Part shown: one piece after another, positions 1-64,000 of the stretch | How the letters are laid out: each line of letters opens with the position of its first letter | Numbering within the stretch: position 1 is the stretch's first letter | Source of the DNA: Bacteroidaceae bacterium | Lineage (GTDB): Bacteria; Bacteroidota; Bacteroidia; Bacteroidales; Bacteroidaceae | Assembly: GCA_017535725.1 (NCBI GenBank) | Contig: JAFXTO010000004.1 | Coordinates: 1 to 64,000, forward strand | Length of the DNA: 64,000 nt | Direction of reading: 5' to 3' | The notes under the pieces: generated by a model | The model's database searches: none | What the model saw: the letters and a program-made list of their open reading frames with translations, nothing else | Told to the model about the DNA's origin: nothing | Position numbers and translations under genes: made by a program

Positions 1-3000
1 GGCGCTGCTGCCTACACTTCTGGCCGTGGCTTCGAATCCGAACTGGAAGAAGGCGACGAGACCGCTGTGTATCTGTATGCCGAGACTCCTGCTGGCAAGG
101 TGCAGCAGTTCATTCCTGCTCACGTAGCTGATAACTTCAACGGCACTGGCATCGCTACCGCCATGCTCGAAAATGTAGAGGTTACGGATGGTACGATTAC
201 TATCGGTATGGCTAAGGACAAGCCCATGACCAACTGGCATGTTGTTCAGATCAAGGGTGTGACCGCCAAGGTCAATGCCGCCGAACTGCTGGCTGCTACC
301 GTGGCTACTGCCAAGGCTTTGGATACCAATGTTCTGTCAAGCGAACTCGTTGCTAAGATTACCAATACGATTGACGAGTACAACGGCACCTACGATACTG
401 CAGACGAGTACAAGACCGCTATCGCTGCTATCGAAGCTGTGATTGCAGAGGCTCAGATCTACATCGTTGCTGCTCCGAAGCTCGCTGCCATGAAGGAACT
501 GGTAGACGCCACGAACTTCTACACCGAAGAAGCTTTGGCAACCTATTACACCACTCCAGCCCAGAAGCTGGCAGAAGGCACCTTGACCATGAGCGAGGCC
601 AATGCCCTGCAGAATCCTTTTGCCGTCACTGGTTGGCACGCCGACATCACCGTTGACAACTTCCTGCTCTCCGTCTGGGACACCAACGCAGACTTCCAGG
701 ATGCTGCTTATTACATCAACAGCTGGAGCGTCGAGGGTGAGAACGACGGCACTGAGTTCAAGGTTCCGTTCTTCGAGTACTGGACAGGTGACGCCAACTC
801 TCTCGGCGAGAAGACCCTGACCGCTTCCTTCGAAGGTCTGGAGCCTGGTAAGACTGTACTGACAAACGTCTGGGTACGTGTCCGCGCAAAGAATGATGTG
901 GATGCAGCTGATGCTACCGGTATCACCCTGCAGGTGAACGACGGTGAACCCACAGACGTCACGGAAGGCGCAACCGTAGGTCAGTTCAACCTGGCTACAT
1001 ACGCTGCTACCGGTGTTGTCGGTGAAGATGGCAAGCTCGAGGTGAAGTTCATCGTCTCCGCAGACAACAACATCAGCTGGCTCTCCTTCAAGAATGCCAA
1101 GTACGAGTATGTTGATGCTGATAAGATTGAGTATGCTACCGCCCTTTACAACATCAAGGATGGTGAAAACTACAGCATCACCACGATGGTTGACGGTGCT
1201 AAGTACTACCTGACCGCCGATGGTAAGCTGACCGCTGACATCAACGCTGCTGGTATGTTCGGATTCCAAAAAGTGAAAGGTGCTCAGTTTGAATACGGCT
1301 TCCTGCTGAATTCTCAGAACGGCACCCGCTTCAGCAATCCTTACAACACCTCAGAAGAATGGTTGACCAATGGCAGTCTGAATACTTCCACGAACAACCG
1401 TTCCGATTGGGAGGCTCAGGTCTTCTTCATGAAGGATGGCAAGCTCGCTGTCCGCGGAACCAATGCAGCATACGCTGGTCAAACCAGTGGCTGGGAATGG
1501 ATTGGCAATACCTATTGGACTGTGAACCAGGGTGAGGACGGTCCTCTGGCTGAGTACAGCTGGGAACCGCAGTATGTATGGCAGCTCGAAAAGAATACGC
1601 TCATCGACGTTGAAATGTCTCTGGTTTATGAGGGCGAGATTGTGAAGAAAGCTACAGTTAGTCAGGCTGTCGGCAGGACTCCTATCTATCCCGCTGAGTT
1701 TGACAATGGCCTTCTGAATCTTGTTTCTGATGTTGAGACCGTTGCTGCTAACACCACGGCCATCAATGTGACGGCTACTTGGAATGGTCTGTTCGAGTTC
1801 ACTACCGACATCGAGAATCCGAAGTGGTACAACATGACCATTCGTGGCGACTACTATGTCGGTAAGATTGGCAAGGAAGACGAAGCAGGCGTGATGGTTG
1901 AAGAACCCTACTATCCTATTGCCTTTAAGGGCTTAGAGAAGGCACAGCTGCAGGAAGACATCTACCAGTGGGCCTTCGTTGGTAACCCCTTCAGCGTCGT
2001 TGTTTACAACAAGGCAAAGGGCTTCACCTATAGCCTGACGAATGACGGCGGTAATGCTGTTCTCCGTGAAGGTGATAGTTCATGGGACATCTTCGGCAAT
2101 GCTGACGGCTTTGTTCTACGTGAGGCTGGCACAGCCAACAACTTCATCAACCAGAGTGGTGGTGCCGACGGTCCTCTGGCCTTCTGGAACAGCACTGGTG
2201 CCAAGACCGACAATGGTTCAACCTTCCGCGTATCCGAAGTTCCCACCGCTATTGGAATCTATCGCGAACAGCTCGCACTTACTATCGAAGCAAACGAACC
2301 CGATCCTCTCTTCGCTGGTAACGGTGTATTCCTGAAGCCTCAGGCAGACTACGATACCTTCAAGGCCGTCATCGACGCTCAGAAGGCAATCGCAGAAAGC
2401 GAGACCGCAACTCTTGAGGAGCTGGAAGCTGCTATCACAGCTGTGGAAACTGCCGCTGCGACCTACGATGCAGTAGAGACCACGAAGCCTGAAGAAGGCC
2501 AGCTCTACACAATCCAGAACAAGGGCAATGGTGGCTATCTGAGCCTCAACACAGAAGCTGGACAAGTCTATGCTTCTACAGATCCTCAGGGCTTCTACTT
2601 CACCGCTACAGAAGATGGCTACTACCTCAGCAATGAACTGGGCTACGTAGGTATCGATGGCAACAACGTAATTATCACGACCGATGAGAACAAGGCTCTG
2701 TTGGTTGCAACTCCTGCTGAGTTGGCCGATGGTGTTACCTACTACAACATCCTCAACAATGTCGAAGGTGGTAAATACATCAATGGTAATACCAGAATTG
2801 ACAGAAAGGTTACCTTGATTGCTACACCTAAGGAAGCTGCTCTTTGGACCATCGTAAAGGGACTTGATCTCGCTGTTAATGTCGTACGTCCTATCTATCC
2901 TAACCAGTATCAAGAACAGTATGCCGCTATTGACGTGGAAGCTGTCAAGAAGTTCCTCGGCGTTGAAGAACTGACTGCAGAGAATGTTTCTCTTTCCATC

Positions 3001-3801
3001 ATCAATCCTAATGGCGATGAAATTACCGACTATGCAGGCTATGATGGTTGGTTCGGCAAGGATGGTAGTGCTCAATATTGGGGAGAAAACGCCTTCATTT
3101 GCGTGAAGATGTTCCAGGCTCTGTCAGATGGACAGTTCTTCCTCTGCCACATGAATGGTCCGACAACGGAGGATAAGGTCAGTGTCAAGTGGGCATTCAA
3201 AGCCAATGAAAAGACTGTATTCTATACCGTCAACGTGACGTTTGAAGAATACGTAGAACCTGCTTTCAAGCCTGAAATCATTAAGACTATTGACATTGCT
3301 CACACTGAGTTGGCTGAAACTGCTTACAGTGAGGCTGAGCCCGCTCCTACGTTCGACGTAGCAGAAGTATGCAATGCTTTGGGCATTGCTGACATCAGCG
3401 AGGCTACGACTTACATTGTCAATGTAACAACTGGCAACTTTGTGGAGAATAGCACTGATGGTTGGCGTAATGCTGACGGTGATGCAGCACCTTGGGGCGA
3501 ATGCACCAATGGCTTCTGCGTGAAGTTGGATGATCCTGCAAGCGGTAAGTTTAACTACACAGGCGCACACGATGCAAACTTCCAGGAAGGTGACACCTAC
3601 CTTGCACAGTGGGGTATCGTTGCTAACGAGAAGGCTGTTCTGTTAAAGGTTAACGTGACCTTCGCCACTACCGTTGGCATCAACGGCCTCGACGCTGACC
3701 TGAGCAAGGCTGAAATCTACGACCTCAACGGCCGCAAGCTGAACAAGGTACAGAAGGGTGGTATCTACATCATCAACGGCAAAAAGGTTACTGTTAAGTA
3801 A
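1..3801 (+). CDS. Large secreted surface protein, 3' part only (type IX sorting domain)
   Basis: The reading frame is open from the first base of the window, so the real start lies upstream; at least 1266 residues are present. It contains an FIVAR-like helical stretch (EYNGTYDTADEYKTAIAAIE), a jelly-roll-like segment and a second helical stretch (TLEELEAAITAVETAAATYD). Near the C-terminus are two DUF4859-like modules, recognisable by GYDGWFGKDGSAQYWGENA and DGWRNADGDAAPWGECTNG. The last 45 residues (EIYDLNGRKLNK, GGIYIINGKK) match a type IX secretion sorting domain, so export and attachment to the cell surface are inferred. The function is probably binding or breakdown of glycan or host polymer, but no catalytic motif is visible here. 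Confidence 0.8.
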   Translation, partial: GAAAYTSGRGFESELEEGDETAVYLYAETPAGKVQQFIPAHVADNFNGTGIATAMLENVEVTDGTITIGMAKDKPMTNWHVVQIKGVTAKVNAAELLAATVATAKALDTNVLSSELVAKITNTIDEYNGTYDTADEYKTAIAAIEAVIAEAQIYIVAAPKLAAMKELVDATNFYTEEALATYYTTPAQKLAEGTLTMSEANALQNPFAVTGWHADITVDNFLLSVWDTNADFQDAAYYINSWSVEGENDGTEFKVPFFEYWTGDANSLGEKTLTASFEGLEPGKTVLTNVWVRVRAKNDVDAADATGITLQVNDGEPTDVTEGATVGQFNLATYAATGVVGEDGKLEVKFIVSADNNISWLSFKNAKYEYVDADKIEYATALYNIKDGENYSITTMVDGAKYYLTADGKLTADINAAGMFGFQKVKGAQFEYGFLLNSQNGTRFSNPYNTSEEWLTNGSLNTSTNNRSDWEAQVFFMKDGKLAVRGTNAAYAGQTSGWEWIGNTYWTVNQGEDGPLAEYSWEPQYVWQLEKNTLIDVEMSLVYEGEIVKKATVSQAVGRTPIYPAEFDNGLLNLVSDVETVAANTTAINVTATWNGLFEFTTDIENPKWYNMTIRGDYYVGKIGKEDEAGVMVEEPYYPIAFKGLEKAQLQEDIYQWAFVGNPFSVVVYNKAKGFTYSLTNDGGNAVLREGDSSWDIFGNADGFVLREAGTANNFINQSGGADGPLAFWNSTGAKTDNGSTFRVSEVPTAIGIYREQLALTIEANEPDPLFAGNGVFLKPQADYDTFKAVIDAQKAIAESETATLEELEAAITAVETAAATYDAVETTKPEEGQLYTIQNKGNGGYLSLNTEAGQVYASTDPQGFYFTATEDGYYLSNELGYVGIDGNNVIITTDENKALLVATPAELADGVTYYNILNNVEGGKYINGNTRIDRKVTLIATPKEAALWTIVKGLDLAVNVVRPIYPNQYQEQYAAIDVEAVKKFLGVEELTAENVSLSIINPNGDEITDYAGYDGWFGKDGSAQYWGENAFICVKMFQALSDGQFFLCHMNGPTTEDKVSVKWAFKANEKTVFYTVNVTFEEYVEPAFKPEIIKTIDIAHTELAETAYSEAEPAPTFDVAEVCNALGIADISEATTYIVNVTTGNFVENSTDGWRNADGDAAPWGECTNGFCVKLDDPASGKFNYTGAHDANFQEGDTYLAQWGIVANEKAVLLKVNVTFATTVGINGLDADLSKAEIYDLNGRKLNKVQKGGIYIINGKKVTVK

Positions 3802-3823
3802 ATCTTAATTCCCTCTGATAATG

Positions 3824-3860
3824 GGCGGGGCGACCAGCAATGGTCGCCCCGCCTTCTTTG
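3824..3860 (+). terminator. Intrinsic terminator after the surface protein
   Basis: A perfect 13-bp stem (3824-3836 with 3841-3853) closes on a GCAA tetraloop and is followed by a T-rich run. It lies 22 bp after the stop codon. Confidence 0.85.
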
Positions 3861-3942
3861 TATCCGTTAAAAGATAACTTGGTACGATTTGTAAAATGTC
3901 TTGAATTGTTTAGTACATCAAACTAATTAGGAACACCTATAC

Positions 3943-4446
3943 TTACCAAGTAACAGTACGTTGATGCGTATCCGAGTCTTCCTCTAAACGAACACGGACT
4001 GCATCCGACGGCAGGAGTTCTTCGATGAGTTCTGGCCACTCGATGAAGCAGAGAGCACCGCTATCAAGGTAGTCCTCGAAGCCGATATCGTAGGCTTCCT
4101 CGAGACGGCGGATACGGTAGAAGTCGAAGTGGTAGATAAGCCCCTCTCCTACTCCTCCCGTGAAGGGGAGAGCTTTGGAAGCGGGAAAACGGTATTCGTT
4201 GACGATAGCAAAGGTCGGCGAAGTAACGGGTTCTGTGACACCGAGCTCGCGACAAATGGCAGTGATGAAGGTGGTCTTGCCAGCACCCATTTTCCCATAA
4301 AAGGCGAAGACGCGATGGTCACCGATGGCTGCAATGAAATCACGAACAGCCTCTCCTCCAAGCCCTCCAGTCAGGGAAGGGAGAGGTTGGCGCCCGGTGT
4401 TGGATTCATCAATTGTTGTAATTGGAGGAATAATCAGAGTTGGCAT
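3943..4446 (-). CDS. tsaE: tRNA threonylcarbamoyladenosine biosynthesis ATPase TsaE
   Basis: TsaE is the ATPase partner of TsaB/TsaD in making t6A37 on ANN-decoding tRNAs. The P-loop GKMGAGKTT follows FAFY, and [19 protein letters not shown] and CFIEWPE are family motifs. It is 167 aa, somewhat longer than usual. The excess is explained by two in-frame copies of a palindromic repeat: [12 protein letters not shown] in the N-terminal region and [11 protein letters not shown] between VNEYR and YHFDFYR. The first insert precedes the P-loop and the second is probably a surface loop, so the enzyme is likely still active. It is the last gene of the aroA-porW-porX-tsaE cluster, 43 bp after porX. Confidence 0.93.
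4141..4172. repeat. Palindromic insertion repeat, copy 1 (inside tsaE)
   Basis: Imperfect palindrome built on CTCTCC and GGAGAG arms around a TCACGGGAGG-type core. It is read in frame on the minus strand as [11 protein letters not shown], between two conserved TsaE motifs. Confidence 0.7.
4350..4386. repeat. Palindromic insertion repeat, copy 2 (inside tsaE)
   Basis: Arms CCTCTCC and GGAGAGG bracket a CCCTCC/AGGG core. It is translated as [12 protein letters not shown] near the TsaE N-terminus. Confidence 0.7.
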
Positions 4447-4489
4447 AAGCGATGAGTATATTTATCCATTACGGAAATGGGACGGTAGT

Positions 4490-6112
4490 TCACCTCCTCT
4501 TCGGTGTCAGTTCGATGAGTGGGATGAGCATCTCTTCCATGGAGATACCTCCGTGCTGGAAGGTATCGCGGTAGTAGCTGACGTAGTAGTTATAATTATT
4601 GGGATAGGCGAAGAAGCTGTCGCCGGTGGCAAAGATGTAGCGAGTGCTGAGGTTAGGCGACGGGAGCTGTGCGCGACGTGGGTCGGTGATGTCGAAGACC
4701 TCGCGCGGGTTGTAGTCGAGGTTCTTGCCGAGTTTGTAGCGCAGGTTCGTGTTGGTGTTCTTATCTCCCTTCACACGTACAGGACTCTGACATCTGATGC
4801 TTCCGTGGTCGGTGGTGAGGATGATGCGGTAGTTGCTCTGTGCCAAGGCACGGAAGAGGTCGGCAACGGCGCTATGGCGGAACCAGCTGAGGGTGATACT
4901 GCGGTAGGCAGCCTCGTTGCTGGCCAATTCACGAACCATGCGGCTCTCCGTACGGGCGTGGCTGAGCATGTCGATGAAGTTGAGGACACAGACATTGAGG
5001 TCATACTTCTCCTGCACCGGGAGCTGCTGAACCAGCCGTTCGGCGGCCGCGGAGTCATTGATCTTATTATAGGTGAAGGTGTTCTGCCGACGGTAGCGAC
5101 GGAACTGCGTCTGAATGAGCGGTGCCTCGTTGAGGTTCTTGCCCTCTTCGCTGTCCTCATCCACCCACAAATCCGGGAACATCTCAGCTATCACATTCGG
5201 CATGAGACCGGAAAAGATGGCATTGCGGGCATACTGCGTGGCGGTGGGCAGGATGGAGCAGTAGAGGTGTTCATCAATCTGGAACTGGTCAGCAATCTCC
5301 TGCATGATGACACGCCACTGGTCGTAGCGGAAGTTATCAATGACAAGTAGAAACACCTTTTCACCCTGGTCCAAGAGCGGGAACACGCGCCGCTTGAAGA
5401 TATCGGGGCTCATGACCTCAGGGCGTCCCGGCGATTCGGGTTCGGCAATCCACCTAATATAGTTCTTACTGACGAAGCGGGCGAAGTCGCGGTTGGCCTC
5501 GCTCTTCTGCATCGCCAGCATCTCCTTCATGGCACTGTCAGTCTCAGAGAGCTGCAGTTCCCAGGCCACGAGGCGTCGATAGACCTCCATCCAATCCTCC
5601 ATACGAGTGGCATCGCTGATGAGCAGAGAAAGTTGACCAAAGTTCTGCTGGTAGGCGGTCTGTGTCTGTTCGGTAACAATCTCACGACGGTGGATGTTCT
5701 TCTTCAGGGTCAGCAGAATCTGCGTGGGGTTGACAGGCTTGATGAGGTAGTCGGCAATCTGGCTTCCGATGGCCTGATCCATGATGTTCTCCTCCTCGCT
5801 TTTGGTCACCATGACTACGGGTGTGGTTGGCGTGATGTCCTTAATACGGCTGAGGGTCTCCAGACCACTCAGACCTGGCATGTTTTCGTCGAGGAGAATG
5901 AGGTCGTAGGTGCGCTCAGCCACACGGTCAAGAGCGTCGTAGCCGTTCGTGACGGTATCCACGGCATAGCCCTTCTTCTCGAGGAAGAGCAGGTGACCCT
6001 TCAACAGGTCTATCTCATCGTCTATCCACAAAAGGGAAAAAGAACCTCCCCCTACCCCTCCCGTGAGGGAGGAGGGGGAGTGGTGCGATATATCGTTTGT
6101 TTTCATAGACAT
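4490..6112 (-). CDS. porX: PorX: two-domain response regulator with PglZ phosphatase-like effector
   Basis: PorX regulates type IX secretion genes downstream of the PorY kinase. Residues about 26-145 form a receiver domain: acidic pair LLWIDDE, phospho-acceptor Asp near 75 in LILLDENMPG, conserved Lys in VTKSE. The rest is a PglZ/alkaline-phosphatase-superfamily domain with metal-site motifs VIDNFRYDQW and ILTTDHGS. Length (540 aa) fits PorX with an extended N-terminus. That extension (SPSSLTGGVGGGS) comes from an in-frame palindromic repeat placed before the usual LWIDDE start. ATG at 6112 is chosen because an A-rich leader precedes it. The porW gene lies 64 bp upstream, so the two type IX regulators are probably co-transcribed. 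Confidence 0.92.
   Translation of the reverse strand: MSMKTNDISHHSPSSLTGGVGGGSFSLLWIDDEIDLLKGHLLFLEKKGYAVDTVTNGYDALDRVAERTYDLILLDENMPGLSGLETLSRIKDITPTTPVVMVTKSEEENIMDQAIGSQIADYLIKPVNPTQILLTLKKNIHRREIVTEQTQTAYQQNFGQLSLLISDATRMEDWMEVYRRLVAWELQLSETDSAMKEMLAMQKSEANRDFARFVSKNYIRWIAEPESPGRPEVMSPDIFKRRVFPLLDQGEKVFLLVIDNFRYDQWRVIMQEIADQFQIDEHLYCSILPTATQYARNAIFSGLMPNVIAEMFPDLWVDEDSEEGKNLNEAPLIQTQFRRYRRQNTFTYNKINDSAAAERLVQQLPVQEKYDLNVCVLNFIDMLSHARTESRMVRELASNEAAYRSITLSWFRHSAVADLFRALAQSNYRIILTTDHGSIRCQSPVRVKGDKNTNTNLRYKLGKNLDYNPREVFDITDPRRAQLPSPNLSTRYIFATGDSFFAYPNNYNYYVSYYRDTFQHGGISMEEMLIPLIELTPKRR
6045..6080. repeat. Palindromic insertion repeat, copy 3 (N-terminus of porX)
   Basis: Near-perfect inverted repeat with CCTCCCC and GGGGGAG outer arms and a CCCTCCCGTGAGGG core. 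It encodes SPSSLTGGVGGGS ahead of the receiver domain. Confidence 0.75.
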
Positions 6113-6140
6113 TTTTTATTATGTTCTTACCCTTTAGAAC

Positions 6141-6168
6141 TTCCCTCCCAGACAGGAGGAGGCGGTGT
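6141..6168. repeat. Palindromic insertion repeat, copy 4 (intergenic porW-porX)
   Basis: A related CCCTCCC...GGAGGAGG element in the 64-bp gap between porW and porX. It is the only copy of the five outside a reading frame. Confidence 0.55.
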
Positions 6169-6176
6169 GGGTCTCT

Positions 6177-9149
6177 CTACGGCATCCAGTCATCGTCATC
6201 TACCACTTCTTCTTCCTCCTCCTCACCCTCTTCTCCATCTTCCTCGTCGGCATCCTCAGAGGTTTCCTGATTCTCCTCGCCCTCCGGCACATCATCGATG
6301 TCCGTGGGGAAGTCGCCAGTGGGCTCGTCGAGGATGAGTTCTTCAGGTACCTCGTGGGGCGAGAGTTCTGCTTCAAAGAACTCGGCATATTCGTCGTAGC
6401 TGTAGCGAGTGCCCAGCAATTTCAGGTTCTGTTCGCTGATGAGGATGGCGCGGATGCCTTCGAGACGGGTCCGCATGTGGGTGTCGGAATAGAGCTGCTG
6501 AGCGTAGGCATGAACCTCATCATAACTCTGGAAACCCGTCACACGCAACTGGGTTATCAGTCCGGCAGGTGTTATTTCGATATCAAAGTTACGCGCCATG
6601 AAGGACGTGAAGTTGTAGCGCGCCATCTCATATAGTAGCATGTCGTTGTCCACCTCCCCCGTCGGATAGGCCAGGACAAAGACGTACGGTTGTTCGACTT
6701 CTGCCACAAGGGTGTCTGCGGCCATCTGGGCACTATCGCTTTCGAGGAAGATGGTCTTGTTGGCCCAGATGCTACCCGCATGCCAATGGTCAGAAGCCAG
6801 TAAGCGACCTTCCTGAACCCCCTTGACGATGGAGGCTGCCATCTTGGAAATCTCGTCCTTGGAATACTTCTCTGCCACCTGTTTCATCTCAATGAGGAAG
6901 CTGTCGCGATGTCCCGTGTAGAGTTGACTCATAGCGTGGACGAAGAGGAACTTGCCGCGGTGTGCCCCTTCCTCGAAATCCTCGCAACTCTGACGGTAGT
7001 ACTGATCCACCGTCCAGTAGTCTGCCTGCTTGTAGGCATCGTAGGCAATCGCATACAGGGTGTCCTCGAGATGCTTGCCATAGACCGATAGCTGGAGGAA
7101 CCGCGGGTTGGTGACCGTCTTCGTGAGTTTGCTTTCAGGGAAGGTATCGCGCAACACGGCGAGGTAGCGTTCCGTGTCGAGGCTGTCGTTGCGGCGCATG
7201 GCCAGCAGGAAAAGATGGTAGTACACATCGTCCATCTGCTCGAAGTCCGGGAACTGGGTGACGAGGCGGTTCAGCGTCTTCTCGGCGAGCGGGAAGTTCT
7301 CCACCTTCTCCATGAGGAGCACACCACCATGGTAGAGGCCATCGAGGATCATTCCGTCGGAGACGGCCATCTGCTCTTCGGTGAATGGTATCTGCTTGAG
7401 GTAGTATTCGCGTTGGTGGGGGTCGTTTTCGAGGGAGTCCTTCAGACGCTGTTCCTCCTCGCTGAGCTCGGAGTCTTCGAAGCCGTCAGCCCCATCCAGA
7501 TTATCCAGCCCATCTGAATTGCCCGCGTCTTCCGGATTACTCGGATTATCTGGATCGTCAGCTCTGAGCAAACCAGCCTTATCGTTCAGGCGCCAGTTAT
7601 CCTCGTTGGCACGCTTGCCCCACTTGCGCTGGAAGTCTTGCTTGCCCTGGGCCACGGTCTGCACGTTGTAGAAGTAGAAGGTGGTGGACTGCTGTCCGCG
7701 GCGTGCTCCAGCTGCGTTGGCTGCAGGATTATTGCGTGCACCAGCTGCGGCAGCGGTATTTGCACGGGCTGCTTTGTCGCCCAGTTCCGCAGCACGTTTT
7801 TCCTCGCGTTTTTCCTTTTCCTTCAGTTCCTTGATGACGCGGTCGATGGCGGCGAGGTACTCCTTCTCAGGCAGTTTGGCCAGCGCTTGCAGGCTGTCCT
7901 GTAACTTCACAGCACTCAGATGCGGTTCGATTTCTGTCAGCACCTTGCTGCGCCGTTGCACCTCCTGGTAGTCATCGCGTTCCTTGTCGATGATACCAGC
8001 GAGCTGGTTGTAACAGTCCGTAGCGTCAATATAGTTCTCCCGTTCCCAGTACAATTCGCCGAGATGCTGGAGGACAACGGCTTTGGCAAAACCGTTCTGG
8101 GTGCTTTCCTCGATGCCCTGTTTCCAGGCGTAGATGGTGTGGAGGGTGTCGCGACTGGCCAGATAGATATTACCGATGGCGTAATAGATACGATCGAGGT
8201 AGTTCTCGTTGTTCGGGTTCTTGGCCATACGGCGTAGTTTGCGAATCATCGCCTTGCCCTGTCCATCGGCCATCACCTCGGTCTGGAGGATGCGGGCGTT
8301 GAAAGCCAGCTCGTATGGCGGATTCAGACGGACACATTTGCGCAAGGCTTTGTAGGCATTCTGATTGTCGCCCGTTTCTTGATACAGTTGTCCAAGGAGG
8401 TAGTAGAGACGGGCACGCTGCAACTTGTGAGAGGAGTTCTTGGCGGTAGAGACCAAGGGGTCAATGGCTTCCTGGTACTGTCCCGTAGCAACATAGTAGG
8501 CGGCCTTGGAAGCATCGAGTTCTCGTTGGCCGAATTCACTGATGCTGTCGAGACGTATCTTATTGAAGACATCTTCTGCATCGTAGGGCCAGTCCAGCAA
8601 CACATAGCACCTCGCCAACTTCGCACGCGCTACACTGGCCACGTCGGGCTGTCCTGCATAGAGACGCATGATGTAATTGTAGCTGGACGCCGCCTCGATG
8701 AAATCGCCCTTCTGGAACTGGGCATCGGCAAACATCATCCATGCTTTCTTCATGGCTGGATTGAACTCCAACCGCTGGTAGTTAGCCTTCTGCTTGGGAG
8801 ACATGCGACCACTGGGCTTTTTGGGCTTGGCCTTGATGCTGTGTTTCTTGATGGCCTTCTCCGCCTTTTCTATAGCTGTCTCAAAATTGCTTTTTCCCGC
8901 GGAAGCCGTCTTTGTGCTGGAAACCATGAAGACAGGCAAGATTTCCGTGTAGTTGTCCACATGTCCCTTTTCCTGAGCTTCTATGCCTGCGTCGAAGGCT
9001 ACGCGACCGTTGTAGAGGGTGTTATAGCGCGCTGTAATGTTATGATAACGACGCGTTATAGGGGTGTTCTTCTTGGTCGAACACGACAACAGCCATCCTG
9101 CTGCAAGCAGGACAAATAATATATTAATTATGGTACGCGCGCGAGTCAT
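6177..9149 (-). CDS. porW: PorW/SprE-type TPR lipoprotein of the type IX secretion system
   Basis: The N-terminus is a lipoprotein signal (hydrophobic run, lipobox LLSC with Cys23), so it should be membrane-anchored on the periplasmic side. A long array of tetratricopeptide-type helices follows, starting with KKAWMMFADAQFQKGDF and TRRYHNITARYNTLYNGR, the latter typical of PorW/SprE. The C-terminal 60 residues are very acidic (EEGEEEEEEVVDDDD). The family links the secretion core to energy and shuttle components and is required for type IX export. The neighbour porX supports the call. A low-complexity Ala/Arg stretch and an Asp/Asn-rich linker sit around residues 460-560. Confidence 0.85.
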   Translation of the reverse strand: MTRARTIINILFVLLAAGWLLSCSTKKNTPITRRYHNITARYNTLYNGRVAFDAGIEAQEKGHVDNYTEILPVFMVSSTKTASAGKSNFETAIEKAEKAIKKHSIKAKPKKPSGRMSPKQKANYQRLEFNPAMKKAWMMFADAQFQKGDFIEAASSYNYIMRLYAGQPDVASVARAKLARCYVLLDWPYDAEDVFNKIRLDSISEFGQRELDASKAAYYVATGQYQEAIDPLVSTAKNSSHKLQRARLYYLLGQLYQETGDNQNAYKALRKCVRLNPPYELAFNARILQTEVMADGQGKAMIRKLRRMAKNPNNENYLDRIYYAIGNIYLASRDTLHTIYAWKQGIEESTQNGFAKAVVLQHLGELYWERENYIDATDCYNQLAGIIDKERDDYQEVQRRSKVLTEIEPHLSAVKLQDSLQALAKLPEKEYLAAIDRVIKELKEKEKREEKRAAELGDKAARANTAAAAGARNNPAANAAGARRGQQSTTFYFYNVQTVAQGKQDFQRKWGKRANEDNWRLNDKAGLLRADDPDNPSNPEDAGNSDGLDNLDGADGFEDSELSEEEQRLKDSLENDPHQREYYLKQIPFTEEQMAVSDGMILDGLYHGGVLLMEKVENFPLAEKTLNRLVTQFPDFEQMDDVYYHLFLLAMRRNDSLDTERYLAVLRDTFPESKLTKTVTNPRFLQLSVYGKHLEDTLYAIAYDAYKQADYWTVDQYYRQSCEDFEEGAHRGKFLFVHAMSQLYTGHRDSFLIEMKQVAEKYSKDEISKMAASIVKGVQEGRLLASDHWHAGSIWANKTIFLESDSAQMAADTLVAEVEQPYVFVLAYPTGEVDNDMLLYEMARYNFTSFMARNFDIEITPAGLITQLRVTGFQSYDEVHAYAQQLYSDTHMRTRLEGIRAILISEQNLKLLGTRYSYDEYAEFFEAELSPHEVPEELILDEPTGDFPTDIDDVPEGEENQETSEDADEEDGEEGEEEEEEVVDDDDWMP

Positions 9150-9239
9150 CTATTAAATAACGTCTTCTGGGCTTGTTTTATTGTATCTTTGCAGTTTTTT
9201 TCTGTCTAAACTCTTGAACTCAGACACTCTTGGAACTCC

Positions 9240-9599
9240 TCAACTGCCGAATCTCTGTTCGCCGATGATAAGCAGAGCCTCTTCGCGTACAGCAACGGGT
9301 AGTGTGATGCCACGCGACTCCAAGCTTTGCACCCACTCCTCCACTTCGCGGGCGAGGGTGGTATAGAGCACTTCGCGGAACTCTTCTTCCTCCTCGGGGG
9401 TATAGTCCGTGGCGGTGCGTCCGCGAAAACGGTCCAGTTCCTCGTCGTCGAAATAATCAACAGGAGTCTCTGCACCACGCAACAGTTCCTTCTCACAGAC
9501 AGCGTGCTGGCCACAACAGATAAAAGCTGCCCCACTGCCCTGCCCCTCTCTTACAGGGAGAGGGTTAGATACACTTGAATTATTTTCCTCTTTCTTCAC
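9240..9599 (-). CDS. Small Cys-motif protein between aroA and porW, function unknown
   Basis: 119 aa beginning at a GTG that overlaps the aroA stop (GTGA), so translational coupling is likely. Residues FICCGQHAVCE give a CCxxHxxxC pattern that could bind a metal. The remainder is acidic and helical (DYFDDEELDRFRGRTATDY, TPEEEEEFREVLYTTL). I recognise it as a Bacteroidales protein commonly found beside aroA but know no function. The N-terminal SNPLPVREGQGSG is supplied by a palindromic repeat, so the ancestral protein probably began close to FICCG. Confidence 0.75.
   Translation of the reverse strand: MKKEENNSSVSNPLPVREGQGSGAAFICCGQHAVCEKELLRGAETPVDYFDDEELDRFRGRTATDYTPEEEEEFREVLYTTLAREVEEWVQSLESRGITLPVAVREEALLIIGEQRFGS
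9536..9565. repeat. Palindromic insertion repeat, copy 5 (N-terminus of the Cys-motif protein)
   Basis: CCTCTCTTACAGGGAGAGG-type palindrome read in frame on the minus strand as NPLPVREGQGSG, just before the conserved CCG motif. Confidence 0.7.
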
Positions 9600-10873
9600 T
9601 TTCTTATTTCTATCTCAAACCCAGCTCGCTCCAGGTCTTCCCAGAATCTTGGGTATGACTTGGAGACAACTTCCGGGTGGTTGATGTCTATACTTCCAAG
9701 CACCAAAGCAGCAGGGGCGAAAGACATCGCCATGCGGTGATCATCGTAGGTGTCAATAGCCGTGCCGGAAGCAGGCTGCAGGTAGGGGACGTCACCCTCT
9801 GGCTGCTTTTCCGAACCGCTCCAACTCATCACGCTGTCACCTTCCACCTGCACCTGGACGCCTAACTTGCGCAGTTCTGTCTGGAGGGCAGCGATGCGGT
9901 CGGTCTCCTTGATGCGCAAGCTCTGCAATCCCGTGAATCGGAAGGGAATGTCCTTCAGCGCACAAGTCACCACAAGCGTTTGTGCAAGGTCTGGCATCCG
10001 CGTGAAATCGACGTCCAAGCGGGCAGGCTGCTCACCCCTGCGGATGAGGGTGGTCTTTGGCTGGTGGCTACCCGTCGAGAGGAAGATGGAACGGACAGAC
10101 AGTTGGGCGAAAAGGTCTGCCACGATGCGGTCGCCCTGCAGACTCTGCTCGAAGAGTCCTACGAGGGTGGCCGTCTCCTGTGCGTTGTCGCTCAACAGCA
10201 CCATCTCATACCAGTAGGAGGCTGCACTCCAGTCGGCCTCTATTAAATAAGGTGTAGGCATATAAGCGACAGGTGCTACGCGGATGCTGCTGTCATCCAA
10301 CCAATCCACCTGCGCTCCGAATCTCCGCATCATGGCCATCGTCATCTCGATGTACGGACGGCTGATAATCTCTCCTGTGAGTTTCAGTGTCAGCCCCTTC
10401 TCCAACCTCGGAGCAATCATCAGCAGTGCAGAGATGTACTGTGAACTGACGTTCCCCTGCAGACTCACCGTTCCTCCCTGCAAGCGGCGACCTGTGATGC
10501 GAAGCGGCGGGAAGCCCTCCTCACCCTCATATTCGATGTCGGCACCCAACTCGCGAAGGGCATTCACCAACACGCCGATTGGACGGTGAAGCATTCGCTC
10601 GGTGCCGGTGATTAGATGACACCCCTCCCCTATACTGAGCAGGGCTGTCAGAAAACGCATGGACGTGCCGGCGGCTCCCACATCAATCGTGGAGGGCCAA
10701 GTCAAGGCTCGCAGCATAGCAGCCGTATCATCACAGTCAGAGACATTCGTCAACAATCGGGTGCCACCACCGCTCAGAGCACTGAGCACAAGGGCACGAT
10801 TGCTGATACTCTTGCTGGCCGGAAGAGTAACCTCCGCTGAGAGGTTTCTGGGCTTTGAAATGCGATATTTCAT
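9596..10873 (-). CDS. aroA: 3-phosphoshikimate 1-carboxyvinyltransferase (EPSP synthase)
   Basis: This enzyme transfers enolpyruvate from PEP to shikimate-3-phosphate in aromatic amino acid synthesis. The signature LPASKSISNRALVLSAL holds the substrate-binding Lys/Ser/Arg residues. GAAGTSMRFLTALL, FTRMPDLAQTLVV, IKETDRIAALQTELRKLG and YDDHRMAMSF are further family motifs. ATG at 10873 starts exactly at the conserved N-terminus (MKYRISKP). The longer in-frame extension is rejected because it would overlap the promoter. Length 425 aa is normal. Confidence 0.95.
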   Translation of the reverse strand: MKYRISKPRNLSAEVTLPASKSISNRALVLSALSGGGTRLLTNVSDCDDTAAMLRALTWPSTIDVGAAGTSMRFLTALLSIGEGCHLITGTERMLHRPIGVLVNALRELGADIEYEGEEGFPPLRITGRRLQGGTVSLQGNVSSQYISALLMIAPRLEKGLTLKLTGEIISRPYIEMTMAMMRRFGAQVDWLDDSSIRVAPVAYMPTPYLIEADWSAASYWYEMVLLSDNAQETATLVGLFEQSLQGDRIVADLFAQLSVRSIFLSTGSHQPKTTLIRRGEQPARLDVDFTRMPDLAQTLVVTCALKDIPFRFTGLQSLRIKETDRIAALQTELRKLGVQVQVEGDSVMSWSGSEKQPEGDVPYLQPASGTAIDTYDDHRMAMSFAPAALVLGSIDINHPEVVSKSYPRFWEDLERAGFEIEIRK

Positions 10874-10906
10874 ACCAAAAAACGTTTTTACTTGAAAAAA
10901 TCGGCA

Positions 10907-10937
10907 CAAAAGTACGGAAAAGTTTGCACGTATCAAA
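10907..10937 (-). promoter_or_regulatory. aroA: aroA promoter
   Basis: On the minus strand TTTG (10934-10937), a 19-nt spacer and TACTTTTG (10907-10914) match the Bacteroidetes consensus. It overlaps the oppositely directed tRNA promoter. Confidence 0.75.
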
Positions 10938-10954
10938 AAAAAACTCTACCTTTG
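10923..10954 (+). promoter_or_regulatory. tRNA-Pro promoter
   Basis: TTTG (10923-10926), 20-nt spacer and TACCTTTG (10947-10954). It overlaps the aroA promoter, so the two transcription units may compete for polymerase. Confidence 0.8.
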
Positions 10955-11005
10955 CACCCGCAAATCGGAAAAGAAGCCAATCTTTCTGCTTTTGCACCCA
11001 AGTTT

Positions 11006-11080
11006 CGGGATGTAGCTCAGTCCGGTTAGAGTACGCGTCTGGGGGGCGTGGGGTCGCTAGTTCGAATCTAGTCATCCCGA
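11006..11080 (+). tRNA. tRNA-Pro (anticodon GGG)
   Basis: Perfect 7-bp acceptor stem (CGGGATG with CATCCCG), T-loop TTCGAAT with a 5-bp stem, and anticodon loop CTGGGGG giving GGG, which reads CCC/CCU. CCA is not encoded. The gene is the phage attachment site. Its last 14 bases are shared with attR, and the copy at the left end keeps the tRNA whole after integration. Confidence 0.93.
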
Positions 11081-11086
11081 CAACTT
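11067..11086. repeat. attL core
   Basis: TCTAGTCATCCCGACAACTT, covering the last 14 nt of tRNA-Pro and 6 nt beyond, recurs exactly at 57041-57060. Similarity continues with small differences through the adjoining hairpin. Confidence 0.9.
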
Positions 11087-11091
11087 AAAGG

Positions 11092-11120
11092 TAGCCTGCT
11101 GAATTTCAGCAGGCTATCGC
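11092..11120 (+). terminator. Terminator hairpin after tRNA-Pro (left copy)
   Basis: 11-bp stem TAGCCTGCTGA/TCAGCAGGCTA with a 3-nt loop. A near copy sits beyond attR, so this hairpin was probably the original tRNA terminator that the phage mimics. Confidence 0.65.
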
Positions 11121-11200
11121 TATTTAAAGAAAAAAGTGCGCCAAAAGTGCGCCGCGTTCATGGATGACATTGGGTCGCTGCTGCGAAACAATGTAAAAAA

Positions 11201-12388
11201 ATGTCTGTATTACCGAAAGGCCATCGCGCACGATATGATGGCATTGAGAAGTTCCGGCTCCCCGTCTTGAAGAAGGGTGGCAAGGATGTTTATGTGTATT
11301 TCTACGTGCTGGATCCTGAGTCGATTGTTGCGGGCAGTCCGAAGCTGGTTCGTCTTCGTCATCGTTTCAATCACATCAAGTCAGCCCGTGAGCGTCTGCT
11401 TGCAGCACGTCGTTTCTGCGAGGATGTGTCTGCCAAGTTGCTTTCTGGGTGGAATCCCCTGGTGGATTCCTCGGGTATCGTTGCCCTGCGTCCGTTCCAG
11501 CAGGTGCTGGATGAGTATTGTATCTATCTGGAGAAGGCTCAGCAGGACGGGGCTATCAGGAGGGACAGCCTTACGGACTACCTGAGCCGTGTGAACATCC
11601 TGTCAGCATACAATGCGCAGCTGGCGCAGCCGATATCGTATGTCTATCAGATAGACCGTCCGTTTGTCCAGTCTTTCCTGGACTACGTTTATATCAAGCG
11701 GAATGCGAAGCCCATCACGCGGAACAATTACCTGAGCTGGCTTCGGAGCCTGTGCAGTTACATGCGTTCTCGCGGCTACCTTTCCTCGGATCCGACGGAG
11801 GGCATCCACCGCCTGCGTGTCGGTCAAAAGGAGCGTAAGCCGCTGGAATCGTCTGCGATGTCTCAGTTACGCAGCTATCTTCAGGTCCACGATCCTCATT
11901 ACTTGCTGGCGTGCATGGTTCATTACTACACGCTCTTGCGTCCGAAGGAAATGTCATATATCCGCATTGGCGATATCAGCCTGCGGGAGCAGACAATCTT
12001 CATCAGCGGTGAGTACTCGAAGAACCACAAGGACGGGAAGGTTACCTTGCCCGTGGTTGTTATTCGCCAGATGATTGACCTGGGCGTTTTCAACAGTCCC
12101 TCGAACTACTACCTGTTCGGCAGCGGTTTTCGTCCGAGCGCCGTTCGGGCTAGTGAGAAGATATTCCGCGACCGCTGGCAGCGTGTCCGCAAGGCTTGTG
12201 GTTTTCCTCCTTCGTATAAGTTCTACAGCCTGAAGGACACGGGCATCACGGACACGATAGAGCGTGCCGGTCTGGTGGTTGCTAAGGACCAGGCACGCCA
12301 TTCAAATATTGCCATTACTTCGGTCTATGCGAGGGCAGAGCAGTTGCGTGCCCAGCCGGAGCTGAAGGATTTTGAGGGTCAGCTGTAG
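11201..12388 (+). CDS. int: Phage tyrosine recombinase (integrase)
   Basis: It catalyses site-specific insertion into tRNA-Pro. The 395-aa protein has an N-terminal arm-binding part, a SAM-like core-binding domain (about 95-210) and a C-terminal catalytic domain. Visible catalytic residues are Arg247 (LLRPKEMS), Lys277 or Lys280 in the beta-hairpin, His367 (ARHSNI) and nucleophile Tyr376 (TSVYAR). The usual HxxR box is degenerate (SLKDTGI), as is common in Bacteroidetes phage integrases. It lies 115 bp inside attL. Two direct AGTGCGCC copies just upstream (11130-11150) could be arm-type sites. It runs against the late operon and ends 36 bp from it. Confidence 0.93.
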   Translation: MSVLPKGHRARYDGIEKFRLPVLKKGGKDVYVYFYVLDPESIVAGSPKLVRLRHRFNHIKSARERLLAARRFCEDVSAKLLSGWNPLVDSSGIVALRPFQQVLDEYCIYLEKAQQDGAIRRDSLTDYLSRVNILSAYNAQLAQPISYVYQIDRPFVQSFLDYVYIKRNAKPITRNNYLSWLRSLCSYMRSRGYLSSDPTEGIHRLRVGQKERKPLESSAMSQLRSYLQVHDPHYLLACMVHYYTLLRPKEMSYIRIGDISLREQTIFISGEYSKNHKDGKVTLPVVVIRQMIDLGVFNSPSNYYLFGSGFRPSAVRASEKIFRDRWQRVRKACGFPPSYKFYSLKDTGITDTIERAGLVVAKDQARHSNIAITSVYARAEQLRAQPELKDFEGQL

Positions 12389-12423
12389 GAAACGGGCTTC
12401 CTTTGTCCTTACGCGCGTGTGCA

Positions 12424-14172
12424 TTATAAATAAGGATAGAACGTGCCTTCCACGATGGGATGCTGGTGGCTGTCGGCGTAGGTGTATTTCAGCTGCTGGC
12501 AGACGAAGAGGCGTCCACGGATGAGGAATGGCAGCTTCAGGTCATATCCCCCACGGGCGCGGAATTTAATGGTGCATGCCTCCTGAATGTCTATTGCCTG
12601 CTCCGGACGGAAGTGGGTATTGTAGAGGCCTTGCTGGCCGTTCAGTTCCAGTGTCATGTTTGCTATTCCCGTGTAGGTTGGAAGATGTACGAACATACCT
12701 ACGCGCGTGTCTATGTAGTCCAACGTTGTTGCACAGCTGGGTCGTACGAAGGTGAGAGCATACAGCGTGCGGTCTCCCGAATTGAATCCGAAGGAATACC
12801 CAGCGGTCGTATAGAAGCAGACTTGCATATTGTCCACCGTTGTCTCGGAGATGGTGGACCCTATGGCCTCCTTGAACTCCACTTCCTCTTTCTTCTCCAC
12901 CTCCTCTGCTACGGGATATATTCTGCTGATTCCGGCCAGGTGTAGTTCCGTCCTTGCAGGAATCACTTTCAGGGTGGTTGTGCTTCCGGAGTTTTCGGTG
13001 TGTGGCTTGAACTGGTTGACGATGTATCTCTTGTAGATGCGTCTCCATTCCTCCGTCGCGGTGCACAGTTCGTTAACGCGGACGTATCTCAAATCCGGGC
13101 TGGTTGAGTGGTATATTATCCATTCGCTGTTCTCGATGGGTATCTGGTCGACTTCGGCGAAGGTTGCCGTCACCTCTGTACACAGGCGTTCCACGGAAGG
13201 GTCCAGGCACGTCCTCTTCCAGTACTCGCCGCCTGGCAATTCATACTCGATGTCCTCATAGTGGTGCAGGAAGCCCGCTTCCTCGGCGTCATACACTCTT
13301 TCGAAGTCATCCACGATATCCTCCTGCGGAATCTCTATGGCGTTGTTTCTTGACGCGAAGGAGTTGTATGCCAATATGTCAGCCCTCTTGCTGACCGGAT
13401 TGAGGCATACGACGCAGTTGAAGAAGATTTCCATCTGCTTCAGGAATTCCGCCGCGCTCCAGTCCGGCAGCATTTTGGCGATATCCAGCGTGTCGAAGTT
13501 ATGAATCATGATCAGCCTCGTCCATCTCGTGTCGTTGAGCAGTTCGTTGGTTCCGATGGTATATCCGAGCAGTCGGATGAACTTCTCGAAGACATAAAGA
13601 ACAAACGGCATCGGTCGCAGCACTGTGCCCTCCCTGTATGCCAGGGTGTTCATGCTCCAGTCAATTTCGTTGATGTATGTCCAGCTTCCCTCTTCCGGCA
13701 TCGATGTGACGCACTGTGGGAAGACGTATTCGGCCTGCGGATATACCTTGTAGGCATTTCCCACAGCCCCTGCAGCCGTAGGTGATGGTATGGAGCCGAA
13801 GTTCATCTCCCGTATGCGCAGGCTGTCGTCGGCAGTGAGGTAGTTCATCTCGGAGTTCCCTGCGAGGATCTGCACCTTCAGTGTGTCGCCCTCCTTTTTC
13901 AGGATGACTTCGGTGCCATCGGCGATGACGTGTCCGTCGCAGATCAGTCGTGCGCGTCGGTTCTGCGGTCGTTTGTTAGCCGTGATTCGGTCTAAGTGCT
14001 GGTAGATGGCGCGGTTGTGCGGGTCTCGCAGGCTGATATCGATGTCGTAGGTGTAGTCGCCGCGCTGGTTGAAGAGCGGATTCTCCCTAATCATCTGGAA
14101 GCTGAGGGATGCGGAGAGGTGTGGCAAGAGGACGTGGCCGGTGGCGGGGTCTGTGATTTCGAGGCGTATCAT
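12424..14172 (-). CDS. Phage distal tail/baseplate-type structural protein
   Basis: 582 aa from the ATG at 14172 (MIRLEITD), which is preferred because an RNA hairpin fills the region upstream. No catalytic motif is visible. The protein is rich in beta-strand and aromatic residues and follows the tape measure gene as the last gene of the late operon. That position fits a distal tail or tail-tip subunit. Function is inferred from position only. Confidence 0.6.
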   Translation of the reverse strand: MIRLEITDPATGHVLLPHLSASLSFQMIRENPLFNQRGDYTYDIDISLRDPHNRAIYQHLDRITANKRPQNRRARLICDGHVIADGTEVILKKEGDTLKVQILAGNSEMNYLTADDSLRIREMNFGSIPSPTAAGAVGNAYKVYPQAEYVFPQCVTSMPEEGSWTYINEIDWSMNTLAYREGTVLRPMPFVLYVFEKFIRLLGYTIGTNELLNDTRWTRLIMIHNFDTLDIAKMLPDWSAAEFLKQMEIFFNCVVCLNPVSKRADILAYNSFASRNNAIEIPQEDIVDDFERVYDAEEAGFLHHYEDIEYELPGGEYWKRTCLDPSVERLCTEVTATFAEVDQIPIENSEWIIYHSTSPDLRYVRVNELCTATEEWRRIYKRYIVNQFKPHTENSGSTTTLKVIPARTELHLAGISRIYPVAEEVEKKEEVEFKEAIGSTISETTVDNMQVCFYTTAGYSFGFNSGDRTLYALTFVRPSCATTLDYIDTRVGMFVHLPTYTGIANMTLELNGQQGLYNTHFRPEQAIDIQEACTIKFRARGGYDLKLPFLIRGRLFVCQQLKYTYADSHQHPIVEGTFYPYL

Positions 14173-14202
14173 GGGGATTTGACGATTTGATGTGTGGATG
14201 AA

Positions 14203-14275
14203 GTAACGCCTACCGCTCCCGGGCATGAGAGCCCAGCTCGAACGGCTCAGGGTGGGCGGGATCGGTAGGCGTTAC
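14203..14275 (-). ncRNA. Structured RNA element, copy 1
   Basis: A 13-bp perfect stem (14203-14215 with 14263-14275) encloses a conserved interior that recurs at 39660-39745. On the transcribed minus strand the conserved interior reads TCCCGCCCACCCTGAGCCGTTC-like, then a variable loop, then CTCATGCCCGGG. It starts 10 nt after the tape measure stop and precedes the next gene. The outer stem bases differ between copies but stay paired, so structure is selected. I do not recognise a known RNA family. Confidence 0.7.
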
Positions 14276-14284
14276 ACCTGGTGG

Positions 14285-17200
14285 TTATTTCCTGCTGGCG
14301 TTGTTCTTGATTTGAGTGAGCATGTCCTGTGCGGTGTTTATGCCTCCGCGTCCTTCGAGGTAGCAGTATGCGGTTGAGGGCTCTCGGTAGGCTTCTGCTG
14401 CGCGGGCGGTGGTACGTGTGAGCTGTTGGATGGCGGCGGTGAGTTCTGGGTCACGGGGTTGTCCCGACGCTGACGCGCCGGGCACAGTGGCGGATGATGG
14501 AGAGGACGGCGATGCTGGAGAGGGAGGGGATGATGGGCGCGCTGGTGTGGCCACGGCGGCGATGTCTGCGGCGGTAAGGTTGGCGATGCTGCCGTTCTTC
14601 TGCGCCTGGTCGATGAGGTCGAGGACAGGCCGCACGGCATCGTTGGCCACGGCATAGCGGTTGGCCACGAACTCTCCGGCATGCACCACTCCTCGCGGTT
14701 CGTCCCAGTGACCGTTGCCTGTATATCCACCAGTATAGAAGTTATCCACGAGGCCGTTCAGGGCAGCTCCAGCCGCTTCGATGAGGGCTATTTCCCCTGC
14801 CGCCTTGGCCACGCCCCAGAACCCCAGTGTGCGGATATTCTCCACCGTGCGCTGCACGATGGCGGCCACCATGATATTCTTCACCGTCTTCACTACAATC
14901 TTCAGCAGTTCCTTGGAGAAGTCCTTGAATGTCGCCTCTGTGTCCGTGAGGAAATCGCCCAGCGCCTCGCCGAACTCCTCTCCGGCAGAGCGCAGGGTGT
15001 CGAAGAGTTGTCGCTGGCGGTCTTCCTGCTGCTGTGCCAGCTCGTCCAACCGTTTCTGCTTGCGCTCCTCCTCCGATATCTCCAGCTCGTTGGCCTCGCG
15101 TTGCAGCTGCTGGCGTTCCTTGTCCGAGAGGCTCTGGTCCTCGAGGGCCTTCTGGTAGAATGCCCGTCGTATCTCCAGTATGCGCTGCGCATACTCCTCT
15201 TCCGTCAGTCCTTCCTCGATGCGTGTGCGTCGCATCTCCGTCAGGGCGTCCTGCATGGTCTGTCTCGAGAGGTTCAGGCGCTCTGTGGCAGCCTTCTCTG
15301 CCTCTTGCTTCTGTTTCTCGTCCTGCTGCTTCAGCTGCTCTCGCAGCTTGATGGTCATATCAAGAATCTTTGCTCGGATCTGCTCCCTCTTCTCAGGTTC
15401 CAGCCCGGCTATCTCCAGCTGTTTGTTCAGGCGTTCCAGCTCGAGTGCCTGCAGCTGCTTTCCATACTCCTCCTCTGTGGCTATCTGTCCATCGATGCAC
15501 TGTTGCTTCAGGTCATTGGCACGGGCGTCATATTCCACGTTGATAGCCTCGATGGCCTCGCGGATGCGCTTCTGTCGGTCCGTCTCGCCGCCTGTGTCCC
15601 CACTGCCAGACCCGCCAGCATCTCCTTCTGCAGTAGAGACTGTCGAGATGCTGTCTGCCAGCTTCTGATTCTTCTGGCTGAGGTCTTCGATGATTTTGCT
15701 GAGTGTTTTCAGTTCCCTATTCGCTTCCTCCAGCGAAGCCTTCCACGCCCGGTATGCCGATGGCGAGACCTGCGCCCGTCCTGCAGCCTCCTCTTCGCTC
15801 ATACCTTCCGTCTTCTCCATGACGAGAGCATTCGTCATCCTCTCGCTGGCTCCATTCTGCAGGTCGCGTACCTTCTCCTCGGCTCCTGGGAGTTTGGCCA
15901 GTGCCGCCTGAATCTTGGCGGTGTTCTTCAGTTGTTCCGTGTAGATTCGCAGCAGTTGTGCGTTGTGCCCTATCAGTTTACCCTCATCGGTCAGGCTGGC
16001 ATGATAGTCCGGGATGATGGCCTGCAGGTCTTCGATGGCCTTGCGTCTGTTGTTGATAGAGATGGTTTCGTTCTCGATGACGGCTTTCAGTATTTCTATG
16101 CGTTTGATATCCTCGCTGGTATTCCTTCGTGCCTCCCGCTCGATGTCGTTCAGCAGCTTCTGTTCGTTGCGTTGCCGTTTCAGAGCCACGACGATGGCGG
16201 CAATCGCGGCCACCACAGCAGCGGCCATCAGTGCATAGACGTTCTTGAGGTTTGCCGCGTTCTTCTTCAGGTCTATCATCAGGGCATTCTCTCGCGCGAG
16301 GTTTCCCGTGAGTCCTGCCGTGGCCACCTGCAGCGCCAGCTTTGCAGTCCTCAATGTCTGCACGACAACGGTGTAAGCCTTTGTCGCCGCCGTCGTGGTG
16401 GCCACCCATGCGTTATGTATCTTCAGTTTTAGGGTACTGAGATGGATGGCGGTCGAATAAGCCGCGTAGGCCGCTGCCAACGTCAGCAAAGTCCCTTTGT
16501 TCTTGCTGATGAAGTCTATCAGCCCCGGCAGCATCATGACGAACTTGCGCGTCCAGCCTATCGTCTTATTGAGTATGGGTGCGAGGTCTTTTGCCAGCTG
16601 CTGTCCGGTGAGGCTGATCTGGTTGCGGATCTGCGCCATGCGTGCGGCGGTGGTGTCGCTGTTGATGCGTGCCTGCTCCACGGCGGTGTTCGTGTCGGTG
16701 ACGGCCTCGGTGTAGTACTTCACCTTTTCTGCGGAGCTGATGAGTGCCTTGGCGGTGCTGATGCTCTCCAGGCCGAACATCTTCGTCATCTGCGTGACGT
16801 CGAGGTTCTTGGCCGCCAGCGTCTCTAATGCCTGCTGCAAGCCTACCACCGATGGGCGTGTATCCTCGGCCCCGGCTTCGAGTTTGAGGAAGAATGTCTT
16901 GAGCTGCGTGCCGGCGATCTGTCCCTCAATGCCTCGCTCGCCCAGAGTCTCCAGCACGCCCACCAGCTGCTCGATGGGCACCTTGGCCATGTTTGCCGCC
17001 ACACCTGCCTTGACGATGGACTCCGTTTGCGTGGCCACTCCTACGGCACCGAACTTCGAGCCAGCTGCCAGAACGTTGACGTAGCGTGCCGCCTCCTCGG
17101 CACTGGCGCCATACTGGTTCATGGCCAGCGTCAGGCCCGCCACGGCATCCTTCAGCTCCATCTTGGCGGCCTCTGCCAGTCGCATGGCCTCGATGGTGAC

Positions 17201-17767
17201 GGCGTTCAGGGCCTCCTTGTCCTGCAGCAGCTCCGGCTTCTTTGAGCCCACGAGCATGTAGGCCTCCAGAATCTCGGTGGCTGACTTGCGTACGCGCAGT
17301 CCGGAGGCTTCCATGGTCGTCGAGAGTATCTCGGCCTGCTGCGTCAGCCACTGGATGTTCTCGTCATCTAGTCCAGTGAGCGCTTTCAGGTTGGCGGCAG
17401 CGTCCTCCTTCTCTGCAGCCTGCTTGCGGAACTTGTTCAGTTCCATGGCTACGCCGGTGAGTGCGGCGATGGCGCCCGTGATTTGCAGGCTGTAATCCCT
17501 GAAGAATTTGATGCCGCGTTGCAGGATGGACGTCTGCTGCTGCTCCACGTGTTTCAGCTCTGCCCGATGCTGTTGCAGTATTTTGTCGAGCTCACGGTAC
17601 TTCTTCGTTGCCCTGTAGTATTCCTCCGACCCACGTGTCATGCCGTCGATTTCTTCGCGCACCTTCTTCATCTCAGCCCGGATGGCGCGCGCGTTGTTCG
17701 GTATCTCCTTGCCGTCGAGGTAGAGCACCACGCCGCGGTGGACATCCTTGTTGTTGGTTCTTGCCAT
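14285..17767 (-). CDS. Tail tape measure protein
   Basis: It sets tail length and helps DNA ejection. The 1160 aa comprise an N-terminal coiled coil (KKVREEIDGMTRGSEEYYR), a TP901-type core (about 95-400, with GVATQTESIVKAGVAANMAK), hydrophobic segments (MLPGLIDFISK; AAVVAAIAAIVVAL) and a long Glu/Lys/Gln coiled coil. A Gly/hydrophobic C-terminal region includes YTGGYTGNGHWDEPRG. The last 100 residues are Pro/Ser-rich. It follows the 200-aa tail gene after 2 bp. Confidence 0.92.
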   Translation of the reverse strand: MARTNNKDVHRGVVLYLDGKEIPNNARAIRAEMKKVREEIDGMTRGSEEYYRATKKYRELDKILQQHRAELKHVEQQQTSILQRGIKFFRDYSLQITGAIAALTGVAMELNKFRKQAAEKEDAAANLKALTGLDDENIQWLTQQAEILSTTMEASGLRVRKSATEILEAYMLVGSKKPELLQDKEALNAVTIEAMRLAEAAKMELKDAVAGLTLAMNQYGASAEEAARYVNVLAAGSKFGAVGVATQTESIVKAGVAANMAKVPIEQLVGVLETLGERGIEGQIAGTQLKTFFLKLEAGAEDTRPSVVGLQQALETLAAKNLDVTQMTKMFGLESISTAKALISSAEKVKYYTEAVTDTNTAVEQARINSDTTAARMAQIRNQISLTGQQLAKDLAPILNKTIGWTRKFVMMLPGLIDFISKNKGTLLTLAAAYAAYSTAIHLSTLKLKIHNAWVATTTAATKAYTVVVQTLRTAKLALQVATAGLTGNLARENALMIDLKKNAANLKNVYALMAAAVVAAIAAIVVALKRQRNEQKLLNDIEREARRNTSEDIKRIEILKAVIENETISINNRRKAIEDLQAIIPDYHASLTDEGKLIGHNAQLLRIYTEQLKNTAKIQAALAKLPGAEEKVRDLQNGASERMTNALVMEKTEGMSEEEAAGRAQVSPSAYRAWKASLEEANRELKTLSKIIEDLSQKNQKLADSISTVSTAEGDAGGSGSGDTGGETDRQKRIREAIEAINVEYDARANDLKQQCIDGQIATEEEYGKQLQALELERLNKQLEIAGLEPEKREQIRAKILDMTIKLREQLKQQDEKQKQEAEKAATERLNLSRQTMQDALTEMRRTRIEEGLTEEEYAQRILEIRRAFYQKALEDQSLSDKERQQLQREANELEISEEERKQKRLDELAQQQEDRQRQLFDTLRSAGEEFGEALGDFLTDTEATFKDFSKELLKIVVKTVKNIMVAAIVQRTVENIRTLGFWGVAKAAGEIALIEAAGAALNGLVDNFYTGGYTGNGHWDEPRGVVHAGEFVANRYAVANDAVRPVLDLIDQAQKNGSIANLTAADIAAVATPARPSSPPSPASPSSPSSATVPGASASGQPRDPELTAAIQQLTRTTARAAEAYREPSTAYCYLEGRGGINTAQDMLTQIKNNASRK

Positions 17768-17769
17768 AG

Positions 17770-18372
17770 CTATTGAATTGAAATGTTATTGCCTTTCTTG
17801 ACGATGCGCACCTTGCCTATCTCTTCGAGCAGGATCCGCATGGCCGCGTCGCCGTAGAACTCCTGCACGTGGTCGGCCAGCGCGTTGATGCGTCGGTTGA
17901 TGTGCTGGTCCAGCCAGTCGAGTGGCGTGCGCACCTTGTCCGTTCCTTTTTCCTTGCTCAGGAACTTGTGGGTGTTTATCTCCCGCATGGTCATGCCCTT
18001 CCGGAACAGTTCCGTGGTGAATACGTTGAATGTCTTCTCCCGGATTTCCCGTTCTGAGCGGGCCCGGAAGCCCCGTGTCAGCACGCCTCCCACTCGCACC
18101 CAGCCGCGTCCTACGCCGTAGGCCCGGAACACGCCGTAGCGGTCGAATCCGAACTTCACCTTGTAGGCCGGGGCCTCGCCCTGTCCATCGACGTTCGGGT
18201 CTGTGTGGCGGGTGGTATCCACGAATGCAGCGAACTGTTCGCGCAGGCGACCCGTGCCATGGGTGCCCGTGGCCAGCGTAGCCTGTGCCAGGGCCTTTAT
18301 CTCCGAAGACCAGCGGCGCACCTGCGCGTTGAACTCGGCAGCAGTGATGAGGTGGGGGGCGCTGTCTTTCAT
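17770..18372 (-). CDS. Phage tail-associated protein upstream of tape measure
   Basis: 200 aa, basic and mostly helical, with no recognised catalytic motif. A start ATG at 18372 lies just downstream of a TATCTTTG box. Its place directly before the tape measure suggests a tail completion or assembly protein. This is inference from gene order. Confidence 0.6.
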   Translation of the reverse strand: MKDSAPHLITAAEFNAQVRRWSSEIKALAQATLATGTHGTGRLREQFAAFVDTTRHTDPNVDGQGEAPAYKVKFGFDRYGVFRAYGVGRGWVRVGGVLTRGFRARSEREIREKTFNVFTTELFRKGMTMREINTHKFLSKEKGTDKVRTPLDWLDQHINRRINALADHVQEFYGDAAMRILLEEIGKVRIVKKGNNISIQ

Positions 18373-18376
18373 GGTG

Positions 18377-18411
18377 CAAAGATAAGAAATCCCACCCGGA
18401 AGTGGGTGGGA
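18377..18411 (-). promoter_or_regulatory. Tail-module promoter with hairpin in the spacer
   Basis: TATCTTTG (18377-18384, minus) is preceded by a perfect 8-bp inverted repeat TCCCACCC/GGGTGGGA (18390-18411). The same layout, with a shared GTCCCAC segment, occurs before the gene at 34664. It may be an operator or a terminator-promoter junction. Confidence 0.5.
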
Positions 18412-18429
18412 CAGTAAAGTTAGGTATGT

Positions 18430-18639
18430 TTACTTCTCGAACAACTTATCCAGTCGCTTTTGCTCATCCTCCAGGTATTCCTGCCATTCCTCCCGCGTCC
18501 ATTCGTGCTGGTGTTTCTTCTGATACCCTTTCCTGCCAGCACCCTTGATGGCCAGCACGAGGAACACGACGCCCCAGAAGGCCACCAGCAGGCAGGCCGT
18601 TTCAGGGCTGATGTCGAAAAGGAAGAACAGGGGGGGCAT
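18430..18639 (-). CDS. Small single-pass membrane protein
   Basis: 69 aa: one transmembrane helix (ACLLVAFWGVVFLVLAIKG) and a charged cytoplasmic tail (EWTREEWQEYLEDEQKRLD). It could be a lysis accessory or superinfection protein. A copy of the repeated phage promoter element lies 20 bp upstream, so it has its own transcription start. Confidence 0.6.
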   Translation of the reverse strand: MPPLFFLFDISPETACLLVAFWGVVFLVLAIKGAGRKGYQKKHQHEWTREEWQEYLEDEQKRLDKLFEK

Positions 18640-18658
18640 AACAGAATAGGTTTTGAGG

Positions 18659-18705
18659 CAAAGTACGGGATAAAATCTGAATTATGCAAGGAAAAAAGGG
18701 AAAAA
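18659..18705 (-). promoter_or_regulatory. Repeated phage promoter/operator element, copy 1
   Basis: On the minus strand it reads TTTTTCCC...CCTTGCATAATTC...CCCGTACTTTG: a TTG box, 21 nt and TACTTTG. Nearly the same 47 bp occurs at 37269-37316 and 38232-38279, each time upstream of a minus-strand phage gene. Confidence 0.6.
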
Positions 18706-18748
18706 GTAACGAAAAGGTATTATTTTTATAACTTTTTACTCAAAAAAC

Positions 18749-18779
18749 TTGCATAATAGTATTAAAAGTATTACCTTTG
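18749..18779 (+). promoter_or_regulatory. hicAB-1 promoter
   Basis: TTG (18749-18751), 20 nt, TACCTTTG (18772-18779). The spacer holds two AGTATTA repeats that could bind HicB. Confidence 0.65.
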
Positions 18780-18807
18780 CATCGTCAAACAATAAGAACA
18801 ACGAACA

Positions 18808-19002
18808 ATGAAACGTTACAAAGTAAAAGAAGTAATCAAGCTGCTGGAAGAAGATGGTTGGTATCTCGCCGCCACGGTCGGCGACCACCGACAGTTCAAG
18901 CACCCCACGAAGAAAGGCCGCGTGACGGTGAGAGGCCAGCAGAGCGAAGTCCTCAGTCAATTTCTCTTAAACTGCATCTGGAAGCAAGCGGGGTGGAAAT
19001 AA
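18808..19002 (+). CDS. hicA: HicA-type mRNA interferase toxin (pair 1)
   Basis: 64-aa double-stranded-RNA-binding-fold toxin with the catalytic His27 in the motif GDHRQFKHP. The family cleaves mRNA and is neutralised by HicB. ATG follows an A-rich leader. The antitoxin starts 49 bp downstream. It runs against the phage late operon, typical of a lysogenically expressed maintenance or exclusion module. Confidence 0.88.
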   Translation: MKRYKVKEVIKLLEEDGWYLAATVGDHRQFKHPTKKGRVTVRGQQSEVLSQFLLNCIWKQAGWK

Positions 19003-19051
19003 CCCCGCACTTCCAACCCTATAATAATCATCCCCTAAGAATCATCGAATC

Positions 19052-19462
19052 ATGGAAAAGATTATCGTAAACGTGTCGTGGTGCGACAAGAACTTCGGAG
19101 CATCCTTTAGCGAAAATGTACCAGGTGCTGCCGTCTTTACGGCCAAGTCTTTCGAGGAACTCCAGCGCGAAGCGCAGGAAACCCTTGATTTTCACATGCA
19201 GGGATATATAGAAGACGGCGAAGCTCCTCAGTGGTATCTTGACCACGACTATGAGCTGGAGTATAATTTCCTCGATGCTGCCACGTTACTCCACATCTGC
19301 AGCCCCGACACCACCCTTGCCTCCATCAGCCGCGCCACGGGCATCAACCAGACGCAGCTCAGCCACTACGCCAATGGCGTGAAGACACCCCGTCCAGCGC
19401 AGCGCCAGCGCATTGTCGACGGCCTCCATGCAATCGGACGTCGACTCTTGGCTGTCCGTTAG
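19052..19462 (+). CDS. hicB: HicB-type antitoxin with C-terminal HTH (pair 1)
   Basis: 136 aa. The N-terminal half is the partially degraded RNase H-like HicB fold (FSENVPGAAVFTAKSFEEL). The C-terminal half is a helix-turn-helix (LASISRATGINQTQLSHYAN) that should bind its own promoter. It is paralogous to the second HicB at 38608, which shares the SRxTGINQxQLSHYA segment. Confidence 0.85.
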   Translation: MEKIIVNVSWCDKNFGASFSENVPGAAVFTAKSFEELQREAQETLDFHMQGYIEDGEAPQWYLDHDYELEYNFLDAATLLHICSPDTTLASISRATGINQTQLSHYANGVKTPRPAQRQRIVDGLHAIGRRLLAVR

Positions 19463-19503
19463 TTCTTATTGTTTGACAGCAGCAGGACGCTGCAGACAGC
19501 CTG

Positions 19504-19545
19504 CGGGCCAGCTCTCCACTTTCAGAGAGTCGGCCCGTTTTCCTT
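19504..19545. terminator. Bidirectional terminator between hicB-1 and amidase
   Basis: Two nested stems, CGGGCC/GGCCCG and CTCTC/GAGAG, sit between convergent genes and are followed by TTTTCC on the plus strand. Confidence 0.65.
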
Positions 19546-19546
19546 C

Positions 19547-19993
19547 TCATATATCCCGATACTCCTCGATGGCATCGAAGCAGGGGCATTCCTTGATGCG
19601 CTCCCAGCTATCCACGCGGCCGTTGCCATTCCTGTCCGGACTGATGTCGCGGTGTCCGAGGATGCGTGCCTGCGGGTAGCGCCTGTGCAGCATCTTCAGC
19701 AGGATCCTCATCTTCTCCTTCTGCGCCCTGGTGCGGTTGTCCACCGCCTTGCCCGCCGCATCGATGCCACCCACGTAGGCCACGTGGACTCCTACGCTGT
19801 TGTACCCCCTCACACCGTTGGCCACGGCGCCCTCGTCGAGCAGCTGCTGCACCCTCCCGTCCGGGAACACGACATAATGATATCCAGGATTCTTCCACCC
19901 CTTGCGCCTGAACTCTGCCAGCAGGGCGGCCAGCGTCTGTGTCTGCGGCCCTGCCGTGCAATGCACGAAGATGTACTTGATGTTTCTTGCCAT
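19547..19993 (-). CDS. N-acetylmuramoyl-L-alanine amidase (phage endolysin)
   Basis: 148 aa, Amidase_2/PGRP fold. The zinc ligands are the His in FVHCTAG and the His in ILGHRDISPDRNGNGRVDSW, with a further His in NPGYHYVVFPDGRV. It cuts the bond between MurNAc and the stem peptide for host lysis. ATG at 19993 is chosen because a TTG further upstream lies inside the promoter box. No signal peptide is visible, so it needs a holin. Confidence 0.92.
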   Translation of the reverse strand: MARNIKYIFVHCTAGPQTQTLAALLAEFRRKGWKNPGYHYVVFPDGRVQQLLDEGAVANGVRGYNSVGVHVAYVGGIDAAGKAVDNRTRAQKEKMRILLKMLHRRYPQARILGHRDISPDRNGNGRVDSWERIKECPCFDAIEEYRDI

Positions 19994-20017
19994 GATAAAT
20001 CCGTGATTAAGTTGCCG

Positions 20018-20025
20018 CAAAGGTA
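20018..20025 (-). promoter_or_regulatory. Amidase promoter -7 box
   Basis: TACCTTTG on the minus strand about 25 nt before the amidase ATG. Confidence 0.55.
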
Positions 20026-20064
20026 CTCAATCACGGAAAGTCAGCATGGGACGCTATCCGTGGT

Positions 20065-21825
20065 TCAAAAATAGTTCCACGTGCTCCCGCCGTCATTGGT
20101 CTTCTGTATGCCGTTCGCGGCCGTGATACGGATTCCAAAGTCACCGCATACAATGGAGATGCCTCCGTTGAACACCCTGAGGGAGGCATTTATTGCGGAA
20201 AGATCAATCACGTTCTTCAACACCTCGAGTGATGCGGAGATGACGTTGTTGTCATACCCCTCTATATGCGCAGCATACCCGTCCATGCGGATTTTGTTAT
20301 CCCCATAGCTCACATTCACCGCTCCGCCCGAGGCCGTCAGAGGCCCTGTCGACGTGATTCCTCCCACGGCAGTGATGGCAGGCGCCGTCGTTGTAGATGT
20401 CGCATAAATGCCAGTTCCTCCGGCCGCGTTGAGGACATAGATGTTTGCGTTCCTTGCCAGTTCCGTCTGGCTCGTGCTTATATACGTATAGGAGTTCGTA
20501 TTGAGCCCGAAGTGCAGCTTTCCCGTCTTCGAGTCGAATTTGTTGTTGGCACCTATCTCCAAGTCCCCGAAAAACCCGCTGACCGCCTCGACGACCCCTT
20601 TCACCTCCGCATCCTTCATCTGAACCTTGCCCGTGAGGAAGTTGATGAGGAAGTTCGGTTCGAACACTCCATTTGCGCCTGACGCCTGTACGGGTGCCCC
20701 ATAGCTACCTCCGTCCTCGTCCACTGTCTCGTAGCCAGTGATATTGCCGCTGCCGTCCAGGATCCTGTTGCGCCCGTATTGGCTGTACATGAATTCGTCC
20801 CAGAACACCGATTTGCCTACGGTGCCGCCCTTGATGATGGCCAGATCCGTGAACAGAGGTTCCATGTTGTTGATGCGTGTCCATTGTGTGAGGTTCTGGT
20901 CAGGGCGCGTCCCCACCGTTGCCGTATTCGTCCCCGTCTCCGGCGCCTTAACGATGTAGAAATTACTGTCATGCTCGTTCCATACATACTGTGCCTGTGA
21001 GGTAGTGGCAGTATAGGTCTCCGTATTCGTCCATATTCCTGCAGGAATGGGTACGGGCCCGCTGTAGCCACGTGCTCCGTCGAAGACCTTCGGCAGCATG
21101 AATTCCACCGTCCCGAACTTCGATGTCGTCCATACGGCGCGGAGTCCCGTGCACTGTGTCAACACCGACAATGACGACCCGGAAACCTGCAGGGAGTATG
21201 TCATGGCAGCGCTGGAGAACGTTTGCAGGAAGCTTGTACTTGTTCCCGTCAGGTAGATGGTCAGGCTTCCCGTGTCCGTCAGCACCGCTTCCGTCCCGCT
21301 GGCAGACCTGACCATCAGGCTGGCCACCATGGCCGCATGGGTGGGGAAATCTCCCCTCGGCGTCCCGTCGGACTTGGCACTGAGAGTCGTCTGCTCCACA
21401 CCACCTACAGTCCACCTGCAGCGCAGTGTCCCAGGCACCTTCTCCACGGGTATTTCCTTCTTAGCGGTGTAGTCTGTCAGGAAAGCAGCCTGTGTTGTCG
21501 GCAGACTATCATAGACAAAAACCTCGATGGCAGCATCCGAGGCGTTCACCGTGATATCCAGTCCCTCAATACTTCTCACCTTCGAGCTCACGTATATCGC
21601 CCTTCTTCTCGTGCCATTGGCGGCACGTACAAAGATCACAGCGTAGAACAAAGCCTCCGCCTCCTGCTCCCCCGTCCGCTTGTAGAAACGGTAGTTACTC
21701 GAGAACGTGCTGCTGCTCGCCCCTGCCGGCACTTCTGCCCTCTCTGCGTCCGTACGTATGACGTAGGTCACTCCGTCCTTGGGTCTCACCATCAGCGAGA
21801 ACCGTGCCCCTATCTTCTTGCTCAT
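20065..21825 (-). CDS. Phage tail fibre / receptor-binding structural protein
   Basis: 586 aa starting at an ATG that overlaps the reverse transcriptase stop (ATGA), so the two are translationally coupled. The N-terminal part has Ig-like beta repeats. The C-terminal third is Gly/Ala/Thr-rich and repetitive (AITAVGGITSTGPLTASGG), like a fibre shaft, ending NDGGSTWNYF. Position and coupling make it the first candidate for a diversified target. However, its C-terminus has no similarity to the Asn-rich template upstream of the reverse transcriptase. Confidence 0.7.
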   Translation of the reverse strand: MSKKIGARFSLMVRPKDGVTYVIRTDAERAEVPAGASSSTFSSNYRFYKRTGEQEAEALFYAVIFVRAANGTRRRAIYVSSKVRSIEGLDITVNASDAAIEVFVYDSLPTTQAAFLTDYTAKKEIPVEKVPGTLRCRWTVGGVEQTTLSAKSDGTPRGDFPTHAAMVASLMVRSASGTEAVLTDTGSLTIYLTGTSTSFLQTFSSAAMTYSLQVSGSSLSVLTQCTGLRAVWTTSKFGTVEFMLPKVFDGARGYSGPVPIPAGIWTNTETYTATTSQAQYVWNEHDSNFYIVKAPETGTNTATVGTRPDQNLTQWTRINNMEPLFTDLAIIKGGTVGKSVFWDEFMYSQYGRNRILDGSGNITGYETVDEDGGSYGAPVQASGANGVFEPNFLINFLTGKVQMKDAEVKGVVEAVSGFFGDLEIGANNKFDSKTGKLHFGLNTNSYTYISTSQTELARNANIYVLNAAGGTGIYATSTTTAPAITAVGGITSTGPLTASGGAVNVSYGDNKIRMDGYAAHIEGYDNNVISASLEVLKNVIDLSAINASLRVFNGGISIVCGDFGIRITAANGIQKTNDGGSTWNYF

Positions 21826-23246
21826 AGGTCGCCCTCCTCAATATATCTAAGCTGGTTCGTGGAGCCCTCGAAGATGTATCCGCACTCATTGACGATGCGT
21901 GCGTCCTCGATGGGCAGGAACTCCTTGTTCGGGAAGATTTTCTCCAGCTCGCGGATCCAGCGGATGATGCCATGGTAGTTGCCATGGAACTCGTAGGCCA
22001 GCGTACGTCCCGTCGGTTCTCCGGTTTCCTTGTTCAGCTCGGGTGTACCTATGAGGCACTTTATCCAGTTGTCCTCGCCTTTGCTCTGGCGAATCTCATA
22101 CTTGTAGAGCGTCAGCGTCTGCAGTTGCGGTACGTTCTGCATGGGTATGTTCTTGGCATCCATCTCTCGGTCGATTCGGATCTTTGCCGTCAGTTGTGTC
22201 AGTTTCATATCTCTTTCGATTTGTTGCATGATACGGAAGGTGTCAGCGTGCTTCAGCAGTCCGAAGTAGCTGCCCCATGAGCGGTTGTTGTCAGTACGTC
22301 TGGCACTCTGCAGTGTAGAGCGGCGCACCAGTGTCAGTCCTTTATTGTGTTCGGTTGCCGTACGTCCCGGGAATCGTTTCAGGACATATCCGCAGATATC
22401 CACGCCCCGTTCGTCGATGGCCACGATGCGTGCCGTCTGCCTCTTGGCACGTATTCCCTGCTCATACCACCAGAACTGCCTCACGCGCCACAGCGCCTGG
22501 TGTGCCTCGTCCTTGGTGGGCGTAGCGATAAATGTATTGTCGGCATAGCGGACGGCCCACTTGAAGTTCTCACGCAGCCAGCAGTCGAAGCTGAGCATGA
22601 CAATCTGGTGGATGTACGGGCTGGTGGGCGTACCGATAGGCAGGTGTTCGTCGACGAAGCCCACGTCCTCGCCGAAGTCTGTCAGCCACCGCCACCACCT
22701 GTAGTCGTGCCATTCAGTAGGGAACAGGCCCGCCGCTGATGCTATGGTCACAGTGGCCATCACCTTGTCCCGCATCACCTTCATGCCCCTTCGGTATGCC
22801 TTCACGCTGACACGTTGGTAGCACTGACGCTGATCCACGTCCACGAGCCAGGTCAAGTCTCTCTGGTCATAGAACAGCCTCTTGGCCTCCTTCAGCAGCG
22901 AGAATTCCCGTTTCCGTGCCGTGATGCCATGCTGCGGCAGGCAGTTCCTTGCCACTCCCGGATTCACCAGTTCAAATACCGGTTTCAGCAGTACTAGCCA
23001 TAGATGTTCAATGATAAGAGCCGAAAGCAGAGGCGCATCGATGTGCCGCACCTTCTTATCCTTGTTGACGATGGTCTTCTTGTAGAATCTCAGCATCTCC
23101 GTATAGGTGCCGTCCTGCACCGCCTCGAAGATACGCTGTATGTTTCCGTCAAGGTCTGACTTGAACGCGAGTACAGGCTTCGTGCCCTGGCGTCCTTCGA
23201 ACGTTTCCAGGACAGCCTCTCGGATATGTTGTTCTGTGATGTACAT
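21822..23246 (-). CDS. DGR-like reverse transcriptase with YADN active site
   Basis: 474 aa. Motif A is LVDVDQRQCYQ (Asp136/138), motif B GTPTSP (205-210), motif C YADN (234-237). The downstream RSWGSYFGLLKHADTFR strongly resembles the thumb-region signature of diversity-generating retroelement enzymes. Two oddities: motif C ends in Asn rather than the second Asp, and motif B ends SP rather than the SQ usual in DGRs. A C-terminal extension (about 345-474) of unknown fold follows. No intron maturase or endonuclease domain is present, so a group II intron is unlikely. The upstream 410 bp hold an Asn-rich template and hairpins. The tail fibre gene is coupled downstream. Confidence 0.82.
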   Translation of the reverse strand: MYITEQHIREAVLETFEGRQGTKPVLAFKSDLDGNIQRIFEAVQDGTYTEMLRFYKKTIVNKDKKVRHIDAPLLSALIIEHLWLVLLKPVFELVNPGVARNCLPQHGITARKREFSLLKEAKRLFYDQRDLTWLVDVDQRQCYQRVSVKAYRRGMKVMRDKVMATVTIASAAGLFPTEWHDYRWWRWLTDFGEDVGFVDEHLPIGTPTSPYIHQIVMLSFDCWLRENFKWAVRYADNTFIATPTKDEAHQALWRVRQFWWYEQGIRAKRQTARIVAIDERGVDICGYVLKRFPGRTATEHNKGLTLVRRSTLQSARRTDNNRSWGSYFGLLKHADTFRIMQQIERDMKLTQLTAKIRIDREMDAKNIPMQNVPQLQTLTLYKYEIRQSKGEDNWIKCLIGTPELNKETGEPTGRTLAYEFHGNYHGIIRWIRELEKIFPNKEFLPIEDARIVNECGYIFEGSTNQLRYIEEGDL

Positions 23247-23657
23247 ATCTAAGGCTTGGGCATGGGGCGCCTACCTGTCACGGTCATGAGACCGCCGCCA
23301 CCCCTTTGGTCTTTTATCTTTGCCACTTCCGGGCAGGATGCAGCCATGGTACTGAAATATCAAGCTTGGGCCGACCCGCCATAATTCGCATTCGTGTTGG
23401 ACGCGGCATTGTTCGCATTCCAATTGCGCGGCGAGCTGTTAGTACTGTTCGCATTACCACGAAAGCGCAGGCCTTATGACACCAGACATTGCATAAGCCG
23501 AAAGTGTCATACGCCGCCTCATGGCTGCTCATTAGTCCTTATAGCTTGACAACATCAAGAACCTATTGACAGATGGAGGCCAATCCCGCATCTGTGGCTG
23601 GCCTCCTTGCATTCAAATATCTAAACATTCATCTTTAAGCTACTTTAGATATCTTGG
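23247..23657 (-). ncRNA. Leader of the reverse transcriptase with hairpins and template repeat
   Basis: This 411-bp gene-free stretch between the TIR-like gene and the reverse transcriptase is highly structured on the minus strand. It has GGAGGCCA/TGGCCTCC (about 23574-23608), CTTGA/TCAAG (23545-23559) and a perfect 8-bp stem TATGACAC/GTGTCATA (23475-23511), followed directly by the Asn-rich template (23360-23473). It is presumably the RNA copied by the enzyme. A 72-codon open frame at 23314-23532 is not thought to be a gene. Confidence 0.6.
23360..23473 (-). repeat. Putative DGR template repeat (TR), Asn-codon rich
   Basis: Read on the minus strand, one frame ends at TGA (23360-23362) and contains about ten AAC/AAT codons in some 37: GLRFRGNANSTNSSPRNWNA followed by NNAASNTNANYGGSAQA. 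This is the usual make-up of a DGR template, where adenines are the mutable positions. No ATG opens the frame and a TAA lies just upstream, so it is not itself a gene. No matching variable repeat was found at the end of any phage gene in the window. Confidence 0.65.
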
Positions 23658-24809
23658 TCATCTACGAATCTGACGTAGTCTATGCTTGTGCCAAAGGGTT
23701 ATCACCAATTGATAATAGTTTGGTAAGAACAAATATAAATATATTAAGAAAATTAATACCATTATAAACACTGATAGATTAAATAAACTACCATAAAAAA
23801 CTTCACAGAATCTATAAGGGTCGAAAGAAAGGTTAAACAATAATGTGGCAGTAACAATCATATACGGAAATCCGATTAGAATGCCCCATCCAATTCTTAA
23901 TCTTCTCCTAATTGAATCTTGTCGGAAAATCCGTTTCTTGTAGCCTCTTGCAATGAGATTGTATCCAGTAATGTTATTATCAAAAGTTGATGTCTTGTAT
24001 CCGGTGCCCTCACTTTTCAAGAAGAATCTCTTCTTAAGAATACTATCCTTGATATCCGGGAAACCTATAATTCCATGCAACTCGCCTCTGACATTGAGAT
24101 ATCTCTTTGTATTCGTTACAATATAGGTGGTTTTGTCCTTCATGTTAGCAGATTGTTCAATCTCCCAGACGCAACTTGGTCTGTCATTGACTAAGATAAA
24201 AATAGATTCTGCCTTCTGCATCAGTTCCAGTACATCCCCTTGCCATGATTTGTCATCTACATATACTCGAATTGCGCCGTCTGGGCTGTCTAGCTCTTTC
24301 GTCATTCCGACGGCGCACGCCCTAATTCGTGTGTTCAGCAATCTTATGAATTGGTATTCGGAGAACTGACTCCTGCGAAAGAAATGCCTCTTTGAGTAAT
24401 CATCATCAGCAAATCCTCTCAGATAAAGAGCAAAACGGGGATGTTGTTCGAGAAATGCCTCTTTAGTGAATGTGGAGACATTGCCTATGTGCCGATTTGT
24501 GGCTTTGCTAACAGCGAAATACCAAAAGAGGACGATAGTGTTGGCAATAACCGTTTTCAGAAGTTCGACTTTCAGGTTGCACACAAATTCTATTTCCCGA
24601 TATGAGAGGTAAGCGGAAATCAGCAAGTACACGATGTAACAGATGATAGCGAAGAACAGGAGTATTCTTCTTCGCCTCTTGGCTTTCTCTCTTAGATATA
24701 TTGCAGTCTGTGTATTGCTTGCCAACTTTATTTCTCTCTTGATGGGCAAATCAATCAGAATGGTCTGCAAGCATGCTACGATGGAGAAGAAGATGATGAT
24801 GTCTAACAT
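23658..24809 (-). CDS. Membrane protein with TIR-like central domain (cargo gene)
   Basis: 383 aa with about five membrane helices: residues 1-20, 48-68, 80-102, then near 310-330 and 345-370. The central soluble part (about 130-290) has RFALYLRGFADDDYSKRHFF, AIRVYVDDKSWQGDVLEL, MQKAESIFILVNDRPSCVWE and TTYIVTNTK. That pattern of alternating strands with an LRGF start and a xWEIE motif resembles TIR/SEFIR-type folds. The gene is visibly AT-richer than its neighbours, a sign of recent acquisition. It follows the restriction-modification gene by 27 bp and is probably co-transcribed, suggesting an anti-phage role. TIR-like is an inference from the motif layout. Confidence 0.6.
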   Translation of the reverse strand: MLDIIIFFSIVACLQTILIDLPIKREIKLASNTQTAIYLREKAKRRRRILLFFAIICYIVYLLISAYLSYREIEFVCNLKVELLKTVIANTIVLFWYFAVSKATNRHIGNVSTFTKEAFLEQHPRFALYLRGFADDDYSKRHFFRRSQFSEYQFIRLLNTRIRACAVGMTKELDSPDGAIRVYVDDKSWQGDVLELMQKAESIFILVNDRPSCVWEIEQSANMKDKTTYIVTNTKRYLNVRGELHGIIGFPDIKDSILKKRFFLKSEGTGYKTSTFDNNITGYNLIARGYKKRIFRQDSIRRRLRIGWGILIGFPYMIVTATLLFNLSFDPYRFCEVFYGSLFNLSVFIMVLIFLIYLYLFLPNYYQLVITLWHKHRLRQIRR

Positions 24810-24836
24810 TGTGGAGAAAATTATGTGGATGAAGTC

Positions 24837-25589
24837 TTAGTGTTTGAGGAATCCGTAGGCATAGACTTTTGGCTGGATGGCGGCGGCGAGTGCTCTCATG
24901 CGCTGTCTCAGGGTGGTGATGAGGGTGGTGTAGGTGGGGTCTGTGCTCTCGGTGTTCATCTGCTGGCGGCCGCTGGGAAGTGTCTTGGTGCCTTGGAAGT
25001 GGAGACGTATGTCGTAGAAGGAGGCGTTGGGGTGAGTGGCAGCAATGGGCTGGGCGTGATAGTAGCGCCATAGCTCGCGGCCAGCATTCAAGACGGCGGT
25101 GGCTTCGGGTGAGAACGTTAGAGGCTGGGGTGTGATGGTTTCAATTTCGGCCTCGGTGAATAAGTCAGTTTCTATGGAAGTCGCCGCTTCTTGTGGCAAA
25201 CGCCCCGCGATGTAGTCGCTCATGAAGTGACTCTCGAACTTCTCTTGTGCGTTGACCTCCTTCTCGGTGAAGGGTATCCAGTGGTTCACACCATGGGCAG
25301 AGCTGATGCGGTTCTGACCGTGGAAGAGAGTATATATGAGACAATTGTTGATGAAATCCTGGTCGGAACGCCATTCTGCTGTTGGTACCAAGTATTGGTC
25401 CCGGTCATTCTGCCAAGTGGCTTCAATGGCTTGGCGTATGGCCAGATAAACGCACATAACACCAACATTGCCTTTTGTGATTTCTGCATAGAAGTGATTA
25501 TGCAGGTCATTGGGTGATAGCTGGCTGGTGACGTAAATGCCAAGATTGTTCTGCACATTTGTACCGTTCATCCTCAGATAACCTATCAC
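24837..25589 (-). pseudogene. C-terminal fragment of interrupted Type IIG-like restriction-modification protein
   Basis: 250 codons from an internal ATG. The same frame continues upstream without a break to the amber codon at 25740-25742, so this is the specificity/C-terminal part of the gene beginning at 27350. In between, the frame encodes HTDEHEDFTEQGVDVYEADG and onward. Whether this fragment is made separately is unknown. Confidence 0.75.
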
Positions 25590-25739
25590 TTCACCCTCCT
25601 TGTCGTAGTAACGGCGTAACCATTCTATGATGTTGGTGTCATTCAGGTAAGAACTGATGAGTTTGGTTCCGGCAAAGGTGCCGTCAGCTTCATAAACATC
25701 AACCCCTTGCTCCGTAAAGTCCTCGTGCTCATCTGTATG

Positions 25740-27350
25740 CTAGATAAAGAAGCCGATGGGGAACTGTCCTTTGACGTTATCGAAGGTATTGGCTGGAACC
25801 ATGAAAAATCGACCGGGCTTCGCCCGGAATTGCCTTCGGAACTCACGGAAGTTGGGTGCTTGCACAATTTTCAACTTTGAAAATTGTGCAAGCACCGCTG
25901 TATGGAGTTCATCATAGACCCGCATGATGAATTGCGCGAACAATTCACGACAAGCCAGGCCTATGAGAGGCTTATATTTCTTATAAGTATAGGTGTCAAA
26001 GGAAACGCCGGACTTGTTTTTCCCCGTCCCGCTCCGTTGCTTGCTGTCTCCCGCCTCTGCATAGGGCGGGTTGATATACACCACCAGCTTTCTGCGCTTC
26101 TCGGGGTCACGGATGATGTCTTGGAGGGAGTCGGGCAGTTTGGACTTGATGACGTTCCCCTCCTTGTCTGTGCTGTCGAGCAGCGGATCGTTGAGGAAGT
26201 CGAACTGGAAGACATGGCTGTCGAGGAGGTTGGCACCACCCTTGATGCGCTGGCGCATGGCCTGCACGTCGGCACGGTCGAGGGTGGAGGCGTAGATGTG
26301 GTATTTGTTGGTGAGTCCGGCCAGGAGGTTGCCCGTTCCGGCACAGCAGTCCCAGACGTAGTACTCGTCCTGCCAGTTTTCGCCCAGCTCGGCGGCCAGG
26401 TACTGCTGCGAAAGTTCCACCCATCGGGCAGGGGTGAAGAAGCTGCCCTTGCGCTCGCGCACGTCCTGCGACACCAGCAGGTCGCGGCGGTTCACGATGT
26501 AGTCCCAGTACTCGCGGCGCGGCGGGCGGGCATAGCGGTTCCAGAATTGGGTGTGTGCCTGCTGATGGTCAGAGAACTGTGCCTTGGTGAAGTCCTCCAG
26601 TCCGAGATCATTGATGCGGCGGTCGAGCAGGTAGTGGTCGGTTTGCAGCAGCACAAAGAGCTTCTCGCCCAGTGTGTTGTTCTCCTTGGAGAGGATGTCT
26701 GCCAGATAGAAGTCTGCATCGATGATGCCAGCCTGTTTGGCCAGATCCCAGTTGATGTTGATGGTGGGTTTCACGGCTTCGAGCCACTTCAGGTAGATGT
26801 GCGTGAAGTTGTTCTTATTGATGCGTATGTGGCGAACACCAGTTCGGCGCAGTCGGAAGTTGTGGAGGATGAAATGGGTCAGTTCCTTGATATCACGTTC
26901 GTAGTCGTAGATTTCGAGGCCGGAATGCAAGGTGTCCGTGAGCAAATCCATGAGCTGCAGGAACTCCTTGGTCTGGTGGTCACTGGGAGTGACGTTCCAA
27001 TTGAAGTCGTTCTGTCGTAAGACATCAAGGATGGAGGAATAGGGCAAAAAAGCTATCTTGGCGGCATCGAATGCTCCGAGGAAGGCGGGCGGCAGCATAC
27101 GGTCATGTGGGCGTTCCTTGCCGAGTGTCAGAATGAGCTGGATGAACGATTCGTAGATGTCGTGTCCTGTGCCCTTCTTAGCCTCCGCCCATAGCAGTGG
27201 CTCTGGCTCATTCAGCCCGAGCGGGTCGGCGGGCACGCAGACGCAGAAATCTACACGCCCGATAATCTGCGTGCAGTCGAAGTCCGGAAACAGGTCTGCC
27301 GCCACTTTGTTCTTCAATTCCTCTTCGAGGATGTTACCGTAATATGCCAT
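25740..27350 (-). CDS. Type IIG-like restriction-methyltransferase, N-terminal part, ends at an in-frame TAG
   Basis: 536 residues. The N-terminal nuclease-like part has RVDFCV and EPLLWAEAKKG, a D...ExK pattern of PD-(D/E)xK enzymes. The N6-adenine methyltransferase core has the SAM-binding motif WDCCAGTGNLLAGL and the catalytic motif INPPYAEA. The protein stops at TAG just after PIGFFI, a point where homologous methyltransferases continue (IGF-x-I-W is a common run). TGG to TAG or CAG to TAG would both explain it. ATG at 27350 is chosen because a TACCTTTG box lies 27 bp upstream. The C-terminal half is intact in the same frame (24837-25589). Confidence 0.8.
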   Translation of the reverse strand: MAYYGNILEEELKNKVAADLFPDFDCTQIIGRVDFCVCVPADPLGLNEPEPLLWAEAKKGTGHDIYESFIQLILTLGKERPHDRMLPPAFLGAFDAAKIAFLPYSSILDVLRQNDFNWNVTPSDHQTKEFLQLMDLLTDTLHSGLEIYDYERDIKELTHFILHNFRLRRTGVRHIRINKNNFTHIYLKWLEAVKPTININWDLAKQAGIIDADFYLADILSKENNTLGEKLFVLLQTDHYLLDRRINDLGLEDFTKAQFSDHQQAHTQFWNRYARPPRREYWDYIVNRRDLLVSQDVRERKGSFFTPARWVELSQQYLAAELGENWQDEYYVWDCCAGTGNLLAGLTNKYHIYASTLDRADVQAMRQRIKGGANLLDSHVFQFDFLNDPLLDSTDKEGNVIKSKLPDSLQDIIRDPEKRRKLVVYINPPYAEAGDSKQRSGTGKNKSGVSFDTYTYKKYKPLIGLACRELFAQFIMRVYDELHTAVLAQFSKLKIVQAPNFREFRRQFRAKPGRFFMVPANTFDNVKGQFPIGFFI

Positions 27351-27376
27351 GCCTGCATGTTTTGATATTTTGGGGG

Positions 27377-27384
27377 CAAAGGTA
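27377..27384 (-). promoter_or_regulatory. Promoter -7 box of the restriction-modification cargo
   Basis: TACCTTTG on the minus strand. A TTTG box lies 23 nt upstream, slightly far. It gives the cargo block its own expression. Confidence 0.5.
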
Positions 27385-27479
27385 GTATTTTGTATTGAGT
27401 TTTGCCCCAAAATTCCATGAAAAATGTAATCTTGTGCGAAGAATGGATGCATTTTCGCGCGCGAGGCGACCGGCGTGGC

Positions 27480-27701
27480 TCACGGCTCCCCCAGGAACCG
27501 CACGATGGTGCGGACCTGCCGCGGCGTATAGACTTTCTGCCCGATATGCCAGCCCTGCCGACGCAGCGCAAGGGAAAGGGTGCGGCAGGCCAGCAGCTCG
27601 CGGTTGAAGCAGCGGCGGGCCCAGGAGGGGGAGCAGAAGGGGTAGTACATGACGGCTAGTTCGGAGGTGCCGTAGGCCCGGTGGCGAAAGGGTGTTTCCA
27701 T
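27480..27701 (-). CDS. DUF4248-family small protein
   Basis: 73 aa. HRAYGTSELAVMYYPFCSPS, WARRCFNRELLAC, GWHIGQKVYTPRQVRTIVRF and LGEP match the pattern I associate with Bacteroides DUF4248. The C-terminal TPRQVRxIVxxLGEP looks like a small DNA-binding helix pair. It is transcribed away from the HU-like gene and has its own promoter. Function unknown. Confidence 0.7.
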   Translation of the reverse strand: METPFRHRAYGTSELAVMYYPFCSPSWARRCFNRELLACRTLSLALRRQGWHIGQKVYTPRQVRTIVRFLGEP

Positions 27702-27743
27702 GATGACAGAGGTTGGTGCGTCTTCGGTTACTTTTTCACGACA

Positions 27744-27775
27744 CAAAAGTAGTCATAATCTATCAGAGCGCCAAA
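27744..27775 (-). promoter_or_regulatory. DUF4248 gene promoter
   Basis: TTTG (27772-27775), 20 nt, TACTTTTG (27744-27751) on the minus strand. Confidence 0.7.
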
Positions 27776-27857
27776 CAGATAGGGAGTTTTTTCGCCCGCA
27801 GCGCACCGGATTGCGCCGTTTTGCACGACTGCGTGCGCCTCGGTGCGGGAAATGGCG

Positions 27858-27865
27858 TACCTTTG
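27858..27865 (+). promoter_or_regulatory. HU-like gene promoter -7 box
   Basis: TACCTTTG on the plus strand; no good -33 box. It leaves an unusually long leader of about 230 nt before the ATG at 28101. Confidence 0.5.
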
Positions 27866-27946
27866 CACCGGCAAACGACAGGACGTAAGCCCGGACTCCG
27901 GCGCGCAGAAGCCCAGAGGCACGGACACCGCTCCACACTCCCGTCG

Positions 27947-28006
27947 GCGCGGAAGTATAGAAGAAACGGCGTGGAAGTATAGAATGAAGCGCGTGGAAGT
28001 ACTACT
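27947..28006 (+). repeat. Three 22-bp tandem repeats in the HU leader
   Basis: GCGCGGAAGTATAGAA, GCGTGGAAGTATAGAA and GCGTGGAAGTACTACT start at 27947, 27969 and 27991, exactly 22 bp apart (two helical turns). They lie in the transcribed leader. They could be protein-binding sites, perhaps for the HU-like product itself. Confidence 0.6.
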
Positions 28007-28100
28007 CCCGCCGACACGGAAGCCCGGAGAGACGTCCGGCGAAGCCTGCCCCAGCCACGAAATCAACCCTATTATTAACCATCAAAAACACAAGAAAGCT

Positions 28101-28580
28101 ATGTTAGACTATTCCGTAGCAATGCTCAAGAACCCCTTGCACGAGAACGACCCCGCCAAGGCCTACGCCTACCTGCAGTCGCGCGGCCTGCTCGAAATCG
28201 AGGAGGTTGCCGAGCACATGGTGCAGCACGGCTGCGCCTACGATAAGGCCGACATCGTGGCCATCATCACCAAGCTCGTCAGTTGTACCCGAGAGCTGCT
28301 CACTGACTGCTACAGCGTGCGTCTGGGCGACCTTGGCCGCTTCTTCCTCAGTGCCAAGAGCCGAGGTGCCGTCAGCCTGAAGAAGTTCACCGAGGAGAAC
28401 ATCGAGGAAATCAACATCAACTTCGTTCCCTCCAAGGAGTTCGAGAACCTCCGCTCCAGGGTCAGCCTCCACAAGGTGCCCAGCCGCGCCGCCGTGGCCG
28501 CCACGCTGGCCGCACAACTCGAGGGCCTCACCCAGGCCGACTGGACGTCGGAGGACGAAGAGGAGGACGACGAGCCTTAA
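28101..28580 (+). CDS. HU/IHF-like DNA-binding protein
   Basis: 159 aa, Bacteroidetes-type HU-like domain: helical N-terminal part (KAYAYLQSRGLLEIEEVAEH, DIVAIITKLVSCTRELL) and beta-arm part (VRLGDLGRFFLSAKSRGAVS, NINFVPSKEFENLR), then an acidic tail (TSEDEEEDDEP). Such proteins bend or coat DNA. It is one of the few plus-strand genes within the phage and has its own promoter and a strong terminator. The start at 28101 is chosen because the MLDYSVAM start fits the family; the upstream frame is only leader. Confidence 0.8.
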   Translation: MLDYSVAMLKNPLHENDPAKAYAYLQSRGLLEIEEVAEHMVQHGCAYDKADIVAIITKLVSCTRELLTDCYSVRLGDLGRFFLSAKSRGAVSLKKFTEENIEEININFVPSKEFENLRSRVSLHKVPSRAAVAATLAAQLEGLTQADWTSEDEEEDDEP

Positions 28581-28642
28581 ACCTTAAGTCCCGGCACCGC
28601 GCCAGGCACCGCGCCTGCGCTGCCATGCCATGAATGACGAGT

Positions 28643-28690
28643 CCCGCCCCGCACGACGAATGAGCGTGCGGGGCGGGCGTTTGTTTTCAG
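28643..28690 (+). terminator. Terminator after the HU-like gene
   Basis: Perfect 13-bp GC-rich stem (28643-28655 with 28665-28677) followed by CGTTTGTTTTC. Confidence 0.85.
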
Positions 28691-28851
28691 GCATCCTTCC
28701 CTTCGTGCCCGGCAGCGGGCGGCAGGCGGCACTGCTCGAAGGACAGGGCTACACACAGGGCTGCAATGGTGCCGACGAGCCACGAGGTGCCGCAGCCGTC
28801 CGGCGCATCGAGGACGAAGTATCCGCTTTCGACGCTGTTTACTACTGCCAT
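28687..28851 (-). CDS. 54-aa membrane peptide made from a duplicated gene start
   Basis: It starts MAVVNSVESGYFVLDAPDG, almost identical to the start of the 388-aa structural protein at 33809. It then diverges into a hydrophobic helix (TSWLVGTIAALCVALSF) and a short tail. Its ATG overlaps the preceding gene by 10 nt exactly as at the parent locus. It is either a new small membrane protein or a leftover of the 155-bp duplication. Confidence 0.45.
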   Translation of the reverse strand: MAVVNSVESGYFVLDAPDGCGTSWLVGTIAALCVALSFEQCRLPPAAGHEGKDA

Positions 28852-28962
28852 TGCCAGATATCGTATTTGAGGGTTACGCTTGGGGCGTGCAGGCGCAGGT
28901 CATAGCCGATGCCGAGCTCTGCGCGCTTAAGACGCAGGCCGACCACGAGTGCCGCCTGCTCG
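28808..28962. repeat. 155-bp duplicated segment, copy A
   Basis: About 97% identical to 33766-33920. It covers the last 40 codons of one gene and the first 15 of the next. Confidence 0.85.
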
Positions 28963-29144
28963 TTGCCGTTGTCGCCCGTCACTAGTAGGTTGCCCTCGTC
29001 GAGGAAGAGGGCGGGATAAAGGAGGCGGTGTGCCATGAGAGTGGCGGCATCGTCCATGGAGCAGGCGAAATGGGGTTCCGCCTCGCTGTGTCGGATGAGG
29101 GTGTGCTCGGTGGCCAGCTGTGTGAAGTATTCCTTGACGGTCAT
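28842..29144 (-). CDS. Chimeric phage protein (100 aa)
   Basis: The first 60 residues (MTVKEYFTQLATEHTLIRHS...) are unique here. The last 40 (EQAALVVGLRLKRAELGIGY then DLRLHAPSV...WQWQ) are identical to the end of the membrane-anchored protein at 33800. ATG overlaps the upstream stop by 4 nt. The gene seems to have been created by the 155-bp duplication replacing its original C-terminus. Function unknown. Confidence 0.65.
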   Translation of the reverse strand: MTVKEYFTQLATEHTLIRHSEAEPHFACSMDDAATLMAHRLLYPALFLDEGNLLVTGDNGNEQAALVVGLRLKRAELGIGYDLRLHAPSVTLKYDIWQWQ

Positions 29145-29929
29145 GCCTTCTGCTGCTTGATGCGTTTATCGAGGATGCGTATGACGTCCATGCAGGGCAG
29201 TTCCTTGTAGCTCTCAATGCGTGTCAGGTCATCGCCGACGAGGGTGTCGAAGATGTTCAGCCACGAACCGGGTCTCTGCTTGATGGTGCGTGCTGTGTCC
29301 GCATGTTTTTCCTGTGTCTCTGCCGCAGGAAAGAGATGTGGATAGGCACCACTGAGCCACGTCCGGATCATTCCCCAGTTAAAGGCTATGCCCTCCAGCA
29401 GCCAGCGGTCCGGGTATTCCTCCAGCCGTGCGGTGACGTGCTGGATGTCCAGCTCGGCGAAGGTCTTGTCCTCCTCGAGGTAGAGGGCGGCCACCATGGA
29501 TAGCGCGTACTGAGCCTTGCCCGTGTAGACGTACCACTGGTAGAACTGATCCACGGTCATGAACTGCTGGAACGTCATGCCCTTTAGCTGTGCGGCAGGT
29601 GCCTGGAGGCGCAGCGCCTTCGTCCGCTTCTTCTTGTCCGCAAGAAAAATGATGTCGGCAATGGGGAAGTGATCAATCTTGTCCACCTTCCAGATACCGC
29701 GCAGCTGGTCTGTCAGCACATACAGGTGCCACAGATCCAGACGTGGCAGCAGTTTCTCGGGTATGCCGAAGAAATTAAGGAAGAACTGTTCCTCTGCGAT
29801 GCGTCCCTGGGAAAGGGCGAGCAGAGCGGTGAACTGCTGGCCCGTGGCCTCGCTGAGTCTCTCGGGGATAATGGCGGTGTGATACTTCACGCTGCCATGT
29901 TCCCGGAATTCAAATCGAATTGTTTTCAT
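29141..29929 (-). CDS. Phage structural-module protein, function unknown
   Basis: 262 aa from the ATG at 29929. Mostly helical (QGRIAEEQFFLNFFGIPEKL, YQWYVYTGKAQYALSM). It lies in the head-to-tail block between the connector-type gene and the chimeric gene with 4-nt overlaps, so it is part of the same operon. No motif was recognised. Confidence 0.6.
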   Translation of the reverse strand: MKTIRFEFREHGSVKYHTAIIPERLSEATGQQFTALLALSQGRIAEEQFFLNFFGIPEKLLPRLDLWHLYVLTDQLRGIWKVDKIDHFPIADIIFLADKKKRTKALRLQAPAAQLKGMTFQQFMTVDQFYQWYVYTGKAQYALSMVAALYLEEDKTFAELDIQHVTARLEEYPDRWLLEGIAFNWGMIRTWLSGAYPHLFPAAETQEKHADTARTIKQRPGSWLNIFDTLVGDDLTRIESYKELPCMDVIRILDKRIKQQKA

Positions 29930-30948
29930 GCCCAAAAAGTTTTTTTATCGTTGTTGTCTCTTTTGAAAACGTCGCTCTGGTGTCCGCAGAAATATTCAGG
30001 CCATTTCCATTCGATGAAGGCGAGCAGGTTGTCGGCGTTGCGCTGTGCCTCTGCCTCGGCGATGGCGGCCGCGTCGTGAGCCTCGCGCCGTGTGGCGGGT
30101 GTGGTGGTCTGGTTGTCGGAGCTTCCGGCATCCTGACCGATGAAGTACAGTCCCCGGTCTGTGAGGGAGCCTGTTTCGCGGATGAGCTGTGCCACGGCCT
30201 TCTTCACGACGAAGGGGATGCACTTTTGGCGCAGCTCCTCGTAGGTGCGGGAGGTGGAACCCGACGCTGATGCTACGGGCACGGGGGCAGTGGCAGTTCC
30301 GGCTTCGAGGGCCTGCTGCATGGCGGTGTAGAGGTTCCAGCCCAGTAGGGGGCGTAGCTCGTTGTTGCAGACGGTGGTCAGGATGGGAACGAGACGCAGG
30401 AAGACCAGGCGGGAGTTGTTAATGAAGTGGGCGGCGTTGACTTCTGCCGTACGCTGCACGATGGCGGTGCGGGTGTTGACGTGTGCGGGCATCTCCGCAT
30501 AGCCTTCCAGTTCTGTGAAAGATGCATCGAGGAGGTCGAGGATGCGGTCTATGGCGTTGAATCCTCGGTTCTTGAAGGTCTGGCGCAGGCGGTCTTCCTG
30601 ATATTTGAAGGGACTGCCGAAGTTCTCCGTCTGCTGCCGCTGGAACCCTTGGTCGGTAATGCGGAGCTGCAGGGCATCGTAGTTGGCGTAGCAGGCCAGA
30701 TTGGCCTCGGCGGCCTGGAGGATGCGAAGGAGGGTGGTGAAGGCCCCGTCTGGAAAACCGACGGGCACCGCCCCAGAATAGATGGCCTCGAAGGTAGCCA
30801 TGAGGGCAGTGCCGAAGACAGGGGTGAGGTACAGCTCATCGGCGGCCATCAGGCTGGACTGCACCTTCTCAAAGCTCAGGGCAGAGGATACGGGGATGAC
30901 ATCGTTCATCTCCCTGCCATTGTTCCATTTTTCTGTGCTGAAAAACAT
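29926..30948 (-). CDS. Head-tail connector-region protein (DUF6712-like)
   Basis: 340 aa, helical, with features of a Bacteroidetes phage family found after the portal gene (SSLMAADELYLTPVFG near the N-terminus; AVAQLIRETGSLTDRG; a C-terminal ADNLLAFIEWKWPEYF). It begins 1 nt after the portal stop. A connector or stopper role is inferred from position. Confidence 0.6.
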   Translation of the reverse strand: MFFSTEKWNNGREMNDVIPVSSALSFEKVQSSLMAADELYLTPVFGTALMATFEAIYSGAVPVGFPDGAFTTLLRILQAAEANLACYANYDALQLRITDQGFQRQQTENFGSPFKYQEDRLRQTFKNRGFNAIDRILDLLDASFTELEGYAEMPAHVNTRTAIVQRTAEVNAAHFINNSRLVFLRLVPILTTVCNNELRPLLGWNLYTAMQQALEAGTATAPVPVASASGSTSRTYEELRQKCIPFVVKKAVAQLIRETGSLTDRGLYFIGQDAGSSDNQTTTPATRREAHDAAAIAEAEAQRNADNLLAFIEWKWPEYFCGHQSDVFKRDNNDKKTFWA

Positions 30949-30949
30949 A

Positions 30950-32335
30950 TTAACTCAGGGTTTTCTGGGTGCCAGCACCCGTGTCAAGTGTTGTCAATAT
31001 GGTATTGCGGTAGCGGAGCTGCACGTCGTCGCCATAACCCCATGAGCGTAGCATGAGGTAGATGGGGTCGAGGAGATTCTGGCGGTCCACCCAGGCGTTG
31101 GCGATGTTGACGAGGAAAGCCTCGCTTATGTTCGAGCCGCCCTGGTTGCCGGCGTAGGTACCGCCCGGCATACCGGCACCGAAGACGTTGGGGTTGACTC
31201 CGAGGGTGAAGAGGATTTCGGAGTTCGCGGCGGCGGAGGTGACGAGGTTCTCACCGCCCTTGTACTTGTTGTCCAGTGCCTGGATCTTCCACTCTTCCTC
31301 CACCTTGCCATTGGCCTCGTTGACGGCGTACATGGTCATCAGTGGTTTCTCGGCGTTCTCCACTCCCGTGAGGTTGCGCTCCATGTCATCCATGTACTTC
31401 TGGATGTCGGCCTTGCGTTTCTCCACTCCGGATGCTCCGAGGTTGCTATAGTCCTGCAGGGGGAATCGTCGGTCCCAGAAGCTGTAGGGAATCTGCACGT
31501 GCCATTTCCAGGTAATCTGGTTCTGATAGGCTTTTTTCAGGAACTTGGGAACCTGCTGTGCGATATCCACCCATCCGAGGACGTAGGCCGGCAACCACAC
31601 GGGTTCAGCATAGACGTCGTGGTTGCTCCAACTGTCGCGCAAGAGGCATACCAGGGGTTGCTTCAGCGTCCCCTTCAGTCGGCGGGTGTCATACTCCAGC
31701 TGCGGGTCGTAGTCCATGAGGGTGTCGAGCACTCGCGGCGTGTCGCTCTCCACGGTGGCTGGCAGGCTGGGCCAGCATCCGCTGACGATGCACTTGGAGC
31801 GCCCCACGGCATCTGGCACCGTCTGGCGGGCATAGAGTGCATTGATGGGGTTCAGTCCGATGATACGCTGTCCGGTGGCATCAGGAATGAGTTCCACGGG
31901 CGAGCATCCCATCTTGAAGTAGTCGCGGGAGGCTGTCTCGGTGAAGCGTCGCACCATGCGGCTGCCGAGGAGGGCTGTGAGCTGCGGGTCATCGATGGGC
32001 TGCAGCTGCTCGTTGCCCCGTTCGTCGTAGCCCGTGACGCGGCAGGCGAAGAGTCCCTGCCCCAGCGTCAGGTTGCGCAGGAAGCGCAGGCCGGTGTTGA
32101 GCACCGAAGTCTCGCCCACGACCTTCGCCGCGCGGCGGGGGAAGTCGTTGTCCGGTCCCCATGGCAGGATGCGGTGTCCCTGCCATTCGAGGTAGGTGGT
32201 CTGCAGGCTCTCGAAGGGTGCCAGGATGTCGCGCTTGCGCACCTCGTAGTTGTCTGGGCGCCCTGTGCTCTCTCCGAAAACGGCGGAGGACTGCATCATC
32301 AGGGGCGTGGCCTCGTTATTGAACAGGATGTCCAT
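30950..32335 (-). CDS. Phage portal protein
   Basis: 461 aa. The dodecameric portal forms the DNA channel in the capsid vertex. Portal-type features: FPRRAAKVVGETSVLNTGLR (N-terminal helix), a mixed alpha/beta middle, then the C-terminal TLGVNPNVFGAGMPGGTYAG followed by an ISEAFLVNIANAWVDRQ crown/clip-like helix. It sits about 9 kb downstream of the large terminase, an unusual distance. It overlaps the upstream 98-aa gene by 20 bp. Confidence 0.8.
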   Translation of the reverse strand: MDILFNNEATPLMMQSSAVFGESTGRPDNYEVRKRDILAPFESLQTTYLEWQGHRILPWGPDNDFPRRAAKVVGETSVLNTGLRFLRNLTLGQGLFACRVTGYDERGNEQLQPIDDPQLTALLGSRMVRRFTETASRDYFKMGCSPVELIPDATGQRIIGLNPINALYARQTVPDAVGRSKCIVSGCWPSLPATVESDTPRVLDTLMDYDPQLEYDTRRLKGTLKQPLVCLLRDSWSNHDVYAEPVWLPAYVLGWVDIAQQVPKFLKKAYQNQITWKWHVQIPYSFWDRRFPLQDYSNLGASGVEKRKADIQKYMDDMERNLTGVENAEKPLMTMYAVNEANGKVEEEWKIQALDNKYKGGENLVTSAAANSEILFTLGVNPNVFGAGMPGGTYAGNQGGSNISEAFLVNIANAWVDRQNLLDPIYLMLRSWGYGDDVQLRYRNTILTTLDTGAGTQKTLS

Positions 32336-32612
32336 TGTACTGTACGATGTTATGGATACGGACGGGATAGACGTGTATGCCGGGTTCGGGGTTGCCCTGG
32401 CAGTCGCATGCTTGGACGCCGCGCACGCGGAAGACTTTGTTGTTCATGCGCCCAGCACCGCAGGCGTATGCCTGGGGAAAGTAGATGAGCTTGCCTTCTG
32501 CGGTGACGAACTTGATGCTGAAGATGCGCTTGCGGCCATCAGGCAGCGTGCGCACGTCCAGCTCGTCGAGCACCTGGCGGCGGTAGATGGGTTTTTTCTG
32601 TTTCGTTTCCAT
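32316..32612 (-). CDS. Small phage protein upstream of portal
   Basis: 98 aa, basic and beta-rich (RKRIFSIKFVTAEGKLIYFP; CGAGRMNNKVFRVRGVQACD). ATG follows an A-rich leader. It overlaps the portal gene, so the two are co-translated. It could be a decoration or regulatory protein; no family recognised. Confidence 0.55.
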   Translation of the reverse strand: METKQKKPIYRRQVLDELDVRTLPDGRKRIFSIKFVTAEGKLIYFPQAYACGAGRMNNKVFRVRGVQACDCQGNPEPGIHVYPVRIHNIVQYNGHPVQ

Positions 32613-32642
32613 TGTTAAGTTATTGACAAGTTTGTTGAAAAC

Positions 32643-33809
32643 TTAATTGAAACTATCGTCAAAGGTATAGTCGAAGATGCCGTCCACCAGTTCCGGGTTC
32701 ACGCTGGCACCACGGCTGACCACTTCCTGATGGCGGTGGCTGGGGCGCAGGGTGACATAGGCCGTCTGGAAGGTGGTGTGCGGTCGCTGGTCCTTCAGCT
32801 CGAGGTCCGTCACCGTCACGCGGTCGAAGCAGCTGCCTCCGACTCCATAGGTCAGGTAAACCTCGGGGCTGGTGGTGATGTCGCGTATGCTGTTCCGCCG
32901 TTCGTCGTTGACGCTGCCTGCGCACACGCGCTGGGTGGTCACCAGCTGCTGCGCCACCTTCTCATACTGGTCGTCCATGTAGGCATATTCTCCGTCCATG
33001 GTCGTGTCGGCTGTCTCTGTGCCCGTGAATGCCTCTGTCTCCAGCATGCCGAAGCAGTTGGTGAAGGCCACCACTCGCAGCAAGCGCTTCGCCCGTCGGT
33101 CTATGCGGTAGCGCAGGCGGTCGGCGATGGTGTTGCCGTTGATGAGTTCGAAGTCCACCTGCACGATGCTGTCGGCATCCACTTCTGCTGCCGTGCCCAG
33201 TGCCTCGAGACGGTAGTGGAGCACGGCAGCCTGTGAGGGCGTCTGCGTGGCCACACCTTCAATGGTGGGCGTCACCAGCTTCTGGTGCATGGCTCCTTCA
33301 GCGTCGAGGTAGCGCACACGGATCTGCACCGAGAGTCCGGGCGTGAGCATGAAGCTGGCCAGCAGTGGCTGCTGGGGCACGACGTCGCGCTGGGTGTAGC
33401 GGCTGAGCCAGATGGCCGTGGCTCCCGGGCGCGTGTTGGTGCGCTGGCTGGAGTAGTAGGCGTAGGAGGTATGCACGGGAGGGACTACCGTCTGTCCGTC
33501 CCCGGCATAGAGCGTGGCCGTCCACTGTGCACGGGAGAGCGTGGCTATCCACACGCCGGAACCCGTCAGCAGGTTCTGCGTGATGGCGGTAGGGCACGGA
33601 CTGGTGTAGGGCTGCAGCAGGTCTGCCAGGCCGCGCAGTGTCACGCATCCGTCGCCGTCGGGCATGTAGGCCTCCTGATAGGAAGCTGTCGTGCCGTTCA
33701 GTGGCGTGATGGCAACGGCCACCGTGCGCCCCTCCGAGGCCACTGCCCATCGCACGTCCGGTGTGTCGAGGACGAAGTACCCGCTTTCCACGCTGTTCAC
33801 TACTGCCAT
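32643..33809 (-). CDS. Phage structural protein (beta-rich, 388 aa)
   Basis: Almost entirely beta-strand with conserved aromatic residues (YTSPCPTAITQNLLTGSGVW, IQVDFELINGNTIADRLRYR-type strands). It lies in the head/tail block and its ATG overlaps the upstream gene by 10 nt. Probably a tail or capsid-attached protein. Its first 15 codons are part of the 155-bp duplication. Confidence 0.6.
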   Translation of the reverse strand: MAVVNSVESGYFVLDTPDVRWAVASEGRTVAVAITPLNGTTASYQEAYMPDGDGCVTLRGLADLLQPYTSPCPTAITQNLLTGSGVWIATLSRAQWTATLYAGDGQTVVPPVHTSYAYYSSQRTNTRPGATAIWLSRYTQRDVVPQQPLLASFMLTPGLSVQIRVRYLDAEGAMHQKLVTPTIEGVATQTPSQAAVLHYRLEALGTAAEVDADSIVQVDFELINGNTIADRLRYRIDRRAKRLLRVVAFTNCFGMLETEAFTGTETADTTMDGEYAYMDDQYEKVAQQLVTTQRVCAGSVNDERRNSIRDITTSPEVYLTYGVGGSCFDRVTVTDLELKDQRPHTTFQTAYVTLRPSHRHQEVVSRGASVNPELVDGIFDYTFDDSFN

Positions 33810-33920
33810 TGCCAGATATCGTATTTGAGGGTTACGCTGGGGGCGTGCAGGCGCAGGTCATAGCCGATGCCGAGCTCTGCGCGCTTAAGACGCAGGCCGA
33901 CCACGAGTGCCGCCTGCTCG
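33766..33920. repeat. 155-bp duplicated segment, copy B (likely parent)
   Basis: Same length as 28808-28962 with about five differences. Both junction genes are full length here, which suggests this is the original. Confidence 0.85.
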
Positions 33921-34396
33921 CTGCCCAGCTGGGTGCCCAGCGAGAGGGCCAGGCGGGGCGGTGATAGTTGCCCTGTGCCGCCGGACGCAGGCCGGGTATC
34001 CGCTGAAGGTGGGATGTATGTGATGCGCGGCTGCATCAGCGCCAGGTCATAGCTGACCAAACGTCCGTGCAGCGCGTTCTCCGTCACCGTGTCCGAGAGG
34101 TAGACCGTGGCCACGTCCTGCAGGTGCACCGTGTCGGCATAGGTGCGCACGGCGTAGAACGACGCCAGCAGGGCGGCCGTATCCACTTCTGCTGGTACCA
34201 TGCGCACCACTTCATTCACCATGCCCGGCTGGCTCAGGAAGAGCGTGTCGTGCACCCATACCGTGTCCATCCGCACCTCCACGGCGGGCAGGGCGGCAGG
34301 CGGCAGCAGGTCGCCGTCCTCCCTCCACGCCAGCAGCACCACCAGCACAAGGGCGATGGCACCCAGCACCACGTTCAGGATCCTTTCATTCTTCAT
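33800..34396 (-). CDS. Membrane-anchored phage protein (spanin-like or DUF6808-like)
   Basis: 198 aa from the ATG at 34396 (the GTG two codons earlier is less likely). One N-terminal membrane helix (ILNVVLGAIALVLVVLLAWR), then a periplasmic part with repeated short strands (VRMDTVWVHDTLFLSQ; TYADTVHLQDVATVYLSDTV). It overlaps the holin-like gene upstream. Topology and position suggest an inner-membrane spanin or similar lysis protein. That role is inference. Confidence 0.6.
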   Translation of the reverse strand: MKNERILNVVLGAIALVLVVLLAWREDGDLLPPAALPAVEVRMDTVWVHDTLFLSQPGMVNEVVRMVPAEVDTAALLASFYAVRTYADTVHLQDVATVYLSDTVTENALHGRLVSYDLALMQPRITYIPPSADTRPASGGTGQLSPPRLALSLGTQLGSEQAALVVGLRLKRAELGIGYDLRLHAPSVTLKYDIWQWQ

Positions 34397-34664
34397 TGTC
34401 ACTATCTTTTTTTTCGTTGGAAATACTCATGCTCGCATCGCCCTTCTGCAGGCGCAGGTCGTAGCCCAGCTCCACGGCCCTCATCCCGAAGGCCAGCGCC
34501 GGAAAGACAATCAGCTCGCCCACGGCCGTCAGCACCGAGCCGTCGATGACGCCCATGGGCGGGACGAAGAAGCCGCCGATGATCAGCGCCAGCGCCACGG
34601 CGAAGGTGATGCAGAACACCACCGTGCACATCCGGCATTCCTTTTTCTTCATCTCGCGGCTCAT
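34386..34664 (-). CDS. Holin-like two-helix membrane protein
   Basis: 92 aa: two hydrophobic helices (TVVFCITFAVALALIIGGFF and VLTAVGELIVFPALAFGM) and a charged C-terminal tail (NEKKDSDNEE). The short ELGYDLRL motif after helix 2 also occurs in the two genes carrying the 155-bp repeat, pointing to shared ancestry. Size and topology fit a class II holin. It has its own promoter. Confidence 0.6.
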   Translation of the reverse strand: MSREMKKKECRMCTVVFCITFAVALALIIGGFFVPPMGVIDGSVLTAVGELIVFPALAFGMRAVELGYDLRLQKGDASMSISNEKKDSDNEE

Positions 34665-34700
34665 ATATATAATATGGTATGGGTTTCACTTTTCATGGCG

Positions 34701-34730
34701 CAAAGATAGCGACAAAACGCCGAAAGGCGT
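34701..34730 (-). promoter_or_regulatory. Promoter with hairpin in the spacer before the holin-like gene
   Basis: TATCTTTG (34701-34708, minus) preceded by ACGCC/GGCGT (34717-34730) and the shared GTCCCAC segment, the same design as at 18377-18411. Confidence 0.5.
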
Positions 34731-34742
34731 GGGACACTAAAA

Positions 34743-34774
34743 AGCCGCCCTGCATCTCTCGACGAAGGACGGCT
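34743..34774 (-). terminator. Terminator after the 97-aa gene
   Basis: On the minus strand AGCCGTCC pairs with GGGCGGCT (one G-U) and is followed by TTTTTA. Confidence 0.65.
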
Positions 34775-34798
34775 CCAATGTAAAAAAATGTATGTTTG

Positions 34799-35092
34799 CT
34801 ATTCGAGTCGGTCGTACAGCACCCAATAGGGGATGCCCATGACGAACGTGAACTGATATCCCAGCTCCTGCATCACATCGGCCACCGTGGAGACAGTGAC
34901 CGTGCACATGTCGCGGTAGCGGTACTGCAGGTCGCGGCTCGTCAGCAGCTGCCTTGTCTCTTCATGGCCGGGGATGTCATCCTTCGGCTGGTACATGCTC
35001 TCTATCATTTTCTGGAAGAGTTCCTTGTCGCTCAGGCAGTCGCCGCCCTTGGCGGTCTGCTCCGTCTTCTGTTTCTTACTGGAACTGCCCAT
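34799..35092 (-). CDS. Phage protein of unknown function (97 aa)
   Basis: N-terminal polar linker (SSSKKQKTEQTAKGG) and a folded C-terminal part (DLQYRYRDMCTVTVSTVADV). It overlaps the preceding gene by 17 bp and is followed by a terminator, so it closes a transcription unit that begins at the structured leader (36270). Confidence 0.55.
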   Translation of the reverse strand: MGSSSKKQKTEQTAKGGDCLSDKELFQKMIESMYQPKDDIPGHEETRQLLTSRDLQYRYRDMCTVTVSTVADVMQELGYQFTFVMGIPYWVLYDRLE

Positions 35093-35369
35093 ACGACCGG
35101 TCTCCTATCATTGAGTAAAGCAGCTGTTTCATGTCTGCCACCACGCGCACGGCGGCGGCAGCTCCCTCTTCGCTGGGTCGGTATTGGTCACCCAGTGCCA
35201 GTGCGGTGACCACGGCGTCGCCGAAGCTCACCATCTCTCGCACCGTGGCCCAGTCATCCTCGGCCAGCAGCGCCAGCACCGCCACCTGTTCTGCATTCAG
35301 TACTATCTTCGAGCCGCCCATGGCCACGGTCACGCTCTGCGACTCCTCTGTATTATTATTCCTATTCAT
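35076..35369 (-). CDS. Phage protein of unknown function (97 aa)
   Basis: Helical protein (LNAEQVAVLALLAEDDWATV, VRVVADMKQLLYSMIGDRSY). No recognised motif. Part of the 36034-34799 gene set. Confidence 0.55.
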   Translation of the reverse strand: MNRNNNTEESQSVTVAMGGSKIVLNAEQVAVLALLAEDDWATVREMVSFGDAVVTALALGDQYRPSEEGAAAAVRVVADMKQLLYSMIGDRSYGQFQ

Positions 35370-35420
35370 GACTTTCGGTATTTAGGGATTGATACTTATG
35401 TCGGGCTTCCGGCCTGTCTC

Positions 35421-35777
35421 TCAGATTTGACCGCGCAGCTCTTCGAAATAGCGTCCGTTGGTGATGGCACGCACGGGGATGAAATTCAGGATTCCCACTT
35501 TATCGGTGTACTCTTCCGGCCCCACGGAAATAGTGAAGTAACCTCCGCTCCTATTGTTGAAGTGCTTCTCCACCTTCAGAGGTTTCTGGCGCGGGTATTT
35601 TCTGTTTAGCTCGTCGGCCTTCTGGCAGAGGATTCCGAACAGGGTATCCACGTCGTTGACATCTTCCTGCACCGTCAGCAACAGGCGCAGCACTTTGTGG
35701 TCACAGAAGTCCGCCATCTCCGTCCTTTTGCGGTTGGGCTGCATGTTAAACGGATGATGATCTACAAGGTACATCAT
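35421..35777 (-). CDS. Phage protein of unknown function (118 aa)
   Basis: Alpha/beta protein (DHKVLRLLLTVQEDVNDVDT, GYFTISVGPEEYTDKVG). ATG overlaps the stop of the membrane gene (ATGA), so they are translated together and would share any control by the leader switch. Confidence 0.55.
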   Translation of the reverse strand: MMYLVDHHPFNMQPNRKRTEMADFCDHKVLRLLLTVQEDVNDVDTLFGILCQKADELNRKYPRQKPLKVEKHFNNRSGGYFTISVGPEEYTDKVGILNFIPVRAITNGRYFEELRGQI

Positions 35778-36034
35778 GCCTCACCTCCTTTCCGTCTGTT
35801 GTCGCAGCGCAGCACGGCACCGCCTGTGAGGATGAGGGTGGAGCTGATCAGCGCAGAGATGATGGTCTCTGCTCCGGAACTGAGCAGCACGCCCAGTACC
35901 AGCAGCGCACTGCCGACGACGGGCAGGGCGTGTGTGCTTGCTGCAGCAATAAATTGTTTCATACTTCTCTCCAGTTCCTTTGCTGCCGGAGAGATTGCGG
36001 GCCGTAGCCCCAGGTGGATGGATGTTGTTTCCAT
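35774..36034 (-). CDS. Small two-helix membrane protein under leader control
   Basis: 86 aa with two hydrophobic segments (ALPVVGSALLVLGVLLSSGA and IISALISSTLILTGGAVL). It could be a holin or antiholin. Its ATG immediately follows one arm of an 18-bp inverted repeat, so translation should depend on leader folding. Confidence 0.6.
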   Translation of the reverse strand: METTSIHLGLRPAISPAAKELERSMKQFIAAASTHALPVVGSALLVLGVLLSSGAETIISALISSTLILTGGAVLRCDNRRKGGEA

Positions 36035-36270
36035 ACTCTTGGTTGTTTTAGCATTATAGACAGAGAAACGGCTGCCATACCCCGTTCGCTAAAACAACCA
36101 AGAGTCTCGGCCCCGAAGAGCTTGAATCTGATTTTGGGTAGGCAGCCGCCTTTATCATGGCCTCCCCTTTCGGAGGAGTTCCTCGCAGGACATAAGAAAT
36201 GCCCACCGAGGGAGTGAGCAGGTGACCGATGCTCGACGGGAATCCAAGGATTCTTAGTTGTTTTAGCGCT
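36035..36270 (-). promoter_or_regulatory. Structured 234-nt leader with alternative pairing (possible RNA switch)
   Basis: The transcript should start close to 36268. Three related sequences occur: A at the 5' end (36250-36268, GCTAAAACAACTAAGAAT), B in the middle (36088-36105, ACTCTTGGTTGTTTTAGC) and C abutting the ATG (36035-36052, GCTAAAACAACCAAGAGT). B pairs perfectly with C (18 bp), hiding the region before the start, or imperfectly with A. Between A and B are further hairpins (GAATCC/GGATTC; a GAAA-loop CTCC/GGAG stem). This is the layout of a riboswitch or attenuator. I do not recognise the ligand-binding part. Confidence 0.6.
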
Positions 36271-36271
36271 G

Positions 36272-36302
36272 CAAAGGTAAGGCGATTATTTGAATTGACA
36301 AA
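36272..36302 (-). promoter_or_regulatory. Promoter of the leader-controlled operon
   Basis: TTTG (36299-36302), 19 nt, TACCTTTG (36272-36279) on the minus strand: an exact consensus match. Confidence 0.8.
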
Positions 36303-36307
36303 GTAAA

Positions 36308-36333
36308 AGGCGAGAAAAATTCATTTCTCGCCT
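36308..36333 (-). terminator. Terminator after the frameshifted gene
   Basis: 10-bp perfect stem AGGCGAGAAA/TTTCTCGCCT followed by TTTTA on the minus strand. Confidence 0.75.
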
Positions 36334-36353
36334 GCAAATATGCTTATTTTGGC

Positions 36354-37231
36354 TCATTCATACTGCGAAAGCCACTTTTTTTTCATCTTTTCATAGACTA
36401 AGTCAGAGAAAAAGAAACCATTTTCCTTCTTTCCTTCCATCCATGAAATGACATCCGCAGGTTCCACACTCTCTAACTCATGAAGCAACTGCGCTTCATG
36501 ATATGGTTTCAGTATATCTGCAACCTCTTTGAACACAGCATTCGATAATCCATATTCAGCGGTCTCATAAGTTCTCCTGAACCATGACTCCACAGCAGAT
36601 GGACCTGCATGTGTCACTTCGTTTGGAATATAGTCCACCGGATAATGACCATTGATAATTTTCATCAAGCCACGATACACGTCATCATCCACCCATCCAT
36701 CACGTTCCTTCAAACGCTTCAATTTACGTTCTGCAGCCTCTGGAGAGAGGTTGGAATAATCTTTGATGGGTGACTCCTGATCGCGGAATATCTCCTTGGC
36801 TTCTTTCTTCCGCTTTTGAAGTTCTCTCTTCTTTCGTTCAGTTTGCTTTTCTTCAGGCGTCATTCTTCGGAGCTCTCTTTGTCTGGCAAGACGTTTTGCT
36901 TTCTTTTCGGCTCCTGCTCTCGCCATTAACTCAGGGGCTATCACAGAAAATAATGGACGATGTTCAGTATCGCTATTTTCTTGCTCCTCTAGTTCATAGT
37001 CATCTGAAACAATATGCGACTGAGAAATCGCTGCCTGTGCAGCGGCTTTAGCTCGTTCCTGGTCAATCCGTGCCCAGTATTCTTCCAACTCCTTTTTTTC
37101 TGCTCCTCACTTTCCTTCATAGGAGAATTGGGAGAATAGTCTGTCATTTTTCGATTTGTTTTGTTGTTATTAATCCTTTTGAAAAACGCAAACAAGACAA
37201 AAAAAATTGCTATAAAAATGACTATTGTCAT
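36354..37231 (-). CDS. Membrane-anchored Lys/Glu-rich protein, probably made by -1 frameshifting
   Basis: The first frame (ATG 37231) encodes a membrane helix (MTIVIFIAIFFVLFAFFKR) and then MTDYSPNSPMKESEEQKK. At an A7 tract (37093-37099, CAGAAAAAAAGG) a one-base backward slip joins it to the long frame ELEEYWARIDQERAKAAAQA. That frame continues through a basic coiled coil (KKAKRLARQRELRRMTPEEK) to a folded C-terminal part. The join gives one smooth protein of about 292 aa; without it the long frame has no convincing start. The tract is a classic A AAA AAA slippery site. A real indel or a sequencing error in the homopolymer is the alternative. No function recognised. Confidence 0.6.
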
Positions 37232-37268
37232 ACTATATCTATATTTAGTCCTTGAATCTCTTGTGAGA

Positions 37269-37316
37269 CAAAGTACGGGATATATTCTGAAATGTGCAAA
37301 GAAAAGGGGGGAAAAA
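37269..37316 (-). promoter_or_regulatory. Repeated phage promoter/operator element, copy 2
   Basis: Same CAAAGTACGGGATA...TGCAA element (plus-strand reading) as at 18659 and 38232. It ends 38 bp before the ATG at 37231. Confidence 0.6.
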
Positions 37317-37340
37317 ACGCATTCAGGATGCCGAAAAGCA

Positions 37341-37376
37341 TAAAAAACGCCCCTCACTGTCTCAGCGAAGGGCGTT
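37341..37376 (-). terminator. Terminator after the DUF2335-like gene
   Basis: AACGCCC/GGGCGTT stem with a run of six T on the minus strand. Confidence 0.7.
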
Positions 37377-37443
37377 CAAAACGTTCTTAATTTTATGAAA
37401 GTGTCAACCTTGATGGCTGACGAGGTTTAATATCCAGGTTAAC

Positions 37444-37872
37444 TTACTTCTTGTTTGTATCGGCCTTGCCTGTGACGAAAATGGACACGATGCTTATGAT
37501 ACCTATGCCACCGAATATGCCAGCGAACCATGGGCGGTCAAGATACAGCGCCCATGCGGCCACGCCCATACACACCACGATGGAGAGGAACGCAAAGAAC
37601 ATGCCCCACCAGTTGATGCGTTCCGTGCGGCTTTCGGACTTGCGCAGCACCTTCATCTTCATCTTGTCCATTTCGTGGCGATGCTTTTGCTCATCGCGGG
37701 CGGTTTCAACAAAGTATTTCACAAACTCAGGATCAACCTGCTTGTACTGTTCCAGTTCCTGAGGGGTGGGTATGACACTATCATCAATGGTATAGTTCTG
37801 TTCCAGCGAATGTCCAAGACCGCCTTGTGTGGCTACCTGTGTCTCACGTGAATGTATGGTCTTCTTACTCAT
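37444..37872 (-). CDS. DUF2335-like two-helix membrane protein
   Basis: 142 aa. A soluble N-terminal half contains PTPQELEQYKQVDPEFVKYF and a His/Glu-rich helix (DEQKHRHEMDKMKMK). Two membrane helices follow (WWGMFFAFLSIVVCMGVAAW and FAGIFGGIGIISIVSIFVTG). This matches the DUF2335 layout, often phage-borne and suspected to be holin-like. It overlaps the upstream gene by 8 bp. Confidence 0.7.
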   Translation of the reverse strand: MSKKTIHSRETQVATQGGLGHSLEQNYTIDDSVIPTPQELEQYKQVDPEFVKYFVETARDEQKHRHEMDKMKMKVLRKSESRTERINWWGMFFAFLSIVVCMGVAAWALYLDRPWFAGIFGGIGIISIVSIFVTGKADTNKK

Positions 37873-38089
37873 GAGTTAAAGCATATTTATCGATGGCAAC
37901 ACGGGCATCGCGTCCCATCATACGCCAATCCAGGCGCACACGCTCTGCGTCGGACAATTCCTCGCCGAACATTTCTGCACGGATTTCACTTATACTCTCG
38001 CTCTCGTGGGAGTACTCTCCCAGGGCGGCGTCGTGCAGATTTTTCGCCCCGTCAGAGACGAAGCTACTGAAAAAGTTGAGTATGCACAT
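37865..38089 (-). CDS. Small phage protein (74 aa)
   Basis: ATG at 38089 is chosen because a rare strong Shine-Dalgarno (AAAGGAGG) lies 8 nt before it. The longer start at 38113 has none. Acidic, helical (NLHDAALGEYSHESESISEI, EELSDAERVRLDWRMMGRDA). It heads the DUF2335 operon, about 140 nt after a repeated promoter element. Confidence 0.6.
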   Translation of the reverse strand: MCILNFFSSFVSDGAKNLHDAALGEYSHESESISEIRAEMFGEELSDAERVRLDWRMMGRDARVAIDKYALTHE

Positions 38090-38231
38090 AAGAAGGCCTC
38101 CTTTCGTAAGCATAAAGTGATTTTCCTTTATTATTCTTTCTCAGGGGTCAGCGCATCCATTATCAAGAATAAGCGGCAGTTTGGTGGTTTGCAGCTTTCG
38201 AATGCGCCTCGCCATGAGCTTAATCATGCTG

Positions 38232-38279
38232 CAAAGTACGGGATAATATCTGAGTTATGCAAGGAAAAAGGGGAAAAAA
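38232..38279 (-). promoter_or_regulatory. Repeated phage promoter/operator element, copy 3
   Basis: Third copy of the 47-bp element, also placed back-to-back with the hicAB-2 promoter, so both units could answer to one regulator. Confidence 0.6.
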
Positions 38280-38290
38280 GTGTGGAAGAT

Positions 38291-38353
38291 GTACGAATAT
38301 TGATACTTTTTCGCCATAATATTTGGCAGATAGTACGAATATTCGTACCTTCG
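38291..38353 (+). promoter_or_regulatory. hicAB-2 promoter with palindromic operators
   Basis: TTTG (38322-38325), 20 nt, TACCTTCG (38346-38353). The spacer is filled by the perfect palindrome GTACGAATATTCGTAC (38333-38348). A second, slightly degraded copy (38291-38306) lies 42 bp upstream, four helical turns away. These are probable HicB binding sites. Confidence 0.75.
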
Positions 38354-38373
38354 CGGCGCAGAAGCAACATTCT

Positions 38374-38562
38374 ATGAAATATCGTGAACTTGAAAAAATA
38401 GTTAAGGCTTGTGGGTGTTACGACACAGGAAGACAACAAGCAGGTCACCCACTCTGGATAAACCCGAAGACAGGCAAGGAGTTCCAGATGAGCAACCATC
38501 GCAGCGAGGAAGTAGCTACAGGAACTCTGAACAAAATCCTGAAGGCAGCGGGCCTGAAATGA
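38374..38562 (+). CDS. hicA: HicA-type toxin (pair 2)
   Basis: 62 aa with His25 in GHPLWINPKTGKEFQMSNH, the HicA fold. The annotated start (MKYRELEKIV) is set by the promoter 20 bp upstream. It is followed 45 bp later by a HicB gene. Sequence similarity to the first HicA is low, so this is a separate toxin. Confidence 0.82.
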   Translation: MKYRELEKIVKACGCYDTGRQQAGHPLWINPKTGKEFQMSNHRSEEVATGTLNKILKAAGLK

Positions 38563-38607
38563 CCTGCAACCTTCCCTTCAATATCCACCATCAAAATCAG
38601 ATAGACA

Positions 38608-39012
38608 ATGGAAAAGGTTAAGGCAATCATTGAAATGGCCTCCGACGGCCACTACAGTATCTACATGGACGATGACAGTAAGGACTATCTCGTCACAGGG
38701 ACAGGAAAGACCGTGGACGAAGCCATGAGCATTTTTCTTGGCGGCTATGAGGACATCAAACGTGTACGCCAGGAGGACGGACGCCCTTTCGAGGAAGTGG
38801 AGTTTGAGTTCGGCTATGACATGGCCTCCTTCCTCTCCTATTTCAGCAAGGCCTTCTCCCTGGCAGGCCTCTCCCGCATCACTGGCATCAATCAAGGCCA
38901 GCTCAGTCACTACGCCACGGGGCACAGCAAGCCGTCGCGCCGCACGATGGAAAAGATACAGCAGCACGTCCATCACTTTGCGGATGAACTGCGGCGGGTG
39001 CAGTTTGCTTGA
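38608..39012 (+). CDS. hicB: HicB-type antitoxin with HTH (pair 2)
   Basis: 134 aa: HicB domain (YSIYMDDDSKDYLVTGTGKT, VDEAMSIFLGGYED) and helix-turn-helix (LAGLSRITGINQGQLSHYAT). It is likely to repress its own promoter through the two palindromes at 38291-38348. The two HicB proteins of this phage share their HTH but differ in the toxin-binding half. Confidence 0.83.
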   Translation: MEKVKAIIEMASDGHYSIYMDDDSKDYLVTGTGKTVDEAMSIFLGGYEDIKRVRQEDGRPFEEVEFEFGYDMASFLSYFSKAFSLAGLSRITGINQGQLSHYATGHSKPSRRTMEKIQQHVHHFADELRRVQFA

Positions 39013-39143
39013 CTGACACTATCTCATAGACCTTTCGGAGCGCATCCGTCGTGCTGCCGAAAATATCTGAGGCGACTCTGTTAGGCTTCATGGGCATACC
39101 CCCAAGGTTAGACATGTGAAAAGATCTCTCTCTTAAGACACCC

Positions 39144-39180
39144 GAAAAGGAGACCTGCGCCTCGGTCTCCTTTTCTTTTT
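39144..39180 (+). terminator. Terminator after hicB-2
   Basis: 12-bp stem GAAAAGGAGACC/GGTCTCCTTTTC followed by T5. Confidence 0.85.
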
Positions 39181-39210
39181 GCGCCGCTTCCAACGCCCTG
39201 GGAGCGGCGC
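39181..39210. other. GC-rich hairpin directly after the terminator
   Basis: GCGCCGCT/AGCGGCGC, 8 bp perfect. Role unknown; it may be the terminator for transcription from the other side. Confidence 0.5.
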
Positions 39211-39285
39211 AGGGTGATTTAGGAAGGAAAAAGTCTATTTGTTAATGAACGTTATTAAAAACACGATTCCCTGAGAATGAGACAG

Positions 39286-39325
39286 ACAGCCCTTTGAACC
39301 TGTGGACAAAGGGCTGTTTTCTCAC
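39286..39325 (+). terminator. Second terminator-like hairpin
   Basis: 11-bp perfect stem ACAGCCCTTTG/CAAAGGGCTGT followed by TTTTCT on the plus strand. Confidence 0.7.
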
Positions 39326-39330
39326 GGCGA

Positions 39331-39657
39331 AGCCCGACGCGCCCTAAGCCGCGCCGCAGCCCTCACCGCAGTGAAATAGGAAATATGACAGCCACCCCGC
39401 CCCCCTGCCGCAGTCGAGGGCGCAGCAGCGGCGTGTCGGCGCAGCAAGCCTTGTCCTACAGCGCAGGGCAGGCGCAGTCCTGCGCTGCGGTGGTGAGTCG
39501 AGTGCATAGTCCTATGCTCTCGATAGGAAGTCCCAGCAGACTCTTCATCGTGCAAGTCACAGTCACCAGCTACGGGCGCGGGCGTGCGTATGATAGAAAG
39601 ATGTGTGACCGTGACCTGCGCGATGATGTGTCTGCGGGAGCGAGGCCTTGTGCGCTG
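39331..39657. other. GC-rich non-coding stretch
   Basis: No convincing gene: open frames on both strands are Arg/Ala/Ser-rich with no start signals. It holds several short hairpins (CCTATGCTCTCGATAGG; GCGCAGG/CCTGCGC). It sits between two terminators and RNA element copy 2, so it may encode an RNA. I can assign nothing. Confidence 0.4.
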
Positions 39658-39659
39658 TG

Positions 39660-39745
39660 GTGTCGCGCCTACCGTCCCCGGGCATGAGCAATGGCCTTGG
39701 CCACTGTGAACGGCTCAGGGTGGGCGGGAACGGTAGGCGCGACAC
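39660..39745 (-). ncRNA. Structured RNA element, copy 2
   Basis: 15-bp perfect stem (39660-39674 with 39731-39745). The interior conserves CCCGGGCATGAG and GAACGGCTCAGGGTGGGC (plus-strand reading) as in copy 1, with a longer variable hairpin (TGGCC/GGCCA). It begins 35 nt after the phosphoribosyltransferase stop. Confidence 0.7.
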
Positions 39746-39779
39746 TGCCGGATGCCCTGGGGCTGCGGGAGCTTCTTCG

Positions 39780-40328
39780 TCATGCGGTCCTGTGTCCGCG
39801 GGTCTTGCCCAGGAACACAGCACCGCAGACTGTGGCACCCACGGCGCCGAGACGCCGGATGAAAGCATCCGATGTCGCGCCAGTGGTGTAGATGTCGTCT
39901 ATGACCAGCACCTTCCGTCCACGGAGGCTGCTGCTGATGGCGACGTTTCGGACCAGGCTCTCGTCTCTGGGTGCTCCATGGTGTGCCTTCCTGCGATGGC
40001 CGATGACTTCAATGCAATCGAAGCCGTCAGCCGTCCCGAGGATGGCACACAGCATCTGCGAGAACTTCTTATAGCGCCTGACGTACGTGTGCTGGCAGCT
40101 CGCCGGCACACACACGATGACCACTTCGCTGAGCTTTGCCGCGTGGAGTGCCCGTCCTATCTCCGTGACCGCCCACTGCCTGGCGTAGGTGCGCCCGTCC
40201 TTGAAGTCAAGGATCCGTCGGCACGTCTCCTGCTGCTCGAAGGTGGTCCGGCACTGCCGCCGGCGGGGGATGTAATCATAGAGTGCGTACTTCAACATGG
40301 CCGTATCTCTTTTCTGTTGGTCATCCAT
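39780..40328 (-). CDS. ComF-like phosphoribosyltransferase encoded by the phage
   Basis: 182 aa. The PRPP-binding loop VLVIDDIYTTGATSDAFIRR is clear, preceded by VVIVCVPAS and RRYKKFSQMLC as in ComF-type proteins. It lacks the N-terminal zinc ribbon seen in the host ComF at 57242. ATG 40328 is preferred over a GTG at 40349 that would overlap the previous gene. Function in the phage is unknown; possible links are nucleotide salvage or interference with host competence. Confidence 0.78.
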   Translation of the reverse strand: MDDQQKRDTAMLKYALYDYIPRRRQCRTTFEQQETCRRILDFKDGRTYARQWAVTEIGRALHAAKLSEVVIVCVPASCQHTYVRRYKKFSQMLCAILGTADGFDCIEVIGHRRKAHHGAPRDESLVRNVAISSSLRGRKVLVIDDIYTTGATSDAFIRRLGAVGATVCGAVFLGKTRGHRTA

Positions 40329-40345
40329 TGACGTAGAAGGCAGCC

Positions 40346-40693
40346 TCACTGGGCTGCCTTCTCCCGCTTCGTGCGGCGGGTCTTGCGCTGCTTGGTCGGG
40401 GTGGCTTCCGTGTCGGGAGACTCGACGGGAACTGGCGCGGGTTCTGCCGGCTGCTCGGCTTCTGCGGGCTGCTTCGCTACCTTGTGCAGCTGCCGGAGCG
40501 TCTGCAGGGAGGTGTCCGAGATATTGTAGCCACTACGTTGTTTCAGGACGAACGCCAGGCGCATGGCGGCCAGTGCCTGCTTGCAGTATCCCTGCAGTTC
40601 CGGGTTGTCGACTCCGGTGACGTGGACGAACCACACTTGGTTGTTGCTCTTGTTGGATTGAACCATCTCTGCTACGATCATATTCTTTTCCAT
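40346..40693 (-). CDS. Phage protein of unknown function (115 aa)
   Basis: N-terminal folded part (NNQVWFVHVTGVDNPELQGY, ALAAMRLAFVLKQRSGYNIS) and a Pro/Glu-rich then Lys/Arg-rich tail (PTKQRKTRRTKREKAAQ), which suggests nucleic-acid contact. It lies between the 70-aa gene and the phosphoribosyltransferase. Confidence 0.6.
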   Translation of the reverse strand: MEKNMIVAEMVQSNKSNNQVWFVHVTGVDNPELQGYCKQALAAMRLAFVLKQRSGYNISDTSLQTLRQLHKVAKQPAEAEQPAEPAPVPVESPDTEATPTKQRKTRRTKREKAAQ

Positions 40694-40723
40694 GATGTCT
40701 GTCTTTATTTAGGGGGTTAGACT

Positions 40724-40936
40724 TTAGTATTCGTAAATAGTCATGATGTTGATCTGGATGCCGTCTGCATAGGCCAGTTCGTGGGCTTCGCGTGCGGCCT
40801 CGTGGTGTGAATCGGCGCATACCTCGTAGGTGAACTGTACTCCGTCGAAGTCCTGGATTTCTACGGTGAATTGGTTGCTGAGGAAGCAACGGCGGCTGCG
40901 GGTGCGGAAGTTGGAGGTCATGTAAGGAGTTGTCAT
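40724..40936 (-). CDS. Small phage protein (70 aa)
   Basis: From ATG 40936 (MTTPYMTSNF). Basic start followed by FTVEIQDFDGVQFTYEVCAD and EAAREAHELAYADGIQIN. An inverted, decayed copy of this gene and its leader lies at 41150-41385. Function unknown. Confidence 0.6.
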   Translation of the reverse strand: MTTPYMTSNFRTRSRRCFLSNQFTVEIQDFDGVQFTYEVCADSHHEAAREAHELAYADGIQINIMTIYEY

Positions 40937-41467
40937 TGTGATGAAGTTTTTTAGGGGTGAATGAATAGATTTTTTACGTTGCTTTACCAAGGTAAGCCAG
41001 GCGCATCGGTGCAAGGACGCAGAGAATTATTTTCACCCTTCAGGGCGCAAGCAGAATTCTGACACACAGAAGGTGTCCGTCAGAATTGTTTGAAAATAAT
41101 TGTTGAAGCCAAGTCCTCCGGACATCCTTGCAGCGGAAGACGGCGAATTACCTTTGCAGCGGAAAAAGTCGTTTTTCATTCACCCCCAAGAAACTCACTA
41201 CGACAACTCCGTGACCTCCTGCTGCGCCCCAGCAGCCCTTGCTCCCTGCAACCGACGTGGGAACCCCGGACAGGAGCACAGCCACCTGCGAGCCATGCGC
41301 TGCACCTCGTGCCCGCACGCTGCCCTCAGAACTCCAATGCCGACGGCATCCCGACACCGTGACCATCTACGAATACAAAAAAAGAACCCCGCGGCAGACG
41401 TCACGGAGTTCCATTACAGAAGCAGAGGTGGTGCAATAAGAGGAGGTGAGTGACAACCGAGATGTCG
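40937..41467. other. 531-bp intergenic region built as an inverted duplication with two outward promoters
   Basis: The two sides are related in inverted orientation. Minus side: TTACCTTGG box then ATTCATTCACCCCTAA before the 70-aa gene. Plus side: TTACCTTTGC (about 41149-41158) then TTCATTCACCCCCAAG. The centre holds AATTATTTTCA / TGAAAATAATT (about 41033 and 41091). Confidence 0.6.
41189..41385 (+). pseudogene. Decayed inverted paralog of the 70-aa gene
   Basis: The plus strand keeps ACGACAACTCC...GTGACCTCC, GCCGACGGCATCC and ATCTACGAATAC, matching the start, middle and end of the 70-aa gene. But the ATG has become ACG and the frame is broken by small indels. Confidence 0.6.
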
Positions 41468-43201
41468 CTACACGCGGATGTCGACAAACGAGTACTGCTT
41501 CTGCAGCAGGTCGCCGTACTTGGTCCAGATGCGCTTGTCCACGACGTCGCCGAAGTGCGTGGCTTCCTCGGGCAGTACGCTGTCGTTGCGCTCCGAGCGC
41601 TTGTCCTTCTCGAAGCGGCCTGTAGAGGGCGACTGCCGGACCCGTGTGTTGTTCATGGAGATGAGGATGTACTTGCAGCGCTGGGCATTGAAGCGCTTGA
41701 TGGGGAAGCGGCGGTCGGTCTCTGCGAGGATGTATGACCACAGGAGATACTTGTCATGTTGTGGCGGCTCCATACCCCGGTGGGTGCGTGTCTCCACGGT
41801 CCACCCGTGCTTCTGCAGTCGTGCCACCGCCAGTTCGTTGTACGTCCGGCGGCTGTTTGCGCGGTGTGCGTCGCCATAGCGGTCACGGTAGAAGATGACG
41901 AGCTTGTTGGCGTGGTGCCGGTAGTAGCCAGCGAAGCGGTCCACGAGTGCGTTCACCTCGGTATCCTGTTCCTCCTCGCGCTTGACGAAGAACTCGTTGA
42001 TGGTGTTGTCGACGATGCGGTCGGGCATGAGTGTCTTCGTCGTCCAGTCGAAATGCGAGGGCTGTGCCACTTCCATGAACGATGCGGAGGAGCCCCAGTC
42101 GAAGCACACCTCCAGCGGTTCCGAGGGGTTGCAGTCGGCATCCATGCGGCTGTCGCGGTCTGCCAGCTTCGTCCAGGAGAAATCCGTTTCCTCGGCGAAG
42201 TCCCGGATGAAGGCGTCGTTGTCGGCGTGGTAGTATTTGTGCTGATCCGAGAGCTGGTAGTAGCAGTGGTCAATCTTATCGACCACGTAGTTCAGGATTT
42301 CGATCATGAACTGCAGCTTGGCCATCACCTTGTATTGGTTGACGATGTACGACATGCCCACATTGGCGATGTTGTCGAAGATGGAGGCCAGCATGAACAG
42401 TGTGCCGTCCTGCGAGACGAAGGGCTGGATGGTCCTGCGCAGTCGCGCTGCCTCGTTCCATATCTCCACGAACATGCCGGCGTCGTTCGCCAGCCGGGCA
42501 TCGATGAGCTGCATCTGCAGGCGGACGACGCGGTTCCATACGTCGAAGAGCTGTATGCCTCGTTCCTCCTCGTAGTATTTGGCCGGTTCCAGCAGCCAGC
42601 GCTGCGAGGGTTCGTAGGGCATGGAGGAGAGGAACGTGTTGCCATGGTGCTTCAGCAGCGGGTGGGGCGACAGTCGGCCGAAGACATGCTCATTGCCGCG
42701 GTTGGTCGGCGCCACTTCCTGGTCGAACTGTTCCTTGTCCAAGGTCAGCGCCTCGTCGGTGATGTTGTAGTCGGCATTGGGTCCACGGCTGTTGCCGTCC
42801 TGGGTGAGGATGTAGAGAGCGTGTCCGTTGGAGAAGGTGATGCAGTGCTCGAAGCTCAGCAGGTGTTCGTAGGGCAGGTACCACCCGGCAGGGGGTTGCC
42901 GGCAGACCACGTAGTCGCCCGTGCCGGTCTTCGAATCGTATTTCTTGTATCCCAGCATCTCCAGCATCTTGAAGGTGGATGGGAGCGTCTTCGTCAGCGC
43001 CTGCCCGTAGGTGGCCTGTGCCAGTGTAGTGATTCCTCGTGGCATCAGGCGCACGTTCTCGTCCACCTCAGCACCCACGATGAAGCTCTTGCCCGTGCCA
43101 CGGCTCCAGACGATGTACTTCTGCCGTGCCTGCAGCAGCATGAAAGCCATCTGCGGCGGGTTCACCCGGATGTTCTCTTCCCAGACGTTTTCTTCTTTCA
43201 T
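41468..43201 (-). CDS. terL: Terminase large subunit
   Basis: 577 aa from ATG 43201 (MKEENVWEEN). ATPase part: Walker A VWSRGTGKSF (about 33-42) and a probable Walker B in DYNITDEAL. Nuclease part: CFDWGSSASF, a later acidic VIFYRDRYGDAH and a C-terminal KDKRSERND. The motor packages DNA through the portal. The long upstream frame in the ORF (RPHHSRTEAR...) is rejected because it overlaps the 82-aa gene. Confidence 0.88.
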   Translation of the reverse strand: MKEENVWEENIRVNPPQMAFMLLQARQKYIVWSRGTGKSFIVGAEVDENVRLMPRGITTLAQATYGQALTKTLPSTFKMLEMLGYKKYDSKTGTGDYVVCRQPPAGWYLPYEHLLSFEHCITFSNGHALYILTQDGNSRGPNADYNITDEALTLDKEQFDQEVAPTNRGNEHVFGRLSPHPLLKHHGNTFLSSMPYEPSQRWLLEPAKYYEEERGIQLFDVWNRVVRLQMQLIDARLANDAGMFVEIWNEAARLRRTIQPFVSQDGTLFMLASIFDNIANVGMSYIVNQYKVMAKLQFMIEILNYVVDKIDHCYYQLSDQHKYYHADNDAFIRDFAEETDFSWTKLADRDSRMDADCNPSEPLEVCFDWGSSASFMEVAQPSHFDWTTKTLMPDRIVDNTINEFFVKREEEQDTEVNALVDRFAGYYRHHANKLVIFYRDRYGDAHRANSRRTYNELAVARLQKHGWTVETRTHRGMEPPQHDKYLLWSYILAETDRRFPIKRFNAQRCKYILISMNNTRVRQSPSTGRFEKDKRSERNDSVLPEEATHFGDVVDKRIWTKYGDLLQKQYSFVDIRV

Positions 43202-43241
43202 AGGCGGAGAGACCCGAAGGGGGAACCTTCGGGCAGCAACG

Positions 43242-43490
43242 TTAATAGCGTTCGAACCGGATCCAGAGCTCCAGCTGTCCGTCCTTGCCTCGGTTCGTGA
43301 GTGGTGTGGCCTGCGGCTGGCCCACCGCATTGGCGATTTCCATGAAGTCATTGGCCGACACGCGGTGCTGGTCCACGCGCGACTGCTTGATCCTGACCGT
43401 CACGGCATGGTCATTGATGACGATTCGGTCGATATGCTTCATGTCCATCAGCCGTGACAATAGTCTCTTGTTAGTCAGTTTCTTTTGCAT
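43242..43490 (-). CDS. Small phage protein (82 aa)
   Basis: Basic, alpha/beta (MKHIDRIVINDHAVTVRIKQ; SANDFMEIANAVGQPQAT). It lies between the two terminase genes in the same operon. No recognised motif. Confidence 0.55.
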   Translation of the reverse strand: MQKKLTNKRLLSRLMDMKHIDRIVINDHAVTVRIKQSRVDQHRVSANDFMEIANAVGQPQATPLTNRGKDGQLELWIRFERY

Positions 43491-43502
43491 AGCTTGATGT
43501 GC

Positions 43503-44105
43503 TTATGAGTTCATGATTTCCGTAGCCTGCGCATCGTTGATGGGTGCGTCCATGATTTCGATGAGCGTTGCCACGTCCTCTGCGGAGTAGCGCAGCCGGT
43601 CCAGCGGTATCTGTACGGTTCTTCCCTGTGCATTGATGAACTGAAACAGGAAGAGGTTCCTTTCCATCCGTCGCGGATCCTCTCCGCCCTCTGGTTTCTC
43701 TCCGATGATATCGTGCAGCAGCTTCTTGGCGTTGTTCCATTCCCGCAGGTCTCCTTTCCTCTTTGCCTCGCGGATGAGTTCCAGCTGATCCTTGATTTGC
43801 CAGCTGCGCCAGAAGTCCCAGTCGAAGGTGAAGTCCGTCCTGAACAGTTCCTTGGCCAGTGCGATATCCCGTCGTATCTGCGTCCGGCTGACGCGGTGGC
43901 TCTGCAGCATGAGGGTGATGACGTGCGCCTCGTTCGGGTACTCCTCCATGAGCATGGCCGCCTGCTGCACCCTCTTCAGCTGCCGTTCCTCCTCGGCTGT
44001 ATGCAGGGGATATTGTTCGGGATCCAGGATGTGGTTCCGTATGGTCTCGAACCGCTCCTCGTCGATGCTTCGTGCACCTCTTTTGACGATTCCGTTGTTA
44101 GGCAT
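43503..44105 (-). CDS. Putative terminase small subunit
   Basis: 200 aa, helical throughout. An N-terminal region (HTAEEERQLKRVQQAAMLME, SHRVSRTQIRRDIALAKELF) looks like a DNA-binding helix set, and the C-terminal part could bind TerL. Position just before terL supports the role. Similarity to a named family could not be checked. Confidence 0.6.
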   Translation of the reverse strand: MPNNGIVKRGARSIDEERFETIRNHILDPEQYPLHTAEEERQLKRVQQAAMLMEEYPNEAHVITLMLQSHRVSRTQIRRDIALAKELFRTDFTFDWDFWRSWQIKDQLELIREAKRKGDLREWNNAKKLLHDIIGEKPEGGEDPRRMERNLFLFQFINAQGRTVQIPLDRLRYSAEDVATLIEIMDAPINDAQATEIMNS

Positions 44106-44382
44106 GGTCGATGGCGTTTTGCATTCTGTTGATGAGCCGCAGCAGCTCCACTTGTGCCGGGTTGCTTCCGTTGTGGGCCGCCTTGACGATAGCCTGGCGC
44201 GTTTCCACGAGCTCGCGAATGTATCCGCTGTAGTAGGCCTTCTGAACCTCAGAGCCCACAGTCTTCAACTCTGTCAGGAACTCCAGCTCGTCCATTTCCA
44301 GATTGATGGCTGCCAGCTGAGGAGGGATGAGCATGTAGCCCATCTGCTCCAGCTGTTCACGTTGTTCCTTGTTCAAATTCAT
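44098..44382 (-). CDS. Small coiled-coil phage protein (94 aa)
   Basis: Helical (INLEMDELEFLTELKTVGSE, ETRQAIVKAAHNGSNPAQVE). Overlaps the terminase small-subunit gene by 8 bp and the PLD-like gene by 26 bp, so it is co-translated. Confidence 0.55.
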   Translation of the reverse strand: MNLNKEQREQLEQMGYMLIPPQLAAINLEMDELEFLTELKTVGSEVQKAYYSGYIRELVETRQAIVKAAHNGSNPAQVELLRLINRMQNAIDHA

Positions 44383-45016
44383 CTTCCAGTGTTTTAAGGT
44401 CGAAATCGAAAACTTCCTTGGAGGTATAGATGATACCTCTCTCCAGTTTGGGGTTGTGCGTGGCGTTCATCGACGTGACGACGGCGACGTGCCACTCACT
44501 ATTCCAAAGCAGTGCCACCTTGGCATGGAGGGCGCAGCACCTGTACTTGCCCTCGAATGCCTCTGCGAGGTATGCGAACGGCTTAGGACTGATGCTTCGC
44601 ACTCGGTTGTCGATGAGAAACCTGATCGAGAGCAGCTCTCCCTTTTCTTCTCTTCGCTTCAGGGTAGCCAGGCTGTCCTCAGCGATGGAGTAGGAAGAGA
44701 GGAACACATGAGCTGGGCCTGTCTGCCGGAGCAGGTAGAGCACCAGCTGTACCAGGTTGAAAGCCCCCTTTGAGTAGAAATGCTTCTCCAGCCCCGTCTG
44801 GATCTGCCCGAGCCCGCTGGGCGCGAGCAGCATGGTGGCTACCATCTCACTGCGGTCGGCGAAATCGCTGGCGCAGACCCGGCCGGGGAAACCGGACGGC
44901 ACCAACGGGGATGAGTTGTCCGCTGTCGGCTTCATGGCCGGGGCGGACGTGCCCGCTGTCGGCTTTTCAGCCGGTGTGGGCGGCGTGGTTTCCGGGCTGG
45001 TGATGCGGTAGAGCAT
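44357..45016 (-). CDS. Phospholipase D-like single-HxK protein
   Basis: 219 aa. A Pro/Thr-rich N-terminal linker (about 60 residues) is followed by a PLD-fold: LHAKVALL carries the H-x-K, with SMNATHNPKLERGIIY as the following NxT...E loop. Such single-motif proteins act as dimeric nucleases or phosphodiesterases. Its place between capsid and terminase genes suggests a role in DNA packaging or end processing, which is inference. Confidence 0.7.
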   Translation of the reverse strand: MLYRITSPETTPPTPAEKPTAGTSAPAMKPTADNSSPLVPSGFPGRVCASDFADRSEMVATMLLAPSGLGQIQTGLEKHFYSKGAFNLVQLVLYLLRQTGPAHVFLSSYSIAEDSLATLKRREEKGELLSIRFLIDNRVRSISPKPFAYLAEAFEGKYRCCALHAKVALLWNSEWHVAVVTSMNATHNPKLERGIIYTSKEVFDFDLKTLEDEFEQGTT

Positions 45017-45912
45017 TATCCGAATTTAGCGATGGCCATGTCAATAGCCTCGATATCCTTCCGGATGCTCGCGGCCCGGGTCTCGAGCTTCAGGCGTTCG
45101 GCACCTTCCGGCATGGGGTTCTCAGCTTCCAGTTTCTTCTCGCTCTGGTAGAGCAGCTTGTTCTCCGTTCGAAGGAGGCGCACCAGTGCGTTCTTCTTGA
45201 GCTTCAGCAGTTCGTCGCGGCTCTTACCTTCGAGTTCACCAGAGGCCTGCCCTGCTGGGGAGTCGGAGGTGTGAGTCGCAGGACTGTCGGTGGCAGCAGA
45301 GTTTTCGGATGAAGCGGAGGAAGAGCCTTTAATGGCCTTTTCGACCTCTTCACCTGAAATTTCTGCGCCACTCTGGTACTTCTCGAAGAGCGGGTAGAGG
45401 CGCTCCATCAGAGCGGTGCACTCCTCTATCTCGTCTGAGAACTCCTTGCGGCGGGTCATGGACTCCTCGTCGTTCAGCTCGCCCACCTCGGCCATCAGGC
45501 GCTGCGCCTTCTCTCGGCGGCGGTAGGCGGCAGCATACTCATGGATGACATGCACAGCGTTGACATCCTCCACCGTCATCTCTTCTGCCTCGATTTTCTT
45601 GGACATGGCCATGATGCCCAATTGCTGTTGTTCGTCCTGGTCGGCGTGAGCCTCCTGTCCGTCGAAGACATGCAGTTCGGCATCCGTGTCAGGCACCACC
45701 CTGGAAGTGCCGAATGCCTTGGTGAACTCGCGCAGCTGGAAGTCCAGCCGTTCATGTGCAGCAGGTCCCTGCTCGCCGTCGCGTTCCAGCTTTCGCACGA
45801 CAGCAGGCTTGAAGCCAGCCTCCTTCAGGATGGCGATCCCCTCCTGGAAATCTTTTCTCTTCCCGTTCAGCCAGTCCACGGCCTTCTGGAATGTTTCTTG
45901 TTTGTTATTCAT
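45016..45912 (-). CDS. Coiled-coil phage protein (298 aa)
   Basis: Rich in Glu/Lys/Ala, with a long coiled coil (residues 90-170), a Ser/Ala/Thr linker (GSSSASSENSAATDSPATHT) and a C-terminal helical hairpin (LLRTENKLLYQSEKKLEAEN). It overlaps the PLD-like gene by one base. A TATCTTTG box lies about 30 bp upstream. Possibly an assembly or tail-tube-related protein; unknown. Confidence 0.6.
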   Translation of the reverse strand: MNNKQETFQKAVDWLNGKRKDFQEGIAILKEAGFKPAVVRKLERDGEQGPAAHERLDFQLREFTKAFGTSRVVPDTDAELHVFDGQEAHADQDEQQQLGIMAMSKKIEAEEMTVEDVNAVHVIHEYAAAYRRREKAQRLMAEVGELNDEESMTRRKEFSDEIEECTALMERLYPLFEKYQSGAEISGEEVEKAIKGSSSASSENSAATDSPATHTSDSPAGQASGELEGKSRDELLKLKKNALVRLLRTENKLLYQSEKKLEAENPMPEGAERLKLETRAASIRKDIEAIDMAIAKFG

Positions 45913-46012
45913 ACGGTTTCCTGTTTAAGAACGCTGCAAAGATACTGCGTTTTTCACCGTGTCCGTAGGACAATTCACTTTTGGCCCTCACAGCCATGTG
46001 TGAGAGTAATCA

Positions 46013-46049
46013 GAAAGTCGCCCGAATAGCTATACTTACTCAGGCGACT
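46013..46049 (-). terminator. Terminator between tube-like and coiled-coil genes
   Basis: AGTCGCC/GGCGACT stem followed on the minus strand by TTTC. Confidence 0.55.
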
Positions 46050-46075
46050 AACCATATTTATATCTTCAAGGTGTG

Positions 46076-46681
46076 TCAGTTTCCACCTTGGACGTTGTTG
46101 CCAGCCGTCTTCTCAGTGAAGATGCCTTCCGTGTCGCCGGTGTAGACCAGCTTGCGGGGGCATGCGTAGGTGAAGCGCAGTGGCACGTTGTTCTTGTCCG
46201 TGGTGGCCGTGCCGGTGGTGCTGGCGTCGGCGGCAACCATCTTGGCGCCGTTGAGCTTGTCGCCCATCAGGTAGCAAGTGCCGTTCTTGTCCTTGACCAG
46301 GATGACGAGCTTGCGACCCCTCAATGCGTTCTCGAAGCCAAAGATGACGGCGTTCATCTTGGCACGCGAGATGTCCAGCTGGTAAAGATAGTTCTCTCCT
46401 CCGGCCTCGCCCTGTTGGGTGATGGTGAATGCTCCAGCCTCGTCGGTGAACGTCACCTTGAACAACTTCTTGCCCACTGCCTGGACAAGATCGCCCGTCC
46501 ATGCTCCAGCCGTTGCCAGTTGCATTTCATTGCTGTTTCCGGCAGGTGCTGGCAGGGTTGGCCACGTGGCAATGTCTTCGGCAAAGGCGATACCGATTTC
46601 CTGCACCAGTCCGCCCACGTTGTCTATGTCCGCGCAGTTGATGGCCTCGTCGATATCTGAAAGTGCGATACAATTAATCAT
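46076..46681 (-). CDS. Phage structural protein (tube- or decoration-like)
   Basis: 201 aa, beta-rich. It starts MINCIALSDIDEAINCADID and contains KLFKVTFTDEAGAFTITQQG and RGRKLVILVKDKNGTCYLMG. It follows the capsid gene directly. A tail tube or capsid decoration subunit is plausible from size and strand content. Confidence 0.6.
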   Translation of the reverse strand: MINCIALSDIDEAINCADIDNVGGLVQEIGIAFAEDIATWPTLPAPAGNSNEMQLATAGAWTGDLVQAVGKKLFKVTFTDEAGAFTITQQGEAGGENYLYQLDISRAKMNAVIFGFENALRGRKLVILVKDKNGTCYLMGDKLNGAKMVAADASTTGTATTDKNNVPLRFTYACPRKLVYTGDTEGIFTEKTAGNNVQGGN

Positions 46682-46724
46682 AGTTGTAGCGTGTTAGAGG
46701 GTTAGACAATCAGGCTATGCCGTC

Positions 46725-47957
46725 TTAGCCGTTGGAGGCAGCCACGTTGACGGTGACAGTCTTGGTGGCGGCGGGGAAGGTGTTGAAGGCAGCCTGTGCG
46801 ATGGTGATGGTGGCGGTGCCCTCTGCCACACCTGTCACCTTGCCCTCGTCGTCGACGGTGGCCTTGGAGGTGTCAGAGCTGGTGAAGGTCAGGGCGCCGG
46901 GGGAGTTCGTGGTGAACTCGATGTCGGCAGTGGCGTTGGCGGTGACGGCCAGCGGTGTCACGGCGTCGAGGGTGTTCGGGGAGATGGGCTGGTCGTTGCA
47001 GCAGAAGATCAGCTCGTGGATGCTCACCAGCTGGAAGCCGATCACGTACTTGCCGACGGCGGTGTACATGTAGGGATTTCCGCTGGCGAAGGGCTTCAGC
47101 TGCTTCATGTCGCTGTCCTTGTCGTAGCCGTAGAAGATGGTGCGTGGCATCATCAGCATGACGAACTGCGAGCCTTCGGGCATGTAGGGAACCTCCACGA
47201 GCTTCACCTTCTTGGCGGTGTTGCGCAGGTAGGCGGTTTCCTGTGTGGCCTCGCCCTGGGTGCCGGTGACGTGCACGCCCTGGTCTTCGAGCCAGTCCAC
47301 GTACAGGTCCATGACGTCGGAGCTGATCCACATCTCGCTCTGCTTGTCGCGGAAGCTCTTCTTGCGGCTGCGCCACATCTCGAGGAGCTTGGTGCCGACG
47401 TTGGCGCGGGTGAGTGCGCCGGTGGCATAGCGGTTGCCCTTGGCCACGGCGATGTTGCCGGCAGCGATCTCTGCCTGGATGATGGTGAGGGGGCCGTCGA
47501 AGGCGTACTGCACGCCATCCTTCAGCTTCGTCTCGTCGCGCTTGGCGGTGAGCAGGGCGGCAGCGAGGTCCTCGGAGGCGCAGTCGATGCCGTAGTTGTT
47601 CAGCCAGATCTCGAAGGGGTGGGTGTTGGGGATGATACCTCCGGCCACGTCACCGAGGTACCAGCGGCGGTAGCGTTCGGGCTCGTCCTCCATTTCCATG
47701 ACCACGGGATACACCTTCAGCGTGCGGGGAACGATCTTGCCGCTCTCCAGCTGGCCGAGGAACTTGCCCGTGTAGCCGCGGCTCACGCTGCCGAGTTCAG
47801 TGCGGCCGAGGACGATGCTGTCCTTGATGCCCGGCATGGGGGCGAAGAGAGACAGCAGCCTGGAGGCCTCCTTGTCGCGGATGGACACCAGCAGGTCCTG
47901 GTGCCTCTTCACTGCGTCTTGTACCGCAGTGATGTCAATAGGCTTTGTCAAATCCAT
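46725..47957 (-). CDS. Major capsid protein with C-terminal BIG2-type Ig domain
   Basis: 410 aa. Residues 1-325 resemble an HK97-fold capsid subunit (PMPGIKDSIVLGRTELGSVS, FEIWLNNYGIDCASEDLAAA). Residues about 330-407 form an Ig-like bacterial domain (TSSDTSKATVDDEGKVTGVA, GTATITIAQ). Such surface Ig domains on capsids can bind mucus glycans or carbohydrates. It follows the protease/scaffold gene, which supports the capsid call. Confidence 0.82.
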   Translation of the reverse strand: MDLTKPIDITAVQDAVKRHQDLLVSIRDKEASRLLSLFAPMPGIKDSIVLGRTELGSVSRGYTGKFLGQLESGKIVPRTLKVYPVVMEMEDEPERYRRWYLGDVAGGIIPNTHPFEIWLNNYGIDCASEDLAAALLTAKRDETKLKDGVQYAFDGPLTIIQAEIAAGNIAVAKGNRYATGALTRANVGTKLLEMWRSRKKSFRDKQSEMWISSDVMDLYVDWLEDQGVHVTGTQGEATQETAYLRNTAKKVKLVEVPYMPEGSQFVMLMMPRTIFYGYDKDSDMKQLKPFASGNPYMYTAVGKYVIGFQLVSIHELIFCCNDQPISPNTLDAVTPLAVTANATADIEFTTNSPGALTFTSSDTSKATVDDEGKVTGVAEGTATITIAQAAFNTFPAATKTVTVNVAASNG

Positions 47958-47985
47958 AGTGATTGATGTTTTTGAGGGTTATACG

Positions 47986-48354
47986 TCAGATGTTCTTGGC
48001 TTCCTGGTTGATTTCGTCCTTGGCGGACTCAGCCAGTTCCTCGGCCTTCTTCTGCTCTTCGCTCTTGGGCAGGGGAACTTGTGCGGTGGGAGCCACGAGG
48101 GGTGTGCGGTCGAGCACGGTCTTCACGGCCATGACCTTGTTCTTCAGTCCGTCGATGGACTTCACGTTGTCGCTGATGGCGTCGAGGGCGTCGGTGGCCT
48201 CACGGACAGCATCGTCGGCAATCTTCTTCTGTGCCAGTGCATCCTCGATGGTCTGCAGCTGGTCTACGGTGAGCGTGACCTTGCCGTCGTCGCTCACTTC
48301 CAGCGCTGTTGTCAAGGCAAGCAGCGCGTTCACGAGTAGGAATTTCTTTTCCAT
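47986..48354 (-). CDS. Nested scaffold protein from an internal start (putative)
   Basis: An in-frame ATG at 48354 (MEKKFLLVNALL) is preceded by AACCAACAAACAAAAAAG, the A-rich leader typical of Bacteroidetes start sites. It would give a 122-aa scaffold alone, as in phage lambda C/Nu3. Not provable from sequence. Confidence 0.5.
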   Translation of the reverse strand: MEKKFLLVNALLALTTALEVSDDGKVTLTVDQLQTIEDALAQKKIADDAVREATDALDAISDNVKSIDGLKNKVMAVKTVLDRTPLVAPTAQVPLPKSEEQKKAEELAESAKDEINQEAKNI

Positions 48355-49134
48355 CTTTTTTGTTTGTTGGTTGTTAATAGGGTTATCTGGTTGCTTTTCG
48401 CCTTCAGGTTGTGGTTCCTGTGTGGGATTCTTGCCAGGTTCTGGTAGTTTTCCCCCGAAGAGTTCCGTCACGATGTTGCGGACGCGGGTCATCAGGCCTT
48501 CATCCTCCTGAACCGTTTCTTCCGGCACGGCGGGCATCTTCAGTGCAGCGTGATTCTCCACCACGAACTGCCGCACCTCGTTCGTCATGCTCTTGGCATT
48601 CTTGATGATGCCGTCGGCGAATCCGAGGTCTACGACTTCCTGTGCCGTCAGGTATTTCTCTTCCTTCACCAAGTCGAGGACTTTTGCCAGCGTCGTGTCC
48701 TTGCCGTTGGCCGTGGCCTTGTCCAGGTACTTGCGGGCGATGATGAGGTCAGTGGCCTCGGCCAGCTTCTGGGATTTCTTCAAATCCTCGATGGTGCGTT
48801 CCAGCTCATCGGCGTTCAGGCTGGAGTAGATGCTGACCAGTACGCTGGACTGATGGCACAGCCACAGGGCGTCGTCGGCAATCTCCACACGCTTGGCACC
48901 GAAGCCCATCCATGTCACTGCGCTGGCGCAGAATGCCAGGAGCCGCACGGTCACGTTGCCGTGATCCTGAATTTCCTTCGAGATCATCATGGCGTCGTTC
49001 ACACTGCCGCCCAGGGAGTTGACTTCTATCGTCACTTCGTCCTTGGCGTGATCTGCAAGGAACATACGCACGCGATACAGCTGCCAACCGTAGCTGTCGA
49101 TGGGTTCGTAGATTTTGAGAGTTGCTTGTTTCAT
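47986..49134 (-). CDS. ClpP-like head maturation protease fused to scaffold
   Basis: 382 aa from ATG 49134 (MKQATLKIYEP). The ClpP/S14 fold shows EVNSLGGSVNDAMMISKEIQ, the catalytic Ser in LLAFCASAVTWMGFGAKR and His in LWLCHQSSV. After residue about 215 a Pro/Gln linker leads to a helical scaffold (ALEVSDDGKVTLTVDQLQTI and onward). A TACCTTTG box lies just upstream. Confidence 0.85.
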   Translation of the reverse strand: MKQATLKIYEPIDSYGWQLYRVRMFLADHAKDEVTIEVNSLGGSVNDAMMISKEIQDHGNVTVRLLAFCASAVTWMGFGAKRVEIADDALWLCHQSSVLVSIYSSLNADELERTIEDLKKSQKLAEATDLIIARKYLDKATANGKDTTLAKVLDLVKEEKYLTAQEVVDLGFADGIIKNAKSMTNEVRQFVVENHAALKMPAVPEETVQEDEGLMTRVRNIVTELFGGKLPEPGKNPTQEPQPEGEKQPDNPINNQQTKKMEKKFLLVNALLALTTALEVSDDGKVTLTVDQLQTIEDALAQKKIADDAVREATDALDAISDNVKSIDGLKNKVMAVKTVLDRTPLVAPTAQVPLPKSEEQKKAEELAESAKDEINQEAKNI

Positions 49135-49231
49135 GAGTATATAAAAAAGATTTGCAGTGCAAAGGTAATAACTTCTCACTGCAATTCCTTGTGACGTCAG
49201 GGATTCCACACCCCGTGAAAAAGCCTTTTTT

Positions 49232-49711
49232 CTATTCGGTTGGCAACAGTACTGGTACTTCAGTTTGTGCCACGATGGCCGAAGGCATGGGCTGCACCCC
49301 TTTCAGGGTGAATGCCGTTCCGTTGCGTCCATTTCCAGTCCCCTTGTTCCCCTCGAAGCTCAATGGAACGTCCGGACTGCCACATAGTAGCACGTCGCCA
49401 TTGGCATCCTGAATCACGGCCAGCCATGCACCTACCTCCAGCTGGTGGATGGTGAATGACTGCCCTATCCGGGGGATGAAACCCCGAATCTGCACGTCGT
49501 AGGCTTCTCCGGAGTCATTGTGTACCATGTTTTCTTCGTAGGTAAAGCCATCCAACACGGATACCTTATATATATTGCAGTACTCCCTGAACACAGGGCG
49601 TACGGTTCCGTTGGTAGCACTTCTGTCTATACGGATCAAATCCGAGACATCGAAAAGGTAGAGTTGGGATAGACCATCCACGTGGTCGAAAAATAGTTCA
49701 ATCTTCTTCAT
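49232..49711 (-). CDS. Phage protein of unknown function (159 aa)
   Basis: Beta-rich (LYLFDVSDLIRIDRSATNGT, YDVQIRGFIPRIGQSFTIHQ, VGAWLAVIQDANGDVLLCGS). It overlaps the upstream gene by 14 bp. It sits between replication and capsid genes; possibly a minor structural protein. Confidence 0.55.
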   Translation of the reverse strand: MKKIELFFDHVDGLSQLYLFDVSDLIRIDRSATNGTVRPVFREYCNIYKVSVLDGFTYEENMVHNDSGEAYDVQIRGFIPRIGQSFTIHQLEVGAWLAVIQDANGDVLLCGSPDVPLSFEGNKGTGNGRNGTAFTLKGVQPMPSAIVAQTEVPVLLPTE

Positions 49712-50303
49712 TTTGATATTTGTTTAGTCCCTGCGCTGATATTGTCCCAAAACTGGACAATTGCAGCAGTATTTTTTCTGTGATTTCGGCCTCCAAGCGG
49801 GTTCTGAGTGTCACTTTTTGCGATCGCGGCACGTTTCTGTTCCATATTTTGCGTATGCTGTCGTATGGCCAAGTGTCCTCGGACTGGTGGAAGGTGCGGT
49901 AGAAGGCGCGTATGCTCTCGGAGGCATCGCCGGAGATCATGTAGTGAGCTTGCAGGAAGGCCAGCAGGATGCCCTGACAGCGCAGCTCCAGCATGCGGGC
50001 CAGCGCGGCCTCGTCGGTCGGGGAGAGGGCCCAGCCGGAGCGCGAGAAGCGCGAGGCGGAGATCTCGATGGCCACACGGGCTGTGCGGTAGGGCGTGGTG
50101 CCACGCTGCTGCAGGCGGCGGTCGTAGGTGTGGGAGGACTTCTGCAGGCGCGGCGTGAAGAAGGCCATCAGGGCGGCGTCGCTGCGGATGTCTATAAGGT
50201 TTTGGACGTTGGAGTCCCGCACGCCGAAGTTATCGACGAGGTATCGGCAGACGTAAGGAGCGACGCTGACCCACACGACATAGCGATTTTCTGATTTTTC
50301 CAT
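49698..50303 (-). CDS. Phage protein of unknown function (201 aa), first gene after the origin
   Basis: Basic, helical (VAPYVCRYLVDNFGVRDSNV, DSIRKIWNRNVPRSQKVTLR). It is led by a consensus promoter inside the iteron region, so its expression is probably tied to replication control. It could bind DNA; no family recognised. Confidence 0.55.
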   Translation of the reverse strand: MEKSENRYVVWVSVAPYVCRYLVDNFGVRDSNVQNLIDIRSDAALMAFFTPRLQKSSHTYDRRLQQRGTTPYRTARVAIEISASRFSRSGWALSPTDEAALARMLELRCQGILLAFLQAHYMISGDASESIRAFYRTFHQSEDTWPYDSIRKIWNRNVPRSQKVTLRTRLEAEITEKILLQLSSFGTISAQGLNKYQNEED

Positions 50304-50772
50304 TTGAGATATGTCTTTTTTGGTTCAAACGTTCCAACAGTCCAACAGAAAAGCTACCGACTCTTATTTTCAACAAGTTAGCTTTGTCGGAACCGCAAAA
50401 AACGCTTCCAACAGGCCGTTTTCTGTTGGACGCCGCAAAGGTACGCATAATTTTTGAAAGTAGCAAAAGATTTTGCATTTCCAACAACTTCCAACGCCAT
50501 TTCCAACAATTTCCAACAGCGTCCAACAGGAAAAACACCATCTATTATATTATATTTCACCTATTTATATAATATTTTATAAGGTGTTTTGAAAGTCGCC
50601 GTTGGACTGTTGGAACGTTGGAAGCATTTTGCGTGATTTCTGAAAGTGGTTTTCAAAATTTCCTCTAACCTCTCTTTTTTAATATTTAGGGGGTCATCGG
50701 GGGATGCGACGAAAAAGGGTGGCCACACCGTCACGGTGGAGTCACCCCAGTGGAAACTGATTCAATCTCTGG
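50304..50772. other. Putative phage replication origin: iterons plus AT-rich element
   Basis: This 469-bp gene-free region has about 12 copies of the heptamer TCCAACA or its complement between 50333 and 50622, on both strands. They occur as TTCCAACAGTCCAACAG, as an array of five at about 50479-50527, and as GTTGGACTGTTGGAACGTTG. A 45-bp AT stretch (about 50538-50582) lies within it. It separates primase from the following genes. Confidence 0.6.
50436..50467 (-). promoter_or_regulatory. Promoter within the iteron region
   Basis: TTTG (50464-50467), 20 nt, TACCTTTG (50436-50443) on the minus strand, flanked on both sides by TCCAACA copies that may act as operators. Confidence 0.75.
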
Positions 50773-53700
50773 TTACCTTTGTGTGTTGTTTTCTTCAGTT
50801 ACCTTGGCCGTCCGCTCAAAATCCACTTGTGTCAGCTTTTGCAGCACATCGTAGTTGAGCACGACGGCGGAGGTTTGTTTCTCCATCTGCTTGCGCACGC
50901 GCTGTACGACCATGTTCTGCGGAAGGTAGTGTCCGTCGGAGGTCGTCCTGGCCTCGGCATTCATGGGCACTTCCACGGTCTCGAACCAGCGGAAGCGGGT
51001 GCCGGAGACCACGCCGAGGAACGAGCTGTGGGAGCGCAGGTTCACCTGCAGCGTCTGCATGGTCAGCGGTTTGTCGCCGCTGGTGCTGTGCGCCTTGTAG
51101 TATTCGTGGATGTTCGAGAGGTTCATGAACAGGATGCGCTCCCCGTGCAGCTGGTGCTCGCCTTGTCCGCTGAGCGTGATCTTGGCAGGCTGCTCGATCT
51201 TGAAGTCGCGCCCGTCGAGGATGCGTCCTTGGTCGATGAGTTGGTCTATTTTGTGGAAGAACCCTGCCAGCTTGTCCGTCTGCACCAGCAGCGACACCTG
51301 CTTCTGCACCTTCTCCACGGCCAGGGAGAGGAACCGCTCGTAGGTGAAGGGCAGCTGCAACTGCGGCGCATGTTCCTCCACGAGGCGGCACATGGCCAGG
51401 AAGAGGCTCACCGTCTCGATGACACGCGCCTGCTCGCCGCTGCGGGAGCTGGTGGCCTCCACGCGGGCCTGCAGTTCCCGCTTGCACTGTTTCAGGATGT
51501 CGCCGAAGTGGCGCTGCACCAGCGGGCGCAGCTGCAGCACTTCCAGCAGGAGGTACGAGAGTCCCTGCTTCTCGGCCTCCTTCAGCTGCTCGAAGACAGC
51601 TTTGGCGTGCTCCGAGTTGATGGCCTCGCTCTTCGGGACCTCGCAGAGGATGACGCGGTTCGAGAGCGCGTTGTCATCCTTCTGCGGCGACTCCTGACCC
51701 AGCAGAACGATGGGCGCGTTGACGCGTGAGGAGTCAATGTCGTTGGTCGTGGCCGTCTTGCGCTTCTGCTTGCCCTCGCCGTCGTAGATGACCTGCTTCA
51801 GGCCCTGGAACTTCACGTCGCTGATCATGTCGTCGTTGTACTCCTCCATGACCTGCGGCACGTCGCGGAAGCGCTCCAGCACGGAGAAGAAGGCGGCATC
51901 CGAGCCACTGTTGAGGTTGAAGCTCGGGGCATCCGGCTTGATGAACAGCGAGCGGATGCTGATGGCCACCTGCGTCTTACCCGACATCGTGGGGCCGACG
52001 AAGAACAGCGCCGTGAAGATGCGCCCGATGGGCCAGATATCCGAGCGGAAGGCACAGAGCATGGCGTAGAGCGTGGCCCACTTGCCGTTGTCGTTCAGCT
52101 GATACACCTCGTCCATCAGCGCCGCCCACCGCTGGAAGGTGATGCGGCGCGACACGGGGACGTCGGTATATATCAGCCAGCGGTCTTGCTCGTTCTCGCG
52201 GTCGTCATCCTTGCGCAGTCCGGCGTTGACTTTGGAGAAGGCGGGGCTGTAGAGCGTGTCGTCGCCGTGGCGCATCAGGCCCAGCTCGTCTGCTGCGTCG
52301 TAGCGCCAGCCCTCCTCCGTCTGGTGGAAGATGCCGTTGGCGAAGCAGAAGTAGCCCTCCGGCTGCTGCCCGAAGACTTTCAGCTTGGAGCACTGCTGGA
52401 ACTGGTAGCTGATGTAGTTCCAGATCTTCACGTAGTCCGCTGCCGTGCCGTTGGTGAAGTTGAAGGCGCCCTCGTTGATGAGCATCTCCTGCACCGTGGA
52501 GAGCTTGGCGAAGACCGAGCTGGGCCACTCCACGTATGTCGGCGTGGAGACGTAGAGGCGGTTGATCTTGATGATACGTTTGTTCTCTTCCTTCTGCTTC
52601 GCGTAGATGTGCACCAGCGGCTCGATGTAGAAGTCCCCCACGCGGCGGAACGAGCCGCTGTCGGCGCGGAACATGTAGCAGACGGGCGTGCCGTCCTCGC
52701 GGATCATCGGGTAGAAGCCGAACATCTGCAGCATCTTCAGGTATTCCTCGTTCTGCTCCACATAGTCCGGCACGCGATCGCTGTCCACCGCCACCAGGCC
52801 GGCGTAGGCCGAGCGCTCACGGTCCAGGCGTTTCTTCGACCGGCGCTCGTTCATGTAGGGCTTCAGCACCGCGTCCAGCTCCGAGGGTTTCAGGCCGAGG
52901 GCCTCAGACCACGGGCGGCGTTCCACGGCCAGCACGGCAGGGCGCACGTAGGAGATGACTTCTGCGCAGCGCTGGATGTATTCCGTCTTCACCTCCGACG
53001 TCAGGCCGTTCTCTATGAGCTTGCGGTACTGTCCGATGTACCAGTAGGGGAAGCTGATATCGCCCTCCTGCGTGGAGACGTCCACGATCATGCCGCGTAC
53101 GAACAGGGCGCGCATCATCTTCACGGCGGTGCTCTCCTTCCGTCCCACATGGTCGGCGGACGCAGCATGAACAACCACGTGGTCCACGCGCTTGTTCAGT
53201 TCCTGTATGCTCTCCGTGGGCGGGATGCCCTGGACGTAGAGCCACGGTTCCCCGCTTCCGGCATGGCGCTGCCAGAGGCCCAGCGTGTCCGTCAGGCACA
53301 CCACCGGCTCGTCTTCGTCGATGCTGCCCTCGATGAACTCCATGCCGTAGAAGCCGGGGTCGCTCTTCTGAGGGGATTCCGGCGCCGTAGCCTCTTCCAC
53401 GTAGGGCAGCAGCACGTCGATGGTGTATCCCTCTCCGGCAGCCACGGCCACGTCGCCCAGCAGCTGTTTCCTCACGACCTCCTCACGCTCCTGCGCCACG
53501 ATGGCCACCACCCGCTTCACGGCATCCAGCCGCTCGTGCGCGCCCTGCCCTTCCGTGAAGAGCAGCTTCGTCAGGAACTCCACGTAGTCCTTTTTGCGTA
53601 GATTCAGCCAATCTCCAATCGTCGCACCGTGCGCCCGGGCCATGTCATCAGGATCCTTCCCTTCAGGCAGGCGCACGCACTTCACGTTGAAGCCGCTGGC

Positions 53701-54672
53701 CACCATGCCCGGCAGGTTCTTCTCTGCGGCATGGAGGCCAGCGGCGTCTCCGTCATAGATGAAGGCCACATTGGCCGTGAAGCCATGCAGCAGGTGACGC
53801 TGTTCTTCCGTGAAGGCCGTGCCGCTGCCGGCGATGACGTTCTGCACCCCGGCCTGATACAGCTGCAGTACGTCGAACTGTCCCTCGACGACATACACCA
53901 TGTCGGCCTTCGTGATGGCCTTGCGCGCCTGGCTGAGTCCGTAGAGCACGCGCCCCTTCGTGAACAGGCACGTCTCTGCAGTGTTCTTGTACTTCTGGGG
54001 GCTCCTCCCCTCGATGTCGCGGCCCGTGAAGCCCACCACCTGTCCGCGCCGGTCCAGGAACGGGAACAGCAGCCGCTGGCGGAAGACGTCTTTCAGCTCG
54101 CCGTGGTCATCCCTGTATGCCAGTCCCGCATCGACGATGGCCTCTCCAGAATAGCCTTGTGCCAGCAGCGCCTTCGTCAGTCCGTTGTACTCCAGTGCAG
54201 CACCCAGTCCGAACACCTCTGCCGTCTCCATGCTGATGCCACGGTCTGCCAGGTACTTCATCATTTCCGGGCGTCGTTTCAGTTCCTCGCGGAACAGGGC
54301 GTAGGCGGCGGTGATGGCCACGCTGGCACTCTCCACCCGCCGCTGATGGGCGCGCTGCTCATCCGTCATCTCCACCTCGGGAACTTCGATTTTGTGCTGC
54401 TTGCCCAGCAACCGCACGGCCGTCACGAAGTCCACCTTGTCCCGCTTCATGACGTAGGTGATGACGTTGCCGCCCTCGCCGCAGGCGAAGCATTTGCAGA
54501 TGTTCTTCGACGGGCTCACCATGAAGCTGGGCGTGCGGTCGTCGTGGAACGGGCACAACCCCTTCAGGTTCGCCCCGGCACGCTTCAGCACTACGTCCTC
54601 GCCCACCACGTCCGCGATGGGAATGTCCATGATTCTCTGCAGAACTTCTTCGGGTATTCTATGGTCGCTCAT
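50773..54672 (-). CDS. Phage DNA primase-helicase
   Basis: 1299 aa. A CHC2 zinc finger (LCPFHDDRTPSF with CKCFACGEGGN, residues about 39-70) leads a DnaG-type primase. The TOPRIM acidic motifs are VYVVEGQFDVLQ and FIYDGDAAGLHAA. The C-terminal half has an AAA+/SF3-like ATPase with Walker A GPTMSGKTQ (about residue 910). The fusion starts and unwinds forks in one polypeptide. It is adjacent to the putative origin and to small early genes. Confidence 0.9.
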   Translation of the reverse strand: MSDHRIPEEVLQRIMDIPIADVVGEDVVLKRAGANLKGLCPFHDDRTPSFMVSPSKNICKCFACGEGGNVITYVMKRDKVDFVTAVRLLGKQHKIEVPEVEMTDEQRAHQRRVESASVAITAAYALFREELKRRPEMMKYLADRGISMETAEVFGLGAALEYNGLTKALLAQGYSGEAIVDAGLAYRDDHGELKDVFRQRLLFPFLDRRGQVVGFTGRDIEGRSPQKYKNTAETCLFTKGRVLYGLSQARKAITKADMVYVVEGQFDVLQLYQAGVQNVIAGSGTAFTEEQRHLLHGFTANVAFIYDGDAAGLHAAEKNLPGMVASGFNVKCVRLPEGKDPDDMARAHGATIGDWLNLRKKDYVEFLTKLLFTEGQGAHERLDAVKRVVAIVAQEREEVVRKQLLGDVAVAAGEGYTIDVLLPYVEEATAPESPQKSDPGFYGMEFIEGSIDEDEPVVCLTDTLGLWQRHAGSGEPWLYVQGIPPTESIQELNKRVDHVVVHAASADHVGRKESTAVKMMRALFVRGMIVDVSTQEGDISFPYWYIGQYRKLIENGLTSEVKTEYIQRCAEVISYVRPAVLAVERRPWSEALGLKPSELDAVLKPYMNERRSKKRLDRERSAYAGLVAVDSDRVPDYVEQNEEYLKMLQMFGFYPMIREDGTPVCYMFRADSGSFRRVGDFYIEPLVHIYAKQKEENKRIIKINRLYVSTPTYVEWPSSVFAKLSTVQEMLINEGAFNFTNGTAADYVKIWNYISYQFQQCSKLKVFGQQPEGYFCFANGIFHQTEEGWRYDAADELGLMRHGDDTLYSPAFSKVNAGLRKDDDRENEQDRWLIYTDVPVSRRITFQRWAALMDEVYQLNDNGKWATLYAMLCAFRSDIWPIGRIFTALFFVGPTMSGKTQVAISIRSLFIKPDAPSFNLNSGSDAAFFSVLERFRDVPQVMEEYNDDMISDVKFQGLKQVIYDGEGKQKRKTATTNDIDSSRVNAPIVLLGQESPQKDDNALSNRVILCEVPKSEAINSEHAKAVFEQLKEAEKQGLSYLLLEVLQLRPLVQRHFGDILKQCKRELQARVEATSSRSGEQARVIETVSLFLAMCRLVEEHAPQLQLPFTYERFLSLAVEKVQKQVSLLVQTDKLAGFFHKIDQLIDQGRILDGRDFKIEQPAKITLSGQGEHQLHGERILFMNLSNIHEYYKAHSTSGDKPLTMQTLQVNLRSHSSFLGVVSGTRFRWFETVEVPMNAEARTTSDGHYLPQNMVVQRVRKQMEKQTSAVVLNYDVLQKLTQVDFERTAKVTEENNTQR

Positions 54673-54680
54673 AACACATA

Positions 54681-54797
54681 TTATTTTGCATGGTCAACAG
54701 GCCGACCCGTGCACAGCGGCAGCCAGCTCTTCCGGCATTCCTCCACATCGTCGCAGATGCAGCACGGCCATTCATCAGGTTCACATTCCACTCTCAT
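54681..54797 (-). CDS. 38-aa Cys-rich peptide upstream of primase
   Basis: Short frame with a GGAG site 8 nt before ATG 54797. It reads MRVECEPDEWPCCICDDVEE then CRKSWLPLC, with five or more Cys that could form a zinc knuckle. It lies in the early operon with an 8-bp gap to primase. Too short for certainty. Confidence 0.45.
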   Translation of the reverse strand: MRVECEPDEWPCCICDDVEECRKSWLPLCTGRPVDHAK

Positions 54798-54801
54798 CTT
54801 C

Positions 54802-55065
54802 TCAACTCCTTTCTCTGAGATACGCCCATCCCAGCGTCATATTTACTGGAACATCCACCCCCATCGATGGGGATTCCGGCTTTTCCCAAATCGAAAAGCA
54901 ACCCGTTTCATCAACCTCTCCTTCACTATAGCCAAAAAAAATCTCCATATTAACAACAAAAAGGGCTTTTCTTTTGCGAGAAATGCCAGACAGTTCTTCG
55001 GTTCCCTTTAGCTTATAACGATGGAGTCTACCATCCTTGGTCTTATATGTAACCGTGGTAATCAT
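54802..55065 (-). CDS. Early phage protein of unknown function (87 aa)
   Basis: Alpha/beta (MITTVTYKTKDGRLHRYKLK; MEIFFGYSEGEVDETGCFSI). ATG overlaps the upstream stop (ATGA). No motif recognised. Confidence 0.55.
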   Translation of the reverse strand: MITTVTYKTKDGRLHRYKLKGTEELSGISRKRKALFVVNMEIFFGYSEGEVDETGCFSIWEKPESPSMGVDVPVNMTLGWAYLRERS

Positions 55066-55325
55066 ACTCCCCCCTCCAGCTTTAAGTCAAATTCTGGCAG
55101 CCATTGGCCGGAGCGGCGCAGATGGCACATGCCTTTTTCATTCCATATAACCATCTTCACCTCATCCGTCCATGCACCTGCGCCCACTGGGGTTTTCACT
55201 TTCACCGTCCCTATGACACAGTTCACTTTCAGTCCACTGCGCGCATTGTAACGCACTTCGTCGATGACCGCTCCCTCGGGGAGAGCCTGTTCAAAATCTG
55301 CAATTCGGTAACCAGTATTTTCCAT
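55062..55325 (-). CDS. Early phage protein of unknown function (87 aa)
   Basis: ATG at 55325 (MENTGYRIAD) is preferred to the upstream TTG. Beta-rich (GAVIDEVRYNARSGLKVNCV, WTDEVKMVIWNEKGMCHLRR). No family recognised. Confidence 0.55.
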   Translation of the reverse strand: MENTGYRIADFEQALPEGAVIDEVRYNARSGLKVNCVIGTVKVKTPVGAGAWTDEVKMVIWNEKGMCHLRRSGQWLPEFDLKLEGGV

Positions 55326-55346
55326 ATCTTCCAACAAATTAAATTT

Positions 55347-55556
55347 TTAGTTTTTACTTTCCTCCTCTGCCTGAGCACGGAGTTCTCTTTCCTTCTCATT
55401 CACCCAGAGACGGAGCTTCTCATAGCTTCTTTCAAGCTCATAGTAGAACTCGCGTACCTCCGGAAGATGCTTCCAGTCCACACGAAGCAGACAAATCAAG
55501 CCCATGTTCAGGTTCTTGATGCCATCCATCAGTTCCATGAAATCTTTCTTTTCCAT
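55347..55556 (-). CDS. Early phage protein, small helical (69 aa)
   Basis: Two helices (DFMELMDGIKNLNMGLICLL and VREFYYELERSYEKLRLWVN) with an acidic tail. Possibly a small dimeric regulator. Unknown. Confidence 0.55.
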   Translation of the reverse strand: MEKKDFMELMDGIKNLNMGLICLLRVDWKHLPEVREFYYELERSYEKLRLWVNEKERELRAQAEEESKN

Positions 55557-55568
55557 ACCTATGATATA

Positions 55569-55976
55569 TTAATCAAACAAATCCAGTTGCGTACACTCCT
55601 GCATTGCCAGCATCTCATCCGGCTTCATCGACAGCGCACGGGCTATACGGATGATTTCCTCCTGTGTCGGCTGGGCGTATCCCCTCGACAGATCCTGAAA
55701 CCTGCGACACCCGATTTTAGCCCGTCTGTAGAACTCACGGTTGGGAGCAAACAACGTTTCGTCGCCAAATTTAGTTTGAAGCATGATTTGGATGATAGGA
55801 CGCGCCACCATCCTGCGAAGAGGAATCCGCCGCCGATAGATAAACAGCTGAACCGCCATGGCTGTCCTGCCAGGCAGCAGCTCAGCGATGGATTCAAACG
55901 ACATCATCCCAGCGTTCGCACGGACAATGCGCTCCTCCTCAGACGTCCAGTTGTGACTGCCAACTTCCCGTGCCAT
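55569..55976 (-). CDS. Early DNA-binding regulator with SANT/Myb-like and HTH domains
   Basis: 135 aa. The N-terminal half (NWTSEEERIVRANAGMMSFE, IAELLPGRTAMAVQLFIYRR) is a Myb/SANT-like helix set. The C-terminal half (RRFQDLSRGYAQPTQEEIIR, IARALSMKPDEMLAMQ) resembles an XRE-type helix-turn-helix. It starts 3 bp after the previous gene's stop. Likely an early or anti-repressor regulator. Confidence 0.65.
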   Translation of the reverse strand: MAREVGSHNWTSEEERIVRANAGMMSFESIAELLPGRTAMAVQLFIYRRRIPLRRMVARPIIQIMLQTKFGDETLFAPNREFYRRAKIGCRRFQDLSRGYAQPTQEEIIRIARALSMKPDEMLAMQECTQLDLFD

Positions 55977-55978
55977 AG

Positions 55979-56218
55979 TCAAATCTCCTGTATTTCCCAG
56001 ACCTCATCTTCTCTCACGCCATACTCTCCGAATAGCGCAGTGATGGCGTTGTACATGTGTACCGGAATGTCCCGCCAACCCCTGTTGGCGATAGCATAAT
56101 ACGTCGATTTACGCTCAGGACTAATCAGCGAAACAAGCCTTTCGCGAATTTCCCTGCTATCAGAAACTTTCACTTCCGACAGCCCTTTCTTGAAAAAATA
56201 CCTAAAATGTTGCCTCAT
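55979..56218 (-). CDS. First early gene opposite the repressor, Cro-like position
   Basis: 79 aa from ATG 56218. Helical (SEVKVSDSREIRERLVSLIS, YYAIANRGWRDIPVHMYNAI) with a helix-turn-helix look in RKSTYYAIANRGWRDIP. Transcribed divergently from the repressor across a palindromic operator, so a Cro-type role is inferred. Confidence 0.6.
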   Translation of the reverse strand: MRQHFRYFFKKGLSEVKVSDSREIRERLVSLISPERKSTYYAIANRGWRDIPVHMYNAITALFGEYGVREDEVWEIQEI

Positions 56219-56234
56219 TCTAAACAATTATATA

Positions 56235-56291
56235 TATATTTGTACACGATTTCAAGATTTCGGGGGCAAAAGTATATAATATTTTATATAC
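56235..56291. promoter_or_regulatory. Immunity switch: divergent promoters and palindromic operator
   Basis: Plus strand: TATATTTG (56235-56242) for the repressor. Minus strand: TACTTTTG (56267-56274) for the early genes. A perfect inverted repeat GTATATAA/TTATATAC (56272-56291) overlaps the minus box, the expected repressor site. Confidence 0.65.
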
Positions 56292-56323
56292 TTCCAAACA
56301 AATTCATAAAAATTTATACAGAT

Positions 56324-56812
56324 ATGGCAAAAAAACAAATACAACTAAGACTTAACGCTGTCGGAGAAGCCCTTGGCATATCCATGAGACAGCTTGCAAA
56401 AAGCATCGGACGCTCAGAAGGTTGGGTGAGTTCCTTGGGTAATTTAAAGGGCGACGGCATCTCCTCGGAAGACCTGTCTAAAATAATAGACACTTATCCA
56501 GAAGTCAATAAAGACTATCTCTTGACTGGAAACGGCTCTCCCATCCGCGAAGACTATGACACCCTCACAGAGCTACCCGATACCTATGAGCCAAAGTCCG
56601 AGGACTATCGGGAACTCTGCATGGCCTACCGTGCAGACCTCGCAGAAACGCGCGAAGACCTGCGGCGTCAGCGCGAAGCATATTTCGCGCTCATGGAAGT
56701 CAACAACAAGCTTTTCGCCGAACTCGCCCGCATCCAGGCAGCATGCCTCGCCGCAGGACTCCGCATATCTGACGAGCCAAACCATCTCTCCCCCACCCCT
56801 TCATCCCTTTAA
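56324..56812 (+). CDS. Phage repressor-like HTH protein
   Basis: 162 aa from ATG 56324; the longer upstream frame runs through the operator and is rejected. An HTH near residues 12-45 (AVGEALGISMRQLAKSIGRS, EGWVSSLGNL) leads a middle part (SEDLSKIIDTYPEVNKDYLL) and a coiled coil (LAETREDLRRQREAYFALME). It has no S24 peptidase domain, so RecA-driven self-cleavage is not expected. Position suggests the CI role. Confidence 0.75.
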   Translation: MAKKQIQLRLNAVGEALGISMRQLAKSIGRSEGWVSSLGNLKGDGISSEDLSKIIDTYPEVNKDYLLTGNGSPIREDYDTLTELPDTYEPKSEDYRELCMAYRADLAETREDLRRQREAYFALMEVNNKLFAELARIQAACLAAGLRISDEPNHLSPTPSSL

Positions 56813-57040
56813 TCCCCCTTATATATAATAAGGTGTATTCACCCCTAAAAACCCGAATACTAGCAAGGTGCGCCCACCCCTAAGAACACCTCATTCCTAC
56901 CAAACAAATTCAATATCAAACCATTTCCCCTATATGTCCTGCGCCGTTTTTGTGCCAAAACCCTCCTAATTCCACAATAAAACAAAATCCTATATAGCTA
57001 ATATTCATCCACTTATAAGCCAACCAGCAGCACCATAAAG
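56813..57040. other. Right-end non-coding region
   Basis: Two direct AAGGTG...CACCCCTAA repeats at about 56829 and 56865 lie some 175-210 bp from attR. They could be integrase arm sites. Otherwise AT-rich and featureless. Confidence 0.4.
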
Positions 57041-57060
57041 TCTAGTCATCCCGACAACTT
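57041..57060. repeat. attR core
   Basis: Exact copy of 11067-11086, including the last 14 nt of tRNA-Pro. Confidence 0.9.
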
Positions 57061-57066
57061 AAAAGG

Positions 57067-57095
57067 TAGCCTGCTGATTCAGCAGGCTATTTTCA
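57067..57095 (+). terminator. Hairpin beyond attR (original tRNA terminator)
   Basis: TAGCCTGCTG/CAGCAGGCTA stem followed by TTTTCA. Near copy of the hairpin at 11092. Confidence 0.6.
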
Positions 57096-57119
57096 TTTCA
57101 TCCCTCCATTTTCACTTTC

Positions 57120-57236
57120 CCATATTTCAATTCTCAATCTCTCAATATTTCAATTTTCAATATTTCAATTTTCAACATTTCAATTTTCAACATTTCAATT
57201 TTCAATTTTCAATATTTCAATTTTCAACATTTCACC
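57120..57236. repeat. AT-rich tandem tract before comF
   Basis: Repeats of TTTCAATTTTCAAYA with small changes, about eight units, extending to the comF ATG. It may vary in length between strains. Confidence 0.7.
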
Positions 57237-57241
57237 TTCTC

Positions 57242-57973
57242 ATGCTCACCCGTTTCCTCGACTTTTTCTTCCCCCGCACCTGCGCCATTTGTGACACACG
57301 TCTGGCTACCAGCGAGCAGTTTGTCTGCCCCCAGTGCCTGCTTGCGCTGCCTTTGGAGGATGTCACCACAGACTGGGAACTGAACCGCCACGTCTTCCAA
57401 TGGCGTAGCGAGCATCCGTCGCTGTACCGAATGGGAGCTCTATGTATCTATCAGCGCGAAAATTCCGCTGCACATTTGGTACACTCGTTGAAGTTCGAGC
57501 GCAACCGTCGTCAGGGCGTCTGGATGGGTCGTCTGGCTGCGAAGAGATTGGTGGGCACGGGACTGTTTGACGGCGTGGATGCATTCGTTCCCCTACCATT
57601 GTCGCGACAACGACAACGCCACCGAGGCTTCAATCAGGCCGAGGCCATCGCCGAAGGACTGAGCCAACAGACGGGGATTCCCCTGAGGACAGACCTGCTC
57701 ATCCGCCACGCCAACCGAGAGTCGCAGACCCATTTCCGGCTGGCAGACCGTTTTCGCAACGGCCGTGACCTTTTCGCCTTGGCAAAAGGCGCAGAGGCCA
57801 CTGGGCTGCACCTGATGCTGGTGGATGACGTGTTGACCACCGGAGCTACCATGATGAGCGCCGTGGGCACGCTCGAAGCACTTCCCGAAGTGCGGCTGTC
57901 CACGTTTGCATGGGCTTGGGTGAATATGTCTTCAGAGGTATGGACACGAGCAAAAAGGGAGTCGATGGAATGA
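57242..57973 (+). CDS. comF: ComF-family phosphoribosyltransferase-like protein
   Basis: 243 aa. An N-terminal zinc ribbon (CAICDTRL...CPQCL) and a phosphoribosyltransferase domain with LMLVDDVLTTGATMMSAV as the PRPP loop. The family supports DNA uptake in competent bacteria, but the biochemical role is unsettled. It begins 181 bp beyond attR. The AT repeat tract in front may influence its expression. Confidence 0.9.
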   Translation: MLTRFLDFFFPRTCAICDTRLATSEQFVCPQCLLALPLEDVTTDWELNRHVFQWRSEHPSLYRMGALCIYQRENSAAHLVHSLKFERNRRQGVWMGRLAAKRLVGTGLFDGVDAFVPLPLSRQRQRHRGFNQAEAIAEGLSQQTGIPLRTDLLIRHANRESQTHFRLADRFRNGRDLFALAKGAEATGLHLMLVDDVLTTGATMMSAVGTLEALPEVRLSTFAWAWVNMSSEVWTRAKRESME

Positions 57974-58064
57974 TTTTATGTTTAAAAAAACTAAAAATGA
58001 ACTACTTTCGTGCCCGACAAGCTAAACTTTAAACCATAAACTTTTATCTTTAAACGAAAAACAC

Positions 58065-58072
58065 TACCTTTG
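58065..58072 (+). promoter_or_regulatory. pnp: pnp promoter -7 box
   Basis: TACCTTTG, giving a leader of about 115 nt. In other bacteria the pnp leader is the site of self-control by PNPase. Here it has no strong hairpin, only repeats of TTGTAAATCGAAAA. Confidence 0.55.
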
Positions 58073-58192
58073 CGCGGTTTTTTTGAATAATCGACCAAAA
58101 AATCATCGCTATTCCGCAATATCATTATATTTATTCCGCAATTATTAGACGCAAATTGTAAATCGAAAATCGTTAAATTGTAAATCGAAAAG

Positions 58193-60424
58193 ATGAACGT
58201 AATTACCAAGACAGTCCAGCTGCCCGATGGTCGCGAGATTTCCATCGAGACTGGCAAGCTTGCCAAGCAAGCAGACGGAGCCGTGATGCTCCGAATGGGT
58301 AACACAATGCTTTTGGCCACCGTATGTGCCGCCAAGGATGCCGTACCCGGAACTGATTTCATGCCCCTTCAAGTAGAATATCGCGAGAAATATGCCGCTG
58401 CCGGCCGTTTCCCCGGTGGCTTCACGAAGCGCGAAGGCAAGGCTAATGACGACGAAATCCTCACCTGTCGCCTTGTCGACCGTGCGCTCCGTCCTCTGTT
58501 CCCCAGCAACTACCACGCCGAGGTCTACGTGAATGTGAACCTCTACAGCGCCGACGGCATCGACATGCCCGACGCTCTGGCTGGCTTTGCTGCCAGTGCC
58601 GCCCTCAGCTGTTCCGACATCCCCTTCGAGGGTCCCATCAGCGAGGTGCGTGTGATTCGTCTCAACGGCGAATACATCGTTGACCCCACCTACGAGCAGA
58701 TGAAGGATGCCGATATGGACATCATGGTCGGTGCCACCGAAGAAAATATCATGATGGTAGAAGGCGAGATGAAGGAAGTCAGCGAGCAGGACCTGCTCCA
58801 GGCTCTGAAAGTCGCCCACGAGGCCATCAAACCCATGTGTCGCCTCCAGAAGGAACTCGCCAAGGAACTCGGCAAGGACGTCAAGCGCGAATACTGCCAC
58901 GAGGTCAACGACGAGGAACTGCGCGAGCAGGTCAACAAGGAGTGCTACCAGCCCGCCTACGACATCACCAAGCAGGCTCTCGAGAAGCAGGCCCGCGCCG
59001 AGGCATTCGAGAAGATTCGCGAGGACTTCAAGGTGCGCTACGCCGAGGCTCATGCAGACATGGATGCTGCAGAACTCGAAGAGAAGAACGCCCTCGTGGA
59101 CCGTTACTACCACGACGTAGAGCGCGACGCCATGCGCCGTTGCATCCTCGATGAAGGCATTCGTCTCGATGGCCGCGGCACCACGGACATCCGCCCCATC
59201 TGGTGCGAAGTCAGCCCCCTGCCCGGTCCTCACGGAAGCAGCATCTTCACCCGCGGCGAGACCCAGTCTCTCTCCACCGTCACCCTCGGCACCAAACTCG
59301 ACGAGAAGCTCGTGGACGATGTCCTCGACCACAGCTACATGCGCTTCCTCCTGCACTACAACTTCCCGCCCTTCTCCACGGGTGAGGCCAAGGCTCAGCG
59401 CGGCGTAGGTCGTCGTGAGATTGGTCACGGCCACCTCGCATGGCGTGCCCTGAAGGGTCAGATTCCCGCAGATTATCCCTACACCGTCCGCGTCGTCAGC
59501 GATATCCTCGAGAGCAACGGTTCCAGCTCTATGGCCACCGTTTGCGCTGGCACACTCGCACTTATGGATGCTGGTGTACCCATCAAGAAGCCCGTTAGCG
59601 GCATCGCTATGGGTCTCATCAAGAACCCCGGTGAGGAGAAATACGCAGTCCTCAGCGACATCCTTGGCGACGAGGACCACCTCGGCGACATGGACTTCAA
59701 GACCACTGGTACCCGCGACGGTCTCACCGCTACCCAAATGGATATCAAGTGCGATGGCCTCAGCTATGAGATTCTCGAGAAGGCCCTCATGCAGGCCAAG
59801 CAGGCTCGCGAGCACATCCTCGGCAAGATTCTCGAATGCATGCCCGAACCGCGTCCAGAGCTCAAGCCCCACGTACCCCGCATCGAGCAGATCATCATCC
59901 CGAAGGAGTTCATCGGTGCCGTCATTGGCCCCGGCGGAAAGATTATCCAGAGTATGCAGGAAGACACCGGCGCCACCATCACCATCGACGAAGAAGACGG
60001 TGTCGGCAAGGTGCAGGTCAGCGGTCCCAATGCAGAATGCATCCAAGCTGCCCTGTCCAAGATTCGCGCCATCGTGGCTGTTCCCGAGGTGGGCGAAGTC
60101 TATGAAGGCACCATCCGCAGCATCATGCCCTACGGTTGCTTCGTGGAATTCATGCCTGGTAAGGATGGTTTGCTCCACATCTCCGAAATCGACTGGAAGC
60201 GCCTCGAAACCGTGGAGGAAGCTGGTCTGAAGGAAGGCGACAAACTGACCGTCAAGCTTTTGGAAATCGACCCCAAGACGGGTAAGTTCAAGCTCTCTCA
60301 CCGCGTACTCATCCCCAAGCCTGAAGGCTATGTGGAACGTCCACCACGTCAGCGCCGTGAGCGTCCTGAGCGCCCAGAACGTCCTGAGCGCAATGGCGAG
60401 CACCGCCCCCGTCGCGAAGAGTAA
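58193..60424 (+). CDS. pnp: Polynucleotide phosphorylase (3'-5' exoribonuclease)
   Basis: 743 aa. Two RNase PH-like domains ([13 protein letters not shown] in the first; [53 protein letters not shown] in the second). Then a KH domain ([20 protein letters not shown]) and an S1 domain ([20 protein letters not shown]). The C-terminal Arg/Pro/Glu tail is typical of Bacteroidetes. It degrades RNA with phosphate and shapes mRNA turnover. Confidence 0.96.
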
Positions 60425-60441
60425 TCGCACGAACCCCTAAC

Positions 60442-60480
60442 AGAGCCCCAAGAGTCACACCGACCCTTGGGGCTCTTCTG
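60442..60480 (+). terminator. Terminator after pnp
   Basis: 11-bp stem AGAGCCCCAAG/CTTGGGGCTCT followed by TCTGTTT. Confidence 0.85.
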
Positions 60481-60595
60481 TTTAACCCATATTGCTTCAA
60501 GAACTTATCAGAATGATTGGATGTTTTGTGTGTGCATTAAACCCTTTCGCCTATATTGGGTCATACTAATAAATCCATAATTATCCAGAAGCGAA

Positions 60596-62506
60596 ATGAA
60601 GGTTTTTAAGCATTATGCGCTGCTGGCAGTGCTGTGGTTCACGGCGCTGCAGATGAGCGCACAGCCACGTATTTCCATCTTTTTTGACCACGTGGCAGAA
60701 ATAGCCCGCCAGGAACACATCTCCATCCATGAGGCGGCAGAGAAAGTAAAGCAGCTCGGAGTCGAAGGCATTGATGTCCGAGTGACGATGAGCGATGCAC
60801 AACTGAGTATGCTTGACTCACTGGGATTCCGCCATGCGTCGGCCATAGCAGACATCAACTTTGTGAAAGGTGAACAGCCAGAGGCCGTGCGTCAGGCGCT
60901 GGACTTCATGCGCCGTCACCGCTACTCGCGCCTGCTGGTGATTCCAGGTCTTTTGCCCGAGAACGCCACGCCTGAACTTATGAACGAGGTAGCCGGGAGA
61001 ATTGCGGACTTCGTGAGGATGGCACGGCGGGGACGAATCGACATCATGGTGGAAGACTACGACAACCCGCGCTCGCCATGCTACAACACGCAGACGCTGG
61101 ATCAGCTCTTTCAGGCGTCGCCACAACTGAGCCATGTGTTCGACACCGGCAACTACCTCTTCTGCGGCGAGGATGTCATGACGACCCTGCGCCATTTCAA
61201 GGACAAGATTCACCACGTGCACCTCAAGGACCGCAAGGCTCCTCGCGACTATGCCTCGTTACCCATCGGCACCGGCGTTGTGCCCCTGAAGGAGGTCATC
61301 CGCGAACTACTGCGCGACGGCTACGACGGCTGGTTCACCGTGGAGCACTTCGGCGCTCCCGCCATGTTGGAGTACACGACCAAGTCCGTCGCTAACATCC
61401 AGGCGGTGTGGAAAGAGTACATCAACGAGATGCAGCATTCATCCTCCATCCGTTCCGGCGAGATATGGCCCGACGAGAACGGCCAACATATCAACGCCCA
61501 CGGCGGTGGCATCCTGAAATACGGCGACACGTACTATTGGTTCGGCGAGCACAAGAGCGACCGCACATCGGACGCCCTCGTCGGCGTGACGTGCTACGCC
61601 TCGAAGGACCTGCTCCATTGGCGCAACTGCGGCGTGGCACTCAGCGTGACGGACGAGCAGGGACACGATATCGAACGAGGCTGCATCCTCGAGCGTCCGA
61701 AGGTAATATATAATAAGGTGACGAAGAAATTCTGCATGTGGTTCCACCTGGAGTTGAAAGGACGCGGTTACGATGCCGCCCGCTATGGCGTCGCCGTCGC
61801 CGACAAGCCCGAGGGACCGTACCAGTTCCTCTACTCTCAACGAGCCAACGCTAACACGTGGCCTGTGGAGTTCGACAAGCAGGCACTGGCCATCGTAGAT
61901 ACCCTCAACGCCGCCAATTTCCAGGAGTCGTGGACTCCGGCGTGGCGCCAGGCTGTGGCCGAAGGACTCTTCGTGAAGCGCGATTTCAGCACCGGTCAGA
62001 TGTCGCGCGACATGACACTCTACGTCGATGACGACGGTCACGCCTACCACATCTTCTCCAGCGAGGAGAACTTGACGCTACACATCGCCGAGCTCACCGA
62101 CGACTACCTACACCATAGCGGCCGCTACACCCGCGTAGCACCCGCCGGCCACAACGAGGCGCCCGCCATCTTCAAGCACGACGGCACGTACTGGATGATT
62201 ACTTCCGGCTGTACCGGCTGGGCACCCAATGAGGCACGTATGTTCTCCGCTCCCAGCATCTGGGGACCGTGGACGCAGCACCCCAACCCCTGCCGCGGAC
62301 CGAAAGCAGAAATCACCTTTGGCGGACAGAGTACCTTCATCCTCAAAGTGAATCAGGAAGGGGGAAACAGCGAGAAAATCATTTTCATGGCAGATATTTG
62401 GCGTCCCCACCATCCCAGCGATGCCCGATACATCTGGCTTCCCATCGAGTTCGAGGACGGAAAGCCTGTGGTGCATTGGCGCAACGAATGGACTGTATTT
62501 GAGTGA
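60596..62506 (+). CDS. Secreted sugar isomerase/epimerase-like plus GH43 fusion
   Basis: 636 aa. Signal peptide (MKVFKHYALLAVLWFTALQM, cut near SAQ). Residues about 25-275 form a TIM barrel of the xylose isomerase-like family (VEDYDNPRSPC, HVFDTGNYLF, HHVHLKDRKAP, WFTVEHFG). Residues about 285-636 form a five-bladed beta-propeller like GH43: INAHGGGILKYGDTYYWFGE, RPKVIYNKVTKKFCMWFHLE, NEAPAIFKHDGTYWMITSGC, FGGQSTFIL. GH43 enzymes cut galactan or arabinan-type side chains. The fusion suggests sugar release and conversion in one periplasmic protein. Confidence 0.85.
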   Translation: MKVFKHYALLAVLWFTALQMSAQPRISIFFDHVAEIARQEHISIHEAAEKVKQLGVEGIDVRVTMSDAQLSMLDSLGFRHASAIADINFVKGEQPEAVRQALDFMRRHRYSRLLVIPGLLPENATPELMNEVAGRIADFVRMARRGRIDIMVEDYDNPRSPCYNTQTLDQLFQASPQLSHVFDTGNYLFCGEDVMTTLRHFKDKIHHVHLKDRKAPRDYASLPIGTGVVPLKEVIRELLRDGYDGWFTVEHFGAPAMLEYTTKSVANIQAVWKEYINEMQHSSSIRSGEIWPDENGQHINAHGGGILKYGDTYYWFGEHKSDRTSDALVGVTCYASKDLLHWRNCGVALSVTDEQGHDIERGCILERPKVIYNKVTKKFCMWFHLELKGRGYDAARYGVAVADKPEGPYQFLYSQRANANTWPVEFDKQALAIVDTLNAANFQESWTPAWRQAVAEGLFVKRDFSTGQMSRDMTLYVDDDGHAYHIFSSEENLTLHIAELTDDYLHHSGRYTRVAPAGHNEAPAIFKHDGTYWMITSGCTGWAPNEARMFSAPSIWGPWTQHPNPCRGPKAEITFGGQSTFILKVNQEGGNSEKIIFMADIWRPHHPSDARYIWLPIEFEDGKPVVHWRNEWTVFE

Positions 62507-62559
62507 CAGGGCTGCGCAACGCGTTGCGTCGATTTTTTCAAAAAATCCCAATTATAATC

Positions 62560-63498
62560 ATGAGAAAAAATATTCTTTTGGTGACCATGACGGCCATACT
62601 CTTCTGCTTTGGCGCGTCGGCACAGGAAACCTATCGCTTCGCGGAGAGGGATACCTGTGCGCTCTATCTGGACATCTTCCGTCCGGACTCCAGCGCTCAG
62701 ACCACCTTCAAGGGTATTGCCAAACCTGCCATCCTGTTCGTCTTCGGAGGGGGCTTTAGATCGGGATCACGCAGCGATCAGGCCGTCCGCGGGTGGTTTC
62801 GCAGGCTCAATGCCGACGGATACACCGTGGTGGCCATCGACTACCGGCTGGGGATGAAGGGCTATCGGATGGGCAAAGGACTGCGCGGTGCCGCCAAGGC
62901 TCTTAACCGCTTCGCAGCTTCGCAACAGATGGGGGTGGAGGATGTCTTCTCCGCCGTGGCGTTCCTGGCAGCACATCCGGAACTGAACGTGCCCGCCAAT
63001 AATATCGTCCTCTCCGGCAGCTCGGCGGGAGCCATCATCTCATTGGCCTGTGCCTGGTCCATCGCCAACGGAGAGACATACGGATTGCCCGAAGGGTTTA
63101 CGTTCAAGGGCGTGATGAGTTTTGCCGGCGGCATCATCAGCAAGAAGGGTGCTCCTAAGTTCCCGAAGGCGCCATGTCCCATCCTCCTCTTCCACGGCAC
63201 GGCCGACAAGATTGTAGCATACAATCACTTCGGGCTCCCCAAGCGCGGCATCTGGGGCAGCAATTACATCGCCAAGCGCCTGAAAAAACAAGACTGCAAC
63301 TACAACATCTGGCGTTTCAACGGACTCTCACACGCCGTGGCAGCTTATATGGGCATTATGTGGAACGTAGAAAAGACGTTCTTAGAGAAAAATGTCATGC
63401 AGGGCATCCATGCAAATGTCGATGCGATGGTGGATGACCCCTCCTTGCCTACATGGGGCTCGAATGGCAAGGCCAAGACCGCAGACCTGTACCAATAA
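62560..63498 (+). CDS. Secreted alpha/beta-hydrolase (esterase)
   Basis: 312 aa from ATG 62560 (MRKNILLVTM), with signal peptide (TAILFCFGASAQ). The oxyanion FGGGFRSGS, nucleophile in VLSGSSAGAI and His in GLSHAVAAY fit a BD-FAE-type esterase. It could remove acetyl or feruloyl groups from the same polysaccharide attacked by the GH43 protein. It follows that gene by 53 bp. Confidence 0.85.
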   Translation: MRKNILLVTMTAILFCFGASAQETYRFAERDTCALYLDIFRPDSSAQTTFKGIAKPAILFVFGGGFRSGSRSDQAVRGWFRRLNADGYTVVAIDYRLGMKGYRMGKGLRGAAKALNRFAASQQMGVEDVFSAVAFLAAHPELNVPANNIVLSGSSAGAIISLACAWSIANGETYGLPEGFTFKGVMSFAGGIISKKGAPKFPKAPCPILLFHGTADKIVAYNHFGLPKRGIWGSNYIAKRLKKQDCNYNIWRFNGLSHAVAAYMGIMWNVEKTFLEKNVMQGIHANVDAMVDDPSLPTWGSNGKAKTADLYQ

Positions 63499-63523
63499 GT
63501 CCTCACGATACATCGGAAGCGTG

Positions 63524-63979
63524 ATGCGCTATGCAGAATACATCGACAGCCTGGCCCAACAGAACCCGTACGGTGTGCCTATCGGACTCGGCAACTGGGC
63601 AGGTGGCGGTCAGGTGCTCAGTTTCGGCACCACCGTATGTATCGCCCGCCGCTACTACCCCGATATCATTCCACTGGAAGCCGTCGTGCGCACAGCCGAC
63701 TGGCTCTTTGGCTGCCACCCATATCACAACTATTCGTTCGTGGCTGCTGTAGGAGCCGCACGACCCAAGCAGGTGTTCTACGGCAACAACCGTGCCGACT
63801 TTTCTTTCATTCCCGGAAACGTAGCACCCGGCCTACTCTTCCGCAAGCCCGACCATTTCGAGAACTTCGACGACTGGCCATTCCTCTGGGGACAGAACGA
63901 AGGCACCATCGCGGGTAACACCCAATACATCATTTTCAGCTCCGCACTGAAAGAAATCGTTCTCAACGAAACACCCTAA
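63524..63979 (+). pseudogene. 3' remnant of a GH9-like glycoside hydrolase
   Basis: 151 codons with C-terminal GH9-like features: VVRTADWLFGCHPYHNYSFV, NNRADFSFIPGNVAPGLLF, LWGQNEGTIAGNTQYIIF. The catalytic N-terminal part is missing, since the esterase gene ends 25 bp upstream. Either a 5'-deleted gene or a protein that uses only this domain. Confidence 0.6.
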
Positions 63980-64000
63980 ATAATACGTAAACCTTATAAA

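Follow-up and report, generated by a model that had tools for sequence, protein, structure and literature searches.

Why does a prophage carry a reverse transcriptase (RT) of the kind found in diversity-generating retroelements (DGRs), preceded by a template-like sequence with about ten asparagine codons, and no variable repeat (VR) related to that template? The original prediction for the 64-kb stretch of DNA analysed here, the window, was that the target lies in trans, was lost, or that the system does something else. The prophage, from a gut-type bacterium, measures 46 kb with the element inside it, and both of its ends are indeed in the window, at direct repeats that match at 94% over 52 columns (Table 1).

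Table 1. Coordinates of the prophage ends, the DGR parts and the replaced DNA in the window
Feature	Position	Strand	Remarks
tRNA-Pro	11006-11081		adjoins the repeat at 11067-11117
Attachment-like repeat, first prophage end (at tRNA-Pro)	11067-11117		
Tyrosine-type phage integrase	11201-12388	+	
Gene downstream of the RT	20065-21825	-	overlaps the RT stop; L004 (43%) and L018 (41%) have a homologue in this position
DGR-type RT	21822-23246	-	474 aa; GTPTSP and YADN motifs; ORF intact
TR-to-RT spacer	23250-23365	-	conserved with relatives (AAGACC..GGGTGGCGGC..GTGACAGGTA)
Template repeat (TR)	about 23366-23473	-	non-coding; 10 Asn codons, frame GLRFRGNANSTNSSPRNWNANNAASNTNANYGGSAQA; homologous to relatives' TRs
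Replaced segment, mosaic DNA	23474-28958		about 5.5 kb; unrelated to relatives' content of that slot
61-bp scrap	23512-23572	-	84% to L004 14867-14927, beside hicAB-like genes
171-bp copy of 33755-33925	28797-28967	-	95%; lies at the far limit of the replaced DNA
Attachment-like repeat, second prophage end	57041-57090		

To place the element, we compared 34 RT loci, the window and 33 relatives. Looking for the target near the RT of relatives had been proposed beforehand, and in 28 of the 33 a VR, an RNA leader, the template repeat (TR) and the RT stand in the same order in cis. Between TR and VR, 397 of 753 adenines differ against 22 of 2315 other bases in these 28 loci, which are not independent (the RTs of L034 and L035 are identical, L041 and L043 are close, and so are L025, L028 and L032). 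The totals leave out L046, in which the repeats lie 3' of the RT with five non-adenine mismatches and the leader is absent; including it, 29 loci give 403/775 adenines and 27/2393 other bases. As the differences are almost confined to adenines and one order is conserved, the RT family is, judged by its repeats, a DGR, and the predicted DGR-type RT with a template was thereby borne out through relatives with a complete system. RT matches occur in 5 of 301 genomes of the bacterial family: three are of the SQ type (L008-L010), one is in the L028 genome and one is the window itself.

In the window, the RT lies beside a non-coding TR and its 3' spacer, and both the VR-bearing target and the leader 5' of the TR are absent. 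The Asn-rich frame GLRFRGNANSTNSSPRNWNANNAASNTNANYGGSAQA is bounded by stop codons at both limits and has no start codon, indicating that it is not a separate gene. The window TR shares 92/104 identities with the TR of L017 and 81/104 with its VR; for L004 the values are 84/107 and 76/107. By this homology the frame is a TR. An ordinary coding exon, the outcome that would have spoken against the original prediction, was rejected on the same three grounds: no start, flanking stops and homology to TRs.

Scanning both strands of the window with template adenines left free revealed no VR, as had been noticed beforehand: the best non-self site had 51% non-adenine mismatches when the 116-nt repeat was used whole and 41% when 60-nt pieces were used. 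The same scan rejects a VR hidden in a divergent window gene. The host genome is a metagenome-type draft of 72 contigs, 76% complete. There, template searches of the kind proposed beforehand, by blastn and with degenerate patterns, returned the TR itself only; blastn also gave two chance matches of 14-17 bases. Neither a target gene, queried with two target proteins of relatives, nor the 544-aa gene seen in L017 was found in this assembly, and 138 other genomes of the genus held no VR (45-nt pattern, at most 3 mismatches). A target in trans served by this RT and TR, whether on a separate replicon or in the quarter of the host genome that the assembly lacks, would fit an intact, constrained RT and the incomplete host genome, and some DGRs have remote targets according to PMC8144416. 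We nevertheless regard it as very unlikely, as no VR turned up in the host assembly or in the rest of the genus, all 28 complete relatives carry theirs in cis, and the window TR lacks a leader.

This leader is a three-helix RNA that precedes the TR in 28 loci and shows strong covariation in an alignment of 26 of them (L019 and L035 omitted). Its model scores 39-84 bits in the 28 loci compared with at best 12.5 bits in the window, where an RNA-model search with filters off found no TR leader. None of three leader-bearing loci scanned had an Rfam match to the leader, and the model, run without a positive control, had 0 matches in 251 genomes of the bacterial family. Its conservation suggests that the leader is needed for DGR function.

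The replaced segment of the window occupies the slot that in relatives contains the leader, the VR-bearing target gene and two more genes. The flanks of this slot are syntenic: about 28.96-32.0 kb of the window corresponds to L005 1-3082, and 21772-23474 to L005 9765-11464, and the 6.7 kb of L005 between the two blocks have no counterpart in the window. L017 has in that interval a 544-aa gene, a 364-aa gene and a 1057-aa target gene, the N-terminal part of which matches a tail-protein PHROG (44.5 bits). The genes in L004 beside the match to the 61-bp scrap are ones we take to be hicA and hicB. An origin search among 201 genomes with a 383-aa gene, presumably encoding a membrane protein, gave its own copy and one weak match.

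The window evidence comes from one contig of a draft genome, in which a chimeric join may have occurred. Under an assembly artefact, DNA of two phage strains would have been joined in the contig, the RT side coming from one of them, and the real prophage would keep its target; so fragmented a draft and the 171-bp near-repeat on one side of the odd segment would both suit it. However, the two copies of this repeat have 8 mismatches in 171 bases and the edge is a scar made of several gene scraps, which does not look like a plain mis-join across identical repeats, and the same genome yielded no separate contig with a target or VR. Comparable losses next to the RT are also seen in two other contigs: foreign genes reach the RT and its 5' end is cut in L018, and L036, compared with its near twin L038, lacks about 1.45 kb (part of the target, the VR and the leader), the break coinciding with the 5' limit of the TR. 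We therefore consider an artefact improbable.

Overall, the window element is very probably a DGR remnant, beheaded by replacement of its target, VR and TR leader, and predicted to be inactive. Among the three possibilities raised by the original prediction, loss is the best supported, because the slot for VR and leader, filled in 28 of 33 relatives, holds unrelated mosaic DNA; a target in trans was searched for and not found in the incomplete genome, and for another function of this RT and TR we found no positive support. Judging from the BPP-1 mechanism and the TR-VR pattern, the RT of an intact system would copy an RNA of leader, TR and spacer, errors at template adenines would yield a mutated cDNA, and this cDNA would overwrite the 3'-terminal VR of the gene just upstream. 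In the window prophage, recombination would have replaced the DNA between a point inside the gene at 28842-29144 and the 5' limit of the TR. Set against relatives, the prophage would thereby have lost the remainder of the interrupted gene, two others, the VR-bearing target and the leader, and RT, TR and 3' spacer were left as the right half of a DGR. With no recipient in cis and an incomplete template RNA, the element is predicted to be inactive. The RT could still work if given another template RNA.

The RT itself is undecayed. Its dN/dS is 0.12-0.14 against three relatives, and in a four-sequence comparison its unique changes (15 N/24 S) resemble those of the VR-bearing L017 (16.25/30.75); as the RT of L004, also VR-bearing, has a smaller N share (3 N/23 S), this comparison could hide a slight relaxation. 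Since the RT is undecayed, intact and constrained, the loss of the target was probably recent. Constraint despite a missing target could also be read as recruitment of RT and TR to another, VR-free job, for example in defence, and the RT does match several defence RT models, the top one being a CRISPR-associated RT model (43 bits). Such matches are weak and common to RTs in general, the window RT falls within the DGR family clade, and an unmutated RT is equally expected shortly after target loss, so that this reading is hardly credible. Assignment as a defence, retron or group II RT was rejected, all profile matches being weak: the RT scores 38.3 bits against the group II intron maturase model TIGR04416 (cut-off 300) and 31.3 bits against the St85-type retron model NF038233 (cut-off 235). 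It passes RVT_1 with 41.2 bits (cut-off 29.6), and its best PHROG is phrog_1423 (75 bits), as it is for the Brt of BPP-1 (421 bits).

Adenine mutagenesis has hitherto been tied to the SQ motif of DGR RTs. The window RT lacks the canonical GxxxSQ, and all 34 family RTs have GTPxSP in its place. At the YxDD position, 23 of the 34, including the window, have YADN and 11 have YADD; YADN is not unique to the family, as two rows labelled group II carry it. The GSYFGLLKHAD stretch, which had been taken as typical of DGRs, corresponds to SWASYFGLMxHAD, conserved within this RT family. These departures from canonical motifs across the family, like the missing leader, lay beyond the view of the original prediction. 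In motif 4, a hydrophobic residue is kept as I or V in 27/27 aligned family RTs and is common to both DGR groups; 17/17 other RT rows have Q (reference labels were assigned from motif, annotation or finding profile, independently of TR and VR). Group II intron and retron RTs resemble the family in the SP of motif 4 and in the weak profile matches, but keep the Q (14/14 rows).

In a tree with 27 of the 34 family RTs (omitting L005, L030, L031, L032, L035, L037 and L043; the L005 RT, split into two frames, was also excluded from codon analyses), the family forms one clade (100/99) and the SQ rows another (98/94). The best tree joins the SQ rows to group II and other RTs without support (59/52). 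Uniting the family with the SQ rows was not rejected (AU p 0.42, in a tree that also dropped two long outside rows, L081 and L065), and neither was uniting it with group II and other RTs (p 0.31). As to the accessory protein Avd, between target and RT there is no gene of at least 100 aa on the RT strand in L004 and L005, none of at least 150 aa on that strand in L017, and none annotated in L012.

The closest described system is the crAssE-Sib DGR (OR575929; PMC11054128), with an RT 42% identical to that of the window over 99% of the query. It shares the GxxxSP motif, so that SP is already in print, as well as the RT clade and the RNA leader (73.8 bits), and its annotated order is VR, IMH, TR, IMH*, RT. 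Unlike the window element, it is complete, lies in a 151-kb crAss-like phage and has YADD; the available part of its description mentions neither leader nor YADN. Neither YADN DGRs nor the leader turned up in our literature searches, and both YxDD aspartates are given as 100% conserved in DGR RTs in PMC3521204. The DGR of Bordetella phage BPP-1 is alike in having the TR 5' of the RT, a tail gene that carries the VR at its 3' end, adenine mutagenesis and an aliphatic residue for the Q of QGxxxSP. In contrast, its RT has SQ and YMDD and is separated from the family clade by a long branch, the gene bbp7, known in the literature as avd, lies between target and TR where none was seen in the family, and the structured leader 5' of the TR is a feature of the family. 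One might speculate, although we think it rather unlikely, that the family is a second, separately arisen adenine-mutating lineage without SQ, mostly with Asn for the second catalytic Asp, and with a structured 5' RNA leader of its own that takes the place of Avd in bounding or recruiting reverse transcription.

Together, these data document one route of DGR loss, in which everything 5' of the template is replaced, and finding a TR next to a DGR-type RT does not by itself prove that a DGR is live. The family is more interesting than the window element, as an unusual DGR branch in which enzyme motifs are altered and an RNA leader is conserved; the covarying leader is a candidate for a new component of the DGR RNA. 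As family members with SP and mostly YADN still show fresh TR-to-VR copying, YADN members included by their close TR-VR concerted evolution, SQ is unnecessary and the second Asp can be Asn. The shared hydrophobic residue of motif 4 makes it directly testable which residues are the source of adenine errors. The motif-based finder myDGR missed crAssE-Sib, according to PMC11054128, and because the family escapes such a finder, the number of DGRs in gut and rumen phages may be underestimated.

The window carries an intact reverse transcriptase (RT) gene whose product matches RVT_1 above the cut-off and, 5' of it on the same strand, an Asn-rich open frame that has no start codon. When all 64 kb were scanned on both strands with template adenines left free, the best non-self full repeat had 51% non-A mismatch, and 60-nt pieces gave nothing below 41%; the original prediction of an RT with a template repeat (TR) and no variable repeat (VR) therefore stands. 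We assembled 33 relatives of the RT: two from a single-protein search of IMG/VR, 13 genome contigs, 17 further IMG/VR entries and the phage crAssE-Sib, the sole match among 50,697 phage records. Allowing any base at adenines, a script detected paired repeats 5' of the RT in 28 of the 33 (L046, a locus discussed below, was set aside from this count), so that the proposed comparison with related prophages did place a target beside the RT. The order in these 28 loci is VR, a gap of 140–357 bp, TR, then RT. The frame reported by the script ends 9–48 nt past the VR in 23/28, and for L033, L034, L035, L038 and L045 it reported another frame; the VR-bearing gene encodes 1057–1069 aa in L004, L005 and L017. 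VRs are changed relative to TRs at 397/753 adenines and 22/2315 other positions. As the differences lie nearly all at adenines, this is the signature of a diversity-generating retroelement (DGR), and it is through the relatives that a DGR-type system is supported. The window TR is identical to that of L017 at 92/104 positions and less similar to VRs, and the window retains the 3' spacer between TR and RT, together with the positions that 10 close relatives (window included) conserve.

All 34 RTs of the family contain GTPxSP, and motif 5 reads YADN in 23 and YADD in 11. Parsimony on the RT tree, which has long branches that meet, gives five changes between the two, at least two of them forced by starred branches. 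VRs are changed at 280/509 adenines and 13/1591 other positions in YADN loci (n = 19), and at 117/244 and 9/724 in YADD loci (n = 9); judged from these counts, YADN members do not look dead. We compared seven pairs of YADN phages, three of which have members in common; the two TRs of a pair differ at 4 to 26 non-A sites. In six pairs each VR tracks its own TR at all of these sites, and in the seventh (L033-L041) it does so at 26/26 and 25/26 sites. Such matching of each VR to its own TR implies recent TR-to-VR copying in each phage of these pairs.

DGR RTs are reported to form one monophyletic clade (PMC8144416). In our deep tree, the 27 sampled family RTs formed a single long-stemmed branch (100/99), apart from the canonical, GxxxSQ-bearing RTs (98/94). 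A joint clade of the two DGR groups was not rejected (AU p 0.42), and neither was one placing the family together with RTs of group II and other kinds (p 0.31). The best PHROG of the window RT, phrog_1423 (75 bits), is also that of Brt from the Bordetella phage BPP-1 (421 bits). One residue is I, V, L or F in both DGR groups (family 27/27, SQ-type 15/15), whereas Q stands at this place in all 17 rows of group II, retron and other RTs. Because this hydrophobic residue is common to both, the sequences speak for common descent with SQ-type DGRs and against a separate origin.

L005 and L017 align with the window on either side of an odd segment, and homology with L004 and L005 restarts at ~23474-23478, the 5' edge of the TR. 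Between the matching flanks, L017 has, besides the remainder of a 163-aa gene, three further genes: one of 544 aa with PHROG matches of unknown function only, one of 364 aa with no PHROG match, and the 1057-aa VR-bearing target, whose product matches a tail-protein PHROG (44.5 bits). The window has a mosaic in this slot (see table). Read towards the TR, the 171-bp copy is followed by the HU-HIG and DUF4248 genes, the methyltransferase-like frame, the 383-aa ORF and the 61-bp scrap.

Features of the RT locus and of the segment replacing the target in the window
Feature	Position	Remarks
RT gene	21822-23246	minus strand; 474 aa, intact
DNA-methyltransferase-like frame	24837-25589 and 25740-27452	split by in-frame TAG; Pfam match 15.9 bits, under its 20.4 cut-off
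HU-HIG gene, then DUF4248 gene	27480-28580 (pair)	HU-HIG on other strand; within replaced segment
171-bp duplicate	28797-28967 and 33755-33925	95% identity; former copy is a scar at the replaced-segment edge
Gene entering the duplicate	28842-29144	first 62 codons related to L005, then runs into the 171-bp copy of 33755-33925
383-aa ORF		replaced segment; hydrophobic stretches, judged by eye
61-bp scrap		replaced segment; matches DNA beside hicAB-like genes of L004

The DUF4248 and HU-HIG pair also occurs in the replaced region of L018 (4936-6117), its orientation relative to the RT being opposite between the two prophages. Elsewhere in the window, a repeat of ~48-55 bp (18651-18705, 37261-37315 and 38231-38278) lies close to two pairs of hicA/hicB-like genes (so called by eye) that could be movable cassettes; 40723-41380 matches itself imperfectly in inverted orientation (66% over 713 aligned columns).

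Three fates had been proposed for the missing target: loss, a position in trans, or another function of the system. The mosaic in the target slot supports loss. No target homologue, 544-aa gene or VR pattern was found elsewhere in the window's own genome (assembly 76% complete). Among 139 genomes of the genus, a 45-nt VR pattern (≤3 mismatches) occurred only in that of the window, where it fell on the TR; the suggested genome search thus returned only the template, with no trans target. Remote targets would go undetected in a published DGR survey (PMC8144416). Compared with three relatives, the window RT gave dN/dS values of 0.12-0.14. Counted at codons where the remaining three of four close RTs agree, unique nonsynonymous/synonymous changes were 15/24 in the window, 16.25/30.75 in L017 and 3/23 in L004 (both VR-bearing) and 11.6/22.4 in L018. 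The window RT shows no clear sign of long decay.

The relatives share an element of ~70 nt directly 5' of the TR. RNAalifold (26 sequences) folded this leader into three successive helices around the loop CATTGGGA, with two-sided changes in 15/16 pairs. With one extra pair, 89.4% of cells pair (62.8% in shuffles) and 105 cells have double changes (32.7 in shuffles); shifting the structure by 1 to 3 columns always lowered both, to at most 49.8% and 40. A covariance model built from 26 loci was positive in 28/34 (39-84 bits), L019 and L035 being positives outside the build. It was negative in L018, L027, L036, L046, L037 (whose contig begins within the TR and so lacks the region 5' of it) and the window, where with filters off the top score was 12.5 bits at an unrelated place. 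There was no match in 19 loci with reference RTs, whose flanks are mostly short. Of five relatives scanned against Rfam at gathering thresholds, three contain the leader (L023, L024, L032), and in none did Rfam match it; the window yielded only a tRNA. Reverse transcription in BPP-1 is reported to stop at a 3'-end motif of the upstream avd mRNA, and the 3' spacer to recruit bRT-Avd (PMC12875486); because of this analogy, we infer that the leader may bound or recruit reverse transcription.

Five relatives (L018, L027, L036, L037 and L046) come without a clear full set. L036 is 98% identical upstream and 95% downstream to its near twin L038, but a ~1.45-kb deletion, with its join at the 5' edge of the TR, has removed the VR and the leader along with part of the target. 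The shortened upstream frame continues into the TR (L036:8797-9651), and the template is therefore now coding sequence. In L027 (4215-4475) the VR is fused straight to the post-TR spacer, which looks like the result of VR × TR recombination removing the template. Foreign genes reach up to the RT of L018, which is truncated at its 5' end, and L046 lacks the leader and has an odd repeat pair 3' of the RT. The window is thus one among several damaged elements. The RT frame of L005 (10001-11414) is split in two ORFs while its TR and VR look fresh, reflecting either a sequencing error or very recent damage.

GxxxSP in crAssE-Sib was reported as unexpected, its DGR was missed by myDGR, and related phages have fragmented or deleted RT genes (PMC11054128); a later paper that cites this report gives SQ for zeta crAss-like phages (PMC12386605). 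Elsewhere, both aspartates are stated to be 100% conserved and SQ is proposed as the cause of mutagenesis (PMC3521204). We found neither YADN DGRs nor the leader described earlier in the literature, mainly open-access main texts, and the catalogue of PMC8144416 may already include such RTs, uncommented. The family is a DGR variant whose RT departs from the textbook motifs at two points and which has a covarying RNA part, nowhere described in those texts; the window element is a DGR remnant, probably a recent one, an ordinary and well-explained fate.
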